A DNA stretch of 64,000 nucleotides from Acetobacter thailandicus (GTDB taxonomy: Bacteria; Pseudomonadota; Alphaproteobacteria; Acetobacterales; Acetobacteraceae): contig NZ_WOSV01000004.1 of the NCBI RefSeq assembly GCF_011516655.1, forward strand, positions 1 to 64,000. The letters run 5' to 3'. Both the position numbers and the translations under genes were made by a program. Shown in pieces: positions 1 to 64,000 of this stretch. The notes beneath the pieces are model-generated. The model had not been told where the DNA came from. It saw nothing but the letters and a program-made list of their open reading frames with translations, and did not search any database. Each line of letters begins with the position of its first letter. Position 1 is the stretch's first letter.

Positions 1-480
1 GTAGGAGGGGTCTTCCTCAGCGCGCAGATGGTGGGCCACAGCCATGCCCAGACCCGCAGAAATGGATGTGGAGGAGTGAGCCGCACCAAAGGGGTCGTAT
101 TCGCTCTCTGAGCGTTTGGTAAAGCCCGAAAGCCCGCCAGGCTGACGCAGGGTGCGAATGCGCTCGCGCCGGCCGGTCAGAATTTTATGGGGGTAGGCCT
201 GGTGGCCCACATCCCAGATGACCTTGCTCTCAGGCGTATCAAACACAGCGTGCAGGGCAACGGTGAGCTCAACAACACCAAGAGAGGCACCAAGATGCCC
301 CCCGGTGGAGGAGACCGCATCAATTGTTTCAGCACGCAGCTCATCAGCAAGCTGGCTTAACTGGTCAACCGAAAAATTACGCAGATCCTGCGGGTATGTC
401 ACGCGGTCCAGAACAGGAAAACGGCCGTGAGTCGGCACAGTGGTGGAGTTTGAGTTTTTTTCCTGAAACGGCGAGGTCAT
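1..480 (-). CDS. dxs: 1-deoxy-D-xylulose-5-phosphate synthase, N-terminal part (cut by window edge)
   Basis: The first 160 codons are present and the rest lies left of the window. DXS condenses pyruvate and glyceraldehyde 3-phosphate, using thiamine diphosphate, to give DXP, the first step of the MEP isoprenoid pathway. The translation shows the family's N-terminal signatures: [14 protein letters not shown], then [17 protein letters not shown] and a [20 protein letters not shown] segment, which includes the histidines that contact the cofactor and substrate. The start is the ATG at 480, giving [10 protein letters not shown]. It is divergent from hpnH, so isoprenoid precursor supply sits next to hopanoid side-chain synthesis; this pairing is common in hopanoid producers. 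Assignment is firm; only completeness is unknown. Confidence 0.95.
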
Positions 481-849
481 GTGATGTTTCCCATTCTTAT
501 TGAGTGTTTTTTCACTTTTAGTGCAGTATCAGCGCACCTGGGGTATCATGGTTTGCAGGCTCTGGTTTTAATGTTTCTGTGATTAAGGCAAGGGTATGTT
601 ACAAACTTATTGACGTCTGTTGCTTATTTGTCACTTTTTTGGAAAAAGCTTTAGACTCTTGAGAGCGGATATCTTATAGGCTGGGCAATTATGGTTTCGT
701 TGTGTGGATTCCTGTAATAAATCTGACAAACTTGCTACAGGGCACAGAAACCAGGTGTCAGGTTAGTTTCATTCTTTTTTTCTGGAATGACTGGCAGTCT
801 CATCCAGTTTCATGATTGCAGGCGTAAAAAAACGCCGGAGCGGGGGTTT
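481..849. other. Divergent intergenic region dxs/hpnH
   Basis: This is 369 bp of AT-rich sequence between two divergent genes and must hold both promoters. A TTGACG at 610-615 and a TTATAG at 674-679 are promoter-like fragments, but I could not pair either with a convincing partner at 16-18 bp. No RNA gene or repeat is seen. Confidence 0.4.
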
Positions 850-2052
850 ATGGCCGTACCGATAATGCAGGCCGTCAGGGTCGGGAAGTATGTTGTCACG
901 CAGCATCTCAAAAAGCGCAAGCGCTATCCGCTGGTGCTGATGCTGGAGCCGCTTTTTCGCTGTAATCTGGCGTGTGCGGGATGTGGTAAAATAGATTACC
1001 CGGCGGCTATCCTTAACCAGCGTATGACCGTTCAGGAATGTCTTGATGCAGATGCCGAGGCTGGTGCCCCGGTTATTGCCGTGGCAGGTGGCGAGCCATT
1101 ACTGCACAAAGAAATGCCCGAGATTATCCGTGGTCTGATTGCGCGTAAAAAATACGTTTATCTGTGCACAAATGCGTTATTGCTTGAGAAAAAGATGGAT
1201 GAGTATGAACCATCACCTTTCTTCTCATGGGACGTGCATCTAGATGGTGATAAGACAATGCATGACGCATCTGTCTGCCAGGATGGTGTGTACGAACGTG
1301 CAGTCGCAGCAATTAAGAAGGCGAAAGCACGCGGGTTCCGCGTCTCTATTAACTGTACTGTGTTCGATGGTGTCGCACCTGAGCGTCTTGCCGCATTTTT
1401 TGATGAAGTGATGGCGATGGGTGTGGACGGTATTATGACTGCTCCGGGCTATGCGTATGAACGCGCACCTGATCAGGAGCACTTCCTTAACCGTCAGAAA
1501 ACCAAGCAGCTGTTCCGTGACGTTTTCCGTCTTGGAAAGAAGAAAAAGTGGCGTTTCACACAGTCACCACTCTTTCTGAACTTCCTGGCTGGCAACGAGC
1601 AGTATCACTGCACGCCGTGGGGTAAGCCGCTGCGTAATGTCTTCGGCTGGCAGCGTCCGTGCTACCTGCTGGGTGAAGGTTATGCAAAATCGTTCCGTGA
1701 GCTGGTTGAAGATACCAACTGGGATGATTATGGCACAGGTAACTATGAGAAATGCGCAGATTGCATGGTGCACTCAGGTTATGAATCAACAGCTGTGATC
1801 GATGCCGTTCAGCGTCCGTGGCATATTGCCAAAGTAGCTTTGTTCGGGCCTGAGACTGAAAAGCCAATGGTGCCGGAGATCTCCCTGGCGAACCAGCGCC
1901 CGGCTCAGTACAACTACTCTGAACAGGTTGAAGAGCAGATGGCTGAAATTGAGGCCCGCAAGCCTGCCCGCGCACCACGTGTGAAGGTTGTGCGTAAAAA
2001 GGCTGAAGATGCAGCAATGCCACTGGAGGCAGAGGTTGCCGGGGCAGACTGA
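850..2052 (+). CDS. hpnH: Adenosyl-hopene transferase HpnH (radical SAM)
   Basis: This 400-aa protein matches HpnH, which attaches the 5'-deoxyadenosyl group of SAM to diploptene to form adenosylhopane, the first step in extended (C35) hopanoid synthesis. The radical-SAM cluster motif CNLACAGC is at residues 38-45 (Cys38, Cys42, Cys45), preceded by the family signature RYPLVLMLEPLFR. VAGGEPLLH is the GGE-like SAM-binding segment. An in-frame ATG lies 63 bp upstream, but the chosen start (MAVPIMQAVRVGKYVV) matches the family N-terminus and follows a GGAGCGGGG purine stretch. The Lys/Arg/Ala-rich C-terminal 40 residues look disordered. An intrinsic terminator follows. Function is secure by family; start is likely. 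Confidence 0.95.
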   Translation: MAVPIMQAVRVGKYVVTQHLKKRKRYPLVLMLEPLFRCNLACAGCGKIDYPAAILNQRMTVQECLDADAEAGAPVIAVAGGEPLLHKEMPEIIRGLIARKKYVYLCTNALLLEKKMDEYEPSPFFSWDVHLDGDKTMHDASVCQDGVYERAVAAIKKAKARGFRVSINCTVFDGVAPERLAAFFDEVMAMGVDGIMTAPGYAYERAPDQEHFLNRQKTKQLFRDVFRLGKKKKWRFTQSPLFLNFLAGNEQYHCTPWGKPLRNVFGWQRPCYLLGEGYAKSFRELVEDTNWDDYGTGNYEKCADCMVHSGYESTAVIDAVQRPWHIAKVALFGPETEKPMVPEISLANQRPAQYNYSEQVEEQMAEIEARKPARAPRVKVVRKKAEDAAMPLEAEVAGAD

Positions 2053-2081
2053 GTGTTGCCTGAGTAACTACGCCTGAAGAA

Positions 2082-2115
2082 AGGACAGCTCAGAGTATGG
2101 GCTGTCCTTTTTTTT
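2082..2115 (+). terminator. Intrinsic terminator after hpnH
   Basis: A perfect 8-bp stem (AGGACAGC/GCTGTCCT, 2082-2089 and 2101-2108) has an 11-nt loop and is followed by an unbroken T run to 2115. It lies 30 bp after the hpnH stop. Confidence 0.9.
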
Positions 2116-2238
2116 ACAGCTTATGTGGTGTTTATTTTTTAAACTAAGCAGGCTGCCCTGATATGCAGCTATGCATGCGTCTCTGACTATTGTGTTTTTA
2201 TAAATGTTATTTTCTGCCTGTGGTGGTGATTTTCTCCA

Positions 2239-3537
2239 ATGACGGTTTCTGTCCTTATTATCTTCCTTCTCGTTTTTCTTAATGCAGTCTTTGCTATGGG
2301 TGAGCTGGCTCTTATTTCAGTCAGAATGCCCAGGCTTGCCATATTGCGTGAACGCGGTGTGCGTGGTGCTGCGCGGGCTATGAAGCTGGCAGAAAATCCT
2401 CAGATTTTCCTTCCTACTGTGCAGATCGGTATGACGCTGGTCTCTATTCTCGAAGGTACTTTTGGTGGTGTGCGTATCGAGGCATATCTTACGCCGATGT
2501 TGCAGCAGGTGACGGTTCTCCGTCCCATTGCGGCTCAGCTGTCAATGGTGCTGGTGGTGATGATTATCACCTGTCTGATGCTGGTGCTGGGTGAGCTGGT
2601 GCCTAAGCAGCTGGCTCTGCGTGAGCCTGAGGTCATGGCGGCCCGCCTGGCTTTTCCTCTTGAGCTTCTGGCTAATATGACGCGGCCGGTTGTTGCTGTT
2701 CTGCGTCAGTCTTCAAACCTGGTACTCAAAATGATGGGCGCCGGAGATGCTGTTACTCAGACTATGACTGAGGAGGAGCTTAAAGCCTATATTGCAGAAG
2801 GAGCCCGGACGGGAGTTCTTGAACATCAGGAACGGACGATGATTGAGCGTCTGCTCAGACTTGCCGACCGGCCAGTCAGAGCGATTATGACGCCGCGTAA
2901 CGAGCTGTACTGGATTGACCGTCATTCCGGGCGTGATGCGCTTATTAAAGTCCTGCGTCAGACAACCTATGCCCGTATTGTTGTATGTGAGGGCGGGGTT
3001 GATAACCCCGTGGGGGTTGTGCTGGCTAAAGATATGCTGGACCGCACACTTGACGGCATGCCGGTGTCGATTGAGGCCGGGTTGCGGCCAATGGTTGTTG
3101 TGCCTGACAGTATATCAGCTTTCGATATGCTTGAGCGCATGCGCGCCATCCCACTGGGTATAGCTTTCGTTTTTGATGAGTATGGTTCGTTTGAAGGGGT
3201 GGTGACAGCCTCTGACCTGTTTGATGCGATTGTAGGTGAGAAAAACCACGAGACACAGCCTGCTGTGCATAATCCTCAGGCAGACAGCCAGAATGCTGTT
3301 CTGATGCTTGACGGCACAGAGTCAGCAGATGAGGTGAAAGATCGTCTTGGCCTGCGCCATCTGCCTGATGAGGGCAGTTATCATACCCTGGGTGGTATTC
3401 TTCTGGCGTTGCTGCGTCGTGTGCCCGCTGCTGGCGATAAGGTTATTTATTCGGGCTGGTTATTTGAGGTGCTTGAGATGGAGGGGCGCCGCGTGGCCCG
3501 GGTCAGAGTCAGCCGTCAGAGCCTGGCAGAAAACTGA
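2239..3537 (+). CDS. CorC/HlyC-family membrane protein (DUF21-CBS-CorC_HlyC)
   Basis: This is a 432-aa hemolysin-C/CorC (CNNM-like) protein. The N-terminal ~190 residues form the DUF21 membrane domain (hydrophobic MTVSVLIIFLLVFLNAVFAM start, then MVLVVMIITCLMLVLGELVPK). The CBS pair follows at about residues 205-330 (RPVRAIMTPRNELYWID; FVFDEYGSFEGVVTASDLFD), and the CorC_HlyC domain occupies the last ~85 residues (LPDEGSYHTLGGILLALL). Family members are linked to divalent cation (Mg/Co) efflux; the substrate here cannot be read from sequence. The gene is single, with its own terminators on both sides, and convergent with the lytic transglycosylase. Length is normal for the family. Confidence 0.9.
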   Translation: MTVSVLIIFLLVFLNAVFAMGELALISVRMPRLAILRERGVRGAARAMKLAENPQIFLPTVQIGMTLVSILEGTFGGVRIEAYLTPMLQQVTVLRPIAAQLSMVLVVMIITCLMLVLGELVPKQLALREPEVMAARLAFPLELLANMTRPVVAVLRQSSNLVLKMMGAGDAVTQTMTEEELKAYIAEGARTGVLEHQERTMIERLLRLADRPVRAIMTPRNELYWIDRHSGRDALIKVLRQTTYARIVVCEGGVDNPVGVVLAKDMLDRTLDGMPVSIEAGLRPMVVVPDSISAFDMLERMRAIPLGIAFVFDEYGSFEGVVTASDLFDAIVGEKNHETQPAVHNPQADSQNAVLMLDGTESADEVKDRLGLRHLPDEGSYHTLGGILLALLRRVPAAGDKVIYSGWLFEVLEMEGRRVARVRVSRQSLAEN

Positions 3538-3543
3538 TCTGAC

Positions 3544-3572
3544 TGTGCTGGCGCGAGGTCTGCGCCAGCACA
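3544..3572. terminator. Hairpin between convergent corC-like gene and slt
   Basis: A perfect 11-bp GC-rich inverted repeat (TGTGCTGGCGC/GCGCCAGCACA) with a 7-nt loop lies in the 43-bp gap between two convergent genes. There is no T-tract on either side, so it is a strong hairpin that may block read-through in both directions rather than a classic intrinsic terminator. Confidence 0.7.
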
Positions 3573-3580
3573 GAAATGCT

Positions 3581-5512
3581 CTAGTGTAGTGTGATTTTTC
3601 TGTTTGCCAGCGCTGTTTCTTCAGCGAAGTCGGGCCATTGATTGTGTGCCAGAGCCTGTAACGATGGTTTTGGCAGGTTCATTTTGCTGGCATAAATCCA
3701 TAAATAAGATAACGCCCTGTGCACATATTCCCGCGTTTCAGCGTTGGGCAGCAGCTCCATATATAAGAAGGGATCTTCAGAGCTGACTGCACTGTCTCTT
3801 TCCCATTTTGCCAGTGCTGCCGGGCCGGTATTGTAGCTGGCCAGAAGGCGGATCATATCGCCCCCCTGCAGACCTGGCTGCTGAGTGGTATGCTGGGTCA
3901 GGTCAGCCAAGTAATGCACATACCGCTGTCCGATTTCAAGGTTCAGGCTTGGGTCGTGCAGGGTGTCGACGGCCTGCTCAAACCGGTGGGTGATATTCGC
4001 TGGTGAAGGGCTTATGATAAAATCGGCAGTTAAAGGCATAATCTGCATAAGCCCGTGCGCCCCTGAGCCTGAGACAGCTTTGGCGTCGAAGTTGGATTCA
4101 AGTCGTGTCAGCGCATAAACCAGTGCAGGGTCCATGGTGAAACCATTTCTGGGTTTCAGCACAGGCAGAGGCGTATTGTCGTTTCGCTGTGTATGCGCTT
4201 CCCGGTTATTGATAGCTTCGGCCATTTCGGTTGCCAGATTGTGCAAACCGGCGGCTTCGGCCACAAGCTGAAAAGAGCGGGCCAGGGTAACGTCACGAAA
4301 ATCAGCCCATGCCCGACGAATTGTCCGCTCAGCTCTTTCCTGCTCTCCCGTTTGCAGAAGTGCAAAAACGCGACGACCTATTTCAGTCCCGCCAACGGCT
4401 TCCAGGTCAATCTCTGTCAGCACCGGTGTGGAAGGAGCAGAATCTTTAAGTGCTCGTGTAAGTTCGGCTTTATGTACATAATTTTTGTCATGCCCGCCAC
4501 CTGAGGCATGGAGCTGCTGTGACGCCAGCAGGCCATAGAAGGTGTCGGTGAAGCCTTCTGCATGCTGAAGCCATAAATGGTATTTATGGGTTTGTCCCAG
4601 CTTTTTATAGGCCCGTGAGGCCCAGAAAGCACAGGCTGCACGCATGGCTGGTGTTGCGTTTTCTGCATATGTCGCTTTGGTGAAAAAAGGCACGGCCTGA
4701 GCGTGCAGGTCTTTTTTCCACAAAGCGAGGCCTGCAATAAAGCCAGCCAGGGCATTTTTATTGTGTGTCTGCTCAAACCCTGAGCGTGCTATTTCGAGCG
4801 CGACGTCGGTATTACCCATTGCCAGCATTGCCTGTGCGGCTTCAGCTTTGAGCTGTGCGGCATAGGCGGGGGTCATACCCGGGGTTTTTTCAATCAGCCT
4901 GAGCGCGCTGCGTACCCCTTTGATGCCCCATCCGGCTCGTTCGCGCAGTGTACGGTCAAGCAGATGGTTGCGTGTAAAATCATAAGCGACATGACTGGCC
5001 GGAATACCGGCATAGCTCAGAACTTTCCCTGACGGGGGAAGCGGGGCAGGGCTTTTTTGCTGCGTAATGGCAGCCAGCCTGTCCCATATCGCTGAGGCAT
5101 CAGCGTGTGTGCTGTATTGTTTTAGCCAGAGTCGAAGCTCTGCCACGCTGGGGTGGTAAGCCGGGTTAAGGTAACGGTCCGCCTCAATGTCTGCCAGAAG
5201 GAGGGTATCTGTCAGATGTGTGCTGCTGCTGATTGCCTCGCTAAAGGCGCCCTGTCGCTGCAGGCGAAAAATAGAGCGGATCTGAAGGCTTGCTTCAGAG
5301 GAAAGAGGTTTAGGAAGCGGGAGATCATCGCTACCATTGAAAGCCTGCCTGGGCATGACCATCGCCAGCTCATTGCTGTGCGCGTCCTGTCCTGGTTCAG
5401 GCGGTGCGGCATGAGCCTTCGTTGTTGTAACGCTGGCCCCTGCCCATAAAGCTGCTCCAGCCAGAATGGCTGTCGCTGCGATATGATTAGAGATTTGTCC
5501 TATCGCTCGCAT
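3581..5512 (-). CDS. Soluble lytic murein transglycosylase (Slt70-like)
   Basis: This 643-aa periplasmic protein has a Sec signal peptide (hydrophobic residues ~11-35, AHA cleavage region), a long alpha-helical superhelical middle, and a C-terminal SLT domain. The SLT domain reads LVYALTRLESNFDAKAVSG then GAHGLMQIMPLTADFI; the catalytic Glu is at about residue 472. It cleaves the MurNAc-GlcNAc bond of peptidoglycan to give 1,6-anhydro products. Length and layout are those of Slt70 relatives in alphaproteobacteria. It is transcribed alone, convergent with the CorC-like gene. The start at 5512 gives a standard signal peptide (MRAIGQISNHIAATAILAG). Confidence 0.92.
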   Translation of the reverse strand: MRAIGQISNHIAATAILAGAALWAGASVTTTKAHAAPPEPGQDAHSNELAMVMPRQAFNGSDDLPLPKPLSSEASLQIRSIFRLQRQGAFSEAISSSTHLTDTLLLADIEADRYLNPAYHPSVAELRLWLKQYSTHADASAIWDRLAAITQQKSPAPLPPSGKVLSYAGIPASHVAYDFTRNHLLDRTLRERAGWGIKGVRSALRLIEKTPGMTPAYAAQLKAEAAQAMLAMGNTDVALEIARSGFEQTHNKNALAGFIAGLALWKKDLHAQAVPFFTKATYAENATPAMRAACAFWASRAYKKLGQTHKYHLWLQHAEGFTDTFYGLLASQQLHASGGGHDKNYVHKAELTRALKDSAPSTPVLTEIDLEAVGGTEIGRRVFALLQTGEQERAERTIRRAWADFRDVTLARSFQLVAEAAGLHNLATEMAEAINNREAHTQRNDNTPLPVLKPRNGFTMDPALVYALTRLESNFDAKAVSGSGAHGLMQIMPLTADFIISPSPANITHRFEQAVDTLHDPSLNLEIGQRYVHYLADLTQHTTQQPGLQGGDMIRLLASYNTGPAALAKWERDSAVSSEDPFLYMELLPNAETREYVHRALSYLWIYASKMNLPKPSLQALAHNQWPDFAEETALANRKITLH

Positions 5513-5722
5513 GGCTGGCGGGATCTAGGGGTTTCTGCGTGAAAAAGCAACCTTGCAGTGCCGGGAAGTGCCTTCGCTGAGTTATAAACAGGGTGTGTTA
5601 CACGCTTCGCTAATTTTATAAAATGACGATAATTTTCTTTTTAACTGTATGAAAAAATGAAATTTTTATATTAAATAAATAGTAATGAATGCGTGTTGTA
5701 TGACATGAATTTCCCGGTGTTT

Positions 5723-6559
5723 TTAGTTTTTTTGCTGTAGCGTTTGTGCAACAAGAAGCAGAGTTGCCCATATGTCCTTGCGTGCAGCCGCGCTGGCGCG
5801 AAGCTGAAGGGGGTGGCGTATGCTCATCATGGGGAGTGGCTCAGGGTACTCTTCAAGGGTGAGGTCGTGCCATGTATGTGCGGCAGGGAGCTTAGCTGAC
5901 CCTGTCAGCACCCGGGAGGGCATACTGCCGCATAACAACAGCCTCTGAGGCGCAAAGAGCCTGATGGTCTGTTCGAGGAAGGAGCGGCAGGTCTGAATCT
6001 CGATCTCTGAGGGAGGGCGTCCGCCTGGTGGTCTCCACGGCAGAGCAGTTGCAAGGAGGAGGGTTTTTTTGTCGATTCCTGCCGCGTTAAGCATCTGATC
6101 AAGCAAAGAGCCACATAAGCCTGAGAAGACATTGCCACTACGGTCTTCATCAGCATCAGGAGCATCACCGATAATCATAAGCGGAGCGTGACGCGGGCCT
6201 TGCGCAAATAAGGTGTGAATCGCTGTTTTATAGAGCGAGAAGCCATGAAACTGCTCCATAACAGTTTTCAGCTCTGCAACGGAGGTTGCCTGTCTGGCGA
6301 CCTTTCTCGCGGCTTCAACGCTTTCGCCTGGCATAGAAGCGTGCTGAGTAACCGGATTCCGGGCTCTTTGTGCTGCTGGCGGCGTTGCAGCGGCCTGCTG
6401 TCTCGTTTGTGGTGCTGCGGTAGCTGTATCTGTATGGCGCAGGGTGACAGAAACCGGTGTGAAAGTGCTCTCTCTCTGATCAGTTGCACTGTCACCTATC
6501 GCGGTATCGACTCCCCATTCTTCGTAAAGACGAAGAAGAGAAAGGGGAGAATGTGTCAT
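5723..6559 (-). CDS. Uracil-DNA glycosylase, family 4-like (divergent)
   Basis: This is a 278-aa protein of the UDG family 4/5 superfamily, which excises uracil from DNA. Recognisable blocks are MIIGDAPDADEDRSG (motif 1, usually GEAPGxxED), ATALPWRPPGGRPPS with the downstream IQTCRSFLEQ, and the C-terminal SIRHPLQLR, in which HP-LR is motif 2. Departures from family consensus: motif 1 reads GDAPD, the usual PFVGRxG reads VFSGLCG, and the usual N-terminal GC-x-L cluster cysteine is replaced (HGFSLYKTA). The start at 6559 (MTHSPLSLLRLYEEWGVD) is preferred to one 72 bp upstream because it matches family length. Activity is probable but not certain given these changes. Confidence 0.75.
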   Translation of the reverse strand: MTHSPLSLLRLYEEWGVDTAIGDSATDQRESTFTPVSVTLRHTDTATAAPQTRQQAAATPPAAQRARNPVTQHASMPGESVEAARKVARQATSVAELKTVMEQFHGFSLYKTAIHTLFAQGPRHAPLMIIGDAPDADEDRSGNVFSGLCGSLLDQMLNAAGIDKKTLLLATALPWRPPGGRPPSEIEIQTCRSFLEQTIRLFAPQRLLLCGSMPSRVLTGSAKLPAAHTWHDLTLEEYPEPLPMMSIRHPLQLRASAAARKDIWATLLLVAQTLQQKN

Positions 6560-6673
6560 GTCACCATTACCTGAAAAGAAGAGAGTTTGGCTATTAGCTT
6601 CAGGCGGAGTAGAAAGGCAGGAGGGGTTCATATTAGTTTTTCCCTTTCTGTTGCTCCTGAGACCTGGGTTATT

Positions 6674-8500
6674 ATGGTACTTTGTCGCTATTTGCCTACA
6701 GCTTTTGTGCTGTTTTTTTCTGTTAATGTAGCTGCAGATCCGTTTGCGTGTGCAGCATCAGTGCCAGAACTGGCACAGACACAGGGTAAAAAAATAACTG
6801 CCGCAAACCAGAAGGTCGATTCGGGCGCTTTTCTGGCCGGAATTGCCGCAAGGAGTCGCGGGGATGATTCTGAGGCTGCCCGTGCACTGCGTGCGGCCTC
6901 ACAGGCTGACCCGGCTAACCGTGACATGGCTACCCAGGCTTTTGTTCTGAGTGTCCTGGCAGGTAGTCCTGAAGCTGTTGAGCTGGCCCGCAGAGAAGAG
7001 CAGTTTGCGGGGAAGGAAATTCTTTCCTCCTTTGTTCTCGGTAATCACGCTGCTCTTAAGGGAGACTGGCAGGCTGCTGCCCGTTATTATCAGCAGGGCA
7101 GTCAGGACCCGATGGCTCATCTGGTTCTGCCTCTGCTGCTGGCCTGGTGTGATCAGGCCGAGCATAAAGCGCATGCTGCCCTTGATGCATTATCTCGTAT
7201 ACAGGGGAGCGTGCTTTCTCCTTTCTACACGTTGCATGCGGCATTAATTGCTCAGCTATCGGGTGACAGTGCTGAAGCTGGCCGTCTATTTGCTCAGGCG
7301 CAGCATGCAATGCCGGGTGAGGATCTTTTGCTTGCCCGCTCCTATGCTGCCTGGTGCTGGCAGAATGGTCAGCGTGATAAAGCACGAGAACTTTTGCGTC
7401 GTATGATTGATGCTGATCCGGTTCTCGCTCTGGCAGGAAAGCAGTTTCAGGCTGAAGTCAGTAAGTTTCCGGTTGATACGTCATTGCAGGGGCTTGCCCG
7501 GGCTTATGTGCTGACAGCGTTTCTTTTTCAGCAGCAGCTGCGTAATGCTGAGCAGGAGGCTATGAGCCCACAGGCCGCCAGACAGGCCCGTTTTCGTTTA
7601 AATGAGGCGACGCGGCTCATGCTCAGTTTTGCACTTGAGCTTGACCCGCATATGTCTGAGGCTTTGCTGATGATGGCGGAAGTGCAGCAGGATGAGGGGC
7701 ATCCACAGGCTGCCCGTGCTACGCTCTTGCGCATGCCATCAGGGAGCCCGCTGATGCCCGTTGCGGCGTTTAAACTGGCTCTTATTGATAATGAATCAGA
7801 TCATCTTGATGAAGCCAGAGATAAGTTGCTTGCGCTGGTTAAAGATAACCCTGAGCTGGTGCTGCCTGTAAGTGAGCTGGGGAATACGGAAGCTTCCCGT
7901 AAAAACTGGCAGGGTGCATTTGCTGCTTATGATAAGGCGGTTAATTTATCCAGGGCAGGAGCACCGCTGCGCGGGGTGAAGAAGGAATACTGGTCGTTAT
8001 TATTTCTGCGGGCAGTTACGTCTTATGAGCTTGGGAACTGGCCAAAGGCTAAAGCCGATCTGAAAGAAGCATTGGCCTTGCAGCCTGATAATCCTTTGCT
8101 GCTTAATTTTCTTGGTTACTCTATGACCGAACAGCATGAAGACCTTGCTGAGGCTGAGCGCCTGCTGCGAAAAGCTGTTGAACTTGACCCGGATGATGCG
8201 GCTATTCGTGATAGTCTCGGCTGGGTTATGGTTGAGCGTGGGGACCTGAAGGAAGGTACACAATTACTGGAGAGGGCTGTCGCGCAGACACCTGAAGACC
8301 CGGAGGTGAATTATCATCTGGGTGAGGTTTACTGGCGTATGGGACGTCACAGAGAGGCTGTTGATCACTGGAATCTTGCTCTTGAACTGAAGCCTGAGCC
8401 GCGGGATGAAAAGCTGATCAGGGGTGCTCTTGCCCGGGCTGGCAATCTGCCTGATAAACAGGCTTCTGTGTCGCTATCAGGGCTGCCTGCAGGAAAATAA
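6674..8500 (+). CDS. TPR-repeat periplasmic or outer-membrane-associated protein
   Basis: This 608-aa protein has an N-terminal signal peptide (MVLCRYLPTAFVLFFSVNVAA) and tetratricopeptide repeats through most of its length. The clearest repeats are in the last 200 residues (for example FLRAVTSYELGNWPKAKADL, ALQPDNPLLLNFLGYSM, VELDPDDAAIRDSLGWVMV, NYHLGEVYWRMGRHREAVDHW). TPR proteins are scaffolds; no catalytic domain is seen. It ends 19 bp before ispE and is probably co-transcribed with it, an arrangement common in Rhodospirillales. The start at 6674 is chosen because upstream in-frame starts would put a charged, non-signal segment before the signal peptide. Specific role unknown. Confidence 0.85.
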   Translation: MVLCRYLPTAFVLFFSVNVAADPFACAASVPELAQTQGKKITAANQKVDSGAFLAGIAARSRGDDSEAARALRAASQADPANRDMATQAFVLSVLAGSPEAVELARREEQFAGKEILSSFVLGNHAALKGDWQAAARYYQQGSQDPMAHLVLPLLLAWCDQAEHKAHAALDALSRIQGSVLSPFYTLHAALIAQLSGDSAEAGRLFAQAQHAMPGEDLLLARSYAAWCWQNGQRDKARELLRRMIDADPVLALAGKQFQAEVSKFPVDTSLQGLARAYVLTAFLFQQQLRNAEQEAMSPQAARQARFRLNEATRLMLSFALELDPHMSEALLMMAEVQQDEGHPQAARATLLRMPSGSPLMPVAAFKLALIDNESDHLDEARDKLLALVKDNPELVLPVSELGNTEASRKNWQGAFAAYDKAVNLSRAGAPLRGVKKEYWSLLFLRAVTSYELGNWPKAKADLKEALALQPDNPLLLNFLGYSMTEQHEDLAEAERLLRKAVELDPDDAAIRDSLGWVMVERGDLKEGTQLLERAVAQTPEDPEVNYHLGEVYWRMGRHREAVDHWNLALELKPEPRDEKLIRGALARAGNLPDKQASVSLSGLPAGK

Positions 8501-8519
8501 AAGAGAAATATAAGTTAGA

Positions 8520-9428
8520 ATGTCTGAAAAAACAGAAAATGTTTCTTCGCAGATTTTTTCAGAGTCTGCTCGTGCAAAAATTAACCTGTATCTGCATGTG
8601 ACGGGTAAAAGAGCAGATGGCTACCACCTGCTTGATAGTCTGGCTGTTTTTGCAGAAGCCTGCGATGAACTGCTTTATGAACCTGGCGATGAAGAACTGC
8701 GCCTGGAACTGACCGGACGATTTGGCGCCCCGCTGGGACAGGATGCTGCCGGACAGAATAATCTTGTGATGAAAGCTGCAGCCATGGTGCAGGCCGCTGC
8801 AGGTGGAGCTGCCAAAGTGCCTGGGGGACGGCTTGTGCTGCGAAAAGAGCTGCCGGTTGCCTCTGGTATCGGTGGGGGGTCAGCAGATGCAGCTGCAGCA
8901 CTTCGTCTGCTCAGTCGTGCCTGGCAGGTTGAGCCTGATAGTGAGGCATTGTCACTGATGGCTGAAAAACTCGGGGCAGATGTTCCGGTGTGTCTTGATA
9001 GTCGGGCCGCCCGGATGGAAGGCATCGGTGAGAAACTCTCGGATGCACCCGCCCTGCCTCCTTCCTGTGGTATATTACTGGTCAATTGTGGTGTCGCGGT
9101 TTCAACCCCTGAGATCTTCCGCCGTCGCGATGGTCATTTTGTGCCCCGGGCAGATCTGCCTGATGCCTGGCCTGATGCGCAGTCTCTGGCTGGTTTTTTG
9201 TCGCTTCAGAGTAACAGCCTGCAGGACGCAGCATGCCTTGTTTGCCCGCCTGTCAGAGATGTTCTTAATGTGCTGGCTGATATCCCGGACAATTTACTGG
9301 TGCGTATGAGCGGGTCCGGGGCAACATGCTTTGCTATTTTCCCAGATGACGCAACCGCCCGGCAGGCTGCTTATTCGCTTTCCCGAAATCGGCCTGAATG
9401 GTGGGTCTGGGGTGGAGGCTTCTGTTGA
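8520..9428 (+). CDS. ispE: 4-diphosphocytidyl-2-C-methyl-D-erythritol kinase
   Basis: IspE phosphorylates the 2-hydroxyl of CDP-ME in the MEP isoprenoid pathway. The 302-aa protein is a GHMP kinase: ARAKINLYLHVTGKRADGYH at residues ~19-38, the ATP-binding loop LPVASGIGGGSADAAAAL at ~117-134, and a C-terminal MSGSGATCFAIFPD motif. Length is typical. It follows the TPR gene by 19 bp with a weak AGAGA ribosome site. Together with dxs at the left edge it makes two MEP-pathway genes in this window, consistent with a hopanoid-rich acetic acid bacterium. Confidence 0.95.
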   Translation: MSEKTENVSSQIFSESARAKINLYLHVTGKRADGYHLLDSLAVFAEACDELLYEPGDEELRLELTGRFGAPLGQDAAGQNNLVMKAAAMVQAAAGGAAKVPGGRLVLRKELPVASGIGGGSADAAAALRLLSRAWQVEPDSEALSLMAEKLGADVPVCLDSRAARMEGIGEKLSDAPALPPSCGILLVNCGVAVSTPEIFRRRDGHFVPRADLPDAWPDAQSLAGFLSLQSNSLQDAACLVCPPVRDVLNVLADIPDNLLVRMSGSGATCFAIFPDDATARQAAYSLSRNRPEWWVWGGGFC

Positions 9429-9481
9429 GCCGCCTTATATATGTGAGATAAACGCATCAGGTAAGGGAAACTGTTGCAGGT

Positions 9482-9508
9482 ATTCATGCTCTGGTATGAA
9501 TGTTTTTT
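9482..9508 (+). terminator. Weak intrinsic terminator after ispE
   Basis: A 6-bp AT-rich stem (ATTCAT/ATGAAT) with an 8-nt loop is followed by G and six T. It overlaps the translation-initiation region of the next small gene, so it may only partly terminate. Confidence 0.35.
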
Positions 9509-9523
9509 ATGCGGAGAAAAGCT

Positions 9524-9922
9524 ATGGTGTCAAAAGTAGATCTGACGTTGGCGGATGATCTTGAATCCGTGGTGATGACTCTCTCCTCTGATGATGAGTC
9601 TGCTGAGGCAGTTAAAGTTGCGCTGTCTGCTGAACAGGTAACATCATTGCTTCAGGTGCTTGGCCGCGTGCGTGAAACGATGCTTAAGGATAAAGCCGTA
9701 CCACCCATTGAAGGGGCACGTTTTTCTGCTGTTTCGAGAACACGCTGGGCACTGCAGCCGGAAGTAGTAACCGGTGGATCAGTCCTTGCATTTCAGCACC
9801 CTGCTTACGGGCCTGTCGGGCTGGTTTTAACGCCGAATGATTCGGAAAAGCTGGTACGCGGCCTGCAAATCCATCATGGCCTCAGGGTTGAAGGACGTCC
9901 TGATGACAGGAAGCTTAATTAA
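9524..9922 (+). CDS. Conserved small protein of unknown function
   Basis: The 132-aa soluble protein starts at an ATG (MVSKVDLTLADD) with a good GGAG ribosome site 8-9 bp upstream; an in-frame ATG 24 bp earlier is less likely. The N-terminal half is acidic and helical (SLLQVLGRVRETML). The C-terminal half looks like a beta domain (ARFSAVSRTRWALQPEVVTGG; AFQHPAYGPVGLVLTPNDSEKLVRGL). There is no signal peptide, membrane segment or metal motif. I do not recognise a named family; it resembles uncharacterised proteins of acetic acid bacteria. Codon use and the clear ribosome site support a real gene. Confidence 0.75.
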   Translation: MVSKVDLTLADDLESVVMTLSSDDESAEAVKVALSAEQVTSLLQVLGRVRETMLKDKAVPPIEGARFSAVSRTRWALQPEVVTGGSVLAFQHPAYGPVGLVLTPNDSEKLVRGLQIHHGLRVEGRPDDRKLN

Positions 9923-9966
9923 GGCCTGAGTTTTTTGTTATAAGAGGAATATCCGGTCATAATACG

Positions 9967-10001
9967 CTGATAGCAGCCATAAATTAACTGGCCGCTATCA
10001 G
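9967..10001. terminator. Hairpin between convergent small gene and dps
   Basis: A long stem pairs CTGATAGC with GCTATCAG and, after one mismatch, GCCA with TGGC around a 9-nt AT-rich loop. It lies in the 102-bp gap between convergent genes and has no clear T-tract; it is a probable two-way transcription barrier. Confidence 0.6.
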
Positions 10002-10024
10002 TGAGGTAATGTGCTGATTAAGTA

Positions 10025-10564
10025 TCAGCTATTTTTTCCGAATGCAGGACGGGTTGCCTCAAAAAGAAACCACGTGCGGCGTTCTGTCTCATCAATCCAG
10101 TTTTCAAGCAGGCTGGCTGATGCAATATCGCCGGCTTCATCACACAGTGCATGCACTTTTCTCATATGTGTGGTGAGTGCCAGATTGTCTTCGCGCAGCT
10201 CAGCCAGCATATCTTCAGGCGTAACGTAGAGGGCATCATTATCTGCAATTTTTGTACGGCGGCTGATCTCGCCGATTGAGTGCAGAGTTGTTTCTCCGAT
10301 TTTGCGGGCGCGTTCAGCCAGAGGATCCGTCATTGCGAATATCTGGTCGCTCTGTTCGTCGAGCAGGAGGTGGTAGTCACGAAACTGACGGCCACTCATG
10401 TGCCAGTGAAAATTTTTCGTCTTAATATAAAGTGCAAATGTGTCAGCCAGCAGGTCTCCCAGGCCGATACCAACTTCTTTAACAGCCTTAGCTGGCAGAT
10501 CTGTCGGGGTGCCAAGATACTCTTTAACGTGAGCTGATTTAGCTTCTGAAGATGCTTTAGTCAT
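10025..10564 (-). CDS. dps: Dps-family DNA-binding ferritin-like protein
   Basis: This is a 179-aa Dps/miniferritin that stores iron by oxidising Fe(II) with hydrogen peroxide and protects DNA. The inter-subunit ferroxidase residues are all visible: His53 (NFHWHMSG), His65 and Asp69 (YHLLLDEQSDQIF), Asp80 and Glu84 (TDPLAERARKIGE). The start has an AGGA ribosome site (CAGGATTC before ATG). The Lys-rich N-terminal tail could contact DNA. It sits near bfd and two Fur boxes elsewhere in the window, but I see no Fur or OxyR site that I would assign to it. Confidence 0.93.
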   Translation of the reverse strand: MTKASSEAKSAHVKEYLGTPTDLPAKAVKEVGIGLGDLLADTFALYIKTKNFHWHMSGRQFRDYHLLLDEQSDQIFAMTDPLAERARKIGETTLHSIGEISRRTKIADNDALYVTPEDMLAELREDNLALTTHMRKVHALCDEAGDIASASLLENWIDETERRTWFLFEATRPAFGKNS

Positions 10565-10703
10565 GAATCCTGATCCTTACTGTACTATGTTGATGCACTG
10601 AAAATCATTCGTGACGCATATAATAATGTGTGAATAACAGGACTTAAAATAAAGAGGTGTTTTCTATTTTATTTAAAAAAACATAAAATTGTTATTAAAA
10701 ATC

Positions 10704-11657
10704 TTACTCAAAGCCGGGTGGGCGGCTGAGTAATTTATCCTGTGCCTGCGCTAGTGTAAGGCTGCCGGAAAGGAAGCTCGCAATAGTTTCAGTAATGGGC
10801 ACATGCACATTATGGCGTCGGGCAATGCTGAGAAGAGCGCTGGCTGTAGTCACACCCTCGGCAACGCCAGGAAGTGTGGTAAGAGCTTCCTCTTTCCTGC
10901 TTCCCTGTCCAAGAGCCAGACCCATCCGGTAATTTCGTGAGGCCGGGCTTGTGCAGGTGAGGAGCAGGTCTCCGATACCAGCCAGACCTGATAAGGTGGC
11001 CGGCTGTCCACCAAGTGCTGTCGCCAGGCGTCCGGTTTCGGCGAGCCCCCTGGTAATCAGAGCTGCCCGGGCATTTTCCCCCAGACCAGCTCCCATGGTG
11101 GCACCTGCTGCAATAGCAATTACGTTTTTAGCTGCTCCGCCCAGTTGTACCCCTGTGCAGTCAGTGCTGGTGTATAGCCGAAACAAGGGTGATGAAATCG
11201 GTTCGGCAATATGTTGTGCTGTTTCATGCTGAGTAGCAGCAATAACAGCTGCGGCGGGCAGGCCTGCGGCAATTTCATGAGCAAAGTTTGGCCCTGAAAG
11301 AAAGGCACCTTTCAGGTCTGGTCTGACCCGCGCCAGAATTTCAAGTGGAAAGTCCAGAGTGGTTTGCTCAATGCCTTTGCAGCATAGCAGGACAGGTGCC
11401 TGAGGCAGATGTGGCAAAACAGATGCAAGGTGCTGAACGGGGATAACAACAACGCTCAGGTCGGTTGTGACAGGGAATGTGTCAGAGACTGTGATGTCTG
11501 CTGGCAAGGGGTGGTCACGTAGTCGCGGCATGGCTCCCGAAGGCAGGCGGGCAGACGGGTTGCGTGCCCATAATCTTACATTTGCGCCGGTTTTATGAAT
11601 ATGCAGAGCAAGAGCGCATCCCCACGCACCGGCCCCAAAAACAGTAATATTTGTCAT
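10704..11657 (-). CDS. gpsA: Glycerol-3-phosphate dehydrogenase [NAD(P)+]
   Basis: GpsA reduces dihydroxyacetone phosphate to sn-glycerol 3-phosphate for phospholipid synthesis. The 317-aa cytosolic protein has the Rossmann motif VFGAGAWGCALALHI at the N-terminus, CKGIEQ and SGPNFAHEIAAGLP in the middle, and the catalytic-lysine segment GAAKNVIAIAAGATMGAG followed by GENARAALITRGLAE. The start is the ATG at 11657 (MTNITVFGAGAWG). It lies 66 bp downstream of bfd on the same strand. Length is slightly short but complete. Confidence 0.95.
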   Translation of the reverse strand: MTNITVFGAGAWGCALALHIHKTGANVRLWARNPSARLPSGAMPRLRDHPLPADITVSDTFPVTTDLSVVVIPVQHLASVLPHLPQAPVLLCCKGIEQTTLDFPLEILARVRPDLKGAFLSGPNFAHEIAAGLPAAAVIAATQHETAQHIAEPISSPLFRLYTSTDCTGVQLGGAAKNVIAIAAGATMGAGLGENARAALITRGLAETGRLATALGGQPATLSGLAGIGDLLLTCTSPASRNYRMGLALGQGSRKEEALTTLPGVAEGVTTASALLSIARRHNVHVPITETIASFLSGSLTLAQAQDKLLSRPPGFE

Positions 11658-11723
11658 GACACGACTTTGCCAGAAAGTAATGAATCCGGCAAATAACAGA
11701 ATTACAGTGCTGAGAGGAAAGTA

Positions 11724-11963
11724 TCAGGCCGTAAGTGCTGTTGCCGGTGTTTCAGCACAGTTGCTCAGATGCGAAAACAATGCTGGTGTCTGGCTTTTTT
11801 TTACAAGAGCCTCACGCAGCATACATACGACACCAGGCACGCAGTTGCCGCATTTGGCTTTGCAGCCTCTGGCAGCATAGATATCGCGCGGATGTGTCGC
11901 GCCATATTCAACAGCATGCTCGACATCTTTGTGCGTAAGAGAGTTGCAAGAGCAGATGATCAT
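11724..11963 (-). CDS. bfd: Bacterioferritin-associated ferredoxin-like [2Fe-2S] protein
   Basis: This 79-aa protein starts MIICSCNSLT and has the Bfd ligand pattern Cys4, Cys6, Cys38, Cys41 (plus Cys34), binding a [2Fe-2S] cluster. Bfd reduces bacterioferritin to release stored iron under starvation. The C-terminal ~25 residues are a non-conserved tail. A good Fur box lies 47 bp upstream of the start, matching the normal iron-repressed expression of bfd. No bacterioferritin gene is adjacent, but dps is 1.2 kb away. Confidence 0.9.
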   Translation of the reverse strand: MIICSCNSLTHKDVEHAVEYGATHPRDIYAARGCKAKCGNCVPGVVCMLREALVKKSQTPALFSHLSNCAETPATALTA

Positions 11964-12009
11964 TGTGATCGTTCCGATTCCTGAAGAAACTCATTTTTTT
12001 ATACACGAA

Positions 12010-12024
12010 TGAGAATTATTCGCA
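12010..12024. promoter_or_regulatory. Putative Fur box upstream of bfd
   Basis: TGAGAATTATTCGCA matches the 7-1-7 Fur consensus (TGATAATNATTATCA) at 11 of 14 specified positions. It lies 47 bp upstream of the bfd start and 156 bp upstream of the divergent permease, so bfd is the likely target. Confidence 0.65.
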
Positions 12025-12180
12025 ATAAAATTTTTTCTGATGAATTTCAGTGAGATGAGGTTCTTATTGCGAGGCAGGTTTATAATGTAGAAAAATATGT
12101 ATGATGAGAAATAGACGTGTTAATAATAATAAAATTTTTAATATTTTTTCAAAATTAAGCTCATTAAACAGGAGATATTT

Positions 12181-13386
12181 TTGTCTTTTAAAAAAATAAA
12201 AACGGCGATGACTGATTTTTTATTATTACTTTTTAAAAATGACGAAGCTGATGAGGGGCGTGAAGAGGGTAAGGTGAAAATCCGTGATATTCCCTCGCGG
12301 CATAACTATGAGGTCAAAGGCTTTCATCTGCGTATGCAGGGGGTACTGGCTTTTATTGTTGCGGCGCTGACCCTTTACACGTTTGGGCGTTTTTGTCTGT
12401 CATTATTGTGGGGCGGGATACTGGCCATCATTTGCTGGCCGGTTGCATCGCGGCTTATGCGCCGGTGGCCATCCTCCCATGGTCGTTCAGCCGTGGCTGC
12501 TGCATGTGTCGTTGGTGTCGTGCTTATTTTTGTCGTGCCCATGATTCTGCTTGTCTCCGTTTTAACAGACGAGGCGGGTAAGGGTATTGCCTGGGTTAAA
12601 GATATTATCCAGAACGGATTGCCGGAGCCTGTCTGGGTGGAGCGTTTGCCCTGGGGGGCTGCTGCTGCTCATGGGTGGTGGCAGCAAAATCTTGCATCAC
12701 CTGAAGAGCTGCGTAACCTTTTTGGTCACCTGAAATTCGATCAGCTGATGAAACCAGCCGCGTCACTTGGGCATAGTTTCGTCAGTATACTCGTTATCAT
12801 GGGTTTTGCCCTGCTTATTCAGTTTTTCTTTCTTCGTTCAGGCGATGAAGTCGCTGTGCGGTGTGAGCGGCTTGGCGTGCGGCTTTTTGGTGTGCGTGCC
12901 AGAATGGTCTGTTATTATATTGTCAGTGCTGTGCGCGGTACTATGGCAGGTCTTGTGCTTGTTGGTCTTGGCGAAGGGGCACTTATAAGTGTCGCATATT
13001 TTGTTGCGGGAGCACCTCAGCCGGTACTGCTCGGAGTTTTTACCGCTCTGGCTTCAATGATACCTATTGTCGGGTCAGTTGCTTTGCTGGTGTGCTGTCT
13101 GCTGATTGCTGTAAAGGGGAGCATGATTTCGGCAATTTGTGTTGCTGTGTATGGCTCTTTTATTCTTTTTATGGGGGATCATTTTGTCCGGCCTGTCCTG
13201 ATAGGGGGCTCTGTGCGCCTGCCATTTGTATGGGTGTTGATGGGTATTCTGGGAGGGCTTGAAACCTGGGGTATTAAAGGGTTGTTTATTGGTCCGGTAC
13301 TGACTGCGGTTGCATATTTTATATGGAGTGTAGCGTCAGGGGGCGGGCTGGCAAAAAAGAGTAAATCTGAACTATTGGCTGATTGA
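12181..13386 (+). CDS. AI-2E/PerM-family membrane permease
   Basis: This is a 401-aa polytopic membrane protein of the AI-2E exporter/PerM family. It has about 7-8 hydrophobic segments and the family's C-terminal signatures (LGEGALISVAYFVAGAPQPVLLG, ALASMIPIVGSVALLV, GDHFVRPVLIGGSVRLPF, GLFIGPVLTAVAYF). Transported substrates in this family are mostly unproven. The start is a TTG at 12181: an AGGAG site lies 7-8 bp upstream, whereas the first ATG (12208) has none. The N-terminal ~55 residues before the first membrane segment are charged and cytoplasmic. It is single and followed by a terminator. Confidence 0.85.
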   Translation: MSFKKIKTAMTDFLLLLFKNDEADEGREEGKVKIRDIPSRHNYEVKGFHLRMQGVLAFIVAALTLYTFGRFCLSLLWGGILAIICWPVASRLMRRWPSSHGRSAVAAACVVGVVLIFVVPMILLVSVLTDEAGKGIAWVKDIIQNGLPEPVWVERLPWGAAAAHGWWQQNLASPEELRNLFGHLKFDQLMKPAASLGHSFVSILVIMGFALLIQFFFLRSGDEVAVRCERLGVRLFGVRARMVCYYIVSAVRGTMAGLVLVGLGEGALISVAYFVAGAPQPVLLGVFTALASMIPIVGSVALLVCCLLIAVKGSMISAICVAVYGSFILFMGDHFVRPVLIGGSVRLPFVWVLMGILGGLETWGIKGLFIGPVLTAVAYFIWSVASGGGLAKKSKSELLAD

Positions 13387-13400
13387 AACTGCACGGTGAG

Positions 13401-13429
13401 CTGGTCGGTTTTTTAACAGGCCAGTTTTT
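13401..13429 (+). terminator. Intrinsic terminator after AI-2E family permease
   Basis: A 6-bp stem CTGGTC/GGCCAG (one G-T pair) with a T-rich loop is followed by five T. It lies 15 bp after the stop. Confidence 0.6.
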
Positions 13430-13623
13430 GGATTTATATAAAAATTTAAAGTTTTTATAATTATTTAGTAAAATTTATTTTTAATTTTTTCTTCGCTGCG
13501 TTGTTTGCTGTTTTTCTAAGGGAAGAAGTCCTTTACAGCCTGTATATGACATGCGACTGTGCCTGTCATATTGTTGGCGGTTAGATTAATCTGGCTGGAC
13601 GGTTTTAACGCACGGATACTTTT

Positions 13624-14640
13624 ATGGCAGCTTCTCAAGAGGAAAACGCAACTGTAGCGCAGGTATGGAACAATCAGCGCGTTCTGGTGTGTAGTGGCGG
13701 ACGGTATGAGTCTCAGGCAAATGCTCAAATTCGTGAGTCTATTATGGACGGATGGGTTGAGTGTTTTGGTGAAGAAAATGTGACGGCTGTTCATATTAGT
13801 GGTGCAGCTGAGTCTATTGCATTTCTTAAGCCTACGATTGTTTTTGCTATTGGGTCATACCTGCCTGAGAGTACTTATTTTGGTGAAGTATGTCGTGAGG
13901 CCAAAAAAATTGGTGCGACAACTGTTTTCTGGGCGACAGAAGATCCCTACGAGCAGGACGCTAATTATCGCGTAGCTGACGATTTTGACGTTATTTTCTC
14001 CTGTGACCGCTGGGGGCATAATTTTTATCAGCGTGACCGGGTTTTTCATCTGCCGCTCGCCGCGAGCCGCAAGCTGCATTATGCACCAGTCGTAAGTGAA
14101 GAGCAGCGTCACATTGATGTTCTTTTCTGTGGTGTCGCGTTTACCAGCCGTAAAGATATTGTCCGTAATCTTCTCCCGTCTCTGCGTCGTCTGAATATTC
14201 GTATCATCGGACCAGGCTGGAATGAGTTCGGTATTGGCTTCTCTGATGATCGTATTGATAAAAAACAGCTGGTTGAGCTTTATCAGCATTCGCGGATAGT
14301 GCTTAATCTTGGGCGTTCGCTGCACTTTGAAAATAAACGCTTCATGATTTCTCCCTCAACGCCGGGCCCCCGTACGTTTGAGGCAGCCGCAGCTGGTGCG
14401 TTTCAGATTTTTCATGAAGATACATATGAGCTTCGCCGGTATTACCCGGCCAGTGAAATTCCGTCTTTCTCGAATAAGCGGGATTTTGATCGTCTGATCA
14501 GTGAGTATCTTGCCGCACCTGAAAAACGCTTGCAGGCGACAAAACTGGCGCAGAAGAGAACTCTGGAGCAGCATACTTATGGTAATCGTATTCGTGAGGT
14601 TGTGAAAATTCTTGAGGATCTGAAGCTGATAGTGCTCTGA
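13624..14640 (+). CDS. CgeB-like glycosyltransferase
   Basis: This 338-aa cytosolic GT-B-fold protein resembles the CgeB/DUF3880 family. The N-terminal half contains ATTVFWATEDPYEQDANY and FHLPLAASRKLHYAP. The C-terminal nucleotide-sugar half contains LFCGVAFTSRKDIVRNLLPS, the NLGRSLHF segment and STPGPRTFEAAAAGAFQI, the usual donor-binding PxPRxFE-x-A-x-G block. Donor and acceptor are unknown. It is paralogous to the first ~310 residues of the protein at 17809, sharing TEDP, LPLAASR-x-LH and the PGPRxxE block. It is the first of three same-strand glycosyltransferase genes separated by ~115 bp and is probably part of a surface-polysaccharide or glycoprotein locus. Confidence 0.8.
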   Translation: MAASQEENATVAQVWNNQRVLVCSGGRYESQANAQIRESIMDGWVECFGEENVTAVHISGAAESIAFLKPTIVFAIGSYLPESTYFGEVCREAKKIGATTVFWATEDPYEQDANYRVADDFDVIFSCDRWGHNFYQRDRVFHLPLAASRKLHYAPVVSEEQRHIDVLFCGVAFTSRKDIVRNLLPSLRRLNIRIIGPGWNEFGIGFSDDRIDKKQLVELYQHSRIVLNLGRSLHFENKRFMISPSTPGPRTFEAAAAGAFQIFHEDTYELRRYYPASEIPSFSNKRDFDRLISEYLAAPEKRLQATKLAQKRTLEQHTYGNRIREVVKILEDLKLIVL

Positions 14641-14754
14641 TGAAGGCGGTCAGAGGGTTCGTAACTTAAAATCCGTCATATCTTTTGTCGTTTGTAACTG
14701 GTTGCTTTTTTGTAGTATTTTCGATGCGTCGGGTTATAAAGTTCGGATTTTGAA

Positions 14755-17691
14755 ATGTCATTATTAAAGCTAAAGCGTAAAATAGACTGGGCCGTTTTTG
14801 ATGGTGAGTGGTATAAGCAACAGTACCACTCAGTATTGTCTTTTTTCGAGTTATCTCAGGATGGCGAGATCGAAGAGTTTTATAAAACAAAAGGGAGAGA
14901 CCTGAAGCACTCTCCCAATCCATTTTTTGATGAATCCTGGTATTTGCAACGTTATTCTGATGTGCGTGAGCTGGTTGCTTCAGGTGAGTATCATTCAGGT
15001 TTTGATCATTATGTCCGGGTGGGAAATCTTTCACACAGCCCGCACTGGTTGTTTGATGAAGAGTATTATCGTCGTCTCTACCTCGATGTTTCGCCCGAAA
15101 TATTAAGAGAGAATAATATTCGTAATGGCTATGATCATTATTTAAATCAGGGGAGCCGTCAGCTTAATTCTCCCTCTGTGTTTTTTGATCCGTCATTGTT
15201 TATTTCAGAAAATCCTGATTTTAAAATTGATATTGAGGAGGGGCCATATATTGCGCTTTTGCGGTCTGTGCCTGAGCCGGCCGTGTATCAGAAGCGTATG
15301 TCCTGGTATTTTGACCCGGACTGGTATGTAAAAACATATCCGGATGTCTGCGAAGACGGGGTGTTATGGCAGGGGCCTCTGCATCATTATCTTACTAATG
15401 ATACCCCTTTGAAATATAATCCCAATCAGTATTTTTCTGAAGATTTTTATCTGAGCTGCTACGTTGATATTGCCGGTGCAGTGCAAAATGGCGGTTTCAG
15501 GAACGGCTACGAGCATTTTGCCAAATATGGGCAATATGAACTGCGCCAGCCTGAGCCTGAGTTGTCGTTGCGGGTTTATGCAGAAAATACCAAAGTTAAG
15601 ACTGAAGTCGCTAAATATGCGAAGTCTAGTTTTTTTGTTTATTATGTGATGAACAATGGTATTATTGATCAGTCAGGTTACACTGAAGAAGAAATAGAGA
15701 GTATTTCTAAAGACGTGTACCAGCGTATGAGCCGCCTGCGGCTTCCGTTACTTTTGCGCTCAAAAATTGATTTTTCATGTGAAAATCCTGAGGTCAGCGT
15801 TATTATCGTGGCTTATAATAATTTCGCCATGACTATGACAACGCTTGCGTCACTACGTGATAATTATGATGGGCGCATTCAGGTTATCCTGGTTGATTCT
15901 GGCTCCTCTGATGAGGTCAAGCATATCGAGCGCTATGTAAATGGGCTGGATATTATCAGAACTGTAGGCAATGTTGGTTTTCTGGCAGGCTGTAACGCAG
16001 CGCTGGAGAAGGTTAAAGCAGACTATGTGCTATACCTCAATAATGATCTGGAGCTGATGCCTTTAGCGCTGGAAACAGCGCTGGCCCGATTTGTAAAAGA
16101 GCCTGAGGCTGGTGCGGTTGGTGCAAAGATTATTCGCACGAACGGTCTGTTACAGGAGGCCGGGTGTATCATCTGGCAAAGAGGTGCGGCATCGGGTTAT
16201 CTTCGCGATCAGCTGCCTGATGTTCCTGAGGCAAATTATGTTCGTTCTGTTGATTTTTGCTCAGGCGCTTTCCTGCTCGTACGTACGAATATTCTTAAAG
16301 AGCTGGGTGGGTTTGATGCTGATTATGCCCCGGCTTATTTTGAAGATACGGATCTGTGTGTTCGTATTAATAAAATGGGTTTTGATGTCGTATATGACCC
16401 GGGCGTTACCGTTATACATTATGAGTATGGTACGTCGGGGTCCAGTGGCAGCAACCAGCTCATGCTCATTAATCAGCAGCGTTTTATCGAAAAAAACAGC
16501 GATTATATAGAGCAGCGTCTGCCGCGGCATGACGGGCAGCTTCTTTATGCGCGCTCAGCATATCCTTCGCTTAAGCGTGTGTTGTTTATTGAAGATTATT
16601 TGCCTTTCCGGCACCTGGGTTCGGGTTTTACCCGTTCAAATGACATTATTACGGTATTAACGAATTGTCTGGGATGTCATGTTACTGTGTATCCGGTATT
16701 TAGAAATACCGGTGAGGGAGATGATGTCTATTCCGGGTTCCCAGATCGTGCAGAAATTATGTGGAATAAAGGGATAGATGATCTTACAGATTTTCTGAAA
16801 AGTCGTCCTGGTTATTATGATGCCATATGGGTTGCGCGTACTCATAATGCGGAGCGTGTTGCACCGGTTCTGGCTGATGTTGCCGGTGTTATGCCGGGCT
16901 GTAAGGTTATTCTCGACACAGAAGCTGTTGCCGCGGGGCGTGAACAGCAAAAGGCGGCTCTGCGTGGTGAGCAGGCACAGCATAGTCTGGATGAAATGCT
17001 GAGGCAGGAGTTTCGTTCTGCAGGTGTTGCGCAGAAGTTTGTTGCGGTGAATGAACGCGATGCGGCGACCCTGCGCAGGCTGGGGATGCAGGATGTCACC
17101 GTTCTGGGGCATCTGCAGTCTCCTGATCGTTCTGCTCCTGGCTATGATGCGCGGAAGAACCTTTTGTTTGTAGGTGCTGTACACGACAAAGATTCTCCGA
17201 ATTTAGATTCGCTTATCTGGTTTGTAACGCAGGTTCTGCCTTTGCTTGATGGCAGGTTGCCTGATGATGTGACATTTGATGTTTGTGGTTTTTGTGGCGC
17301 AGATATTGATCTTGCTGCGTTATTACCCCATCCGCGCGTAAGGGTGCTTGGTCGGGTTGATGCACTCGCACCAGTTTATAATGCACATCGTGTTTTTGTT
17401 GCACCAACACGTTTTGCAGGTGGTATACCCTATAAAATTCATGAGGCAGCAGCTCATGGCCTGCCAATTGTTGCGTCAGATATTTTGCGTGAGCAGGTTG
17501 GATGGCAGGATGGCACTGATATGCTGGCCTGTGATCATATGAATGCGTCTTCGTTTGCAGAGGCTATTGTAAAGCTTTATACAACGTCAGATCTGTGGGG
17601 AGAAATACAGCATAATGCGCTTGAGCGTATCGCCCGGGAAAATCAGCCGCAGGCCTATATTAACGCTATTGAGAAAATAATAATGATGTGA
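14755..17691 (+). CDS. Multidomain glycosyltransferase (N-terminal repeats, GT2, GT4)
   Basis: This 978-aa protein has three parts. Residues ~14-270 carry about six copies of a ~42-residue module (see repeat entry). Residues ~345-570 form a GT-A family-2 domain: VSVIIVAYNN, IQVILVDSGSSDE, VGFLAGCNAALEKVKADYVLYLNNDLEL (NND as the DxD-type metal site) and FDADYAPAYFEDTDLCVRI. Residues ~615-978 form a GT4/GT-B domain: VLFIEDYLPFRHLGSGFTRS, LLFVGAVHDKDSPNLDSLIW and FAGGIPYKIHEAAAHGLPIV. Such proteins build rhamnan-type O-antigen or capsule chains. It starts at ATG 14755 with a CGGA ribosome site. Sugar specificity cannot be read from sequence. Confidence 0.88.
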   Translation: MSLLKLKRKIDWAVFDGEWYKQQYHSVLSFFELSQDGEIEEFYKTKGRDLKHSPNPFFDESWYLQRYSDVRELVASGEYHSGFDHYVRVGNLSHSPHWLFDEEYYRRLYLDVSPEILRENNIRNGYDHYLNQGSRQLNSPSVFFDPSLFISENPDFKIDIEEGPYIALLRSVPEPAVYQKRMSWYFDPDWYVKTYPDVCEDGVLWQGPLHHYLTNDTPLKYNPNQYFSEDFYLSCYVDIAGAVQNGGFRNGYEHFAKYGQYELRQPEPELSLRVYAENTKVKTEVAKYAKSSFFVYYVMNNGIIDQSGYTEEEIESISKDVYQRMSRLRLPLLLRSKIDFSCENPEVSVIIVAYNNFAMTMTTLASLRDNYDGRIQVILVDSGSSDEVKHIERYVNGLDIIRTVGNVGFLAGCNAALEKVKADYVLYLNNDLELMPLALETALARFVKEPEAGAVGAKIIRTNGLLQEAGCIIWQRGAASGYLRDQLPDVPEANYVRSVDFCSGAFLLVRTNILKELGGFDADYAPAYFEDTDLCVRINKMGFDVVYDPGVTVIHYEYGTSGSSGSNQLMLINQQRFIEKNSDYIEQRLPRHDGQLLYARSAYPSLKRVLFIEDYLPFRHLGSGFTRSNDIITVLTNCLGCHVTVYPVFRNTGEGDDVYSGFPDRAEIMWNKGIDDLTDFLKSRPGYYDAIWVARTHNAERVAPVLADVAGVMPGCKVILDTEAVAAGREQQKAALRGEQAQHSLDEMLRQEFRSAGVAQKFVAVNERDAATLRRLGMQDVTVLGHLQSPDRSAPGYDARKNLLFVGAVHDKDSPNLDSLIWFVTQVLPLLDGRLPDDVTFDVCGFCGADIDLAALLPHPRVRVLGRVDALAPVYNAHRVFVAPTRFAGGIPYKIHEAAAHGLPIVASDILREQVGWQDGTDMLACDHMNASSFAEAIVKLYTTSDLWGEIQHNALERIARENQPQAYINAIEKIIMM
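14794..15555 (+). repeat. About six coding repeats of a ~42-residue FDxxWYxxxYxDV module
   Basis: Within the GT at 14755, degenerate copies begin at FDGEWYKQQY, FDESWYLQRYSDV, FDEEYYRRLYLDV, FDPSLFISENPDF, FDPDWYVKTYPDV and FSEDFYLSCYVDI. Most end in GxxHYxxxG and a Ser/Pro-rich joint. The spacing is regular. Similar modules precede glycosyltransferase domains in other proteobacteria; their function is unproven. Confidence 0.8.
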
Positions 17692-17808
17692 CTACGTTTG
17701 TAAGACATCATGGTGTGTAAATATGTTTTTTTACTATGAAGTAACCGGCAATGATCATAGCGCGGTGAGTGACAGTAAAAAGGCGTGAGCAGGGGTCAAG
17801 AGGGACAG

Positions 17809-20800
17809 ATGGCCGTTATTTATAATACGAACTATACAAACAATCCGAATGCTTATCTGACCCTTGCTGTGCAGCGGGCAGCAGTCGAGCTGCTGGGTAA
17901 AGAGCACGTCGTGGTTGCCGATAATCATAACCTCGGCGCACTGGCTGCGGCAGGTGAGCATGATACACTGCTCTGTATTGACGGGCAGCGTATCAATATG
18001 GCCCTTTTGCAACGTGTTCGGCCTGCCTTTAAGACTATGATTTTGTGGACGTTTGAAGATCCTTTTATGAAGGACTTCAATGTCGCAAATGCGGGTTTGT
18101 TTGATTATATTTTCACAAATGATCCATCCTGTGCTGAGGCCTACGGGAATAAAGGGCATTATTTACCGCTGGCTGCTTCACGCTCGCTGCATGATCGTAA
18201 GATTAAAAAAGCTGATGAGCTTGAGTATGATATTTTCTTTGCGGGGACGATGTGGCCAAACCGCGTTAAAACTCTGCGTCATATTATCGCAGCGTTCCCT
18301 GATGCACGCCTGAAGCTGATTTGCCCAGGCAATGAGTACCTGCCACCTTTGTCATCCGACCTTGCAGAACTCGCTATTCAGCGTTCTGTCAGTCACGAGG
18401 CTTTTGTCGATTTTGCCAATGTCAGTGCTGTGACTCTGACTATGTTCCGTGATTATGCCAGCCATGGTGACACCAGCCAGGCGACCGCTCCCGGGCCAAG
18501 ATTTTACGAACTTGCTTTAGCTGGTACCGCTCAGGTTATTGAAGCGCCTGAAGCAATGGATAGTAAATATTTTGACGACGTTAAAGGTATTGCCCTGGCG
18601 CGTCATACTGGTGGTGTCATTGCGGCGATTGATGGTTTCCTTAATAACAGCACGTTACGTAACAGAGCGGCTCAGGCTGCTAAAAAATCTGTTATGGAAA
18701 AGCATCTTTATGAAAACCGTATCAATAAAATTATGGATGTAACCGGCGCTAATTTATATAAGCGTCCGGCAGCTGCTGTTATTGAAGCGAAGAAAGTTCG
18801 TCCTCTTCGTGTGCTGATGTGCACTCATTCGACTAAATATGAGGCAGCCTGGGGCGGTGTGGAAGTATACCAGGAAACATTGTGCACTTTGCTTGGGCGT
18901 GAGGTTGATTTTTATTACTGGCTCAGACGTGACGGATGCTGTCGCCTTCTGACGTCCAGTGGTGAAGAGGTTGAGCGCTTTGATGTGCCTGAGGTCGGCT
19001 GGACAGACGCCATGTGCGATGCTCCTGAGGAAGCAGCTTTTTCTAATGTTATCAGTCATTATAATTTTGACGTTGTGCATTTTCAGCATCTTGGTCACCA
19101 TGCTCTGTCGCTGCCTATTATTGCAAAAGCCTGTGGTGCCGGCGTTGTTTTCTCTGCTCATGATTTCTGGTTGATTTCGTCGCGTTATAATTTGCTCGAC
19201 CAGAGCTTCATTTATGATGAAGAGCTTACAAAATCGGTTGTTGCTTACGATAATATTCTTAAAAATTCGTCGAATATTGAGTATGGCGGCGAGCAGACCC
19301 GACGTGCCTTTGTCGCGACTATGCTGCATTCTGTTGATTTGCTGCTGTTCGGAACCGAGCATTCTTACAATCTGGTCAGTGAAGTTTACCCGATTGTTAA
19401 AGAAAAAAAATGCGCTATTCTGGGTATCCCTTCACCACAGAGCACACTGCCTGTAACGCGCAAGAGTTATGCCCCTCTTGTGGATGGTAAACTGGGTGTC
19501 GCTATTGTTGGTAATTTTTTACGCACAAAAGGCGCCGATACGATCCTTAATCTGATCGCACTGGCTCACCCGGATCATTTCCATTTTCATATTTTTGGTG
19601 CTGTTCATCCTGAATATCAGCAGGTTCTGAATAGTATGATGGCGCCGAATGTTACAGTGCACGGCCAGTATTCGATGGGTAGCACAGATGCCCTGAAAGT
19701 GGCGGATGTTGCGCTTAACCTGAGTATATGGCCTGAGACTTATTGCATTTCGCTGTCAGAAGCATGGCAGAATGGTCTTATCCCTATCGTGACCGATATC
19801 GGTGCGCTTCATGATCGTGTTGAAAATGGCGTAAACGGTTTTAAAGTACCTGTTAATAGTCCTTCCGTTGTTCTGGCCCGCCTTGAGCTTCTGCGTGCAT
19901 CTGAGACACTTCGCCAGAAGATTATGAGCAATATTACCCCTGCGCTGTGGCCTGATGCAGAAAAATATGGTCGTGAGCTTTATAAAATTTATCAGGATGT
20001 TGCTCCGGTTCAGCGTCTTGGCTTCTCTGAAATGCAGATTGATGCAGGGCAGGTTCATTTACTGCCTCATGAGATCTGGCGTAAGCAGGCTCCGCCTCGT
20101 CATATCTTTGATCCGCCAACAATGCGTGATCTGAGTGTAGAGTTGCCTGAAGTTGTAACAGACTGGTTCGCTATTCAGGATGCAGAATATTATATTGATG
20201 ATATCTGCCATCATGTTTTTGCTGAGAGTGAACTTTCTGACTTTGATAAGGCTTATGAATTTCATATTCGTGGCTGGCATATGGTCCCGCGTGTTACGAC
20301 GACCGGTACACTGTATACCGTTCTGATCGGCAGCGAAGATCAGCCTGTTATTTTCATTCCCTGTGTCAGAGAGTCACGCCCTGACGTACTGACAATTTAT
20401 CCTGATGCTCCTCGTCGTTCAGGTTTTGCAGGTCAGGTGGCTCTGCGTGGAAAGTGGTGTGAAGGTACGTTCCGTATTGGTCTGGTGAACGTAATTAATG
20501 GCCGCGGCAGCTTTGCTCTGACAGCTTTCCAGATTGAAGTTGAAGGTGCAAAAATTAACCGTATCATCCAGAGCCCATCATCTGTTGAACGTGTCATTGC
20601 TGACTTCCAGCGTATTTCTCATCAGGATAGTCTGCTGAGAGGCATCAAGCTCAAGCACCTGAATCACAGGCGTCCTCTTGAAATTACCCGTGCAAATGGC
20701 ATCGAGTACTATATTGATGAATGCACGTCTCTTATCGGTAGTCCGGCTCCTGAAATTACAAAAAATAATTTCATTCTGAAGGGATGGGCGTTCCAGCATA

Positions 20801-21180
20801 ATACCCGTGCTGCTGGTCAGATTTTTCTGGCCTGCATTTCGGAAGACAGTGAAAGCATGTTCTTTGTTGGAACGGAGCGTAGCCCCAGAAGCGATGTAGG
20901 CGGACTGTTTTCAGATTCACCGCTCTGCGCAGGATTTTTTGTAGAGATATCTTTTAAAACGGGTTTATCTCAGCACTTCAGTGGTAATTACCGTGTTTGC
21001 TTGCTTAATGTTATCAATGATTCTGTAAGTATAGAGCCGCTTAATATTCTGCTGACTCTTGATAATAATATTTTGAAAAAAGTAAGTGATAGTGATTTGT
21101 CAGAGAAAGTGACAAATCACATTCATCATATTTTTGAAAGTCATTTACATGCAGAAGCAGCAGGCCTGAAACTGGTCTGA
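17809..21180 (+). CDS. Multidomain glycosyltransferase (CgeB-like, GT4, two C-terminal beta modules)
   Basis: This 1123-aa protein has a CgeB-like domain at ~1-315 (LWTFEDPFMKDFN, HYLPLAASRSLHD, IFFAGTMWPNRVKTL, APGPRFYELALAG). A GT4-type glycosyltransferase follows at ~330-735 (CTHSTKYEAAWGGVEVYQE, VFSAHDFWLISSRYN, AIVGNFLRTKGADTILNLI, NLSIWPETYCISLSEAWQNG). Two duplicated beta-rich modules lie at ~778-920 and ~964-1100. The start is the ATG at 17809, with GAGGGAC just upstream; a GTG 24 bp earlier is less likely. It probably adds two sugars to a surface glycan, but donors and acceptor are unknown. A strong terminator closes the three-gene run. Confidence 0.85.
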   Translation: MAVIYNTNYTNNPNAYLTLAVQRAAVELLGKEHVVVADNHNLGALAAAGEHDTLLCIDGQRINMALLQRVRPAFKTMILWTFEDPFMKDFNVANAGLFDYIFTNDPSCAEAYGNKGHYLPLAASRSLHDRKIKKADELEYDIFFAGTMWPNRVKTLRHIIAAFPDARLKLICPGNEYLPPLSSDLAELAIQRSVSHEAFVDFANVSAVTLTMFRDYASHGDTSQATAPGPRFYELALAGTAQVIEAPEAMDSKYFDDVKGIALARHTGGVIAAIDGFLNNSTLRNRAAQAAKKSVMEKHLYENRINKIMDVTGANLYKRPAAAVIEAKKVRPLRVLMCTHSTKYEAAWGGVEVYQETLCTLLGREVDFYYWLRRDGCCRLLTSSGEEVERFDVPEVGWTDAMCDAPEEAAFSNVISHYNFDVVHFQHLGHHALSLPIIAKACGAGVVFSAHDFWLISSRYNLLDQSFIYDEELTKSVVAYDNILKNSSNIEYGGEQTRRAFVATMLHSVDLLLFGTEHSYNLVSEVYPIVKEKKCAILGIPSPQSTLPVTRKSYAPLVDGKLGVAIVGNFLRTKGADTILNLIALAHPDHFHFHIFGAVHPEYQQVLNSMMAPNVTVHGQYSMGSTDALKVADVALNLSIWPETYCISLSEAWQNGLIPIVTDIGALHDRVENGVNGFKVPVNSPSVVLARLELLRASETLRQKIMSNITPALWPDAEKYGRELYKIYQDVAPVQRLGFSEMQIDAGQVHLLPHEIWRKQAPPRHIFDPPTMRDLSVELPEVVTDWFAIQDAEYYIDDICHHVFAESELSDFDKAYEFHIRGWHMVPRVTTTGTLYTVLIGSEDQPVIFIPCVRESRPDVLTIYPDAPRRSGFAGQVALRGKWCEGTFRIGLVNVINGRGSFALTAFQIEVEGAKINRIIQSPSSVERVIADFQRISHQDSLLRGIKLKHLNHRRPLEITRANGIEYYIDECTSLIGSPAPEITKNNFILKGWAFQHNTRAAGQIFLACISEDSESMFFVGTERSPRSDVGGLFSDSPLCAGFFVEISFKTGLSQHFSGNYRVCLLNVINDSVSIEPLNILLTLDNNILKKVSDSDLSEKVTNHIHHIFESHLHAEAAGLKLV
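20143..21100 (+). repeat. Internal duplication: two ~135-residue C-terminal modules
   Basis: Both copies share the order YYIDD/YYIDE, a GW(H/A) strand, SED followed by F, an RPDV/RSDV turn, a SGFAGQV or AGFFVEI strand, and G-x-FRIGLVNVIN or G-x-YRVCLLNVIN. Copy 1 is at roughly 20143-20560 and copy 2 at 20690-21100. They are diverged but clearly homologous. Confidence 0.75.
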
Positions 21181-21187
21181 GCTGATT

Positions 21188-21218
21188 ATTTCTCCACAGC
21201 CATGGTCTGTGGAGAAAT
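21188..21218 (+). terminator. Strong hairpin after the glycosyltransferase genes
   Basis: A perfect 12-bp inverted repeat (ATTTCTCCACAG/CTGTGGAGAAAT) with the loop CCATGGT lies 7 bp after the stop. The downstream sequence is only moderately T-rich. It separates the plus-strand genes from convergent plsC. Confidence 0.75.
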
Positions 21219-21302
21219 ATCTCTCCTGATTTTTGGGGTTATGACTTCAATATTTTAATAAAACAAAGCCAGGTGCACAAATCTCAGTCCCGGGCTTTAT
21301 TT

Positions 21303-22040
21303 TTATGAAGTGAAAATTTTCTCAGCAGTTCTTACCAGGCTGGTTACGTTGCCAGGTCCCCGTTCAGGAGCTTCAAGCCGTGGGCCAAGCCGTGCTTTAA
21401 ATACCATAGGTACTGGTGGAAGCTTATAGAACGGCCAGCCTTGTGAGAGGTATGGAGAGGCAGATTCAATAATAACCGGTTGAACAGGTTTGCCGGTGCG
21501 CTGCGCTATGATGGCAAAGCCCCCCTGAAATGTACCTGTTTTTTCACCAGGTTTAGAGCGCGTTCCTTCCGGGAATAGTAAAAGTTGCGCGCTTTCGTCG
21601 AATGAGCGTTGAATTTCAGGGAAAAGTTTATTTAACGGTTTAATTTCAAGGTAGCCTGCCGTGCGCAGTGTCATGCCCATGGCGTAGCGTTTCCATATAG
21701 AGCTTTTTGTCACTGCGATGGCATTGGGTAGTAAGGAGGCCAGAATCATACCATCCATGCGGGAGGGATGGTTGGAAATAATAATCAGGTTTTTTTCTTT
21801 TTTAATTTTTTCTATTTCATCGAAATCGCATGTAAAGAGCTTTGATTTAATGAGGTAGCGAACACCTGCGCCTGACATAATGGCCAGCCATTTACGCCCC
21901 AGACAGCGCCGGAATGGCGTGTCAGGCAAAAATAAATTAATCAAAAATGATCCGGCATCCATGATTATAAAAAGTAATCCGAATACGATCAGGGAAAGAA
22001 AAAATTTTATATGAATTAAAATGATATCTGCAAATTTCAT
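21303..22040 (-). CDS. plsC: 1-acyl-sn-glycerol-3-phosphate acyltransferase
   Basis: PlsC acylates lysophosphatidic acid at the sn-2 position to make phosphatidic acid. The 245-aa membrane-associated protein has an N-terminal hydrophobic helix (residues ~8-37), the catalytic HX4D box at His91-Asp96 (ISNHPSRMDGM) and the acceptor-binding LLFPEGTRSKPGE block. The C-terminal PVQPVIIESASPYL is also typical. It starts 39 bp after the dppF stop on the same strand and could be the last gene of that operon, though a functional link is not obvious. Other members of this superfamily acylate ornithine or other lipids, so the exact acceptor is inferred. Confidence 0.88.
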   Translation of the reverse strand: MKFADIILIHIKFFLSLIVFGLLFIIMDAGSFLINLFLPDTPFRRCLGRKWLAIMSGAGVRYLIKSKLFTCDFDEIEKIKKEKNLIIISNHPSRMDGMILASLLPNAIAVTKSSIWKRYAMGMTLRTAGYLEIKPLNKLFPEIQRSFDESAQLLLFPEGTRSKPGEKTGTFQGGFAIIAQRTGKPVQPVIIESASPYLSQGWPFYKLPPVPMVFKARLGPRLEAPERGPGNVTSLVRTAEKIFTS

Positions 22041-22079
22041 GGTGAGCGGCCAAAATTATGTATTTATTAAAATTAACTT

Positions 22080-23087
22080 TTATACATAAATTTTTTGTAA
22101 TGCAACCAGAGGAAAGTGACACGACACCATATGGGAGGGTTTTACGTTTTCTAAAGCAGGTGCTTTTTCGCGGCAGATGGCCTGTGCATAAGGGCAGCGA
22201 GGGTGAAAATGGCAGCCTGAAGGGCGTGAAACCGGGCTTGGAATATCCCCTGTAATGGCAGGTAGCCCTGTTTTTCCTTTTGTGGGGTGAGGGATCGCCT
22301 GTGTCAGCATGCTGGTGTAAGGGTGAGCCGGCGTGTGAAGAACGGTGTCTGTTTCACCTATTTCCACAATCGAGCCGAGATACATCACGGCAACACGTGT
22401 TGATATTTGTCTGACGACCGAGAGATCGTGAGAAATAAAAACATATGTCAGGCCGAGCTGGTCCTGCAGGTCCGCGAAAAGATTAATAATCTGAGCCTGA
22501 ACTGATACATCAAGGGCTGAGACAGGTTCATCAGCAACAATTAACTGCGGTGAAAGAGTAAGGGCGCGGGCAATGTTAATACGCTGCTTTTGTCCGCCCG
22601 AAAATTCGTGAGGGTAGCGCTCAAGTGCAGAGCGGGGTAGCCCGACAAGATCAAGTAATTCTGTGAGGCGGGCAGTTATCATATCTGCCGTGTGTTTGCC
22701 GTTTATCGGGTCAGCATGCACACGCAGCGGTTCAGCCAGCAGGTCGCCAATACGGCGGCGTGGATTCAGGGAGGCTGATGAATCCTGAAAAACCATCTGA
22801 AGTCTCTGACGCAGAGGGCGTAATTTTCTTTCTGAAAGCCGGGTGATGTCCTGTCCATCAAATAAAATACTGCCAGATGATGCAGGCAGCAGGCGCAGCA
22901 GGCAGCGGCCAAGGGTTGATTTGCCGCACCCTGACTCGCCAACCAGCCCAAGCACTTCGCCCTGCCTGACCGAGAAGGAGATATCATCAACGGCTTTCAG
23001 CGTTTTTCTGCCTGGCAGCTGATATGTCTTGTGCAGGTGGCGTACTTCAAGAAGGGTTTTGGTTGTGTCTGGTGCAGGTATCGACAT
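22080..23087 (-). CDS. dppF: Dipeptide/oligopeptide ABC transporter ATP-binding protein (DppF/OppF)
   Basis: This 335-aa ATPase powers peptide import together with the partner encoded just upstream. Walker A is GLVGESGCGKSTLGRCLL, the ABC signature is FSGGQKQRINIARAL and Walker B is LIVADEPVSALD, with HDLSVV after it. The C-terminal oligopeptide-transporter extension contains the cysteine-rich GCHFHPRCPYAQAIC segment typical of DppF/OppF. The start at 23087 (MSIPAPDTTKTLLEV) lies 2 bp after the upstream stop, with GGAAC as ribosome site; a longer in-frame version would overlap dppD and lacks support. Confidence 0.92.
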   Translation of the reverse strand: MSIPAPDTTKTLLEVRHLHKTYQLPGRKTLKAVDDISFSVRQGEVLGLVGESGCGKSTLGRCLLRLLPASSGSILFDGQDITRLSERKLRPLRQRLQMVFQDSSASLNPRRRIGDLLAEPLRVHADPINGKHTADMITARLTELLDLVGLPRSALERYPHEFSGGQKQRINIARALTLSPQLIVADEPVSALDVSVQAQIINLFADLQDQLGLTYVFISHDLSVVRQISTRVAVMYLGSIVEIGETDTVLHTPAHPYTSMLTQAIPHPTKGKTGLPAITGDIPSPVSRPSGCHFHPRCPYAQAICREKAPALENVKPSHMVSCHFPLVALQKIYV

Positions 23088-23089
23088 TT

Positions 23090-24097
23090 CTAGTGTTCCT
23101 GCTGGCCTGAAGTGGAGAAAAAGCATGCAGCCTGCTGACCATTTCCTGCAGGGGAGAGAGGTGGAATAGTCGAGCAGATTGTCTGTGCATCGTGGCAGCG
23201 TGGTGAGAAGGCACAGCCTGCGGGTCGCTCGTGCGGGGCGGGGGGTGTGCCTGCAATAGCGGGTAGTCTGTGGGGGCGTTCACCATAAAAAGGAGGAATG
23301 GAGTTAAGCAGAGCTGTTGTATAAGGGTGCCTGGGGTGAGCAAAAAGTGCTTCGGCCAGCCCTGTCTCGGCGATGCGTCCGGAATAGAGTACCATAACGG
23401 AATCACATGTTTCTGCCACGACGCCCATGTCATGCGTAATGAGCAGAACAGATGACCCGTGTGTGTCACGTAATGTGCTGATGAGTTCGAGTATCTGCGC
23501 CTGTACTGTGACATCAAGAGCTGTTGTTGGTTCGTCAGCAATCAGGAGTGTGGGGTTACACGATAAGGCCATGGCAATCACAGCCCGCTGGCGCAGCCCA
23601 CCGGATAACTGATGGGGGTAACGGTTTGCTGTGCGTGTCGGGTCAGGCACGCCCATTTCGGCGAGGAGTTGCACGGTGCGTTCGCGGGCCTGTTTGCGAG
23701 AGAGGCGCTCATGCGCCATAATCTGCTCATCAATTTGCCAGCCCACAGTATAAACAGGGGTGAAGGCAGTCATCGGGTCCTGAAAAATCATGGCAATGTC
23801 ACGCCCGCGAATGGCGCGCATTTTCCTGGCTGAGAGACCAACCAGTTCCTGCCCCCTAAAGCGTACAGAGCCAGTAATTTTCAGTCCTGGCGTATCAAGC
23901 AGCCCCATAATGGCGGTAGCTGTAACGGATTTGCCAGAGCCTGATTCGCCAACCAGGCCGAGAATTTCGCGTTCTCTGAGCGTGAAGGAAATATGCTCAA
24001 TGAGGGCTACAGAGCGCCCGTATGAGGGAATGCTGACACACAGGTCTTTAACTTCCAGCAGGGGCTGAGATGTGGAGTGGGGAAAATTAACGGCCAT
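23090..24097 (-). CDS. dppD: Dipeptide/oligopeptide ABC transporter ATP-binding protein (DppD/OppD)
   Basis: This 335-aa ATPase is the partner of the neighbouring DppF. Walker A is GLVGESGSGKSVTATAI, the signature is LSGGLRQRAVIAMAL and Walker B is LLIADEPTTALD, then THDMGVV. The C-terminal Cys cluster reads GCAFSPRCHDAQTIC, as in OppD/DppD. The start at 24097 (MAVNFPHSTSQPLLEVKDL) overlaps the permease stop by 11 bp, indicating translational coupling; upstream alternatives add a non-homologous hydrophobic leader. The sequence MIFQDPMTAFTPVYTVG is the usual Q-loop region. Confidence 0.92.
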   Translation of the reverse strand: MAVNFPHSTSQPLLEVKDLCVSIPSYGRSVALIEHISFTLREREILGLVGESGSGKSVTATAIMGLLDTPGLKITGSVRFRGQELVGLSARKMRAIRGRDIAMIFQDPMTAFTPVYTVGWQIDEQIMAHERLSRKQARERTVQLLAEMGVPDPTRTANRYPHQLSGGLRQRAVIAMALSCNPTLLIADEPTTALDVTVQAQILELISTLRDTHGSSVLLITHDMGVVAETCDSVMVLYSGRIAETGLAEALFAHPRHPYTTALLNSIPPFYGERPHRLPAIAGTPPAPHERPAGCAFSPRCHDAQTICSTIPPLSPAGNGQQAACFFSTSGQQEH

Positions 24098-25061
24098 CAC
24101 GCACTCTGGGGTCAAGGAGAATATAAAGAATATCGACAACAGCATTGGCAAGAACGACAAAGGTGGCTGAATACATCACCGTTGCCATAATGAGGGGCAG
24201 GTCGAGGTTCGTCAGAGCCTGATATGTCAGGCGGCCCACACCAGGCAGACCAAACACGACTTCTGTCAGCAGGGCACCACCACCCAGCAGCTGTGCAAAA
24301 TCAAGACCAAAGAGCGATACGTAAGTAATGGCTGAGGTGCGCAGACCATGAAAAACCAGGATGCGGGCTGGCGAAAGACCTTTGGCGCGTGCTGTGCGCA
24401 TAAAATCTTCCTGTGCCAGAGCGACAAGGTCAGCCCGTAATATACGGCTGTAAATGCCAATAAACATAACGGCCAGCACACACCAGGGAATAACCAGAGC
24501 TTTAAACCATGCCAGGGGGTTTTGCGTCAGCGGCACATAACCTGGCCCGGGCACCCATGAGAACAGCCATGTGTCATGATAGCGGCTGAGTGAAATCAGG
24601 TTGGCAACCTGGCCCAGCCAGAAAACAGGCATAGAAATACCGACAAGGCCGAGCATTATCAGAGTGCGGTCAACCCAGCTTCCTTTCATGGCTGCGGCCA
24701 GTGTGCCCATTGCCACTGAGACGATAAGCCAGATGACAGCACTGCCACAGACCAGAGAGAGGGTAACAGGGGCTGCCTGAATAATTTCAGGTACAACCTG
24801 TTCACCACGATTAGCATAAGAGGTCAGATCCCGGGTGATGAAGAGTTTTTTCATCATGGTGGCGTACTGAAACGGCAGAGGACGATCAAAGCCGTATTCA
24901 TGTCGCACTTTTTCCATCGTCTGGGGGGAAGCATTGCGTCCTGCAATGCGTGCCGTCGGGTCAGCTCCGGGCGTTGCAAAAAAGACCAGAAATACCAGAA
25001 CGGAAATACCAAACAGGACGATAAGCGTCTGCCCGACCCTGCGGAGAAAAGCTGAGAGCAT
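24087..25061 (-). CDS. dppB: Dipeptide/oligopeptide ABC transporter permease (DppB-like)
   Basis: This 324-aa inner-membrane protein starts with the family N-terminus (LRRVGQTLIVLFGISVLVF) and has six hydrophobic segments. The cytoplasmic EAA-like loop RTARAKGLSPARILVFHGLR contacts the ATPases. The large periplasmic loop between helices 1 and 2 (GFDRPLPFQY) is typical of DppB. It lies 14 bp downstream of dppC on the same strand. The usual operon order is dppB before dppC; here the order is A-C-B-D-F. Confidence 0.92.
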   Translation of the reverse strand: MLSAFLRRVGQTLIVLFGISVLVFLVFFATPGADPTARIAGRNASPQTMEKVRHEYGFDRPLPFQYATMMKKLFITRDLTSYANRGEQVVPEIIQAAPVTLSLVCGSAVIWLIVSVAMGTLAAAMKGSWVDRTLIMLGLVGISMPVFWLGQVANLISLSRYHDTWLFSWVPGPGYVPLTQNPLAWFKALVIPWCVLAVMFIGIYSRILRADLVALAQEDFMRTARAKGLSPARILVFHGLRTSAITYVSLFGLDFAQLLGGGALLTEVVFGLPGVGRLTYQALTNLDLPLIMATVMYSATFVVLANAVVDILYILLDPRVRDGR

Positions 25062-25075
25062 AGAGTTTTCCTCCT

Positions 25076-26095
25076 TCAGCGCGAACGGCGCGTGGCGTTG
25101 CGAATGTCCAGGGCGTCTCGCAGGCCATCACCCAGAATGTTGAGGGCAAGAACAACAAAAACAATCGCAAGGCCCGGAGCAATGGCAACGACAGGGCGGG
25201 AGTAAATCAGTCCTTCCCCATCCTGAATCATGGTTCCCCATGAGGCAGCGGGAGCCTGTACACCAAGTGACAGGAAGGAGAGGGCGCTCTCAGCCAGTAA
25301 AGACAGCGCCATGAGGAGCGGGCCAAGCACAACCAGAGTGATCAGCACATTGGGCAGAATATCAAACAGGAGCACACGCCACTGAGGCACACCAAGGCAG
25401 CGTGCTGCTGTGACAAACTCAGCCTGTCGCAGCACCATAACCCGTCCGCGTACAGGGCGCGCGGCATAAGGGACATAAACCAGTGCAATAATGATGATGG
25501 GAATAAGCAGGTTATCGGCTTCAATCGTAAAAGGGCCAATTTGCAGCCCGTGCCTGACCGTGATGATGGAGAGGGAAATAGCAAACAGATAAACCGGTAC
25601 AGCCCACATAATATCCATCAGTCGTGACAAAATACTGTCAGTGATACCGCCAAAATAGCCGGCTGTGACACCCACGAGGGTAGATAAAAACAGACACAGA
25701 ACAGCGGCACAGGCCGAAATCATCAGGGAGTTTCTGCCACCATACAGCAGGCGTGCAGCAATATCGCGGCCCTGGCTGTCCGCCCCCAGCAGATAAGCTG
25801 TGTGACCTGTTGGCCCAATAGGGCTGAGACCCAGATGAAGCGGGTTATCATTAGGTTGCATGATATCCACCTCATGCCCGTTAAGGACAATACTGCCCGC
25901 AACGTTTGAGGCAAAGGCGTCAGTATGAGCTACATAGTGCGCATAAAGTGGTGCCAGAAGGCAGGCGAGCACTATGATGCACAAAACAGCAAGGGCTGTC
26001 ATGCTGCCTTTATCAGCCAGAAGGGTACGGGCGGCCTGTCGCCACAGGCTGACAGAGGGAGCCGGAGAAGCAGGAGTTTGAAGGTCAGTGGTCAT
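25076..26095 (-). CDS. dppC: Dipeptide/oligopeptide ABC transporter permease (DppC-like)
   Basis: This 339-aa membrane protein has the DppC N-terminal helix (GSMTALAVLCIIVLACLLAP) and the periplasmic loop with HLGLSPIGPTGHTAYLLGADSQGRD, a variant of the family's GTDxxGRD motif. The EAA loop reads EFVTAARCLGVPQWRVLLFDI, and the C-terminus SWGTMIQDGE matches the family. The coding region overlaps the end of the substrate-binding protein gene by 4 bp (26092-26095), so the two are probably translationally coupled. Confidence 0.92.
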   Translation of the reverse strand: MTTDLQTPASPAPSVSLWRQAARTLLADKGSMTALAVLCIIVLACLLAPLYAHYVAHTDAFASNVAGSIVLNGHEVDIMQPNDNPLHLGLSPIGPTGHTAYLLGADSQGRDIAARLLYGGRNSLMISACAAVLCLFLSTLVGVTAGYFGGITDSILSRLMDIMWAVPVYLFAISLSIITVRHGLQIGPFTIEADNLLIPIIIIALVYVPYAARPVRGRVMVLRQAEFVTAARCLGVPQWRVLLFDILPNVLITLVVLGPLLMALSLLAESALSFLSLGVQAPAASWGTMIQDGEGLIYSRPVVAIAPGLAIVFVVLALNILGDGLRDALDIRNATRRSR

Positions 26096-27831
26096 TTGAT
26101 CTGAAGCTGAGAGAGCAGAAGGTCATCGTTAAGGGTGGCAATGGCATTATGAACGCGTTTTGCCAGCAGGGTTACGCGTCTGATCTGTACTAGTGGTACG
26201 GAGGGAGCCTGCGCCATCAGAGCACGGTCAGCCCTGGCCCATGAGGCATTGCTCGCGTCATAGTCTTTCAGTGCCAGCATGGCAGACTGATCCATGAGCG
26301 CATCAATGTCCGGGTTGCAATAAGCCGAGACATTGAGGGAGTTGTCTGAATGGGGGTGAATGGTGGTGCACGAATATAAAGTTTGCAAAAAGGACGAGGC
26401 AGAGGGGTAGTCAGCCTGCCAGCCTGTCAGGGCAATCTGCACACGGTTGTCACTATTCTGAATATAGGAAAACTGTACGGCCTGGGTCATGCTGCGCACT
26501 GAAGCGTCATATCCCAGTTGAGCCAGTGTATTACGCAGCTCTGTCGCCATAGCGCCGTAGCGCCCGTCAAGTGGTGCGACGATTGTGATTTTTTGCCCGG
26601 CTGTACCGCTTTCCCTCACAAGCTGACGTGCTTTTTCCAGGTCGGGTGCCTTCCATTCTGCCGCCGGGTGCTCTGGTGAAGCCCCCTTTGTGTAGGCACA
26701 TGACGAGTCAAAGCCGGGTGCTCCGGAGGGGATGAGCTGGCATATTGGCGTCGCGACAGCAGGGCCACCGTGATAAATAACCATGGCGTGGCGGTTCACG
26801 GCATAATTGAGCGCCTGTCTGGCTTTCAGGTTGTCAAAGGGCGGTAGTGTGGTGTTAAGAGCGGCATAATAATAAAGAAGCTGGCTATATATTTGCACCT
26901 GGCCTGCAAAGTGGTCACCTGCCTCACCCAGCCGGTCAAGGGGAATGCTCTCATACATCCAGTCAAACTGACCATTTTCGACAGCCGTTAGCTCTGACTC
27001 CTGGTCAAGACCAAATGTGGCTTCAATAATATCAGGATAGCCGGCTGGCTGGGCATCATGCGCCCACTCATGAAAATAGGGGTTGCGCTCCATGCGCAGA
27101 AAACGTGTTGGGTCATACCCTGTGATACGATACGGCCCTGTACCCGGAGGGGCAGTGTTACCTGTGTCAGAGGCTGGTGTATCAGCGGGCAGAATGGCCG
27201 AATGCGACCAGGCCAGTCTGGGGAGGAATTCCGGGTCAGGTGTGTCGAGGTGGAAGGTTACTGTGCGGCTGGCGGGGTCTGTTGTTATCCCTTCTTTCAG
27301 CGTGCAGTGCGCGGGGTCAGCAAGGCATTCTTTTGCCCCCTTAAGGTGGCTGTAATACGGACCAGCTGTCGGACTGCCGGCTTTAAAAATACGGCGGAAA
27401 GACGCTGCAACATCTTCAGTATTCAGTTCATGCCCGTTAGAAAACCGGATACCTTTGCGCAGGGTAATACGATATGTCAGCCCGTCATCTTCAGGTTGTG
27501 GTACGTTTTCTGCCAGGCTGGCGATTACGGGCACTGCCCGTGCACCTGCAAATTTTGGATAGGCAAGGAGTGTGTCATAAACAGGGGTTTCGAATTGCCG
27601 CGTCAGTGCCATATAGGAGATCTGAGGGTCGAGCGTGCCGCCTGAACTCTGGGCCACCATACGCAGTGTGCCCCCTGAATGTGGCAGGGGAGGTGTTTGT
27701 GAGTCGTTTTGTGCCATAGCAACGGCAGGAGACAGAATAACCACGCTGACTGACAGTGTCTGTGCGATAACAGCGAGAGTGGATGCACGCAGGAAATTCA
27801 TGCGAGCGGCAAAAGTAAGGCATCTCAGCAC
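26092..27831 (-). CDS. dppA: Peptide ABC transporter periplasmic substrate-binding protein (family 5)
   Basis: This is a 579-aa SBP_bac_5 protein: a signal peptide (hydrophobic ~18-40, AVAMAQND cleavage area), then the family entry GGTLRMVAQSSGGTLDPQ and the signature block YRITLRKGIRFSNGHELNTEDV, followed by FRIMERN-like FLRMERNPYF. It delivers peptides (or other small substrates; the family also binds nickel, glutathione or opines) to the permeases that follow. As first gene of the operon it probably sets expression. The start at 27831 has an AGGTG ribosome-site-like stretch; an ATG 30 bp downstream is a second possibility. Confidence 0.9.
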   Translation of the reverse strand: MLRCLTFAARMNFLRASTLAVIAQTLSVSVVILSPAVAMAQNDSQTPPLPHSGGTLRMVAQSSGGTLDPQISYMALTRQFETPVYDTLLAYPKFAGARAVPVIASLAENVPQPEDDGLTYRITLRKGIRFSNGHELNTEDVAASFRRIFKAGSPTAGPYYSHLKGAKECLADPAHCTLKEGITTDPASRTVTFHLDTPDPEFLPRLAWSHSAILPADTPASDTGNTAPPGTGPYRITGYDPTRFLRMERNPYFHEWAHDAQPAGYPDIIEATFGLDQESELTAVENGQFDWMYESIPLDRLGEAGDHFAGQVQIYSQLLYYYAALNTTLPPFDNLKARQALNYAVNRHAMVIYHGGPAVATPICQLIPSGAPGFDSSCAYTKGASPEHPAAEWKAPDLEKARQLVRESGTAGQKITIVAPLDGRYGAMATELRNTLAQLGYDASVRSMTQAVQFSYIQNSDNRVQIALTGWQADYPSASSFLQTLYSCTTIHPHSDNSLNVSAYCNPDIDALMDQSAMLALKDYDASNASWARADRALMAQAPSVPLVQIRRVTLLAKRVHNAIATLNDDLLLSQLQIK

Positions 27832-28089
27832 CTGATGTCATACTCCGGTCTGGCTGTTAAAAGAGGGGGCCTGGATTATAATTTCCGTTTTTAAAACGAA
27901 AAGAAAGTAATAAACGAAGGAAAAGGATATTTTTCCGCAAAATGTCTGATTTTTCAGTGCGTAATGTTGACCTCTCATTAACGCATAGATAGTTTGCAAC
28001 GATTTTTTTCAAAAATAAGCTTTCAGAAGAAGAGTTTTTCTATGCTGAAAAGCTTTATGACGAGAGAACAGACCTGAAAGTATTTGGAC

Positions 28090-30255
28090 ATGAATTGTCA
28101 TAACCGCAAAGAATTCATGAGTGCTTTATCCTTTCTTTCAGAAAAGATCAGAGTGTTATCACGTGTAACGTCTGTTTTTTTTGTTTTGTGTCTGACGATG
28201 ATGGTGCCAGTACATGTGGCCCTGGCAGCTCAGAGCAACACAGTGCAGACAGACCACACGGTTGCAACGCTCATTACCGCGTCAGATGCAGCAGACGAGC
28301 AGAATCCCCTGCATGTTGCACTACGCCTGCAGCTCAGCCCGGGCTGGCATACATACTGGCTTAACCCCGGTGATGCCGGTGAGGCCGTCACGACAGAGGT
28401 TGCAGCTCAGGGAGCGTTGCAGGGTAAGACCAGTACTATTATCTGGCCTGTGCCCCTGCGTATTCCCGATGCCTCCCTGATGTCGTATGCTTATACCGGC
28501 GATGTTGTGCTGCCTTTATCGCTGACTCTCCGTAAAGGAGACGCAGTTCAGAACCGGGTCGAGGTAAAGGCCCATGCGGACTGGCTGGTCTGTGCCAGTC
28601 TGTGTGTGCCCGAAAGCGGAGATTTTACACTTACGCTGCCGGTTGGTACCCCCGCACCTTCAGCGCAGGCACCTTTGTTTGAAGCCGCTGGACAAAATAC
28701 CCCTGTTCCATCACCGTTTACTGCGACAATGACCCCGCAGGGATTACTCAAAATCAGTGGTGGTCAGTTTTCAGAAAGATCGGTGAAAGAGGCCTGGTTC
28801 ATGCCTGAGCAGCCTGGCCTTATTAACCAGCCTGCTGAGCAGAAACTGAGAGTTGAAAATGGAGATGTGCTTCTTCAGCTCACGCTGCTGCCAGAGTTTA
28901 AGGGGCATCGTTCATTATCTGGCGTGCTTGTTCTTAAAGATGCTGATGGTGCACAGCGTGCCCTGACACAGGCAATAACGGTAAGTGAGGCCCCTGCAGT
29001 CACGCCCTCTGCAGTAGCAGCGCATACTGGCCTGCTGAAGGAAATCGCTTTTGCGCTGCTGGGTGGGTTGATTCTTAACCTTATGCCCTGTGTTTTTCCT
29101 GTGCTCGCGATGAAGGCTCTGTCAGTTGCAAAAATGGGGCATGGTCAGCGTCATGCACAAATTGGCAGCGCAGCCTGTTATGCCGCTGGTGTGATGGTAA
29201 GCTTCCTGGCACTGGGCGGGTTGATTATGAGCCTGCGTGTAGCCGGGAGTGCCGCTGGCTGGGGCTTTCAGTTCCAGTCAACGGTGTTTGTCACGGCTAT
29301 GACATGGCTTTTGTTTGTTATGTCTCTTAATCTGCTTGGTGTCTTTGAGTTTCTGCCGGTTTCAGCAGGGAGCGGTCTAAACGCACACAAACATGGTTAT
29401 ATGCATGATGTACTGACAGGCGTTCTGGCAACGGTGGTGGCATCTCCCTGCACCGCACCATTTATGGGCGTGGCTATAGCCGGTGCGCTTTCTGGTCCGC
29501 CTCTGGCGGGGCTGAGTGTGTTTGCGGCTATGGGGCTCGGGCTGGCAGCTCCATATCTGCTGCTTGTCCTGGTACCTGGTCTCGCCTCGAAAATGCCAAA
29601 ACCAGGGCCGTGGATGCAGTATCTGCGTCAGTTCCTGGCTTTTCCTCTTCTGGCAACCTGCGTCTGGCTGGTCTGGGTGGCTACGCTACAGGGCGGGGCG
29701 CAGAGTGTGCTCATGCTGGCGAGCGGGCTGGTGATGCTGGCATTTTCAGCATGGTTGTATGGCGTTGCCCAGGTACGTTTTATACAGCGTGGTATGACAC
29801 ACGGGCTTTATGGCGTGTATGGCCTGGCGATAGTGGTGTTTGTCGGGGCACTCAGCCTTTTGCCCATACTGGCCCAGAGCAGTGGCAATGTATCGCAGGC
29901 CCGTGCATCCGGCCTGCCAGAGGGTGTTGAAGCCTTTACTCAGGCCCGTTTTGACGAACTTAAAGCTCAGGGTAAGCCAGTGTTTGTTGATATGTCAGCA
30001 GCCTGGTGCATTACCTGTCTGGTGAATGAGCGCATAGCGCTTGATATTCCGGCAACCAGAGCGGCTTTTGCAAAATATGGTGTGACAGTACTGCGCGGTG
30101 ACTGGACTAACCATAATCCGGCTATCAGTGCGTTTCTGAGCGCGCACGGGCGTGATGGTGTGCCACTTTATGTATACAGCCCGGCGCATGGGCCTGAGGT
30201 GACACTGCCTCAGATTCTTACGCCGGCACTGATTTTAAAAACGCTGGAGCAGTAA
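28090..30255 (+). CDS. DsbD/ScsB-like thiol:disulfide interchange protein
   Basis: This 721-aa membrane protein has a signal sequence (FFVLCLTMMVPVHVALAAQ), an N-terminal periplasmic domain with a CASLC pair (Cys168, Cys172), and an eight-helix DsbD transmembrane domain with redox cysteines in NLMPCVFPVLAM and ASPCTAPFMG. A C-terminal thioredoxin domain carries WCITC (Cys640, Cys643). It passes electrons from cytoplasmic thioredoxin to periplasmic thiol proteins. The N-terminal CxxxC domain is ScsB-type rather than classical DsbD. The ATG at 28090 is used; a TTG at 28084 and an ATG at 28117 are alternatives. It is convergent with a Sco-like gene, a possible redox partner. Confidence 0.85.
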   Translation: MNCHNRKEFMSALSFLSEKIRVLSRVTSVFFVLCLTMMVPVHVALAAQSNTVQTDHTVATLITASDAADEQNPLHVALRLQLSPGWHTYWLNPGDAGEAVTTEVAAQGALQGKTSTIIWPVPLRIPDASLMSYAYTGDVVLPLSLTLRKGDAVQNRVEVKAHADWLVCASLCVPESGDFTLTLPVGTPAPSAQAPLFEAAGQNTPVPSPFTATMTPQGLLKISGGQFSERSVKEAWFMPEQPGLINQPAEQKLRVENGDVLLQLTLLPEFKGHRSLSGVLVLKDADGAQRALTQAITVSEAPAVTPSAVAAHTGLLKEIAFALLGGLILNLMPCVFPVLAMKALSVAKMGHGQRHAQIGSAACYAAGVMVSFLALGGLIMSLRVAGSAAGWGFQFQSTVFVTAMTWLLFVMSLNLLGVFEFLPVSAGSGLNAHKHGYMHDVLTGVLATVVASPCTAPFMGVAIAGALSGPPLAGLSVFAAMGLGLAAPYLLLVLVPGLASKMPKPGPWMQYLRQFLAFPLLATCVWLVWVATLQGGAQSVLMLASGLVMLAFSAWLYGVAQVRFIQRGMTHGLYGVYGLAIVVFVGALSLLPILAQSSGNVSQARASGLPEGVEAFTQARFDELKAQGKPVFVDMSAAWCITCLVNERIALDIPATRAAFAKYGVTVLRGDWTNHNPAISAFLSAHGRDGVPLYVYSPAHGPEVTLPQILTPALILKTLEQ

Positions 30256-30275
30256 GCCGAAAGGCTTACTGTTTT
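30250..30275 (+). terminator. Intrinsic terminator containing both stop codons of convergent genes
   Basis: A 9-bp stem (CAGTAAGCC/GGCTTACTG) with a GAAA tetraloop is followed by TTTT on the plus strand. The dsbD-like TAA (30253-30255) is in the left arm and the sco-like TAA (30266-30268, minus strand) is in the right arm. Confidence 0.85.
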
Positions 30276-30886
30276 GCGTCAGGATGCATAATTTGTTCGA
30301 GACGTGCCTGCATTGCCCCGGCATCCAGCGTGGCGTCAATGCTGCCCTTATAGTGGGCATCCGGGTCCATGACGACGAAGGAGGGAGACATCTTCATGGT
30401 GTAGCCCCATTCGGGGTCTGATATTTTTTCGACAGGAGCATGATATTCGCGGGCAAGCTCAGCCAGAGCTTCAGGTGAAGCTGTGCCCGCTACAACACGT
30501 GTGCCCATATCATCAGTATACTGATGCAGGCGTGGGGCATTGTCGCGCTGCGGGTCGAGGCTGACAAAAATAATCGAGGCATTGCGCCGGTAAGGGTCAA
30601 CCTTGTTCAGGGCCTCTGACATGTTGCGCAGGGCGGTCTCGCAGGCGTCCTGAGTGCAGTGGGTTGCGCCAAAAAGCACGACTATCCAGCGACCACGAAA
30701 CATCAGGTCAGTCATTGAGCCGGTTGAGGCGTCCATCAGGCGAAAAGAGCCGCCCACCTCATTGCCATAATTGTTGAGTTTGACGCCATGCTGCATGGCA
30801 AGAAAAGTACCTGCCCCTGTGGCAATGCCAGCCGCGAGCAGGACAGTAAGGGTGACGGTGAGTACACGTTTATCTTTAGGGGTCAT
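30266..30886 (-). CDS. Sco1/SenC/thioredoxin-fold membrane-anchored protein, altered metal site
   Basis: This 206-aa protein has one N-terminal membrane anchor (VLTVTLTVLLAAGIATGAGTF) and a periplasmic Sco-like thioredoxin fold (GGSFRLMDASTGSMTDLMFRGRW; VVLFGATHC; IIFVSLDPQRD). Sco proteins deliver copper to cytochrome oxidase through CX3C and a distal His. Here the cysteines are Cys77 and Cys82 (CX4C), and the usual His position before SxxFVVMDPD is a Met (MKMSPSF). It therefore may not bind copper in the standard way and could be a redox protein. It lies 3 bp downstream of polA in the same direction and tail-to-tail with the DsbD-like gene. Confidence 0.75.
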   Translation of the reverse strand: MTPKDKRVLTVTLTVLLAAGIATGAGTFLAMQHGVKLNNYGNEVGGSFRLMDASTGSMTDLMFRGRWIVVLFGATHCTQDACETALRNMSEALNKVDPYRRNASIIFVSLDPQRDNAPRLHQYTDDMGTRVVAGTASPEALAELAREYHAPVEKISDPEWGYTMKMSPSFVVMDPDAHYKGSIDATLDAGAMQARLEQIMHPDAKQ

Positions 30887-30889
30887 GGG

Positions 30890-33688
30890 TTAGTGTGCCT
30901 CTGCCCAGTTATTTCCGATACCTGTTTCGACAACCAGCGGCACAGAGAGCTGTGCTGCGTTTTCCATAATATCGCGCACCAGGGCAGCAACACGCGGTGC
31001 CTCATCCTCACTGGTTTCGAATAAAAGCTCATCATGCACCTGAAGGAGCATGCGTGCAGACAAACCTGCATCTGCTATGGCACGGGGCAGGCGGACCATG
31101 GCACGTTTGATAATGTCAGCGGCCCCCCCCTGAAGCGGGGCGTTAATGGCCTGACGTTCGGCATATTGTCTGCGGGCTGCATTTTTATCGTGAATTCCTG
31201 GTACGTAGCAGCGTCTGCCAAATGAGGTTAGTACATAGCCCAGTTCACGGGCCTGTTCGCGCATACGCTCCATATAATCTCTGATACCGGGATAGCGTGT
31301 AAAATAGGCCTCGATATAGGTGCGGGCCTCACCTGGTGAGATGCCAAGCTGCTTTGACAGACCAAAAGCAGAAATGCCGTAGATAATGCCGAAATTAATA
31401 GCTTTGGCTTTGCGCCGGGTGAGGGAGTCAATCTCTTCAGCCGGAATGCCAAAGACCTCAGAGGCTGTACGGGTGTGAATATCCTGTCCCTGTGTAAAGG
31501 CCTCCCGCAGTGCAGGAATGTCAGCGGCATCAGCCAGCAGGCGCAGCTCAATCTGCGAATAGTCAGCTGAGATCAGTTTTTTACCTCTGGACGCAATGAA
31601 GGCTTGTCGGATGCGTGTACCTTCTTCTGTGCGGACGGGAATATTCTGCAGGTTAGGCTCGTTGGAAGAAAGGCGGCCTGTGGTGGTAATTGCCATCTGA
31701 AACGAGGTGTGCACTCTGTCGTCTGTGGTAGCCTGACGCAATAGTGCATCGGTATAGGTACTTTTTAGTTTTGCCAGCTGGCGCCATGCCAGTACTTTCT
31801 CTGGCAGGGCATGGCCCTGATCGACCAGGTCCTGCAATACGGAGGAGTCAGTGCCCCATGCTCCGGCTTTGCCACGTTTACCGCCTTTAAGGCCCATCTC
31901 GTCAAACAGAATTTCACCCAGCTGACGTGGTGAGGCGACATTAAATTCACGCCCTGCTTCCGCGTGAATATCTGTCTCCATTACTGCCATACGGGTTGCA
32001 AAATCTTCTGACAAACGGCTCAGTGCTGCACGATCAATGGCAATGCCGGTTTTTTCCATCTCTGCCAGGACGGGCGAGAGTGGTCGTTCAATCTGTTCAT
32101 ACAGGGCAAGACACTGGTTTGCACGCATGGAAGGGTGCAACGCATACCACAGGCGAAGTGTGACATCGGCATCCTCTGCCGCGTAGTCAGTCGCTTTACT
32201 GACGGCCACCTGAGCAAAAGGAATTTTATTGCGGCCTGTGCCGGTAACGTCTGTATAGCTGATGGGCTTGTGCCCCAGATGCAGGGCAGAAAGCTCATCC
32301 ATTCCCTGCCCATGCAGGCCGGCGGACTGCACGTAAGAGAGCAGCATCGTGTCATCAGTCGGGCTGATGTCTGTAAAATCAAGGCCTGCACGGTCAAAGA
32401 CCAGCAGGTCAAATTTGGCGTTCTGAAAAATTTTCAGCACGCTTGCGTCGGCCATCAGCGGGCGTAGCAGAGTAATGGCATCATCCGGGCTGAGCTGCTC
32501 GCCTGCAGGCTCTTCCAGGGTGCCCTGGTGGCGCAGGGGCACGTAACAGGCTTTGCCAGGTGCCGTCGCCAGCGAGATGCCAACTATACCGGCACTCAGC
32601 GGGTCAAGGCCGTCTGTTTCTGTGTCAACGGCGCACAGGCCGGCCTCCCGCGCGGCGGCAACCCAGCGTTCAAGCGCTTCAGCTGTTCGTACGGTCTCAT
32701 AACCGCTGTAAGGGGGGGCGGTAACTGTTTCAGAAATGCCGGTGTCGGCCTGAGCTTCTGTCGGGTTGACTGATGCTTCAGCTGTGGCGCGGGCTGCTCT
32801 GTGTGCTTCTGTGCCGGCATAGGTGGCCATACCCATACGGCTGATGAGTGAGCGAAAGCCCATGTTTTCAAGCCAGGCAGCCAGAGTTTCTTTTTCAGGT
32901 TCTTTTACGGTCAGTTCGTCAATAGCGACAGGCAGGGGAACGTCACAGGCCAGTTCAACCAGGCGGCGTGAGATGCGGGCTGCCTCTGCATGCTCGATCA
33001 GCATTTCGCGCTTTTTGGATTTTTTCATCTCCGGTGCAGCACTGAGCACAGCTTCGAGTGTGCCGAATTCATTAATCAGGGCAGAAGCCGTTTTAGGGCC
33101 AATGCCTGGCACTCCCGGTACGTTATCGCTTGAGTCACCCATTAATGCCTGCACATCAATCACTTTATCCGGGGTGACGCCGAATTTTTTTTCAACCTCG
33201 GCAAGACCAATGGGCTGTTGCTTCATGGGGTCAACCATGCTGACGCCATTGCCAATAAGCTGCATCAGGTCTTTGTCGGATGAGACAATAGTGCAGGTGC
33301 CGCCAATGGCCTGAACGGCACGGGCGTAGGAGGCAATCAGGTCATCAGCTTCCCAGCCTGGTAATTCGATGCCCGGCACATTGAATGCCCGGGTTGCATC
33401 ACGTACCAGGGCAAATTGCGGGCGCAGCTCTTCGGGGGCTTCAGGGCGGTGAGCTTTGTAGGCCGGATATATTTCTGAACGGAAGGTGTGTCTGCCCGCA
33501 TCAAAAATAACAGCCAGGTGGCTGCCTGCATGTTCACGCAGCAGGCGCGAGAGCATGTTGGTAAAGCCATAAACAGCATTAACCGGCACACCTGCCGGGC
33601 TGGTCATTGGTGGCAGGGCATGAAACGCGCGGAAGATAAAACCGCTGCCATCAACAAGGACAAGATGAGGTGTGGAGGTCTGAGTCAT
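30890..33688 (-). CDS. polA: DNA polymerase I
   Basis: This 932-aa protein has all three PolA domains. The 5'-3' exonuclease domain (residues 1-~280) contains DGSGFIFRAFHALP, VIFDAGRHTFR and SSDKDLMQL. The 3'-5' exonuclease domain has intact motifs CAVDTETDGLDPL, FQNAKFDLLVFD and YAAEDADVTLRLW. The polymerase domain has SADYSQIELRLLADAADI (motif A), RRKAKAINFGIIYGISAFGL (motif B) and LQVHDELLFE (motif C). Length matches alphaproteobacterial PolA. It functions in Okazaki fragment processing and repair. The Sco-like gene begins 3 bp after its stop, so the two are probably one transcript. Confidence 0.97.
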   Translation of the reverse strand: MTQTSTPHLVLVDGSGFIFRAFHALPPMTSPAGVPVNAVYGFTNMLSRLLREHAGSHLAVIFDAGRHTFRSEIYPAYKAHRPEAPEELRPQFALVRDATRAFNVPGIELPGWEADDLIASYARAVQAIGGTCTIVSSDKDLMQLIGNGVSMVDPMKQQPIGLAEVEKKFGVTPDKVIDVQALMGDSSDNVPGVPGIGPKTASALINEFGTLEAVLSAAPEMKKSKKREMLIEHAEAARISRRLVELACDVPLPVAIDELTVKEPEKETLAAWLENMGFRSLISRMGMATYAGTEAHRAARATAEASVNPTEAQADTGISETVTAPPYSGYETVRTAEALERWVAAAREAGLCAVDTETDGLDPLSAGIVGISLATAPGKACYVPLRHQGTLEEPAGEQLSPDDAITLLRPLMADASVLKIFQNAKFDLLVFDRAGLDFTDISPTDDTMLLSYVQSAGLHGQGMDELSALHLGHKPISYTDVTGTGRNKIPFAQVAVSKATDYAAEDADVTLRLWYALHPSMRANQCLALYEQIERPLSPVLAEMEKTGIAIDRAALSRLSEDFATRMAVMETDIHAEAGREFNVASPRQLGEILFDEMGLKGGKRGKAGAWGTDSSVLQDLVDQGHALPEKVLAWRQLAKLKSTYTDALLRQATTDDRVHTSFQMAITTTGRLSSNEPNLQNIPVRTEEGTRIRQAFIASRGKKLISADYSQIELRLLADAADIPALREAFTQGQDIHTRTASEVFGIPAEEIDSLTRRKAKAINFGIIYGISAFGLSKQLGISPGEARTYIEAYFTRYPGIRDYMERMREQARELGYVLTSFGRRCYVPGIHDKNAARRQYAERQAINAPLQGGAADIIKRAMVRLPRAIADAGLSARMLLQVHDELLFETSEDEAPRVAALVRDIMENAAQLSVPLVVETGIGNNWAEAH

Positions 33689-33821
33689 GATGCGGCAACC
33701 AGGTGAAGAGCTGTCAGAAACTGATGTGCCAGAAGCAGGGGCACATCAGTGGGATATGCGGCCTTGTGCCGGATGTCCAGAACGCAGAGCCGTTATCCTT
33801 ATGTAAGCAGCCTGTAAGCGG

Positions 33822-35357
33822 CTATTTACTGAGAGTATGCAGCTTTTGTGAGAACTGCTCAAAATCGGGTGCGCCGTCACAGCCTGAAGGGCGGTGGTAG
33901 AGGCAAACAGAATCCTCTTTACATTTTATCTGCTGCCAGTCTGCTCCCGGAGAACCACTCTCTCCATACGTGCTGGTAATAAGGTAGTTATAATGCTGCT
34001 GTGTTGTTTTTACTTCCTCAGGTGAGGTCAGCAGGTAGAGAGGGATATGTTTTGTCAGCCCTGAATACCCGGCACCTATTTCCCGATAGGTGTCAGCCTG
34101 AGGGTCTGTCAGTAGTCCGATGCCACAAATATCATGCCGGTGTGTCGCCTGTAATTCAAAGCTGATGCCATAATTGCCGCGTGAGAGATAAGGGGTGTAA
34201 CTGCTGTAAAAAGCAAAGAGCAGTAAGAGGCTCAGCCCTGCAACAGGCATGGCTGCAGGGCTGAGCCTGGCGATAATATGCGTATAGCATCCGCAGGCTG
34301 CACAAAAGACCAGAAGCGGTACAGCAGAATAAACAAAGCTGACTTCTTTGTGTGGGATAAGAGAATGATAAAAAACAATAAAAATAGCAACCAGCAGGGG
34401 TATTCTTCTCTCTTTGCCACTTTTAATGCAAAAGAAAATCAGAGCAGGAAATAAAGCGCCCCACAGCAGGGCATATTTTTGCACATAATAGCCAGGCCAT
34501 TTTTTGCCAAAGCTGTTCGCAACGCCCAGTGTCTGATTATAGTGATAGTTTCTGAAAACAGACTGAAAAGCCTGCTCCAGCGTCAGATAATCTGTCAGGC
34601 CAAGCGCAGTAACAGGTATTAAAGCAGCGAGGCAGCCGATGAAAAATGGTTTTATTTTGCCTTTTTGAAGCAGGAAGAGGAACGCCAGGGCGGAAGCAGG
34701 GGCTATCTGAAACCTGATGGCAGCGGCCAGACTTAAACAAAAGCCTGAAACAGCGGCCAGAAAAAAGCAGATTCTTGTCGTGCTTTCCTGGCGATATGCA
34801 ACAAGACAGATAACGCCCACACATAAAACATTCCCAGCCAGAAACTCCCCCAGTGTGCGAATGCCACCGCTGAGAATGTCAGGCCAGAACGCAGCACAGA
34901 CTCCGAGTGTCCACGCCATTGCGCTGCCGCCATTGCGCCAGCCGTACCAGAAAAAAGCAATAACAACCGGCAAAGAAAAGAAAGCGGTGCAGACTCTGAT
35001 AAACAGTAGTTGCTGTGTGATGCCACAGGCTGCACCGATTTTCATAAGCTGAGCGATAATACCAGGTACCAGCCATGAGCGAATACCGGCATGCCATTCC
35101 CAGGTGGTTATGCCGGTTCCAAATGCCAGTTTATGTGCCGGTTCCATATATTGAAAAATTTCATCTGGTCGCCAGGGCTGCGGCCATACAATGGCGACCA
35201 GCAGGCGGGCTGCAAATGCCATGAAAAGGCATAAAGTGAGCGCGCTGTAAAAGCCAGGGCGAGCGCCTGATGGCCTCAGAATATGCAATGTCGTCTTCCT
35301 GTGCGTTTTCTCTGTATGGAAGTTTCCGCCCGTATGACAGAAGGCAGAGGGCGTCAA
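33822..35357 (-). CDS. GT22 (Alg9/PIG-B-like) mannosyltransferase, membrane
   Basis: This is a 511-aa polytopic membrane protein with about 9-11 hydrophobic segments. After the first helix it carries WRPDEIFQYMEPAHKLAFG and TTWEWHAGIRSW, the HPDExFQ-type acidic motif and the following WEW of GT22 enzymes, which use dolichol/polyprenyl-phosphate mannose in eukaryotic N-glycan and GPI-anchor synthesis. Bacterial homologues exist in scattered lineages; acceptors are unknown. The C-terminal ~130 residues are soluble, probably periplasmic. It is a single gene between polA and a small membrane protein. The donor being a polyprenyl-phosphate sugar is family inference. Confidence 0.78.
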   Translation of the reverse strand: MTPSAFCHTGGNFHTEKTHRKTTLHILRPSGARPGFYSALTLCLFMAFAARLLVAIVWPQPWRPDEIFQYMEPAHKLAFGTGITTWEWHAGIRSWLVPGIIAQLMKIGAACGITQQLLFIRVCTAFFSLPVVIAFFWYGWRNGGSAMAWTLGVCAAFWPDILSGGIRTLGEFLAGNVLCVGVICLVAYRQESTTRICFFLAAVSGFCLSLAAAIRFQIAPASALAFLFLLQKGKIKPFFIGCLAALIPVTALGLTDYLTLEQAFQSVFRNYHYNQTLGVANSFGKKWPGYYVQKYALLWGALFPALIFFCIKSGKERRIPLLVAIFIVFYHSLIPHKEVSFVYSAVPLLVFCAACGCYTHIIARLSPAAMPVAGLSLLLLFAFYSSYTPYLSRGNYGISFELQATHRHDICGIGLLTDPQADTYREIGAGYSGLTKHIPLYLLTSPEEVKTTQQHYNYLITSTYGESGSPGADWQQIKCKEDSVCLYHRPSGCDGAPDFEQFSQKLHTLSK

Positions 35358-35472
35358 GCAAAAGGGATGACTGTTCGGAAGGATAAGTCAGATGCACAAT
35401 AGTATAATGCTGGCAGTATCAATATATGCCAGAATAAAAAAACATCCGTAAGTAAAAAGGAGGAGCACTGTT

Positions 35473-35793
35473 ATGTCACAGAGCACTATATCTCCCGGCC
35501 AGGAAGATGAACGCGAACGGCGTCTTCAGCTTCTTCTGGCGCGTTTGCCTGTAAAAATACAGAATTATGTAGCGCGCCTGCGCCGCCCTGAAGCAAAATG
35601 GACCCGTATTCCCGCTGGTGTTTTATTTATTCTTGGTGGGTTTTTATGGTTTTTGCCTGTGCTGGGCATATGGATGCTGCCCCTTGGCTTATTGCTGCTC
35701 TCAGATGATGCCCCCCTTTTAAGGCGGGCAAGCGGCGTTATTCTCGAATGGATAGAACGTAAACACCCGAAATGGATGGGTTTGAAAGACTAA
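35473..35793 (+). CDS. Small membrane protein of unknown function
   Basis: This 106-aa protein has a charged helical N-terminus (EDERERRLQLLLARLPVKIQ), a single hydrophobic hairpin-like segment (VLFILGGFLWFLPVLGIWML then GLLLLSDDAPLLRRA) and a basic Trp-containing tail (ILEWIERKHPKWMG). It resembles small alphaproteobacterial membrane proteins of unknown role. A clear AGGAGG-type ribosome site precedes the ATG. It lies between a divergent mannosyltransferase and the convergent tRNA-Phe, and appears to be monocistronic. Confidence 0.75.
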   Translation: MSQSTISPGQEDERERRLQLLLARLPVKIQNYVARLRRPEAKWTRIPAGVLFILGGFLWFLPVLGIWMLPLGLLLLSDDAPLLRRASGVILEWIERKHPKWMGLKD

Positions 35794-35820
35794 AGATTTT
35801 ATTGGAGAGAGGGCTTAAAA

Positions 35821-35836
35821 CCACTTTAAAAAGTGG
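35821..35836 (-). terminator. Terminator of tRNA-Phe
   Basis: A 6-bp stem CCACTT/AAGTGG with a 4-nt loop begins at the tRNA CCA end. On the minus strand it is followed by TTTT (complement of 35817-35820). Confidence 0.7.
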
Positions 35837-35909
35837 TGCCCAAGGGCGGAATCGAACCACCGACACAGCGATTTTCAGTCGCTTGCTCTACCAACTGAGC
35901 TACTTGGGC
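35834..35909 (-). tRNA. tRNA-Phe (anticodon GAA)
   Basis: The 76-nt cloverleaf on the minus strand has acceptor GCCCAAG/CTTGGGC, D-arm GCTCAGTTGGTAGAGC, anticodon stem GCGA/TCGC with loop CTGAAAA (anticodon GAA), T-arm GGTTCGATTCC, discriminator A and an encoded CCA end. It is at the end of the infA-maf-rng-yacG block. Confidence 0.97.
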
Positions 35910-35910
35910 A

Positions 35911-35925
35911 CTGTAAGCCTTACAG
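35911..35925. repeat. Perfect palindrome next to tRNA-Phe
   Basis: CTGTAAGCCTTACAG is a 15-bp palindrome one base upstream of the tRNA-Phe 5' end. On the nascent transcript it may form a hairpin that helps tRNA 5' processing, or it may be a binding site; I cannot tell. Confidence 0.5.
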
Positions 35926-35983
35926 CGTGAGAGGGGTGTATCTCACCCCGCTCAGATGATCAAGAGACTAAATGCGCTTTCTG

Positions 35984-36148
35984 TTAATTTTCTTCGTTTT
36001 TTTCTGAAGGTTCGGCCGGGACAGGAATACTGTAAGTGCCATTAAACCAGCGGCCCAGGTCAATGTCAGCGCAGCGGCGTGAACAAAAAGGCCGTGTTTC
36101 ATGGTTTGCTGGCGCTTTGCAGATGGGGCAGGTAGCAGTTTTAGTCAT
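35984..36148 (-). CDS. yacG: DNA gyrase inhibitor YacG (zinc protein)
   Basis: This 54-aa protein has the YacG pattern: CPIC (Cys7, Cys10), then RPFCSRRCADIDLGRWFNG (Cys22, Cys26) and YSIPV, ending in an acidic tail. YacG binds zinc and, in E. coli, inhibits DNA gyrase. Its ATG overlaps the stop of the RNase E/G-like gene by 8 bp, so it is translationally coupled to it. tRNA-Phe follows 74 bp downstream on the same strand. Confidence 0.93.
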   Translation of the reverse strand: MTKTATCPICKAPANHETRPFCSRRCADIDLGRWFNGTYSIPVPAEPSEKNEEN

Positions 36149-37247
36149 TTGTGTCTGTTCTCCAGCTTAAGTCGGGCAAAGAGGGATCAGATTTTAATGT
36201 AAATGGTTTACCCCGCAGGCGGGCACAGTCAGCCACAGTCTGCGGTATCGTTTCAAGAATAGCAATCAGCCGCAGGCTGCCACGTAGCTGAGTTGCCTGG
36301 GCTGCATCTTCGCTGCACATAGCTCTCAGCGCTGCCAGAGCACGCCCCCGAGGGGAGGTAAGTAGTTCAGGTAATGAGGGGTGTATGCGGGCCCGTACAA
36401 TTTCAATCAGCCCCAGCGCTGTAATATCTAGGCAGCGTGGCTGTAGCGGGTCAGCTTTAAGCATGGCTCTGACAGGTTCAAGCAAAGCCTGACGTTTTTT
36501 GACAGCGAGACCTGCCGGGTCAATGAGAATAGCCCCGGAAAGGTTTCGCAGCCTGATCTGGTGCAGTAAGACGGGCAGAGCATCACGGTTAGCAGCAAAC
36601 TGGGCTGTTTGCTTGGTCTGCCCTGAAGCAGAGGGAGGGGCATCCATATCAATTGCGATAAGTGCCGGTGTGGGAGTAATGCTTGCACTCATCCTGCCGG
36701 GGAGTGTGACGATTGTGTCTGCCAGCGCATCACATGCCTGATTGATGCTGGCTGGTACAGGCTGAAATAATCTGCGCCGCCTGTCACGTAAAGCTGGCGG
36801 GATAAGCGCTGCGGCCTCAGGGCTGTCAGCACATAACTCAGCCTGTGGCCAGAGCTGAGCCAGTCGTTCAAGCGGGGTTGGCCCGCGGCTTATAAGGCCT
36901 GGCTGTGATGAGGCTGGCAGGTCGGGCTGTGTGCCTTGTGGCAGGCGCAGGCGCAGGCCTTTACCGCCAAGGGCCGCGCGCGTGACCTGCACAATCAGGT
37001 TATGCCCTTCGGTAAGCTGCGCCTGGTTGCCAGAGAGAGACAAAAAGCCCTGCTGCCTGCCCAGGCCGATATTGACAAATGCACCGCCCATAGCAGGTAC
37101 AAGTGTCGCTATACGTCCGTGATACAGGTCCCCCACACCGTCGGGAAAATCAGGTCGCCAGAGAGTATAGTCCAGGAGTTCATCGTCCTGAACGACAGCA
37201 AGGCGCAGTTCTCCGGGCGTGTAAGCCAGGTAAAGTTGCTGTGTCAC
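36141..37247 (-). CDS. Short RNase E/G-family protein
   Basis: This 368-aa protein is related to the RNase E/G catalytic core. The N-terminal S1-like region reads GDLYHGRIATLVPAMGGAFVNIGLGRQQGFL. The two positions that hold the catalytic aspartates in RNase E are kept (LIAIDMDAPP and LRNLSGAILIDPAGL), but the surrounding consensus (IDxNSG, IDFIDM) has decayed. The C-terminal zinc-link CPxCxG is absent. It is therefore much shorter than RNase E and may have altered activity. It overlaps maf by 4 bp (ATGA) and yacG by 8 bp. The same gene order occurs widely in alphaproteobacteria, which supports a conserved role in RNA metabolism. Confidence 0.8.
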   Translation of the reverse strand: MTQQLYLAYTPGELRLAVVQDDELLDYTLWRPDFPDGVGDLYHGRIATLVPAMGGAFVNIGLGRQQGFLSLSGNQAQLTEGHNLIVQVTRAALGGKGLRLRLPQGTQPDLPASSQPGLISRGPTPLERLAQLWPQAELCADSPEAAALIPPALRDRRRRLFQPVPASINQACDALADTIVTLPGRMSASITPTPALIAIDMDAPPSASGQTKQTAQFAANRDALPVLLHQIRLRNLSGAILIDPAGLAVKKRQALLEPVRAMLKADPLQPRCLDITALGLIEIVRARIHPSLPELLTSPRGRALAALRAMCSEDAAQATQLRGSLRLIAILETIPQTVADCARLRGKPFTLKSDPSLPDLSWRTDTND

Positions 37248-37876
37248 GGCAGCCAGTTGCCAGGTTGTCCACGCAGCAGCTGTGCTGTCTCGAACAGTGG
37301 CAGGCCAATAACGGCTGAAGCACTGCCTGAGATGAAGCGTATAAAGCCTGCGGCATGCCCCTGCAGAGCATAGCCACCAGCTTTGCCCTCCCAGTCGCCG
37401 GCATCAAGTAATGCGTCAATCTGATAATCAGAAAGGCGCGAGAACGTAACAACGGTTTCTGTTACCCGCTCACAGGTGCGTCCCTCAGGCCAGGCAGCAG
37501 AGGGCATAAGCCTGATTGCGGTCATAACAGTATGACGACGACCAGAGAGCATGCTCAGGCACTGACGTGCTGTAGCTCTGTCTTCCGCTTTGGGCAAAAT
37601 GCGCCGCCCGAGCGTGACAACAGTATCCGCCCCGAGAATTAAAGCCGGGTCAGAGAGCTGCTCAGCCACACGCCGGGCTTTTTCATCAGCCATACGCTTT
37701 ACATACTGACGTGGCGGCTCATCACGCCTGGGTGTTTCGTCAATACTGGCAGGCAAAACACGGTCAGGCACCAGCCCGAGCTTAGCCAGAAGGTCCAGCC
37801 TGCGGGGTGATGCTGATGCCAGGACAAAAGCCGGGCGTGTTGCATTGTCGCTGCCGGGTGCCCCAGGCATTGTCAT
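37244..37876 (-). CDS. maf: Maf-family nucleotide pyrophosphatase
   Basis: This 210-aa protein has the Maf entry motif FVLASASPRRLDLLAKLG, DETPRRDEPPRQYVKRMADEKA and LILGADTVVTLGRRILPKA, then the GKAGGYALQGHAAGFIRFISGS segment. Maf proteins hydrolyse dTTP/UTP or modified nucleoside triphosphates to the monophosphates. It lies 5 bp downstream of infA and overlaps the next gene by 4 bp, so the block is one operon. ATG at 37876 and the second ATG at 37870 are both possible starts. Confidence 0.92.
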   Translation of the reverse strand: MTMPGAPGSDNATRPAFVLASASPRRLDLLAKLGLVPDRVLPASIDETPRRDEPPRQYVKRMADEKARRVAEQLSDPALILGADTVVTLGRRILPKAEDRATARQCLSMLSGRRHTVMTAIRLMPSAAWPEGRTCERVTETVVTFSRLSDYQIDALLDAGDWEGKAGGYALQGHAAGFIRFISGSASAVIGLPLFETAQLLRGQPGNWLP

Positions 37877-37881
37877 GATGC

Positions 37882-38100
37882 TTACTTGAAGCGGAAGGTA
37901 ATACGACCTTTGCTCAGGTCATAGGGGGTCATTTCAACATTGACCCTGTCACCCGCCAGAACACGAATGCGGTTTTTGCGCATTTTGCCGCTGGTGTGGG
38001 CCAGAATCATGTGTTCGTTGTCAAGTTTGACACGAAACATTGCGTTGGGCAGGAGTTCGGTGACTGTGCCGCTAAATTCAATCATGTCCTCTTTAGACAT
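37882..38100 (-). CDS. infA: Translation initiation factor IF-1
   Basis: The 72-aa S1/OB-fold protein matches IF-1 along its whole length: [41 protein letters not shown] and [15 protein letters not shown]-1 binds the ribosomal A site during initiation. It is first of the infA-maf-rng-yacG run. Confidence 0.98.
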
Positions 38101-38171
38101 GGCATCCTTCGTTCATTTTAGGGTCTCATCAAGGTTGTGTTGTGCAGGTATGGGTGAGTGCCAGCCTGCGG

Positions 38172-39485
38172 TCAAGCGTTAGGTGTATTTTTCGTTAGTG
38201 CATCAAGCCGGGCAGAGATGCTCAGAGCGTGTGCTTCAAGCCCTTCAGCGGTGGCCAGAGCGACCCCGGCAGGGCCGATGCGTTTCAGGGCTTCAGGCCC
38301 GCCTGCCAGGAAAGTTGTGCGTTTCATAAAGTCGAAAACAGAGAGGCCTGAGGCAAAGCGTGCTGTGCGTGATGTGGGCAGTACATGGTTGGGGCCGCCG
38401 ACATAATCTCCAACAGCTTCAGGGCAGTAACGGCCAAGGAAAACCGCGCCTGCGTGGCGTACACGAGCCAGCAGAGGCTCAGGGTCATCGACCATCAGTT
38501 CAAGATGTTCAGGGGCCAGGCGGTTGGCCAGTTCTATGGCTTCGTCAAAGTTGCGTACAACAAGAACAGCGCCGTTACGCTCCCAGCTGGTGCGGGCAAT
38601 AGCTGAGCGGGTCAGTACTTTGAGTTCGGCCTCAACAGCGGCTGTCACAGTGTCAGCAAAAGAGGCTTCAGGTGTAATCAGAGTCGCCTGAGCTTCTTCG
38701 TCATGTTCGGCCTGCGCAAGCAGATCAAGTGCAATCAGACGCGGGTCAGTGTTCGAGTCGGCAATAACCACCACGTCAGAAGGTCCGGCAATGCTATCAA
38801 TGCCGACATGCCCGAACACCTGACGTTTAGCTTCAGCCACATAAGCGTTGCCCGGGCCAACAATGCGGTCTACCGGGCTGATTGTCTGTGTGCCATATGC
38901 CATGGCTCCGACTGCCTGTGCTCCGCCCACACGGTAAATTTCGGTTACTCCGGCGCGTCGTGCGGCGGCAAGAACCAGTGGGTTAATTATACCGTCAGGT
39001 GTTGGCACACACATTGCCAGGCGTTGTACACCCGCAACCCGTGCCGGGATGGCGTTCATTAATACTGATGAGGGGTAGGCCGCCTTGCCGCCAGGTACAT
39101 ACAGGCCGGCTGCATCAAGGGGAATCCAGCGCATGCCCAGTGTCATACCTGCGTCATCAGTATAGCGGGTATCTTTAGGGAGCTGAGTTTTATGAAATGA
39201 TTCAATACGGGTGGCTGCCAGGTCGAGGGCCTCAAGCAGTTCGGGGCTGACTTCAGCGCATGCCTGCTCAATTTCGTCTGCTGTGAAAGCCAGCTTATCA
39301 GGTGTGAGTGGCAGGCGATCGAATTTTTCGGTCAGAGCGCAAAGCGCGGTGTCTCCTTCTCTGCGTACCTGTGCGAGAATGGCAGCAACGGGTTCGTTAA
39401 CCTTGTCGCTTTGTTCTTCGCGTGAGGCAAGGAGAGAAGAGAAGCCGGCCTCAAAGCCTGAATCACGAATATCGAGCCGTTTCAT
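38172..39485 (-). CDS. hisD: Histidinol dehydrogenase
   Basis: HisD oxidises L-histidinol to L-histidine in two NAD-dependent steps. The 437-aa protein shows the family blocks: YVPGGKAAYPSSVLMN, VDRIVGPGNAYVAEAKRQVFG, and the zinc/catalytic region LLAQAEHDEEAQATLIT (Gln and His ligands). It then has NRLAPEHLELMVDDPE (catalytic Glu-His) and VGGPNHVLPTSRTARFASGL; a C-terminal His is in EAHALSIS. It starts 18 bp after hisG on the same strand. Confidence 0.97.
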   Translation of the reverse strand: MKRLDIRDSGFEAGFSSLLASREEQSDKVNEPVAAILAQVRREGDTALCALTEKFDRLPLTPDKLAFTADEIEQACAEVSPELLEALDLAATRIESFHKTQLPKDTRYTDDAGMTLGMRWIPLDAAGLYVPGGKAAYPSSVLMNAIPARVAGVQRLAMCVPTPDGIINPLVLAAARRAGVTEIYRVGGAQAVGAMAYGTQTISPVDRIVGPGNAYVAEAKRQVFGHVGIDSIAGPSDVVVIADSNTDPRLIALDLLAQAEHDEEAQATLITPEASFADTVTAAVEAELKVLTRSAIARTSWERNGAVLVVRNFDEAIELANRLAPEHLELMVDDPEPLLARVRHAGAVFLGRYCPEAVGDYVGGPNHVLPTSRTARFASGLSVFDFMKRTTFLAGGPEALKRIGPAGVALATAEGLEAHALSISARLDALTKNTPNA

Positions 39486-39503
39486 GACAGTGCATGCACC
39501 TTA

Positions 39504-40208
39504 TTAGACTGTGGCAAGTGGAAGGGAAGTTTTACAGGCTGCGCGGAATGTATCGAGAATAGCTGTAATTTCTTCAGGACGGGTTTTAAGAGCTGTGCGG
39601 TTTACGATGACACGGCTGGTAACACTGGCAATCGTCTCGACTTCACGCAGGCCATTAGCACGCAGAGTTGAGCCGGTATCAACCAGGTCAACAATCAGGC
39701 GGGACAGGCCCAGCATAGGGGCCAGTTCCATCGCGCCATGCAGGTGCACAATGTTGGCGTTAATGCCACGTGCAGCAAAATAACGGCGTGTAATAGCAGG
39801 ATATTTTGTAGCTGCCCGTACTTCAGACCATTGTGACCATTCATCAGCACTATGGGGCAGGTTTTCAGGCTGTGCGACTGAAATACGACATTTACCAATG
39901 CCCAGGTCAAGGGGGGCATAAATGGCGGGGTAGTCAAATTCCATCAGCACATCGGCGCCACAAATACCAATATGTGCGCCGCCTGTGGCGACAAAGGTTG
40001 CTACGTCAAATGACCTGACGCGCACAACATCAATATTCGGATTGCTTGTCGGAAAGCGTAGTTTGCGGCTGCTGTCGCCCAGGCAGTCGTCAGAGGGGGT
40101 CAGGCCAGCCTGTTCGAGGAGTGGCGTAACAGCCTTGAGAATACGCCCCTTTGGCAGAGCCAGAATAAGAGGCTGGTGGTCTTTCGTGGCAGGCTGAGGC
40201 GCGGTCAT
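39504..40208 (-). CDS. hisG: ATP phosphoribosyltransferase, short form
   Basis: HisG starts histidine synthesis by joining ATP and PRPP. The 234-aa protein has LPKGRILKAVTPLLEQAG, DVATFVATGGAHIGICGADVL and LSRLIVDLVDTGSTLRANGL (the PRPP-binding region). It lacks the C-terminal regulatory ACT-like domain of the long form, so by family knowledge it needs the HisRS-like subunit HisZ, which is not in this window. It is first of the hisG-hisD pair. Confidence 0.95.
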   Translation of the reverse strand: MTAPQPATKDHQPLILALPKGRILKAVTPLLEQAGLTPSDDCLGDSSRKLRFPTSNPNIDVVRVRSFDVATFVATGGAHIGICGADVLMEFDYPAIYAPLDLGIGKCRISVAQPENLPHSADEWSQWSEVRAATKYPAITRRYFAARGINANIVHLHGAMELAPMLGLSRLIVDLVDTGSTLRANGLREVETIASVTSRVIVNRTALKTRPEEITAILDTFRAACKTSLPLATV

Positions 40209-40277
40209 GAAACTTCCGGTCGGGACAAAACAGAGAACACGAATGTTCCTAGCACAGGAGGCTGATGCGGCAAAGAT

Positions 40278-40310
40278 TGAGAGAGAGGAGGCCGGGCCTC
40301 CTCTCTCTCA
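40278..40310 (-). terminator. Long perfect inverted repeat downstream of rne
   Basis: A 16-bp perfect inverted repeat (TGAGAGAGAGGAGGCC and its complement) around a single central base is placed 16 bp after the rne stop. On the minus strand it is followed by ATCTTTG, a weak T-tract. It probably terminates rne transcription before hisG. Confidence 0.7.
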
Positions 40311-40325
40311 CGATTGTTTTAAATG

Positions 40326-43100
40326 TTAGCGACGCCACCATCCGGTGCGGGGACGACCTTTGGGGGCCTCGTCACTGATCACAACAGGCTGCACCACTGA
40401 AGGGTCAGCATCGTTGTCTGTGCCGGCCTTCTCTGGTGCGGAGCTTTCGCTTTCAGCAGCTTCAGCTTTTTTCGAAGTGCGTCTGCGTCGGGCAGGTTTT
40501 TTCTCCTGCACGGCCTCACCACTGTCTTCAGCTACGACTTCCGGCTCCTTTTTGCGGGCTGGTTTGCGGCGTGTCTTAGGTTTATCTTCAGTCGCGACTG
40601 CTGGCTCATCAGCCTGTACCGGTGCGGCAGAATCATCCTGTGTGACCACTTCACCAGTCTCTGTCGCTTCAGCTTCAGTCTGTTTGGCGCGGCCAGAGCG
40701 TCTGCGCTTTGAGTTGCGGCTTTTCTGTGGCTGATCCCCGGTTTCTTTTTCAGCAGACTCCGGTGACGTTACGTTGTCTTTGCTGACAGTTGCAGTTGCA
40801 ACAGCTCTGATAACAGGCTCCTGATAGTCTGAAGTTTCCTCAGTCGGATCTTCATCAGTCAGATCAAACATCTCCACTTCATCACCGAACGGATTAGCGG
40901 GTGTTGGCCCTCTCCAGATCGGCACATGTCTGACAGCTTTGTTATCGTTTTGCTCAGACTGTTTGGCCTGCTGCTGTTCCGGACGGCGCACGCGCGAATG
41001 ACGTGTACGACGTCTGCCTGGCATCAGAGCGTGTTCGGTCTGTGCAACATCCGGCTGTTCATCAGACGGTTCCGGCGTGTCAGAGGATTCTGACTGTACA
41101 GGCTGAGGCGCGTCAGACTGGTTCTGGTCATTATGCTGCTGCGCACGGTCCTCGCGGTTACCCCCGCGGCGGCGGCGGCGGCGGCGGCGGCGGGGCTCTT
41201 CTTCGCCTGCAGCCGGGGCTATTGCAGAGATATTCTGCTCGCTGGTTTCAGCCGGTGTTTCGGTCGCAACGATCTGTGCTGCTGGTGCAGTTTCAGCGGC
41301 CAGAGGCGCATCAGCCGGGGTAGTAACAGGTGAAGAGAAGCGCTCTTCTCTGCCGCTGGCCTGCTGGCGTTCGATACGAATTTCAGGGGCAGGCAGTGTA
41401 TTGTCAGCCGCAAAGAGAATTCTGACGCCGTGACGTTTCTCTGTTTCTGCAACCCATGAGCGTTTATTGTTGAGGATGTAGAGAGCGATATTGCCGTCAA
41501 CATATACAGTCAGTGCAGAGGCCCTGCGACGATTGACTTCTTCTTCAATGGCACGAAGTACGTGCAGCGCAGAGCTTTCAATGCTGCGTATCATGCCAGT
41601 GCCATGGCAGTGCGGGCAGGGTGCAAACACCGCCTCTGCGACGGAGGGGCGCAGTCTCTGCCGTGAAAGTTCCATCAGGCCAAAATGGGAGATGTTACCC
41701 ATCTGAATACGAGCCCGGTCATTACGCAGCGCATCTTTCATGCGGCGTTCGATCATGACGTTGTGGCGTCGGGATTCCATGTCAATAAAATCAATGACAA
41801 TCAGGCCGGCAAGGTCACGCAGGCGGAGCTGACGGGCAATTTCGTCTGCTGCTTCCTGGTTAGTGCGGAAAGCTGTTTCTTCGATATTTCTCTGGTTTGT
41901 GGCTTTACCTGAGTTAATATCGATAGCAACCAGAGCTTCTGTCTGGTTGATGACCAGGTAACCGCCAGAACGCAGCGACACAGTCGGAGAGAAAATAGCG
42001 TCGAGATGACCTTCGACATGGTAATGCGTGAAAAGTGACTGGTTATTGCGGTTCCATAGCCTTATTTTGTCGGCATGCTGCGGCATAAGCAGGCGCATAA
42101 AGTCACGGGCAGCTTTCCAGCCGGCTTCACCATCAACCAGAATTTCACTGATTTCACGCGTATAGCCATCGCGGATAGCGCGCTTGACGAGGCTTGCTTC
42201 TTCATAAATCAGCGTGGGTGCCAGAGACTGCAATGTGTGGTCACGAATGTCGTCCCACAGGTGCAGCAGATACTCGCAGTCACGCGTAATTTCGGGGCCA
42301 GGGCGCTGGGCACCGGCTGTGCGGACAATCATGGCCATGCCGCGTGGCAGCTCAAGGTCAGAAATAATGTCGCGCAGGCGGCGGCGATCGGGCACTGAGG
42401 TGATTTTGCGTGATACACCACCCCCACGCAGTGCGTTGGGCATCAGCACACAATAGCGACCAGCCAGAGAAATATAGGTCGTCAGCGCAGCGCCTTTATT
42501 GCCACGTTCTTCTTTGACAACCTGCACCAGAATAACCTGGCGACGATGGATCACTTCCTGAATGCGGTAATTGCGCAGAAATCTGGCAATACGCTTTTGT
42601 ATCAGGGCTTCGTCGCCGGTGTCTGTTTCGCCGCCAACATAATCAGGCGCATCATTGCGTGAACGTGTACGTGCTTCAGGGACTTCATCACCCCCTTCAA
42701 AAGCCGGCGAATCGTCCTCGGCTACAGATGCAGCAGTATCGTCGTCTGTTTCAGATCGTGCTTCAGGTGGCTCTTCGCTTTCTTCGCGTTCGGCCGCCTC
42801 AAGGAGGGCCTCTTCTTCAGCCTGAAGGGCCAGCAGCTGTTCGCGGTCTGCAACAGGAATCTGGTAGTAGTCGGGATGAATTTCGCTGAAAGCAAGAAAA
42901 CCGTGGCGGTTGCCACCATAATCTACAAAGGCGGCCTGAAGGCTTGGCTCAACACGCACAACGCGCGCCAGGTAGATGTTCCCTTTAAGCTGTTTTTTTG
43001 CAGCTATTTCAACATCATAATCTTCAAGCCGGTTTCCACCCATTACCGCAACACGCGTCTCTTCCGCATGTGTTGCATCGATTAGCATACGCTTGGACAT
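40326..43100 (-). CDS. rne: Ribonuclease E
   Basis: This 924-aa endoribonuclease scaffolds the RNA degradosome. The N-terminal S1 domain (GNIYLARVVRVEPSLQAAFVDYGG) is interrupted by a long acidic insert (~residues 95-160). The catalytic core has LVAIDINSGKATNQRNIEETAF and LAGLIVIDFIDMESRR (both catalytic Asp) and the zinc link CPHCHGTG. The C-terminal ~330 residues are disordered with an Arg10 stretch and alternating acidic/basic tracts, as in degradosome scaffolds. The start at 43100 (MSKRMLIDATHAEETRV) has GGAG 11 bp upstream; an in-frame TTG 9 bp earlier is too close to that site. The upstream leader is strongly structured (separate entry). Confidence 0.96.
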   Translation of the reverse strand: MSKRMLIDATHAEETRVAVMGGNRLEDYDVEIAAKKQLKGNIYLARVVRVEPSLQAAFVDYGGNRHGFLAFSEIHPDYYQIPVADREQLLALQAEEEALLEAAEREESEEPPEARSETDDDTAASVAEDDSPAFEGGDEVPEARTRSRNDAPDYVGGETDTGDEALIQKRIARFLRNYRIQEVIHRRQVILVQVVKEERGNKGAALTTYISLAGRYCVLMPNALRGGGVSRKITSVPDRRRLRDIISDLELPRGMAMIVRTAGAQRPGPEITRDCEYLLHLWDDIRDHTLQSLAPTLIYEEASLVKRAIRDGYTREISEILVDGEAGWKAARDFMRLLMPQHADKIRLWNRNNQSLFTHYHVEGHLDAIFSPTVSLRSGGYLVINQTEALVAIDINSGKATNQRNIEETAFRTNQEAADEIARQLRLRDLAGLIVIDFIDMESRRHNVMIERRMKDALRNDRARIQMGNISHFGLMELSRQRLRPSVAEAVFAPCPHCHGTGMIRSIESSALHVLRAIEEEVNRRRASALTVYVDGNIALYILNNKRSWVAETEKRHGVRILFAADNTLPAPEIRIERQQASGREERFSSPVTTPADAPLAAETAPAAQIVATETPAETSEQNISAIAPAAGEEEPRRRRRRRRRGGNREDRAQQHNDQNQSDAPQPVQSESSDTPEPSDEQPDVAQTEHALMPGRRRTRHSRVRRPEQQQAKQSEQNDNKAVRHVPIWRGPTPANPFGDEVEMFDLTDEDPTEETSDYQEPVIRAVATATVSKDNVTSPESAEKETGDQPQKSRNSKRRRSGRAKQTEAEATETGEVVTQDDSAAPVQADEPAVATEDKPKTRRKPARKKEPEVVAEDSGEAVQEKKPARRRRTSKKAEAAESESSAPEKAGTDNDADPSVVQPVVISDEAPKGRPRTGWWRR
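41167..41193. repeat. Trinucleotide repeat (CGG)9 inside rne
   Basis: Nine uninterrupted CGG units on the plus strand encode most of a ten-arginine run in the disordered RNase E tail on the minus strand. Unit gain or loss would keep frame. Confidence 0.9.
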
Positions 43101-43224
43101 CAAAAACAAAACTCCGATGCTGCGGGGGCCAGCCTGTCAGATCTGTCCGTCGTGACGAACGGATCTGCGACAGGGGCGCTTCCGGCAGGCATGAATAATC
43201 ACTCGACAGAAAAAAATCGGAACA

Positions 43225-43309
43225 TGTAGCCTGGAGAACGTCGTGCTGGCACAGGCAGAGCTCTGCCTGTGATCTGATCACGTATCTGACGTTCCGGGCC
43301 TGGGCTACA
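43225..43309 (-). promoter_or_regulatory. Structured 5' leader of rne
   Basis: Nested inverted repeats lie ~125-210 nt upstream of the rne start: outer arms 43225-43231/43303-43309 (TGTAGCC/GGCTACA), middle arms 43236-43242/43288-43294 (GAACGTC/GACGTTC), and an inner perfect 22-bp palindrome at 43250-43271 (CACAGGCAGAG/CTCTGCCTGTG). A leader hairpin of this kind is the site of RNase E autoregulation in enterobacteria; here that role is inference. Confidence 0.6.
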
Positions 43310-43702
43310 CTCATAAATCCTTCAATCACTTAATAGTCCTGCTTTCATGTCTGCGATGGTGGTGCGGAATGACCTTAAATAACGCACGCTATCTGCCGCA
43401 TTCAGTTCAGCATCCAGAAAACAGTAACAGGGCACACAAAAGCCTGTTATTGCTTTTATATGCCGCTATTATCAACCATGACGCAAAGCAGAAGAATGCG
43501 CAAGTCATTCAGGCCTGCTACTTTTTTACAGCATGACGCGGCTGACATTTTGCGGGCATGCTGTGATTACGGGTTGTATACTGTTACGAAATGTTTTTTC
43601 ATGAGCAGACTGGCCGGAATCGTGGTACATCACGAGGTTAGTGCAGGCAGGATAAGAAACAGGCCGCGTAGACTGGCCATAATATGACCTGAAAGAAAGA
43701 TC
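43310..43702. other. Divergent intergenic region rne/amidase
   Basis: About 390 bp separates the rne leader from the amidase start. It contains a hairpin with T-tracts on both sides (43422-43457) and a TATACT at 43577-43582 that could be a -10 element, although I could not match it with a -35 at normal spacing. No coding-like reading frame is seen. Confidence 0.4.
43422..43457. terminator. Bidirectional terminator-like hairpin in a divergent region
   Basis: A 10-bp stem (CAGTAACAGG/CCTGTTATTG, one G-U pair) with an 11-nt loop has CTTTT after it on the plus strand and GTTTTC after it on the minus strand. No annotated gene reads into it from either side. Confidence 0.5.
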
Positions 43703-44560
43703 ATGTTCGAACTGGCGCGCAGAAAATTGCTGACTGTTACGGGTGGTGCTTCTTTACTGGGCAGTATCGTGCCTGCTGCGGCTTTTGCCTCAGGCACTCA
43801 CAGGGTTACTTCGTCAGGTCATTCAACGCTTCATGCTCCTGCCATCACAGGGAGGGCACGTCCTGCCTTACCTCTTGTGATGCTTGATCCGGGCCATGGC
43901 GGTAAGGACCCCGGGGCGATTGGTTTTTCAGGTACCTATGAAAAGCATGTGGCTGAAGCAGCTGCGACAGAACTCCACCGTCAGCTCATTGCAACGGGGC
44001 GTTATCGTGTGGCGATGACGCGCACGAGTGATCATTTTATTCCGCTTGATGGTCGTGTGGAAATGGCGCATCAGCACGGAGCTTCCCTGTTTATTTCTAT
44101 GCATGCTGACGCGCTGCTGAATAAATCAGTGCGTGGTGCCAGTGTTTATACACATTCGCATGGTGCTTCTGATTCGCAGACGGCGGCACTGGCCCGGACA
44201 GAGAACAGCGCTGATCGTTATGGCGGGCCGCTTGTACGTGGCGCCACACCCGAGGTTCAGCAGATTCTGGCCAGCCTGGTGACGGAAGAGGCGCGTAAGG
44301 GCTCAGCCTCTATGGCCGGTGCTGTTGTGTCATCTTTTAAAAATCGTATTAATCTTTTGCCGCATCCTCAGCGTCATGCTGCTTTTGCCGTTCTTAAGTC
44401 AGCACAAATTCCGTCTGTTCTGGTTGAAATGGGGTTTATGTCGAATCGTCTGGATGAAGCAGCCCTGCGTCAGGCGGGTCACAGGGCTATGGTCGCTGGT
44501 GTAATGTGCCAGGCAGTTAATCGTTATTTTGCCTCTGAAGGTGCCGGTCTGTCAGGCTGA
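43703..44560 (+). CDS. N-acetylmuramoyl-L-alanine amidase (AmiC-like)
   Basis: This 285-aa zinc amidase cleaves the MurNAc-L-Ala bond of peptidoglycan, usually during cell separation. The Amidase_3 motifs are present: VMLDPGHGGKDPGAIG (zinc His), TYEKHVAEAA (zinc Glu), FISMHADALL (zinc His) and SVLVEMGFMSN (catalytic Glu). The N-terminus (ARRKLLTVTGGASLLGSIVPAAAFA) reads as a Tat-type signal with twin Arg, as in AmiC. The AMIN domain is absent, so it is a short form. The 3' end overlaps the convergent DUF3325 gene by 37 bp. Confidence 0.92.
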   Translation: MFELARRKLLTVTGGASLLGSIVPAAAFASGTHRVTSSGHSTLHAPAITGRARPALPLVMLDPGHGGKDPGAIGFSGTYEKHVAEAAATELHRQLIATGRYRVAMTRTSDHFIPLDGRVEMAHQHGASLFISMHADALLNKSVRGASVYTHSHGASDSQTAALARTENSADRYGGPLVRGATPEVQQILASLVTEEARKGSASMAGAVVSSFKNRINLLPHPQRHAAFAVLKSAQIPSVLVEMGFMSNRLDEAALRQAGHRAMVAGVMCQAVNRYFASEGAGLSG

Positions 44561-44823
44561 GCTGCATTTTGTCGCCATAAGGCGAGTGAGAGAGCGCAGA
44601 CAATGCCGGCACAGGCGCCAAGTCCCAGCCAGATCATCACGCCGGTTTGCCAGTCCGTGTGCAGGCTGAGGAGCAGCGCTGCGCCTGGCAGTAAAAATCG
44701 TACATAACGCAGTGTAGTGATGGGTAAGGGTGAGGGTGCTATCAGTTTGCGCGTGCGCGGCTGCACGATTTCGTGTGCCAGAAAGCCTGTAAACCACAGC
44801 AGAAAAATAAGTATAAAGATCAT
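44524..44823 (-). CDS. DUF3325-like small membrane protein of iron-uptake module
   Basis: This 99-aa protein has three hydrophobic segments (MIFILIFLLWFTGFLA, YVRFLLPGAALLLSL, GVMIWLGLGACAGIVCALSLAL). It starts at 44823 as an ATGA overlap with the PepSY gene stop, so it is translated by coupling. Small DUF3325 proteins typically accompany DUF3649 and PepSY proteins next to TonB receptors in proteobacteria, as here. Its molecular function is unknown. Its last 37 bp overlap the 3' end of the convergent amidase. Confidence 0.78.
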   Translation of the reverse strand: MIFILIFLLWFTGFLAHEIVQPRTRKLIAPSPLPITTLRYVRFLLPGAALLLSLHTDWQTGVMIWLGLGACAGIVCALSLALWRQNAAQPDRPAPSEAK

Positions 44824-46274
44824 GACGTTTTTTTTATCAGGCGCATGGCAGCAACAGCTGCGGCAGTGGCTGTTATAAGGCACCATATATCAACAGTGCA
44901 TGACAGAGCTATGTTGCGCGGAGTGGGGTGAGGCACCATGAGTGCATCAGCTATGGGCAGGCCTACGCCCAGTGCTGCCAGAGTGATCAGCTGCATCGTC
45001 CATGCGGCAAAAGGGCGTCTGGCGAGCGAAAAGCAAATTGCCTGCGTGGCTGAGAGTGTCCATGTGGCGAAGAATACGCTGACTTCAGCTTCGGCCCGCC
45101 CTGGAAAAGAAACTGGTATCAGTCTGTTTGCCCATAGAAATGCCAGCGCACTGATGGGAAGACCCGCGACTGTCAGAATGCAAAACCCTTCCGCCAGTTT
45201 ATAAACAGTCATGTGACCGGATATACGGCGGCGTTTGATCAGAAAGAGCACCAGGCCACTGATAATGAGGATGGTGCAGCTCAGGCCTGAAAGAAAATAA
45301 AGCCAGGACAAAACAGAGATTGAAAAACGGGCATGGTGCAGGCCGCGCGCGAGCTGAAAAGGTCTGTCGGCTGTGCTGTCATGTGTAATGATGCGTAAAA
45401 AATGCCCGTCATTACGGTCAAAAATGGCCTGATCGCGCGTGAGAAAAAGGCTGGAATAATCACTGCGTGAAATGCGTATGTCTTCTGGCGTGAAGAGGAT
45501 AAATCCACATTCCTGTGTATTCAGGCGTTTTTTTGTCTCTTCAATCAGCGGGAAAAGGGGCGGAAGAGCAGTTGTTTCGATATGTCTGGCAGGTGTGGCT
45601 GCCGCAGGGCGTGGCTTTTGTGCAAACAGGCTGTAAGGCTGAATAATTGTGCCGGTGTAGGTTATGACCAGCAGAAAAGGCAGAAACAGAACGCCTGTCA
45701 GCAGATGCGCGTCAAGCCAGGCACGGGGTCTGGGGCCAAAAGGACGAAACAGGACCATGTCGGGCCATATGGACCGCAGATGTATGATAAGGCCTGAGAG
45801 CAGTGTAACGAGCAGAAACAGTCCGGCCAGGCCGGTCAGAATACCCCCCACAATCCGACCGCTGTGAAGTGTATAATGAAAATTATAAAAGAACTGACCG
45901 CCTTCGGTGTCGCGTCCTTTAAGAAGGAGCCCCGTTGCAGGGTCATAAGCAGGGCCGGTGAAAGCAGTGCCGTTATAGTGCAGCACTCTGAGCACCGGGT
46001 CACGGGCTGAAGGCAGGTTAATAAAAACGGCGCGTCCCTGTTTTTGATTCTGCAAAACTGTATCAGCCGCTGTTTGTAATGCTTCAGGCGTGATGTGGTG
46101 TAATGGACTGAGCGGAACCTCGGGCTGCATCCATTGCGTTATTTCCTGATCAAAAACAGTCAGGGTGCCGGTGAGGAAAATACAGGCCAGTACCAGCCCG
46201 GCGATAAAACCCACCCAGCTGTGCAGCCAGCCCATATGCAGGCGAAAAGTCTCACGTATTCCGGGCTTAGTCAT
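44820..46274 (-). CDS. PepSY-associated transmembrane protein (iron-uptake linked)
   Basis: This 484-aa inner-membrane protein has the PepSY_TM N-terminus (FRLHMGWLHSWVGFIAGLVL and FLTGTLTVFDQEITQWM), a periplasmic loop with PepSY-like GRAVFINLPSARDP, then paired helices (GLAGLFLLVTLLSGLIIH; DAHLLTGVLFLPFLLVITYTG) and a C-terminal helix bundle. Relatives (PiuB/FsqB-type) act as membrane reductases that help remove iron from imported siderophores. The start at 46274 shares one base with the upstream stop (TAATG). It lies between DUF3649 and DUF3325 genes, divergent from a TonB receptor with a Fur box. Confidence 0.85.
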   Translation of the reverse strand: MTKPGIRETFRLHMGWLHSWVGFIAGLVLACIFLTGTLTVFDQEITQWMQPEVPLSPLHHITPEALQTAADTVLQNQKQGRAVFINLPSARDPVLRVLHYNGTAFTGPAYDPATGLLLKGRDTEGGQFFYNFHYTLHSGRIVGGILTGLAGLFLLVTLLSGLIIHLRSIWPDMVLFRPFGPRPRAWLDAHLLTGVLFLPFLLVITYTGTIIQPYSLFAQKPRPAAATPARHIETTALPPLFPLIEETKKRLNTQECGFILFTPEDIRISRSDYSSLFLTRDQAIFDRNDGHFLRIITHDSTADRPFQLARGLHHARFSISVLSWLYFLSGLSCTILIISGLVLFLIKRRRISGHMTVYKLAEGFCILTVAGLPISALAFLWANRLIPVSFPGRAEAEVSVFFATWTLSATQAICFSLARRPFAAWTMQLITLAALGVGLPIADALMVPHPTPRNIALSCTVDIWCLITATAAAVAAMRLIKKTS

Positions 46275-46615
46275 TACAGCGCCAGGTTTTTTATTACGAT
46301 GCCACTGATACTTAAAAGGACCAGAAACCACAAACCCCATTTATGCATGCGCGCACCATAACCAATGACAATAAGTGCAGGGATGAAGGCTGTCGCAAAT
46401 GCAGTTATGGCCATAGCGCCCTGTGCAGGGTTAAGGCGGCTGGCTGCTGTGAGCAGGTCTGCCCATGAGAGGGCAGCACTCCAGGCGAGGCAGCCGGCGC
46501 AAAGCAGCCATAGCACGCGGTGCCATGGCATTAGTCGCACTGCCGGTTTGCGCAGCTTATGTGCGTTCTGCGTGAGGGGGGTGTGCTGAGCGGGAGAAGA
46601 GGAAAGTGCCGGCAA
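46274..46615 (-). CDS. DUF3649-like membrane protein of iron-uptake module
   Basis: This 113-aa protein has a soluble N-terminus and three hydrophobic segments (VLWLLCAGCLAWSAALSWA, AMAITAFATAFIPALIVIGYG, WGLWFLVLLSISGIVIKNL). It is first of the three-gene membrane module and starts 62 bp from the Fur box shared with the divergent TonB receptor. Its TAA overlaps the next ATG by one base. The cellular function of DUF3649 is unknown; context points to siderophore-iron handling. Confidence 0.78.
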   Translation of the reverse strand: MPALSSSPAQHTPLTQNAHKLRKPAVRLMPWHRVLWLLCAGCLAWSAALSWADLLTAASRLNPAQGAMAITAFATAFIPALIVIGYGARMHKWGLWFLVLLSISGIVIKNLAL

Positions 46616-46677
46616 GAGATTCGCGCTTCTTCAGGTTTAGACATCCGCCTTATAGCAGAGCTGTTTGAAATAGTCAT

Positions 46678-46692
46678 TGAGAATGTTTCTCA
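46678..46692. promoter_or_regulatory. Palindromic Fur box between the iron-uptake genes
   Basis: TGAGAATGTTTCTCA has perfect 6-bp arms (TGAGAA/TTCTCA) around TGT and matches the 7-1-7 Fur consensus at 11 of 14 positions. It lies in the 130-bp divergent region and can control both the TonB receptor (starting 54 bp away) and the DUF3649-PepSY-DUF3325 operon. Confidence 0.8.
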
Positions 46693-46745
46693 TTTGCGTA
46701 TATAAGGCCGCTCAATTGAACCCCTCTCAGAATGTGTGATTACTC

Positions 46746-48962
46746 ATGTTACCTCGTCAGCGGTCAGCTTCCCGAATTTTTACGTGTCTTCTCATGACAG
46801 GTTTTATGAGTGGCGGTGCTTGTTCGGCTCAGGCAGCAGAGACAGCATCCGATCATAAAAAAAATATAGTCAAAACCAGGGAGAGTGATGCGAACGAAAA
46901 AGCAATTGAGGCGAGAGAGGATGAACAGCTGGTTGTTACGGCCAGTCGTCGTAACCGTATGGAAGTGGGCAGCGGCGGGCAGCTTGGCGCACTTGGCACA
47001 AAACGTGGGCTTGATGTGCCGTTTAATATCCGCAGTTACTCTTCCAGCCTGATTGCAAATCAGCAGTCGCAGACACTGGGGCAGGTTTTGCAAAATGACC
47101 CCTCTGTGCGTACGACTATGGGCTATGGCAATTTTTCTGAGATGTTTGTTATCCGGGGTTTTGTACTGAATAGTGATGATATTGCTATTAACGGGCTTTA
47201 TGGCATTACCCCGCGTCAGCTTGTCTCTCCTGAGCTATATGATCAGGTGCAGATTCTTAATGGTGCCAGCGCGTTTCTTAATGGTGCAGCCCCGAGTGGT
47301 TCGGCGGTTGGCGGCAACATTAATCTGATGTTTAAACATGCTGAAAAAACACCCGTTACGCGCGTCACAGGCGGCTATACCAGCAGCGCGATGGGAGAAG
47401 GAAGCATCGATGTTGGCCGACGCTTTGGTGATAATAAAAATTATGGGTTCAGACTGAATGTCGCCGGTCGTGACGGAGAGGATGCTATTCAGAACGAGCG
47501 CCGTCACAGTGTTGTGGTGGGAGCCGATTTTGACTGGCATAACGACAACACCCGCATTTCAGTGGATATGAATTACCAGAATCAGGGGGTGAATGGCGGG
47601 CGGTCTGCTGTGTTTCTGGGGAGTGATGTTACGCGTGTGCCACGTGTACCGTCAGCCTCAAAAAACTATGGTCAGCGCTGGGCCTATAATGATCTGAGTT
47701 ATATTTTCGGGATGCTGAATGCTGAGCATGACCTGACAAAGCATATTACACTTTATGGTGCTTTTGGCGGTATGGGGGCGAACGAAAAGGGACTATATTC
47801 TAACCTGACTGTTAAAAATGTCAGCACAGGTGATGGTACTAATGGCAGTATGTATGTGCCTTATGTACAGACCAATGAAAGTACCCGTGCAGGCCTCAGA
47901 GCCCATTTCAATACTGGGTTTTTTAAGCATGAAATTAATGCGGGTGGTAACGGATTGTGGGAGGATACAGCTACAGCCTATGCTATGTCGTTAACGCCGG
48001 CCGCAAATAATTTATACCATCCTCAATACTCTGCTCCATTAAACAACTCTTATGTTGGTGGTAATATTCATAACCCTAAAACAAAAAACACAACGCGCCT
48101 TTATAGTCTGTTCTTCTCTGATACGGTGACCTTCTGGCATGACCGTATCGCGCTGACTGCAGGCTTTCGTTACCAGAGTATGCTCATCAACGCTTTTGAT
48201 TATAACACCCGTGCCCGCACCGATCATTATAATGAGGGTGATTTTACACCGGTTGTCGGCCTGGTTTTTCATCCCACGCGCCGTACATCTGTTTATTTTA
48301 ACCGTATCGAGGGGTTGTCTCAGGGGCCGGTGGCTGCGGGCACGAATATTGTTAACCTCGGAGAGGTATTTCCGCCTTATAAAAGTGTTCAGTATGAAGT
48401 GGGTGCAAAATATGACACCGGCCGCTTCACTACGACACTCGCGTTTTTTCAGATATCGCAGCCGCAGGCTTATCTGGCCGCGACAGCTCAGAGCGATTAT
48501 TATCGTTTTACAGCGAATGGAATGCAGCGTAACCGCGGTGCGGAGCTGAATGTTAATGGCACTATTATGAAGGGGCTGCGCTTTAACGGAGGGGCGACCC
48601 TTATTGATGCCCATATTGTTAAGGGCGATAATAAAGGGAAAACAGCTATTGGTGTGCCGAACTACACGCTGAATGCTAACCTTGAATATGACCTGCCTTT
48701 TTTGCAGGGAGGCACAGTGGTTGGTCGTGTTGTTAATACGGGCAAGCAGTGGGTTAACGCAGGTAATACCATGCACTTGCCTGTATGGACCCGTTTTGAT
48801 GTCGCTATGCGTTACACTTTTGCTGTGAAGCATAAGCCAATGACACTGCGTTTTAGCGTCGATAATATTGCCAATAATCGTTACTGGGCGTCTTCTCTCG
48901 GGGGGTATTTGATGCAGGGGGAACCACGCACCTTTAAATTCTCGTTTACGACAGATTTATAA
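46746..48962 (+). CDS. TonB-dependent siderophore receptor
   Basis: This 738-aa outer-membrane receptor has a signal peptide (residues 1-~31, ending SAQAAET), a TonB box at ~60-67 (EQLVVTAS), a plug domain (TLGQVLQNDPSVRTTMGYGN, FVIRGFVLNSDDIAINGLYG, VQILNGASAFLNGAAPSGSA) and a 22-strand-type beta barrel ending in FKFSFTTDL. The siderophore bound is unknown; the plug sequence resembles FhuA/FpvA-type receptors. It is divergent from the PepSY module across a Fur box and is expected to be induced by iron limitation. An intrinsic terminator follows. Confidence 0.95.
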   Translation: MLPRQRSASRIFTCLLMTGFMSGGACSAQAAETASDHKKNIVKTRESDANEKAIEAREDEQLVVTASRRNRMEVGSGGQLGALGTKRGLDVPFNIRSYSSSLIANQQSQTLGQVLQNDPSVRTTMGYGNFSEMFVIRGFVLNSDDIAINGLYGITPRQLVSPELYDQVQILNGASAFLNGAAPSGSAVGGNINLMFKHAEKTPVTRVTGGYTSSAMGEGSIDVGRRFGDNKNYGFRLNVAGRDGEDAIQNERRHSVVVGADFDWHNDNTRISVDMNYQNQGVNGGRSAVFLGSDVTRVPRVPSASKNYGQRWAYNDLSYIFGMLNAEHDLTKHITLYGAFGGMGANEKGLYSNLTVKNVSTGDGTNGSMYVPYVQTNESTRAGLRAHFNTGFFKHEINAGGNGLWEDTATAYAMSLTPAANNLYHPQYSAPLNNSYVGGNIHNPKTKNTTRLYSLFFSDTVTFWHDRIALTAGFRYQSMLINAFDYNTRARTDHYNEGDFTPVVGLVFHPTRRTSVYFNRIEGLSQGPVAAGTNIVNLGEVFPPYKSVQYEVGAKYDTGRFTTTLAFFQISQPQAYLAATAQSDYYRFTANGMQRNRGAELNVNGTIMKGLRFNGGATLIDAHIVKGDNKGKTAIGVPNYTLNANLEYDLPFLQGGTVVGRVVNTGKQWVNAGNTMHLPVWTRFDVAMRYTFAVKHKPMTLRFSVDNIANNRYWASSLGGYLMQGEPRTFKFSFTTDL

Positions 48963-48971
48963 TCAAAAAAA

Positions 48972-49030
48972 TGCTGACTGAAGAACTAGTTTTTCTATTT
49001 AAAAAAACGGTTTTCAGTCAGCAGTTTTTT
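48972..49030 (+). terminator. Intrinsic terminator after the TonB receptor
   Basis: An 11-bp perfect stem (TGCTGACTGAA/TTCAGTCAGCA) with a ~30-nt AT-rich loop is followed by G and six T. Confidence 0.85.
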
Positions 49031-49057
49031 ATATCTGCGGCCGGAAGAACACCCCGC

Positions 49058-50098
49058 TTAATTGCGTAACGGGTTATGGGTAAAACGATGAGCCAGAGCT
49101 GACGAGTCAGCTGTCTGAGGGAGCAGGCCAAGCAGTTGCAGCTCATCACAATACTGAGCAACCTGCTCGCGTAGTTTCTGCCCTGTAATCGCCTGTATGA
49201 CCGGTTCTTTCTGGAGCATCCGGAATATGGTCTGTGCGTTTAATCCGTCAGATGTCTGGGCCATAAGAGTAGCGGTTTCCTGCAAATGAGTGCGGGACCA
49301 TTTTGCAGCATCTTTCAGGGCCAGAGTGAGTGCTGTTGCTGCATCTGCTTCGGTGTCAGGGGCAGTATGGCTGATACCAAGTACCAGGTTTGTACGCTCT
49401 GAATAAGCGCCTGTTGTACTGCCTGCCAGTTCAGAAAATACGCCTGGCTGCGTGCTGAGCAGCTGCCACCCTTGCGGGTCATCCGTCACTACCGCGTCCG
49501 CTTCAGCGAGCGTATCCGGCGCTGTCAGTGTGGCATCAGGTACGATTTTCCAGTTTATTTTCTCCATAGAGTTCATGCCCTTGCGGCGCATCATGGTGGC
49601 GAAAAACAATTTTCCTGCATTGTTGTGCTCGCCAACCAGAACAGTACGGTTCAGGAGCTGGTTAAGTCTCTGAATGCCTGTCGCGCGCCGCACGAGCAGG
49701 CGAAATGTTCCTGGCTGTACCCCCAGAATAAGGCTGGCGGCCAGTCCCTGATTGAGATGTGTTAACCATGTGGTGGCGGGTGCAACCGCAAAAGAGGCCT
49801 CTCCTTTTGCCAGGGCCGTTATAGCCTCATCCCCGTCTTCAGGCGGGTTGTTAAAGGGCAGGAGATCGAGATTGTAGTGCGTAAGAAAATTTTTCTGCGC
49901 AGCAACATTCAGAACCGGGCTGTTATCTGCGTCAGGCCATGCCAGGCGTATCTGGTGGTAAAGGCCATCAGCTCTGCGGCGGGGGTGATGATGCCTGTGC
50001 AGATGGTACAGCTCAGCACTGCCTGCGGCTGCCGCTCCGGCTAATCCACAGAGCAGAAACGTGCGGCGCGGGAAAGTGCCGGGAGGGGGGCCTGACAT
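49058..50098 (-). CDS. Orphan NMT1/TauA-like periplasmic solute-binding protein (Tat signal)
   Basis: This 346-aa protein has a Tat-like signal (FPRRTFLLCGLAGAAAAGSA) and a family-type bilobal binding fold: VLNVAAQKNFLTHYNLDL, a DEAITALAKGEASFAVAPATTW segment, LILGVQPGTFRLLVRR, and VTDDPQGWQLLST. Relatives bind sulfonates, nitrate, thiamine precursors or other anions. No ABC permease or ATPase is adjacent, and the gene is flanked by the TonB receptor (convergent) and tRNA-Asn. The ATG at 50098 is used because AGGA lies 8 bp upstream; the ATG at 50104 is only 2 bp from that site. The ligand is unknown. Confidence 0.78.
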   Translation of the reverse strand: MSGPPPGTFPRRTFLLCGLAGAAAAGSAELYHLHRHHHPRRRADGLYHQIRLAWPDADNSPVLNVAAQKNFLTHYNLDLLPFNNPPEDGDEAITALAKGEASFAVAPATTWLTHLNQGLAASLILGVQPGTFRLLVRRATGIQRLNQLLNRTVLVGEHNNAGKLFFATMMRRKGMNSMEKINWKIVPDATLTAPDTLAEADAVVTDDPQGWQLLSTQPGVFSELAGSTTGAYSERTNLVLGISHTAPDTEADAATALTLALKDAAKWSRTHLQETATLMAQTSDGLNAQTIFRMLQKEPVIQAITGQKLREQVAQYCDELQLLGLLPQTADSSALAHRFTHNPLRN

Positions 50099-50192
50099 GC
50101 TCATGTTCCTGATCTTTCTAACGCGGAGAGATCTGTACTGTCACGGCAGAAACAGTTGCGATAAAAAAAATAAAAAAAATCACATAAGGGGG

Positions 50193-50222
50193 TTTACGAG
50201 CCCCGCCAAATGCGGTTATACG
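50193..50222 (+). promoter_or_regulatory. Probable promoter of tRNA-Asn
   Basis: A -35-like TTTACG (50193-50198) and -10-like TATACG (50217-50222) are separated by 18 bp, and the tRNA 5' end is 13 bp downstream. Each hexamer matches sigma-70 consensus at 4 of 6 positions. Confidence 0.45.
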
Positions 50223-50234
50223 ATGCCTCGCTGA

Positions 50235-50310
50235 TCCCGAATAGCTCAGTTGGTAGAGCAAGCGACTGTTAATCGCTGGGTCGTAGGTTCGAGTCCTACT
50301 TCGGGAGCCA
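50235..50310 (+). tRNA. tRNA-Asn (anticodon GTT)
   Basis: The 76-nt cloverleaf has acceptor TCCCGAA/TTCGGGA, D-arm GCTCAGTTGGTAGAGC, anticodon stem GCGA/TCGC with loop CTGTTAA (anticodon GTT), T-arm GGTTCGAGTCC, discriminator G and encoded CCA. Confidence 0.97.
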
Positions 50311-50432
50311 GCCTTTTCATAAAAATATAAATATTGTTTCTCCAGGGTGATAACCGTTGCGTCTTCTGACTGTATACGCGTGTGCCGGGCAGAATCTGGT
50401 GGAGCTGCGTTATCAGCAGCTCCGGGGTAGTA

Positions 50433-50786
50433 TCAGCGCAGGGCCGCAATGCCGGTCAGTTCGACTTTCCATGCCGGGTTAGCCAGTTTTGCTTCAACTG
50501 TTGCACGGGCTGGTTTATTATCCTGGTCTAACCAGGCGTCCCATGCTTTGTTCATTTCTGTAATATCGTTGATATCAGTCAGAAAAATCTGAACGGAGAG
50601 AAGACGGCTTTTGTCAGTGCCAGCCTTGCTGAGCAGAGAATCAACCTGGCGCAGAATGTCAGCCATCTGTCCTTTTACATCAAGTGACGGATCATCAGCG
50701 ACCTGACCAGCCAGGTGAATCAGACCATTATAGATAACTGCGCCACAAAGGCGTTCTTCGGGCTCAAGGCGCGTAATATCGCTCAT
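50433..50786 (-). CDS. ridA: RidA/YjgF-family reactive-imine deaminase
   Basis: This 117-aa protein has the Rid fold: ERLCGAVIYNGLIHLAGQVADDP near the N-terminus and the conserved arginine region KPARATVEAKLANPAWKVELTGIAAL at the end. RidA hydrolyses 2-aminoacrylate and other reactive enamines. A strong AGGAG ribosome site precedes the start, and it follows panC by 31 bp on the same strand; RidA is known to protect PLP enzymes, but a direct link with pantothenate synthesis is only suggested by position. Confidence 0.88.
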   Translation of the reverse strand: MSDITRLEPEERLCGAVIYNGLIHLAGQVADDPSLDVKGQMADILRQVDSLLSKAGTDKSRLLSVQIFLTDINDITEMNKAWDAWLDQDNKPARATVEAKLANPAWKVELTGIAALR

Positions 50787-50817
50787 GACAGGCTCCTGTG
50801 TGTCAGAAAAGAAAGCC

Positions 50818-51657
50818 TCAGCTTAGAGGCATATTATCAATAAGACGAATATCCTCCAGGCTTGCGGCAACAAAGAGGCGGGCAGAAGGGTCTGCCGCTG
50901 CTGTGATCTTCAGTGTCTCGCCTGAGCGCAGTTCGAGATAATGCACAGTAAATCCTGCCTGGGTAAGTTTGGTGCGGCAGGTGGCAAGTGCGTCTTCTTC
51001 TGTCTGATCATGTTTCATGCTGGCAATGCATGCGAGCAGAAGAGAGGGGAGTTGCGCAGCCTGCCGACGCTGCTGAGCTGTCAGACGACGGTTGCGTGAA
51101 GAGAGAGCAAGCTGATCAGCTTCGCGCACAACCGGTACAGAGAGCACAGAAACAGGGAAGTTCAGATCTTCAGTCATGCGGCGGATAATGCTGAGCTGCT
51201 GGAAGTCTTTTTCACCAAATACAGCCACATCAGCGCCTGTCTGCATCAGTAGTTTGGTGACAATGGTGGTTACACCATTAAAATGCCCGGGGCGGTCTGC
51301 ACCGCAGAGAATAGTATCTGCGCCGCTGACGGTTACCTGCGTTGAAAAATGTTCGGGGTACATGTCCTGGCTGTCGGGCGTGTACAGCACGTCGACGATA
51401 CCGGTCTGCCTGAGGAGGTCTGCATCGGCCTCAGGGCTGCGTGGGTAGAGGCGAAAATCATCTGCGTTATTAAACTGAATGGGGTTAACATAAATCGTGA
51501 CAATGCGGCGGGTGACTTTACCGTCCAGGGCACGCACAAGTGCCAGGTGCCCGTTATGAAGAGATCCCATTGTTGGCACGACACCTATGGTTTCGCCTTG
51601 TCTGTGCCATTGAGTGACCAGGCGGGCCAGTTCCTGCCGGTCTGTAATAATCTGCAT
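50818..51657 (-). CDS. panC: Pantothenate synthetase
   Basis: PanC joins pantoate and beta-alanine with ATP to form pantothenate, the precursor of coenzyme A. The 279-aa protein has the nucleotidyltransferase motif VVPTMGSLHNGHLALVR, YVNPIQFNNADDF, CGADRPGHFNGVTTIVTKL, ADVAVFGEKDFQQLSIIRRM and LALSSRNRRLT. Length is normal. panB is not in the window. The ATG at 51657 (MQIITDRQELARL) is used. It is probably co-transcribed with ridA. Confidence 0.96.
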   Translation of the reverse strand: MQIITDRQELARLVTQWHRQGETIGVVPTMGSLHNGHLALVRALDGKVTRRIVTIYVNPIQFNNADDFRLYPRSPEADADLLRQTGIVDVLYTPDSQDMYPEHFSTQVTVSGADTILCGADRPGHFNGVTTIVTKLLMQTGADVAVFGEKDFQQLSIIRRMTEDLNFPVSVLSVPVVREADQLALSSRNRRLTAQQRRQAAQLPSLLLACIASMKHDQTEEDALATCRTKLTQAGFTVHYLELRSGETLKITAAADPSARLFVAASLEDIRLIDNMPLS

Positions 51658-51768
51658 GTCAGATCCTGGTTGTGTAATAAAAGATACTATACTTATAAAG
51701 CACTTCTGCTCTGAAGAAAAATAATGTGGTGTTTTCGCTGTTAACGCTATATCGGGAGCATATGCAGG

Positions 51769-51809
51769 CCGTGACGCTGTTTTGATGACAAAGCGTCGCG
51801 GTTTTTTTT
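51769..51809 (+). promoter_or_regulatory. Intrinsic terminator in the leader of the DMT permease (possible attenuator)
   Basis: A 10-bp stem (CCGTGACGCT/AGCGTCGCGG, one G-T pair) with a 13-nt loop is followed by eight T (51802-51809). No plus-strand gene lies upstream except tRNA-Asn 1.5 kb away, and the permease starts only ~26 bp after the T run. This points to regulated termination in a leader, or to the 3' end of a small RNA. Confidence 0.6.
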
Positions 51810-51835
51810 GCCTTCAGGATATGGCACCTCATCTT

Positions 51836-52765
51836 ATGAACACAAAAACTCTTTTCTCTGGCATGGCGCTTGCTTTTGGGGCGTACGCGTCATTCTCGAT
51901 CAGTGACGCGTTCTCGAAAATGCTGGCGGGACATATGAACCCGTTTGAGGTTGCTTTCTCAGGTGGTGTGTTCGGGCTGCTTATTCTGCCATTTATTCGC
52001 AAACCACATGAGTCGTATCTCGATGTTGTGCGGCCGCAAAATAAGGCTATGTGGGTTTTGCGTGCTGTGTGCGTTTTTGTAGCGACAGCAGCCAGTGTAA
52101 AGGCTTTTATGCTGCTGCCTATGCCTGAGGCTTTTTCTCTTATGTTTCTGATGCCGTTATTTGTCACTATTCTTTCAGTTGTGTTGCTGAAAGAGAAAGT
52201 GACGATATGGGCGTGGATTGCGGTTGTGCTTGGGTTTGTCGGTGTGCTGATAGTGCTGCGCCCTGGTGTGCGTGCCCTGAACATAGGGCATTTATGCGCT
52301 TTGCTTTCAGCTATATCATGCGCAGGTAGTGTTATAGCCTATCGTGTGGCTGATAAAGAAAGTGTACGTTTGTCTCTGTTTGGCTCAAGTCTGGCGGGGC
52401 CGCTTATCGGTAATGGTATTCTGATGGCCGCTAATGCAGCCTGGCCGCCGCATATTACTGCCTGGGTATATTTGTTTGGTTATGGTTTTCTGGCTGCATT
52501 AGGGCAGCTGCTGCTTATGCTGGCGACAGCCCGTGCTCCGGCTAACCGTGTTGCTTTGCCGCAATATAGCCAGATGGTCTGGGCCATTGCGCTAAGCTAT
52601 ATCGTTTTTCATGATGCGCTGGATGTCTGGACCTTTGTTGGTATTGCCGTCATTACTTTTTCAGGCATGCTCAACTGGTTTCGTCAGCGTATTCGCTACG
52701 AGCGTATGGCCATGAAGGAGCGTGCAGAGCGTAATCGTGCTTTGAAAGCCGGGATGTTGAAATAA
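51836..52765 (+). CDS. DMT-superfamily (EamA) permease
   Basis: This 309-aa protein has ten predicted membrane segments in two EamA halves (LFSGMALAFGAYASFSISDA, FVATAASVKAFMLLPMPEAF, VLGFVGVLIVLRP; then YLFGYGFLAALGQLLLMLAT and VGIAVITFSGMLNWF). DMT permeases export amino acids, metabolites or drugs; the substrate is not readable. In-frame starts at 51785 and 51821 exist, but 51785 is inside the leader terminator loop and 51821 sits 1 bp from the nearest AGGA, so 51836 is preferred without strong ribosome-site support. The C-terminal tail is basic. Confidence 0.82.
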   Translation: MNTKTLFSGMALAFGAYASFSISDAFSKMLAGHMNPFEVAFSGGVFGLLILPFIRKPHESYLDVVRPQNKAMWVLRAVCVFVATAASVKAFMLLPMPEAFSLMFLMPLFVTILSVVLLKEKVTIWAWIAVVLGFVGVLIVLRPGVRALNIGHLCALLSAISCAGSVIAYRVADKESVRLSLFGSSLAGPLIGNGILMAANAAWPPHITAWVYLFGYGFLAALGQLLLMLATARAPANRVALPQYSQMVWAIALSYIVFHDALDVWTFVGIAVITFSGMLNWFRQRIRYERMAMKERAERNRALKAGMLK

Positions 52766-52986
52766 AAAAGACCATCAGCTTTCTCTCTGTCGTTCAGCCA
52801 TGGACCATGTAGGGAGCATTGGCTTCTGTGGTCTGGTAGTCGGTTTAAATGGGTTTGTTTTTTAACCCCATTTATGTGCTGTCTACTGCCTGACCAGAGG
52901 GTGATATGATTTTAAGGGTGGTATAATTATATGAATATTGCCAGTCTGTTAAAAAATTATACAGTTTTTTCAAGATAGATGATGAG

Positions 52987-54414
52987 ATGGGTATGGAATA
53001 TATAAGTTATAATGGTGTAGCTGCCGGTATAACTAACCAGAAACTGGCGCTTATTGGCCTGGCTCATAAAGCGCTGAGAGAGAAGAAGGGTATAAAGCTT
53101 CCTCCTCTGGTTATGTTTGATCCGCAGAGCAGAGAACCCCGGCCACGGGTTGATTTTGCGTCAGTATTTGATGTTCGTTATATTTGTTATGTTCTTAATG
53201 CCTTTTCCATTCCTGTTAAATACGGGCCGGATGATGATTATCAGGAAGTTGATTCCTCAGCCTGCTTCTGGGAAGGTGCAGAGCGGTTTGGAGAAACTAA
53301 AATCCTTGGTGATATGGCGCTTTATGGGCTGACGTGCCAGCTCACCAGGGCTTTTATTCTGAATGACACTATAGAAGAAATTGCTACGATCATTAGTGAT
53401 GGTATTTTTCAGGATCGTGATATCAAACATGTTATACAAATGCGTGTTGAGAAAGACTGGGAAGATTACAGCCATAGTGTTTTAAGTCCGGTTAAGTATG
53501 AAGATAATTTACTGGCGCCATCAGCTATTCTGTCGAAAGCCAAAAATAAATTTGGATATTTATTATCATCAGCATTAATTCTGTGTGATGAGAATAATAT
53601 GCCATACTCAAAAGAAGAAATAAGAACTATAGCAAAAAAAGATTTCAATATTTATTTATACTGGAAATCGGATTTTATTAACATAAGAGAATATGATACT
53701 CTTACCTTATCACTTATTGATTTTTCTCTTTCTTTGAAGGCGACTTTTTTTGTGGGGACATGTAAATCTACTTTTTCATGTTTTGCTGCATTTGAAAAAT
53801 ATTGTAAGGAGCGGCATGATACGCTCAATCATTTTATTTATAATGGACAGACACCAGAGCTGGAGGAACGTTTTGATAACGGCACCAGTACAGATTCGCG
53901 TATAGCAACTAAAAACTTTTTTGGGCGCAAATGCCTTATGCCTCGCCATGAGAAAGAAATTGCTCTGCCTGTAAGGCTGTCAGCTCATATTTCTAATATT
54001 GGTGATTTTCATACACAGAGTTCTGTTGCCTCTTTCCCGGAAAGCACTCCTGTGGTGGTGGGTTATTTTGAAAATACTGCCCGTTTCAGAATTGAGGGGT
54101 TTGAGCTGCATATAAATCCTGAAAATTTACGGATCAGGTATAAAGCTGTGTTGTTGAATGGCCGCATCAGCGACTGGGTAGCGAATGGCGTATATTGTGG
54201 CACCAGAGGGGAAGGGATGCCGCTTGTCGGTTTTGCTATAGAGATAGCCGGGCCGGAAAGTCTGGAGCTGGATTGCGTTTATGCAGCACAGTTTTCAAGT
54301 GGAGAAATTGTCACGGAAGTTAAGAATGGTGAGATGTGCCGCAGCACATCAGGGATAGAGAAGCTGATATCTATGCAGGTCTCTTTTCGAAAAAAGAAGT
54401 TTAAGAATAGCTGA
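52987..54414 (+). CDS. O-fucosyltransferase-like protein with C-terminal ChW-like repeats
   Basis: This 475-aa protein's N-terminal ~300 residues resemble GDP-fucose O-fucosyltransferases (GT65/GT68-like GT-B). NQKLALIGLAHKA and LVMFDP begin the fold, VIQMRVEKDWEDYSH has the R-x-EKD pattern of motif I (conserved Arg), and ATFFVGTCKSTFSCFAAF at ~252-268 resembles the FIGNCVSSF motif of POFUT1. Residues ~327-470 hold about three ChW-like (hydrophobic with conserved Trp) repeats, clearest in RYKAVLLNGRISDWVANG with CGTRGEG after it. No signal peptide is seen. The gene is more AT-rich than its neighbours, especially 53500-53800, suggesting acquisition. ATG 52993 is an alternative start. Function is inferred and unproven. 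Confidence 0.6.
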   Translation: MGMEYISYNGVAAGITNQKLALIGLAHKALREKKGIKLPPLVMFDPQSREPRPRVDFASVFDVRYICYVLNAFSIPVKYGPDDDYQEVDSSACFWEGAERFGETKILGDMALYGLTCQLTRAFILNDTIEEIATIISDGIFQDRDIKHVIQMRVEKDWEDYSHSVLSPVKYEDNLLAPSAILSKAKNKFGYLLSSALILCDENNMPYSKEEIRTIAKKDFNIYLYWKSDFINIREYDTLTLSLIDFSLSLKATFFVGTCKSTFSCFAAFEKYCKERHDTLNHFIYNGQTPELEERFDNGTSTDSRIATKNFFGRKCLMPRHEKEIALPVRLSAHISNIGDFHTQSSVASFPESTPVVVGYFENTARFRIEGFELHINPENLRIRYKAVLLNGRISDWVANGVYCGTRGEGMPLVGFAIEIAGPESLELDCVYAAQFSSGEIVTEVKNGEMCRSTSGIEKLISMQVSFRKKKFKNS

Positions 54415-54720
54415 CGAGAAATTGGACAGGTTTCACATTATACGAACATTCGGTCTGCAGGTGGATGTTCGTGTGTGACCAGAAAAAGAAGTGAGTTACG
54501 AGCAGGAGAAAAATGTAGAGCCGGCGTAAATAGTACAGTCGGTATAACAGGTTAAGCCGCTGCTGCTCATTGTCAGGTCAGTATATATCCTTTTACCCGA
54601 TAATTTTTCTGTTTTTTCGTGATATTAATATTTTCACTGATAGTTTTTGACACACTGAAACAGGCCTGCTTAACACTGTCACACAGAGCATAAAAGCCTG
54701 GGGGCGGGACAACACATATT
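54415..54720 (+). other. Intergenic region upstream of cobG
   Basis: This is 306 bp with one hairpin: an 8-bp perfect stem ACGAACAT/ATGTTCGT (54442-54472) that may end the preceding gene, without a T-tract. I looked for a cobalamin riboswitch (B12-box GCCACTG and its helices) and found none. The remainder is AT-rich promoter-type sequence. Confidence 0.4.
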
Positions 54721-55935
54721 ATGACATTTTCTGTCGTGCAGCCGGTCGTTAAAGGGTGGTGTCCAGGTCTGCATATGCCCATGCAGGCGGCTGATGGCTG
54801 GCTGGTGCGGGTGCGTCCGCTTTTTGGCCGGGTCAGTGCGCAACAGGCACTCCTTCTGGCTGATGAAGCAGAGCGTCATGGCAATGGTGTTATCACGCTT
54901 ACAAATCGTGGCAGCCTGCAGCTCAGAGGGTTTACTTACGAGCAGGCGCTTCTTTTTCCCCGGCGTATGGTTGAGGCAGGTCTTGGTCTGCCTGATCCGG
55001 GTGCGGAAAAACGCAGGGCACTACAGGTTTCGCCTCTGGCCGGGCTGGATAAAGACTGTGCTGTACAAACGCTTTCTGTCGCTCATAATTTGTCAGAACA
55101 GCTTATGAACTCAGAGAATTTGTCTGCTTTACCGGATAAATTTGGCTTCGTGGTTGATGGTGGTGGTTTATGCCCGGCTGGTGCCTTAAAGGGCGATATA
55201 TCTTTGCAGGCTGTGGCTGGTTCCGACACTTTGTGGCAGGTCGTCTGTGGTGTTGCTCGCAGCGAGGCTCTTGATGTTTCAGGTGTTGTCTCGCTTGCTC
55301 TTGATCTGGCCAGGCGCTTTGTTGAGCAGGCCGATAAAACACGCCCGCTTCGCCAGCCTGAAACAGGCTGTCTTTTATTTGAAGCGTGTAACCAGCCGTA
55401 TGAGCGCGTAATAATCCCGCCGCAGAAAAATCCGTTGCTGACTGGTTCTCTGTTGCCGGGTGTGTATGGTCTGGGTGTGGCACTTGGCTCTCTGACGCCT
55501 GAAATTTTACGTGATTGTGCCGCCGTTGCCAGTCAGGGTGAGGGATATATCAGACTGACGCCGTGGCATAGTCTGATCCTGGCATGGCAAAATGCGATGC
55601 CTCAGATCACAGGACTTCTGACAGAGCATGATGACGCCAGGCTGCGCGTTTATGCCTGTTCTGGTGCGAAGGGATGTGCACAGGCTGCCCACGATACACC
55701 GGCACAGGCCCTGGCTCTGTCAGCTTTTTTGCCGTCAGGTGCTTCACTTCATGTCTCAGGGTGTCGTAAGGGGTGTGCTCATCCTGCTCCGGCAGATGTC
55801 ACAGTTGTGGCTACTGCTGGTGAGTATCATCTTGTCAGAAACAGTAGGGCAGGTGATGCCCCTGTGTGCAGGGTGACAGATTTTGAGGCCGTGTGTGCTT
55901 TTGTGCGCTCAGATATGGGTGAAGGCGGCGGTTAA
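54721..55935 (+). CDS. cobG: Precorrin-3B synthase
   Basis: This 404-aa protein belongs to the nitrite/sulfite reductase-like family. CobG uses O2 and a [4Fe-4S] centre to convert precorrin-3A to precorrin-3B, the oxygen-dependent ring-contraction preparation step. The cluster ligands are visible as CSGAKGC (C-x5-C) and CRKGC (C-x3-C), with the ferredoxin-like half-domain TLTNRGSLQLRGFTYEQA and EGYIRLTPWHSLIL. It is the first gene of the cobalamin cluster; its presence marks the aerobic pathway. The start at 54721 gives MTFSVVQPVVKGWCPGLHMP, the usual N-terminus. Confidence 0.93.
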   Translation: MTFSVVQPVVKGWCPGLHMPMQAADGWLVRVRPLFGRVSAQQALLLADEAERHGNGVITLTNRGSLQLRGFTYEQALLFPRRMVEAGLGLPDPGAEKRRALQVSPLAGLDKDCAVQTLSVAHNLSEQLMNSENLSALPDKFGFVVDGGGLCPAGALKGDISLQAVAGSDTLWQVVCGVARSEALDVSGVVSLALDLARRFVEQADKTRPLRQPETGCLLFEACNQPYERVIIPPQKNPLLTGSLLPGVYGLGVALGSLTPEILRDCAAVASQGEGYIRLTPWHSLILAWQNAMPQITGLLTEHDDARLRVYACSGAKGCAQAAHDTPAQALALSAFLPSGASLHVSGCRKGCAHPAPADVTVVATAGEYHLVRNSRAGDAPVCRVTDFEAVCAFVRSDMGEGGG

Positions 55936-55955
55936 ACGAAGGAGTGAGGGCCATT

Positions 55956-56585
55956 ATGGCTGGTTATGACTATATCCATGATGGCGCGGCCATTTATCAG
56001 CGGTCTTTTTCTATGATCCGTGATGAGGCAGATCTGAGTGCCTTTCCTGTTACTGATGCTAATATTGTGGTGCGTATGATTCACGCCTGCGGCATGGTTG
56101 AACTGGCTCAGCATGTCAGCATGTCAGCTGATTTCACGTCTTCTGCACGTCAGGCACTGAAGGGTGGATGTCCGGTTTTGTGTGACTCAGAAATGGTAGC
56201 ACATGGTGTTACCCGTGCCCGTCTGCCTGCTTCTAATCCGGTCGTTTGTACGTTGCGTGATGAACGTACGCCTGAGCGTGCAAAGCTGATTGGTAACACG
56301 CGTTCCGCCGCAGCACTTGACTTCTGGGGTGAGAGGCTGAAAGGCGCAGTCGTGGCAATCGGTAACGCGCCCACCGCGTTGTTTTATCTGCTCGAACTGC
56401 TTGATGCCGGTGCACCAAAGCCTGCGGCTGTTATTGGTTTGCCGGTTGGTTTTGTCGGTGCGGCTGAATCGAAAGAAGCTTTGTCTCAGCGTACAGATGT
56501 TCCCTGGCTTATTGTGCATGGTCGTCTTGGTGGCAGTGCAATGGCTGCAGCTGCGGTTAATGCTCTGGCCAGCGAGACTGAATAA
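55956..56585 (+). CDS. cobH: Precorrin-8X methylmutase
   Basis: CobH moves the C11 methyl to C12, giving hydrogenobyrinate. The 209-aa protein has MAGYDYIHDGAAIYQRSFSMIRDEADL, MIHACGMVELAQHV (catalytic His region), CDSEMVAHGVT and IGNAPTALFYLLELLDAGA. The ATG at 55956 is preferred to a GTG 12 bp upstream because the family begins just before DYIHD. It follows cobG by 20 bp and overlaps the cobI start as TAATG. Confidence 0.95.
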   Translation: MAGYDYIHDGAAIYQRSFSMIRDEADLSAFPVTDANIVVRMIHACGMVELAQHVSMSADFTSSARQALKGGCPVLCDSEMVAHGVTRARLPASNPVVCTLRDERTPERAKLIGNTRSAAALDFWGERLKGAVVAIGNAPTALFYLLELLDAGAPKPAAVIGLPVGFVGAAESKEALSQRTDVPWLIVHGRLGGSAMAAAAVNALASETE

Positions 56586-57310
56586 TGGCTACAGGCACAC
56601 TGCATGTTGTAGGGGTTGGTCCGGGCAGCCCTGATCTGCTTACGGTAAGAGCTGCCCGCCTGATCGAAGGTGCTTCGGTGGTAGCTTATTTTTGCCGTGA
56701 GGGGCGTAAAGGGCACGCCCGCACTATTGCAGAGACATACATTACTGAAGGGACGCATGAGCTGCGCCTGGTGTATCCGTTCACGACAGAAATCGCAGTG
56801 GAAGACCCGGATTATCAGCGTGGTATCCAGGCATTTTATGACCGCAGTGCGCAGCAGCTGGCAGGTATGCTTAAACAGGGTCAGGATGTTGTCGTGCTGT
56901 GTGAGGGCGAGCCTTTTCTTTATGGTTCAGCCATGTATCTGTTTGACCGGCTGAAAGAGCAGTTTGCAACCTCGGTTGTGCCTGGTATTGCCGCTATGAA
57001 TGGCTGCTGGTCACAGGTTCAGCTGCCTATGACACACGGCGATGATGTTCTGTGTGTTATTCCTGCGACATTGCCTGAGGCAGATCTGACCCGCTGGCTG
57101 CAACAGGCTGATGCCGCAGTTATTATGAAAATAGGCCGTAACATGAGCAAAGTGCGCAATGCCCTTGTACAGTCAGGTCGCATGTCAGATGCGCGCTATG
57201 TTGAGCGTGGCACGCAGCCTGATAGTTTTTCCTGCCCGTTTGAGGAGTGTGGAGAGACCGCACCATATTTCTCGCTGGTGCTGGTTCCGGGACGAAAGGG
57301 TGTCAGATGA
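56585..57310 (+). CDS. cobI: Precorrin-2 C20-methyltransferase
   Basis: CobI transfers a methyl from SAM to C20 of precorrin-2. The 241-aa tetrapyrrole methylase starts GTLHVVGVGPGSPDLLTVRA (SAM-binding GxGPG), with VVVLCEGEPFLYGSAMYL, VVPGIAAMNGCW and AAVIMKIGRNMSKVR. Its ATG shares an A with the cobH stop and its TGA overlaps the cobJ start (ATGA), so the three are translationally coupled. Confidence 0.94.
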   Translation: MATGTLHVVGVGPGSPDLLTVRAARLIEGASVVAYFCREGRKGHARTIAETYITEGTHELRLVYPFTTEIAVEDPDYQRGIQAFYDRSAQQLAGMLKQGQDVVVLCEGEPFLYGSAMYLFDRLKEQFATSVVPGIAAMNGCWSQVQLPMTHGDDVLCVIPATLPEADLTRWLQQADAAVIMKIGRNMSKVRNALVQSGRMSDARYVERGTQPDSFSCPFEECGETAPYFSLVLVPGRKGVR

Positions 57311-58068
57311 GCGGGCGTATCAGCATTATCGGCCTCGGGCCTGGTAATATTTTGCAGCGTACTCCCCAGGCAACACAGGTGCTCGAACAGGTGACCGACC
57401 TTGTGGGGTATGGCCCTTATGTGCAGCGGGTTGAAGCGCCGCATCATGTCATTCGTCATAGTTCTGATAACCGTGTTGAGGCTGAACGCGCACGTCACGC
57501 TCTTGAAATGGCTTCAGCTGGCCGGCATGTCGGCGTTGTGTCAGGTGGTGACGCCGGGGTATTTGCCATGGCCAGTGCCGTCTTTGAGCAGGTGCAGCTT
57601 GGGCCTGACACATGGCGGACGCTTGATATTGAAGTCATCCCCGGGGTCAGTGCGGTTCTGGCGGCTGCGGCTGCACTTGGTGCGCCACTGGGAGGCGATT
57701 TTTGTGTGATGTCTCTTTCAGATAACCTCAAGCCCTGGCTAGTTGTTCTGCGGCGGTTGCAGCTGGCGGCAGAGGCCGGGTTTGTTATCGCCCTTTATAA
57801 TCCGCGCTCGCAGGCACGCCCCTGGCAGCTTGGTGAGGCCTTGCTTCATCTGCGGCAGTTTGTGCCGCTTCATACGCCTGTTGCGTTTGCCCGCGCTATT
57901 GGTCGTCCCGATGAAGCCGTCAGAATAACCAGTATTGAAGAGGCTGATGCCGACCTGGCGGATATGAGCACTCTGGTGCTGATCGGGTGTGCAGCCAGCC
58001 GGTTGATTGAGCGGCCTTCTGGTCATCAGCCCTGGTTTTATACATTGCGCAGTGTTGTGGCGGAGTAG
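57307..58068 (+). CDS. cobJ: Precorrin-3B C17-methyltransferase
   Basis: CobJ methylates C17 and contracts the ring to precorrin-4. The 253-aa protein begins GRISIIGLGPGNILQRTP (SAM-binding loop) and contains VGYGPYVQRV, VGVVSGGDAGVFAMAS and VIPGVSAVLAAAAALGAPLG, then FVIALYNPRSQARPWQL. The ATG at 57307 overlaps the cobI stop by 4 bp; a GTG 60 bp upstream is within cobI and adds no homologous residues. Its 3' end overlaps the convergent cobK by 31 bp. Confidence 0.94.
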   Translation: MSGRISIIGLGPGNILQRTPQATQVLEQVTDLVGYGPYVQRVEAPHHVIRHSSDNRVEAERARHALEMASAGRHVGVVSGGDAGVFAMASAVFEQVQLGPDTWRTLDIEVIPGVSAVLAAAAALGAPLGGDFCVMSLSDNLKPWLVVLRRLQLAAEAGFVIALYNPRSQARPWQLGEALLHLRQFVPLHTPVAFARAIGRPDEAVRITSIEEADADLADMSTLVLIGCAASRLIERPSGHQPWFYTLRSVVAE

Positions 58069-58826
58069 TTTTGTAACCAGCTGAGAGCCTCCTGCGCTGT
58101 ATGTACGCAGGGGCCGGCTGGCTGCGCTGGCCGATCGATTATTAAGACCGGAATATTCAGCTGCCTTGCGGCTTCTATTTTTGCAAATGTTGCTTTTCCA
58201 CCTGAATTTTTTGTGACAAGCCAGTTAATCTGGTGCCGGCGAAGCATGTCATATTCGCCAGCCAGGTCAAAAGGGCCGCGGGCAGTGATGAGTGTTGTGT
58301 GAGGTGGCAGGTCAGTCGGCAGGGGTGCTTCGATTGAGCGCAGAATATAATGGTGCTGTGGTGCATTTTTAAAAGGCCTGGTTTCTTTGCGGCCGGTGGT
58401 TAAAAAAATCTGTAAAGGCTGGGTGATCTCTGCCAGAATCATGGCTGCCTTATTCAGGTCCGGTGCGTGGTGCCAGGTGTCTGCTGGTGTAGCTTTCCAG
58501 CCCGGGCGTTTGAGACGCAGCAGGGGGAGTGAGAGCCTCTCACATGCTATGCTGACATGCTGGCTCATGACAGTTGCAAAAGGGTGTACTGCATTCACAA
58601 CAGCCTGAATTTTATTGTGGCGCAGCCAGTCGTAAAGTCCATCAACCCCGCCAAAGCCACCGGTGCGCACTGACAGGGCTGGCAGATGTGGGTTGCGCGT
58701 TACACCGGCAAGAGAGAGTGTTGGTGCAAAGTTATTCTGGTATTCCAGAAGAGTACACAGGGTGCTGGCTTCGGTTGTGCCCCCGAGAATCAGAACAGGT
58801 ACAGGCGGTGAGTGCAGAAGAGGCAT
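58038..58826 (-). CDS. cobK: Precorrin-6A reductase
   Basis: CobK reduces precorrin-6A with NADPH to precorrin-6B. The 262-aa protein has LILGGTTEASTLCTLL (nucleotide-binding start), VNAVHPFATVMSQHVSIACE (family HPFA motif), LPLLRLKRPGW, and LITARGPFDLAGEYDML then WLVTKNSGGKATFAKIEAA. It is on the opposite strand to its pathway neighbours, overlapping cobJ's end by 31 bp, and is divergent from cobL across 98 bp that must hold both promoters. Confidence 0.93.
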   Translation of the reverse strand: MPLLHSPPVPVLILGGTTEASTLCTLLEYQNNFAPTLSLAGVTRNPHLPALSVRTGGFGGVDGLYDWLRHNKIQAVVNAVHPFATVMSQHVSIACERLSLPLLRLKRPGWKATPADTWHHAPDLNKAAMILAEITQPLQIFLTTGRKETRPFKNAPQHHYILRSIEAPLPTDLPPHTTLITARGPFDLAGEYDMLRRHQINWLVTKNSGGKATFAKIEAARQLNIPVLIIDRPAQPAGPCVHTAQEALSWLQNYSATTLRNV

Positions 58827-58924
58827 GATCAGAAGTCTTTGCTACAACACGCTATTTTGCGTCATACGGTAGGTTATATCAGTGTGACACGTTATAGCAC
58901 CAGGATTCGGAGAGGGCATAAGGC

Positions 58925-60157
58925 ATGATCGTACCCAGCAGAAATATGCCCTGGCTGACGGTCATAGGCGTGGGGGAAGAAGGGGCAGAAGGTCTTTCTG
59001 CCACAGCACGCGCGCTTATTGAAACTGCACCGTGGATTATTGGAGGAGAGCGGCATCTCACCTTATGCCGCTCGCTCATAAAGGGTGAGGCCCATTCGTG
59101 GGGGCAGCCTTTTTCAACGGGCATCGAACAGGTTCTGGCGCGCAGGGGGCACCCGACACTGGTTCTGGCCTCAGGTGATCCATTTTTTTACGGGGTAGGG
59201 GTTACGCTGGCGGCTCACCTGAGTTCTGAGGATATGGTCTGCCTGCCTGCTCCGTCATCTGTTTCACTGGCCTGTGCCCGGCTGGGCTGGGCGCGTCAGG
59301 GTTGTCAGGTTCTGTCTGTCTGCGGGCGCCCGATGGAGGTGCTGCGGCCTTTTTTGCAGCCTGGAGCGCGCCTTCTGGTGTTATGTGCTGATGAGACAAC
59401 TCCGGGGCTCTTACTCTCCTGGCTGACCGAGCTGGGTTTTGGCCAGACCCAGTGTTATATTCTCGAAGCGCTCGGGGGGCAGCAGGAGAAGCGTGCTTCC
59501 CGCCTTGCGTATGAGGGGATTACAGAGCCTGTTAACAGGCTCTGTATGGTCGCTCTTGAGATACCACAAAGCACAACACAGTCTGCTCTCTCGCGGGCGG
59601 CAGGTCTGCCTGATGCCTGCTTTGAGCATGATGGCCAGCTTACAAAACGTGAGGTGCGTGCAGTGACATTATCCTCTCTGGCACCAAGAGCCGGAGAGCT
59701 GTTGTGGGATATCGGTGGCGGGTGTGGGTCTGTGAGTATTGAATGGATGCTGACTGACCCGAACTGTCGGGCTGTTGCGGTTGAGCGTGTGCCTGAACGC
59801 GCAGCGCGTATTGCCCGCAATGCTCAGATGTTAGGTGTGCCTGATCTGCATATTGTGCAGGGTGAAGCCCCTGGGGTTTTATATAATTTACCTCAGCCAT
59901 CTGCCATTTTTATTGGCGGCGGGGCAACTGCCCCCGATATGCTTGAGATAGCGTGGAGCAGACTGAAACCCGGTGGACGTATTGTTGTTAATGCCGTTGT
60001 TGCAGAAACAGAAATACGAGTGTTAGAGGCCTGGCAGAAATGGGGTGGTGAGGTGAGCCGCCTGAGTGCTGCACGTCTGACTGCTGTTGGCTCATTGCAT
60101 GGTTTTAAACCGGCTATGACGGTTACGCAGTGGGTAGCCTGGAAGCCGGTGGAGTGA
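58925..60157 (+). CDS. cobL: Precorrin-6Y C5,15-methyltransferase (decarboxylating)
   Basis: This 410-aa fusion has two SAM-dependent domains. The N-terminal CbiE-like tetrapyrrole methylase (WLTVIGVGEEGAEGLSATAR, LVLASGDPFFYGVGVTLA, SSVSLACARLGW) methylates one carbon. The C-terminal CbiT-like class I methyltransferase starts LTKREVRAVTLSSLAPRAGE and has DIGGGCGSVSIEWM, AVERVPERAARIARNAQM and PSAIFIGGGATA; it methylates the other carbon and decarboxylates. The start ATG at 58925 has GGAGAGGG upstream. Its stop overlaps the next gene's GTG start. Confidence 0.94.
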   Translation: MIVPSRNMPWLTVIGVGEEGAEGLSATARALIETAPWIIGGERHLTLCRSLIKGEAHSWGQPFSTGIEQVLARRGHPTLVLASGDPFFYGVGVTLAAHLSSEDMVCLPAPSSVSLACARLGWARQGCQVLSVCGRPMEVLRPFLQPGARLLVLCADETTPGLLLSWLTELGFGQTQCYILEALGGQQEKRASRLAYEGITEPVNRLCMVALEIPQSTTQSALSRAAGLPDACFEHDGQLTKREVRAVTLSSLAPRAGELLWDIGGGCGSVSIEWMLTDPNCRAVAVERVPERAARIARNAQMLGVPDLHIVQGEAPGVLYNLPQPSAIFIGGGATAPDMLEIAWSRLKPGGRIVVNAVVAETEIRVLEAWQKWGGEVSRLSAARLTAVGSLHGFKPAMTVTQWVAWKPVE

Positions 60158-60543
60158 AATTTTACCGCACTATAGCAGGTCTGGGCTGGAACAGTCATGC
60201 CACAGCCGAACAGGCAGTTCATATTGTGCAGGAGATGATGTGTCATTATGACGTGGTAAACCTTACCTGTCTGGCTGTGCCTGCCTTTAAAACCAGCCGG
60301 CAGCTGGCCGGCGATGTAGCCGCCATGCTGGATGTGCCTTTGTGCTGGGTTAATGATGCAGAGCTTGCTGATATACAGCCTTTCTGCCTGACATATTCTG
60401 ATGTAGCGCGCCGTCTCACCGGCTTTGCGTCGGTTGCTGAGGGGTGTGCCCTGGTTGCAGCCGGAGCAGAGGCTCAGCTATATGGTCCCGGGCAGAAACA
60501 CGGGGGCATTGTCTGTGCCCTGGCAGGAGGAAAGAAAGCGTGA
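60154..60543 (+). CDS. cobE: CobE/CbiG C-terminal-like cobalamin biosynthesis protein
   Basis: This 129-aa protein matches the CbiG_C/CobE domain: [40 protein letters not shown] and [20 protein letters not shown]. CobE is required for aerobic cobalamin synthesis, but its exact chemistry is unclear. The start is taken as the GTG at 60154, overlapping the cobL stop as GTGA; a GTG at 60130 would add eight residues of read-through sequence. It overlaps cobM by 4 bp. Confidence 0.88.
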
Positions 60544-61292
60544 CCGTTCATTTTATAGGGGCAGGCCCGGGGGCTGCTGATCTGCTGACTGTGCGGGGGC
60601 GCGATATTCTGGCTTCATGTCCGGTGTGTCTTTATGCAGGTTCAGTTGTGCCACCTGATATGCTTAAATTTTGTCCGCCGGGTGCGCGTCTTATTGATAC
60701 AGCTCCTCTGACGCTTGATCAGATTGAGGCGGAATATGTGAAAGCGCATGAGGCGGGTGAAGATGTGGCTCGCCTGCATTCGGGGGATTTGTCGATATAT
60801 AGTGCGGTTGCTGAGCAGACCCGCCGTCTTGACCGGCTGAATATTCCCTGGCGTATGGTGCCGGGTGTACCTGCTTTTGCCGCAGCCGCTTCTCTTCTGG
60901 GGCAGGAGCTGACTGTACCCGGTGTTACGCAAAGCCTGGTACTTACCCGTATGACAGGCCGAGCCTCAGCAATGCCTGAGAAAGAAAAGCTGGCGGCTTT
61001 TGCGGCAACAGGAGCAACTCTGGCAGTTCACCTGGCAATTCATGTGCTTGATAAAATTGTTGAGGAACTGACACCCTTTTATGGTGCTGACTGCCCTGTC
61101 GCGATTGTTGCCCGTGCCACATGGCCTGATGAGGTTGTGCTGCGTGGTACGCTGGGTACCATACAAAATGTGTTTGAGCAGTCACCTGTTGAGCGTACTG
61201 CCCTTGTTCTGGTCGGGCCTGCTCTGGGGCATAAAGAGTTCCGTGAGAGTGCGTTATACGATCCTGATTACCGTCGTCGTTTCAGAAGCTGA
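60540..61292 (+). CDS. cobM: Precorrin-4 C11-methyltransferase
   Basis: CobM adds the C11 methyl to precorrin-4. The 250-aa protein begins [20 protein letters not shown] (SAM loop) and contains [59 protein letters not shown] and [20 protein letters not shown]. The GTG at 60540 has an AGGAGG site 8 bp upstream and overlaps the cobE stop (GTGA). It ends 5 bp before the convergent cbiD stop. Confidence 0.95.
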
Positions 61293-61297
61293 GGTCG

Positions 61298-62383
61298 TCA
61301 GTGTTCTTCCGTGCGGCCTACGCACTGGCCGGCACGGTTGCAGACAACAACATCAGCTTTGATACTGGCTGGTGCCAGTGCCTGCTGCACGGTTTTGAGC
61401 GCAGTTTGTGCGATCAGGGTTCCAAGAGGAATGTTTTCCTCCTGTGTCAGTAAAAATGCCTCGGCTACCGTCGGGCTGGCCGCAATGGCGCTGATGAGGG
61501 GGGGAGAGGCACCTCCTGTGGCAGCGAGTTCTGCCAGAGCACGCATGTCAGCCTGGCCGCGTTTTGAATGAAGGTCTAGCCGCCCCTGGCCCAGTTTGGT
61601 CATTTTTGCAATGCCACCGGCAATGGTCAGGCGTGGCACAGGGTGCTGACGCAGATATTTGAGCATCCCTCCGGCAAAATCGCCCATTTCGATCAGAGCG
61701 GTCTCAGGCAGGTTATAGAGTTTTTGTACAGTGTTTTCGGAAACATTGCCGGTGGCGCCGGCCAGGTGGTGCAGGCCTTCTGCTCTGGCAACATCAATGC
61801 CGCGCTGGATGCTGTGAATCCACGCAGAACATGAAAAGGGGACGACAATGCCTGTTGTGCCCAGAATAGAAAGACCACCGACAATACCAAGGCGCCCGTT
61901 CAGAGTGCGTTGTGCCAGGCGTGCACCGTCCTGCACTGAAATGATGATTTCTGCATCGGGCAGAGAGCCGTTAACTTCACTCAGTGTCCTGCACATCATA
62001 GCGCGGGGCACGGGGTTAATGGCGGCTTCACCCGGGGGGAGCGGCAGACCCGGTCGCGTTATGGTGCCAACGCCGGAGCCTGCACGAAAAACGACGCCGC
62101 TGCCCTGTGGCAGGTGGCGGACTGTGGCGCGAATACAGGCTCCGTGGGTAATATCAGGGTCATCTCCTGCATCTTTTATCACCTCAGCATAAGGGTTTCC
62201 TTTGTCTGTGCCATAACGGCAGATGGAAAAAACACACGATGACCCGTTGGGTAAGGTGATCGGCACAGTCGCTGGCGGATCATAGCCCAGCAGCAGCATC
62301 CAGGCGGCCCGGGTTGCGGCTGTAGCGCAGCTTCCGGTGGTCCATCCCCGGCGGAGCGGTGGTGCTGTGTTTGTCATAACCAT
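61298..62383 (-). CDS. cbiD: Cobalt-precorrin-5B (C1)-methyltransferase CbiD
   Basis: This 361-aa protein is CbiD: LRRGWTTGSCATAATRAAWM at the N-terminus, GDDPDITHGACIRATV, FRAGSGVGTITRPGLPLPPGE and AINPVPRAMM, then GIVGGLSILGTTGIVVPFSC. CbiD carries out C1 methylation and is best known from the anaerobic route, where it precedes CbiJ. No cobF is present in this cluster although cobG, the aerobic marker, is, so CbiD probably supplies the C1-methylation step here. It is on the minus strand, convergent with cobM and divergent from dnaE. Confidence 0.9.
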   Translation of the reverse strand: MVMTNTAPPLRRGWTTGSCATAATRAAWMLLLGYDPPATVPITLPNGSSCVFSICRYGTDKGNPYAEVIKDAGDDPDITHGACIRATVRHLPQGSGVVFRAGSGVGTITRPGLPLPPGEAAINPVPRAMMCRTLSEVNGSLPDAEIIISVQDGARLAQRTLNGRLGIVGGLSILGTTGIVVPFSCSAWIHSIQRGIDVARAEGLHHLAGATGNVSENTVQKLYNLPETALIEMGDFAGGMLKYLRQHPVPRLTIAGGIAKMTKLGQGRLDLHSKRGQADMRALAELAATGGASPPLISAIAASPTVAEAFLLTQEENIPLGTLIAQTALKTVQQALAPASIKADVVVCNRAGQCVGRTEEH

Positions 62384-62486
62384 TCTTTTACAAAGCTGAA
62401 TTGTCAGGGAAAAGAGTTATCTCCGTACAGATGTGAAGATGCTTTCATCATACTGCATTTTGTCCGTGGTGAGAGAGCTGTTTTTT

Positions 62487-64000
62487 ATGGTAGAAACAGG
62501 CATGTCTTATGCTGATTTTATCCATCTCCGTGTACATTCTGCTTATTCTCTGAGCCAGGGCGCTATTCGTGTTCCTGAGCTTGTCAGCCTGGCGCAGGAG
62601 ATGCAGATGCCAGCCGTGGGCATGACAGACTCGGGCAACCTGTTTGGTTCGCTTGAGTTCTCGCAATATGCCAGCAAGGCCGGGGTGCAGCCCATTACAG
62701 GGTGTCAGATCAATCTGCCGGCACGTAATCCTAAGCCGGGGGCTCCGCTCGAGCCGGTTGTGCTGCTGGCACAAAATCCGGCAGGCTTGTCTAACCTGCG
62801 TATTCTTTCCTCTCTCGGGTTTCAGGAGTCTGACCCCGCCGCTCCGGTTGTGCAGATGCAGACACTCTGTGAGCATTCCGAGGGTCTTATTTTGCTGACC
62901 GGGGGGACGCGCGGGCCATTGTTTCAGATGCTGGCGGAGGGGCAGAAGGATGAAGCGGAACGCTGGCTTGCACAGCTGCACGAGACATTTGACGACCGGC
63001 TGATTGTTGAGCTGCACAGACATAATCTGCCGGTCGAAAAAGCCGTTGAACCGGGGGTTCTGGCCCTGGCTGACAGTTTTGGCCTGCCGCTGGTAGCAAC
63101 GAATGAGTGCTTTTTTGCCCGTCGCGATATGTATGAGGCCCATGATGCCCTGATCTGTATTGCTCAGGGGCGTACAATGGCAGAGCGTGACCGCTGGCGT
63201 GTTACACCCGAGCACTGGTTTAAACCACCTGAGGTGATGCGCGCTTTATTTGCTGACCTGCCTGATGCCTGTGACAATACACTCGAGATTGCCCGTCGCT
63301 GCGCGATTAAGGTTGAGACCTGTAAACCTCTTTTGCCGGTGTGCCCCAAGGTGAGGGAGGGATCAACGGAGGATGAAACGCTGCGTGCCATGGCCTGGGA
63401 AGGGCTGGAGGAGCGTTTTATTAAGCTTAAGCCTGATGACGCCACGCGTGAGATATATAAAAACCGCCTGGCGTTTGAGCTCGATGTGATCTCAAAAATG
63501 GGGTTCCCCGGTTATTTTATGATCGTGGCTGACTTCATCCAGTGGGGAAAGGCGCATAACATCCCGGTCGGGCCGGGGCGAGGTTCTGGTGCAGGGTCTC
63601 TGGCCGCCTGGGCACTGACGATTACAGATATTGACCCCATTCCGTTTAACCTTCTGTTCGAGCGGTTTCTTAACCCCGAACGTGTGTCTATGCCTGACTT
63701 TGATATTGATTTCTGTCAGGACCGGCGTGACGAGGTTATTGCTTATGTGCGGCGCGAATATGGTGCTGACCGCGTGGCGCAGATTATTACCTTTGGTAAG
63801 TTGCAGGCCCGTGCAGCAGTGCGCGATGTCGGGCGTGTGCTTGGTTTGCCTTATGGCATGGTCAATCGTGTAGCTGAGCTTATTCCTAATAACCCCGCTC
63901 AGCCGGTCACGCTGAAGCAGGCTGTTGAGGGTGAGCCCAAACTGCAGGAAATGCGCGATGAGGATGAAGCACTGCGCCGGCTGCTTGAAATAGCGCAGCA
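62487..64000 (+). CDS. dnaE: DNA polymerase III alpha subunit, N-terminal part (cut by window edge)
   Basis: The first 504 codons of the replicative polymerase are present and the reading frame stays open to the edge. The N-terminal PHP domain is visible (DFIHLRVHSAYSLSQGAIRV, GMTDSGNLFGSLEFSQYA), and then the catalytic palm begins: GPGRGSGAGSLAAWAL and SMPDFDIDFCQDRRDEVIAY, in which the DID aspartates are catalytic. The ATG at 62487 (MVETGMSYADF) is used; an in-frame ATG at 62502 is also possible. It is divergent from cbiD with 103 bp between. Confidence 0.97.
   Translation, partial: MVETGMSYADFIHLRVHSAYSLSQGAIRVPELVSLAQEMQMPAVGMTDSGNLFGSLEFSQYASKAGVQPITGCQINLPARNPKPGAPLEPVVLLAQNPAGLSNLRILSSLGFQESDPAAPVVQMQTLCEHSEGLILLTGGTRGPLFQMLAEGQKDEAERWLAQLHETFDDRLIVELHRHNLPVEKAVEPGVLALADSFGLPLVATNECFFARRDMYEAHDALICIAQGRTMAERDRWRVTPEHWFKPPEVMRALFADLPDACDNTLEIARRCAIKVETCKPLLPVCPKVREGSTEDETLRAMAWEGLEERFIKLKPDDATREIYKNRLAFELDVISKMGFPGYFMIVADFIQWGKAHNIPVGPGRGSGAGSLAAWALTITDIDPIPFNLLFERFLNPERVSMPDFDIDFCQDRRDEVIAYVRREYGADRVAQIITFGKLQARAAVRDVGRVLGLPYGMVNRVAELIPNNPAQPVTLKQAVEGEPKLQEMRDEDEALRRLLEIAQ

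Follow-up and report, generated by a model that had tools for sequence, protein, structure and literature searches.

The gene at 52987..54414 encodes a 475 aa protein in which a POFUT-fold glycosyltransferase domain is fused to three ChW-like repeats. We read it, with a probability of about 60%, as a cytoplasmic inverting GT-B enzyme of the POFUT/NodZ/FUT8 superfamily, whose triple-ChW module would hold an acceptor or a partner enzyme and whose donor is probably not GDP-fucose. The computation supports the fold, a conserved nucleotide-sugar site, the triple-ChW module, the recurrence of this module on other glycan enzymes and horizontal gain. The window, the whole 64,000-nucleotide stretch analysed here, belongs to contig C4 of a genome of 2.80 Mb in 45 contigs. 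Its relevant features are the following.

52987..54414, + strand: gene of the fusion protein, 475 aa, POFUT-fold glycosyltransferase plus three ChW-like repeats; ORF open, ATG start
52987..53916, + strand: glycosyltransferase domain, residues 1-310 (GT-B, POFUT/NodZ/FUT8 superfamily)
53035..53040, + strand: N17-Q18, counterpart of CePOFUT1 N43-Q44, kept in 20/20 homologues
53437..53460, + strand: Q151-M-R-V-E-K-D-W158, counterpart of CePOFUT1 HLRNDADW (R240, W245), from residue conservation
53767..53775, + strand: S261-T262-F263, counterpart of CePOFUT1 S355-T356-F357, from residue conservation
53971..54129, + strand: ChW-like repeat 1, residues 329-381, approximate boundary
54130..54267, + strand: ChW-like repeat 2, residues 382-427, approximate boundary; the copy recognised by Pfam
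54268..54396, + strand: ChW-like repeat 3, residues 428-470, approximate boundary
51782..52765, + strand: EamA-family transporter (Pfam), upstream neighbour of the enzyme gene

The structure model of the window protein has a GT-B fold, and its closest structural matches place it, at fold level, in the POFUT/NodZ/FUT8 superfamily. The structural search, which for this protein mainly tests residues 1-309, ranks POFUT entries over NodZ (Z 19.2-17.5 vs 15.9-15.6). POFUT1 and POFUT2 belong to families GT65 and GT68, and NodZ, a bacterial alpha-1,6-fucosyltransferase, to GT23. The NodZ chains among the matches, with 286-292 residues, are also too short for the tail of the window protein. In terms of sequence, identity to POFUT1/POFUT2 is 12-18%, and the Pfam O-FucT profile (PF10250) reaches 15.4 bits on the full protein, under its cut-off of 31.5 (E 0.015, residues 240-267). 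Two tail-less homologues pass this cut-off with 47.9 and 35.5 bits (1.9e-12 and 1.1e-8). A class-wide PF10250 search gave 0 matches, in its control genomes too, and carries no weight. PHROGs and NCBIfam, searched at E up to 0.01, did not place the window protein in any family. Unlike POFUT1/2, the window protein is bacterial, probably cytoplasmic and fused to ChW, with Q in place of H238 and G in place of R40.

The initial annotation had recognised an O-fucosyltransferase-like N-terminal half by the motifs MRVEKD (residues 152-157) and VGTCKSTFSCF (residues 256-266). Both are present and the domain assignment holds; of the two outcomes it had named as speaking against it, no fucosyltransferase match and a non-GT-B fold, neither occurred. 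A chance motif match is ruled out by the fold, the site conservation and the homologues, all in agreement.

In CePOFUT1 (PMC3180450), N43, R240 and W245 are critical for activity, S355-T356-F357 make phosphate and guanine contacts, and H238 contacts guanine. The window protein has counterparts of N43, R240, W245 and S355/T356/F357. Across a 20-protein alignment, D157, S261 and F263 are found in 20/20, R153, W158 and T262 in 19/20 (with one S at T262) and Q151 in 18/20. By analogy with R240, R153 would stabilise the leaving diphosphate. The counterpart of H238 is Q in the window protein and in 18 of the 20 proteins. These site residues cannot tell fucose from other GDP-sugars.

The family was searched in 120 relatives, then in 299 genomes of the order, plus a named scan. 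The full-length fusion was found as 14 proteins in 11 genomes: the window genome (G000, two copies), Acetobacter cibinongensis (G001), A. malorum (G034), A. senegalensis (G038), A. orientalis (G040), Gluconacetobacter sacchari (G346, two copies), G252, the Acidocella genomes G294, G266 and G339 (two copies in G339), and Acidisoma silvae. The count leaves out G009, where a contig ends within a fragment of the gene. Furthermore, six proteins have the enzyme domain without the tail, in Acidiphilium rubrum (G171), G188, G144, Rhizobium sp. NFR03, Sphingobium scionense and a Beijerinckiaceae MAG. Elsewhere the enzyme domain is rare: in the phylum sample, 2 of 398 genomes have it, one being the window's own. 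On these sequence searches, the fusion is a small, sparsely distributed family and not a singleton. It is a real architecture made of known parts, and we found it not described in the literature searched, as judged from titles and abstract openings.

The second full-length copy of the window genome, on contig C2, is 36% identical to the window protein. In four Acetobacter genomes, including this C2 copy, the gene order is glycosyltransferase, fusion, amt-type gene. Three of these genomes also have a glnK-type gene further upstream, and for the fourth its antisense frame alone is listed; glnK and amt were named by eye. The upstream glycosyltransferase matches Pfam Glyco_tranf_2_4 in G000, and those of the others are 62-70% identical to it. 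These loci (L033, L034, L036 and L037) put a glycosyltransferase and the fusion enzyme beside glnK-like/amt-like genes, an odd place for glycan genes. A Glyco_tranf_2_4 gene is likewise the neighbour of the G. sacchari fusion and of the tail-less Rhizobium gene; none was seen beside the window copy or the A. malorum copy. The link of the window copy to a glycan pathway rests on its relatives, because there is no adjacent glycosyltransferase at the window.

As for the sugar donor, GDP-fucose requires GDP-mannose 4,6-dehydratase (gmd) or fucose salvage. We searched 14 genomes with a gmd profile at E 1e-5. Four of them (G171, G266, G294 and G339) have a full-length match of 1e-118 or better, under the curated cut-off; in the other ten, which include the window's, no match is better than 3e-22. 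In the window genome, listed as 100% complete, the best match is 2.5e-21 and falls inside the rmlB gene. An earlier gmd search of 299 genomes at 1e-30 agrees. The fucose-salvage family PF07959 was found in 0 of 13 genomes tested, with one of 14 control genomes over its cut-off. Among the ten full-length carrier genomes tested, seven (G000, G001, G034, G038, G040, G252 and G346) show no gmd-level match; these, together with G009 and its fragment, appear unable to make GDP-fucose, and the three Acidocella carriers (G266, G294 and G339) probably can.

Fucose is an unlikely donor in the window genome, because neither a gmd-level match nor a salvage enzyme was detected, and the fucose donor implied by the initial annotation did not find support there. 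We conclude that the name of the fold should not be taken to name the reaction catalysed. In Acetobacter the donor would probably be another cell-made sugar nucleotide, with GDP-mannose or dTDP-rhamnose as first candidates. Genes for GDP-mannose pyrophosphorylase and of rmlB type are present in 10/10 genomes (the rmlB match of G294 is partial), the dTDP-rhamnose route being judged from rmlB alone. Plant GT106 rhamnosyltransferases (RRT) are related to O-FucT and use UDP-rhamnose as donor. They differ from the window enzyme in being eukaryotic and in having a different acceptor. They are a possible precedent for O-FucT-type sequences that do not use GDP-fucose (PMC7343896).

A true GDP-fucose-dependent fucosyltransferase, fed by an undetected route or by fucose taken up from the environment, would fit the closest solved folds, which are fucosyltransferases, and the gmd genes of the three Acidocella carriers. 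We consider it unlikely for the window protein, given the weak gmd matches of its genome, the salvage family missing from all genomes tested and the change of the guanine-contacting H238 to Q in most of the family. Some family members could nevertheless use GDP-fucose, considering the gmd-type gene in the three Acidocella carriers and in the tail-less Acidiphilium G171.

In the C-terminal half, about three ChW-like repeats had been proposed, and profile alignment supports them. A Nostoc plasmid protein has three ChW stretches (E 8e-28), and hhalign of a 30-row module alignment against it gives a probability of 98.5 and E 2.3e-15 over 136 columns, covering all three units. The ChW profile (PF07538, cut-off 22) scores 20.5 bits on the full window protein (E 4e-4, residues 396-420) and 23.3 bits on the window module scanned in isolation; it matches 26 of 30 module sequences from different contexts, scanned singly with E up to 10. 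The isolated module, with a repeat over the cut-off, and the tandem seen in the Nostoc alignment assign the tail to PF07538. In a column-shuffle test, shuffles scoring as high numbered 0/100 for repeats 1 and 2, 1/100 for repeats 2 and 3 and 4/100 for repeats 1 and 3, the last similarity being weak when taken alone. The tail is like ChW repeat proteins in its three tandem repeats, aligned end to end with the Nostoc protein, and unlike them in that its repeats are divergent, under the Pfam cut-off in the full protein, and sit on a glycosyltransferase without a visible export signal.

A comparison of the module with PDB sequences returned two matches only, both SuhB at E 1.5, so no solved module structure was found by sequence. 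Within the full-length model, 10-residue blocks of the module have pLDDT between 66 and 96, with residues 348-351 below 50, and DSSP assigns strands of at least 3 residues to all three repeats, four in repeat 1, two in repeat 2 and three in repeat 3. The C-terminal part folded alone, with no alignment supplied, has a pLDDT of 32.

ChW repeats are better known from cell-wall and surface proteins, and the initial annotation had viewed them as a surface or adhesion module, which our results do not favour. The window protein has no signal peptide by eye (N-terminus MGMEYISYNG) and no membrane segment by hydropathy, its highest 19-residue mean being 1.38. Sugar nucleotides, furthermore, are cytoplasmic as a matter of general knowledge. 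A protein exported non-classically, which would glycosylate surface molecules outside the cell, could invoke the RR-containing leader (by eye) at the start of the Nostoc protein and the listing of ChW among cell-wall-binding domains of bacterial hydrolases (PMC6403190). We hold this to be very unlikely, as the same modules also occur on glycosyltransferases and methyltransferases: outside the fusions and the secretion cluster described below, 9/10 fetched module proteins carry a glycosyltransferase, methyltransferase or GSCFA domain. Nothing in these sequences evidently marks the ChW part as a surface module, and in our interpretation it would serve in the cytoplasm, for docking or for binding the acceptor.

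The whole-protein profile matches 199 of the 299 genomes of the order, mostly through the tail alone and mostly in frames of ~270-470 aa. In the class sample the module is present in 7 of 289 genomes, four of them outside the family. We fetched 21 loci with the module outside fusions. At 11 of them the ChW protein is of the same type as a C-terminal-only protein on contig C9 of the window genome, its third match, and the modules form one clade (98/92). Ten of these 11 loci share six genes, whose products are an ABC exporter, HlyD, a protein with Sel1 repeats, a TPR-GT2-GT4 protein, the ChW protein itself and a GT4; the remaining one, L045, matches only two of the six. The cluster was seen in Acetobacteraceae at L038:8039-18987 (G000:C9), L040, L041, L043, L044, L046 and L071-L074, and in L071 the TPR-GT and ChW parts are in one 1450-aa frame.

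The other ten module proteins were picked for unusual frames and are not a random sample. Pfam finds GT61 in four (one with GT2_4, one with a methyltransferase). Of the rest, two have only a methyltransferase, two have GSCFA, one has GT90 and one has no clear partner. Both GSCFA proteins are from Acidocella (L060:7688-10129 and L067:5245-7644), with the ChW-like module N-terminal and GSCFA C-terminal, and that of L060 lies close to a fusion enzyme. Finally, ten Azospirillum plasmids match, and the two opened (L131 and L134) have a calcium-binding protein, then a TPR-GT2-GT4-ChW protein of 1380-1398 aa, then methyltransferase and GT4 genes. RTX repeats were confirmed in one of the two calcium-binding proteins. 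The six-gene cluster looks like a type I secretion-linked glycosylation system, and the neighbourhoods of the module suggest that glycosylation and type I secretion are connected.

In the module tree the FucT-linked modules do not come together (4 label changes, though starred branches force only 1), so exchange of the module among proteins is possible. Plasmid and phage origins of the fusion were rejected: in all 12 plasmid records the match began no earlier than query residue 306, none of 50,697 phage records matched, and viral_contigs yielded no confirmed relative.

The window copy was likely gained horizontally, as had been suggested at the outset, judging from its base composition, from the distance between panC and cobG in relatives and from the gene tree. 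Its GC is 0.404 and its GC3 0.354, compared with a GC of 0.49-0.55 in four neighbours, 0.514 in the window and 0.493 in the C2 paralogue. The AT-rich middle noted earlier is real: of five segments of 95 residues each, the third (residues 191-285) has a GC of 0.277. So is the single-gene context: the gene is flanked by the EamA transporter and by cobG of a cobalamin gene cluster (by eye), with no adjoining glycosyltransferase gene and no operon partner seen. EamA and the enzyme gene both sit between panC and cobG (names by eye). A search for cobG in 49 genomes of the genus, the window's included, matched 24 relatives; panC is upstream of cobG within the short fetched flank in 4/24, at ~280 bases in L104 and L105, 650 in L111 and 1350 in L107, and neither EamA nor the enzyme gene was found in any of the 24 flanks. 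In the enzyme-domain tree the window copy pairs with G. sacchari (100/99) and next joins G252 (96/96); the Acetobacter glnK/amt-linked group (100/98) is separate.

In the second G. sacchari copy (L055:5860-7434), C replaces the catalytic R and L replaces the W; this paralogue is probably dead, next to one that is live. Immediately downstream of the orthologue in G. sacchari, L055:10460-11851 encodes a 463-aa protein, tail-fibre-like by eye only, without a Pfam match (E up to 0.001) or a PHROG match (E up to 0.01). That the window copy is itself a decaying, functionally inert acquisition, as its AT-richness, missing operon partner, second full-length paralogue and the site loss in G. sacchari might hint, is improbable in view of an ORF intact over 475 aa, retained site residues and 52-53% identity to the other G. 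sacchari copy.

We return to the reading as a cytoplasmic glycosyltransferase with a docking module. The enzyme would act on a glycan or glycoprotein before export, the adjoining Glyco_tranf_2_4 transferase of several relatives may make the acceptor, and through the ChW module different enzymes would be able to reach a common substrate or one another. More tentatively, and with the odds against it, the triple repeat could be a common docking tag of a cytoplasmic glycosylation line that decorates type I-secreted proteins in acetic acid bacteria and Azospirillum, with the Acetobacter POFUT-fold enzyme using a non-fucose sugar, which would be a donor change within the fold of the animal protein O-fucosyltransferases.

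The missing GDP-fucose route and the recurrence of the module on glycan enzymes are what raise the interest of this family. In alphaproteobacteria, ChW repeats occur on several glycan-modifying enzymes and are linked in the genome to type I secretion, which suggests a protein or polysaccharide glycosylation route; no such route was described in the titles and abstract openings searched. A bacterial relative of POFUT1/2 where GDP-fucose seems to be lacking makes donor specificity in this fold directly testable.
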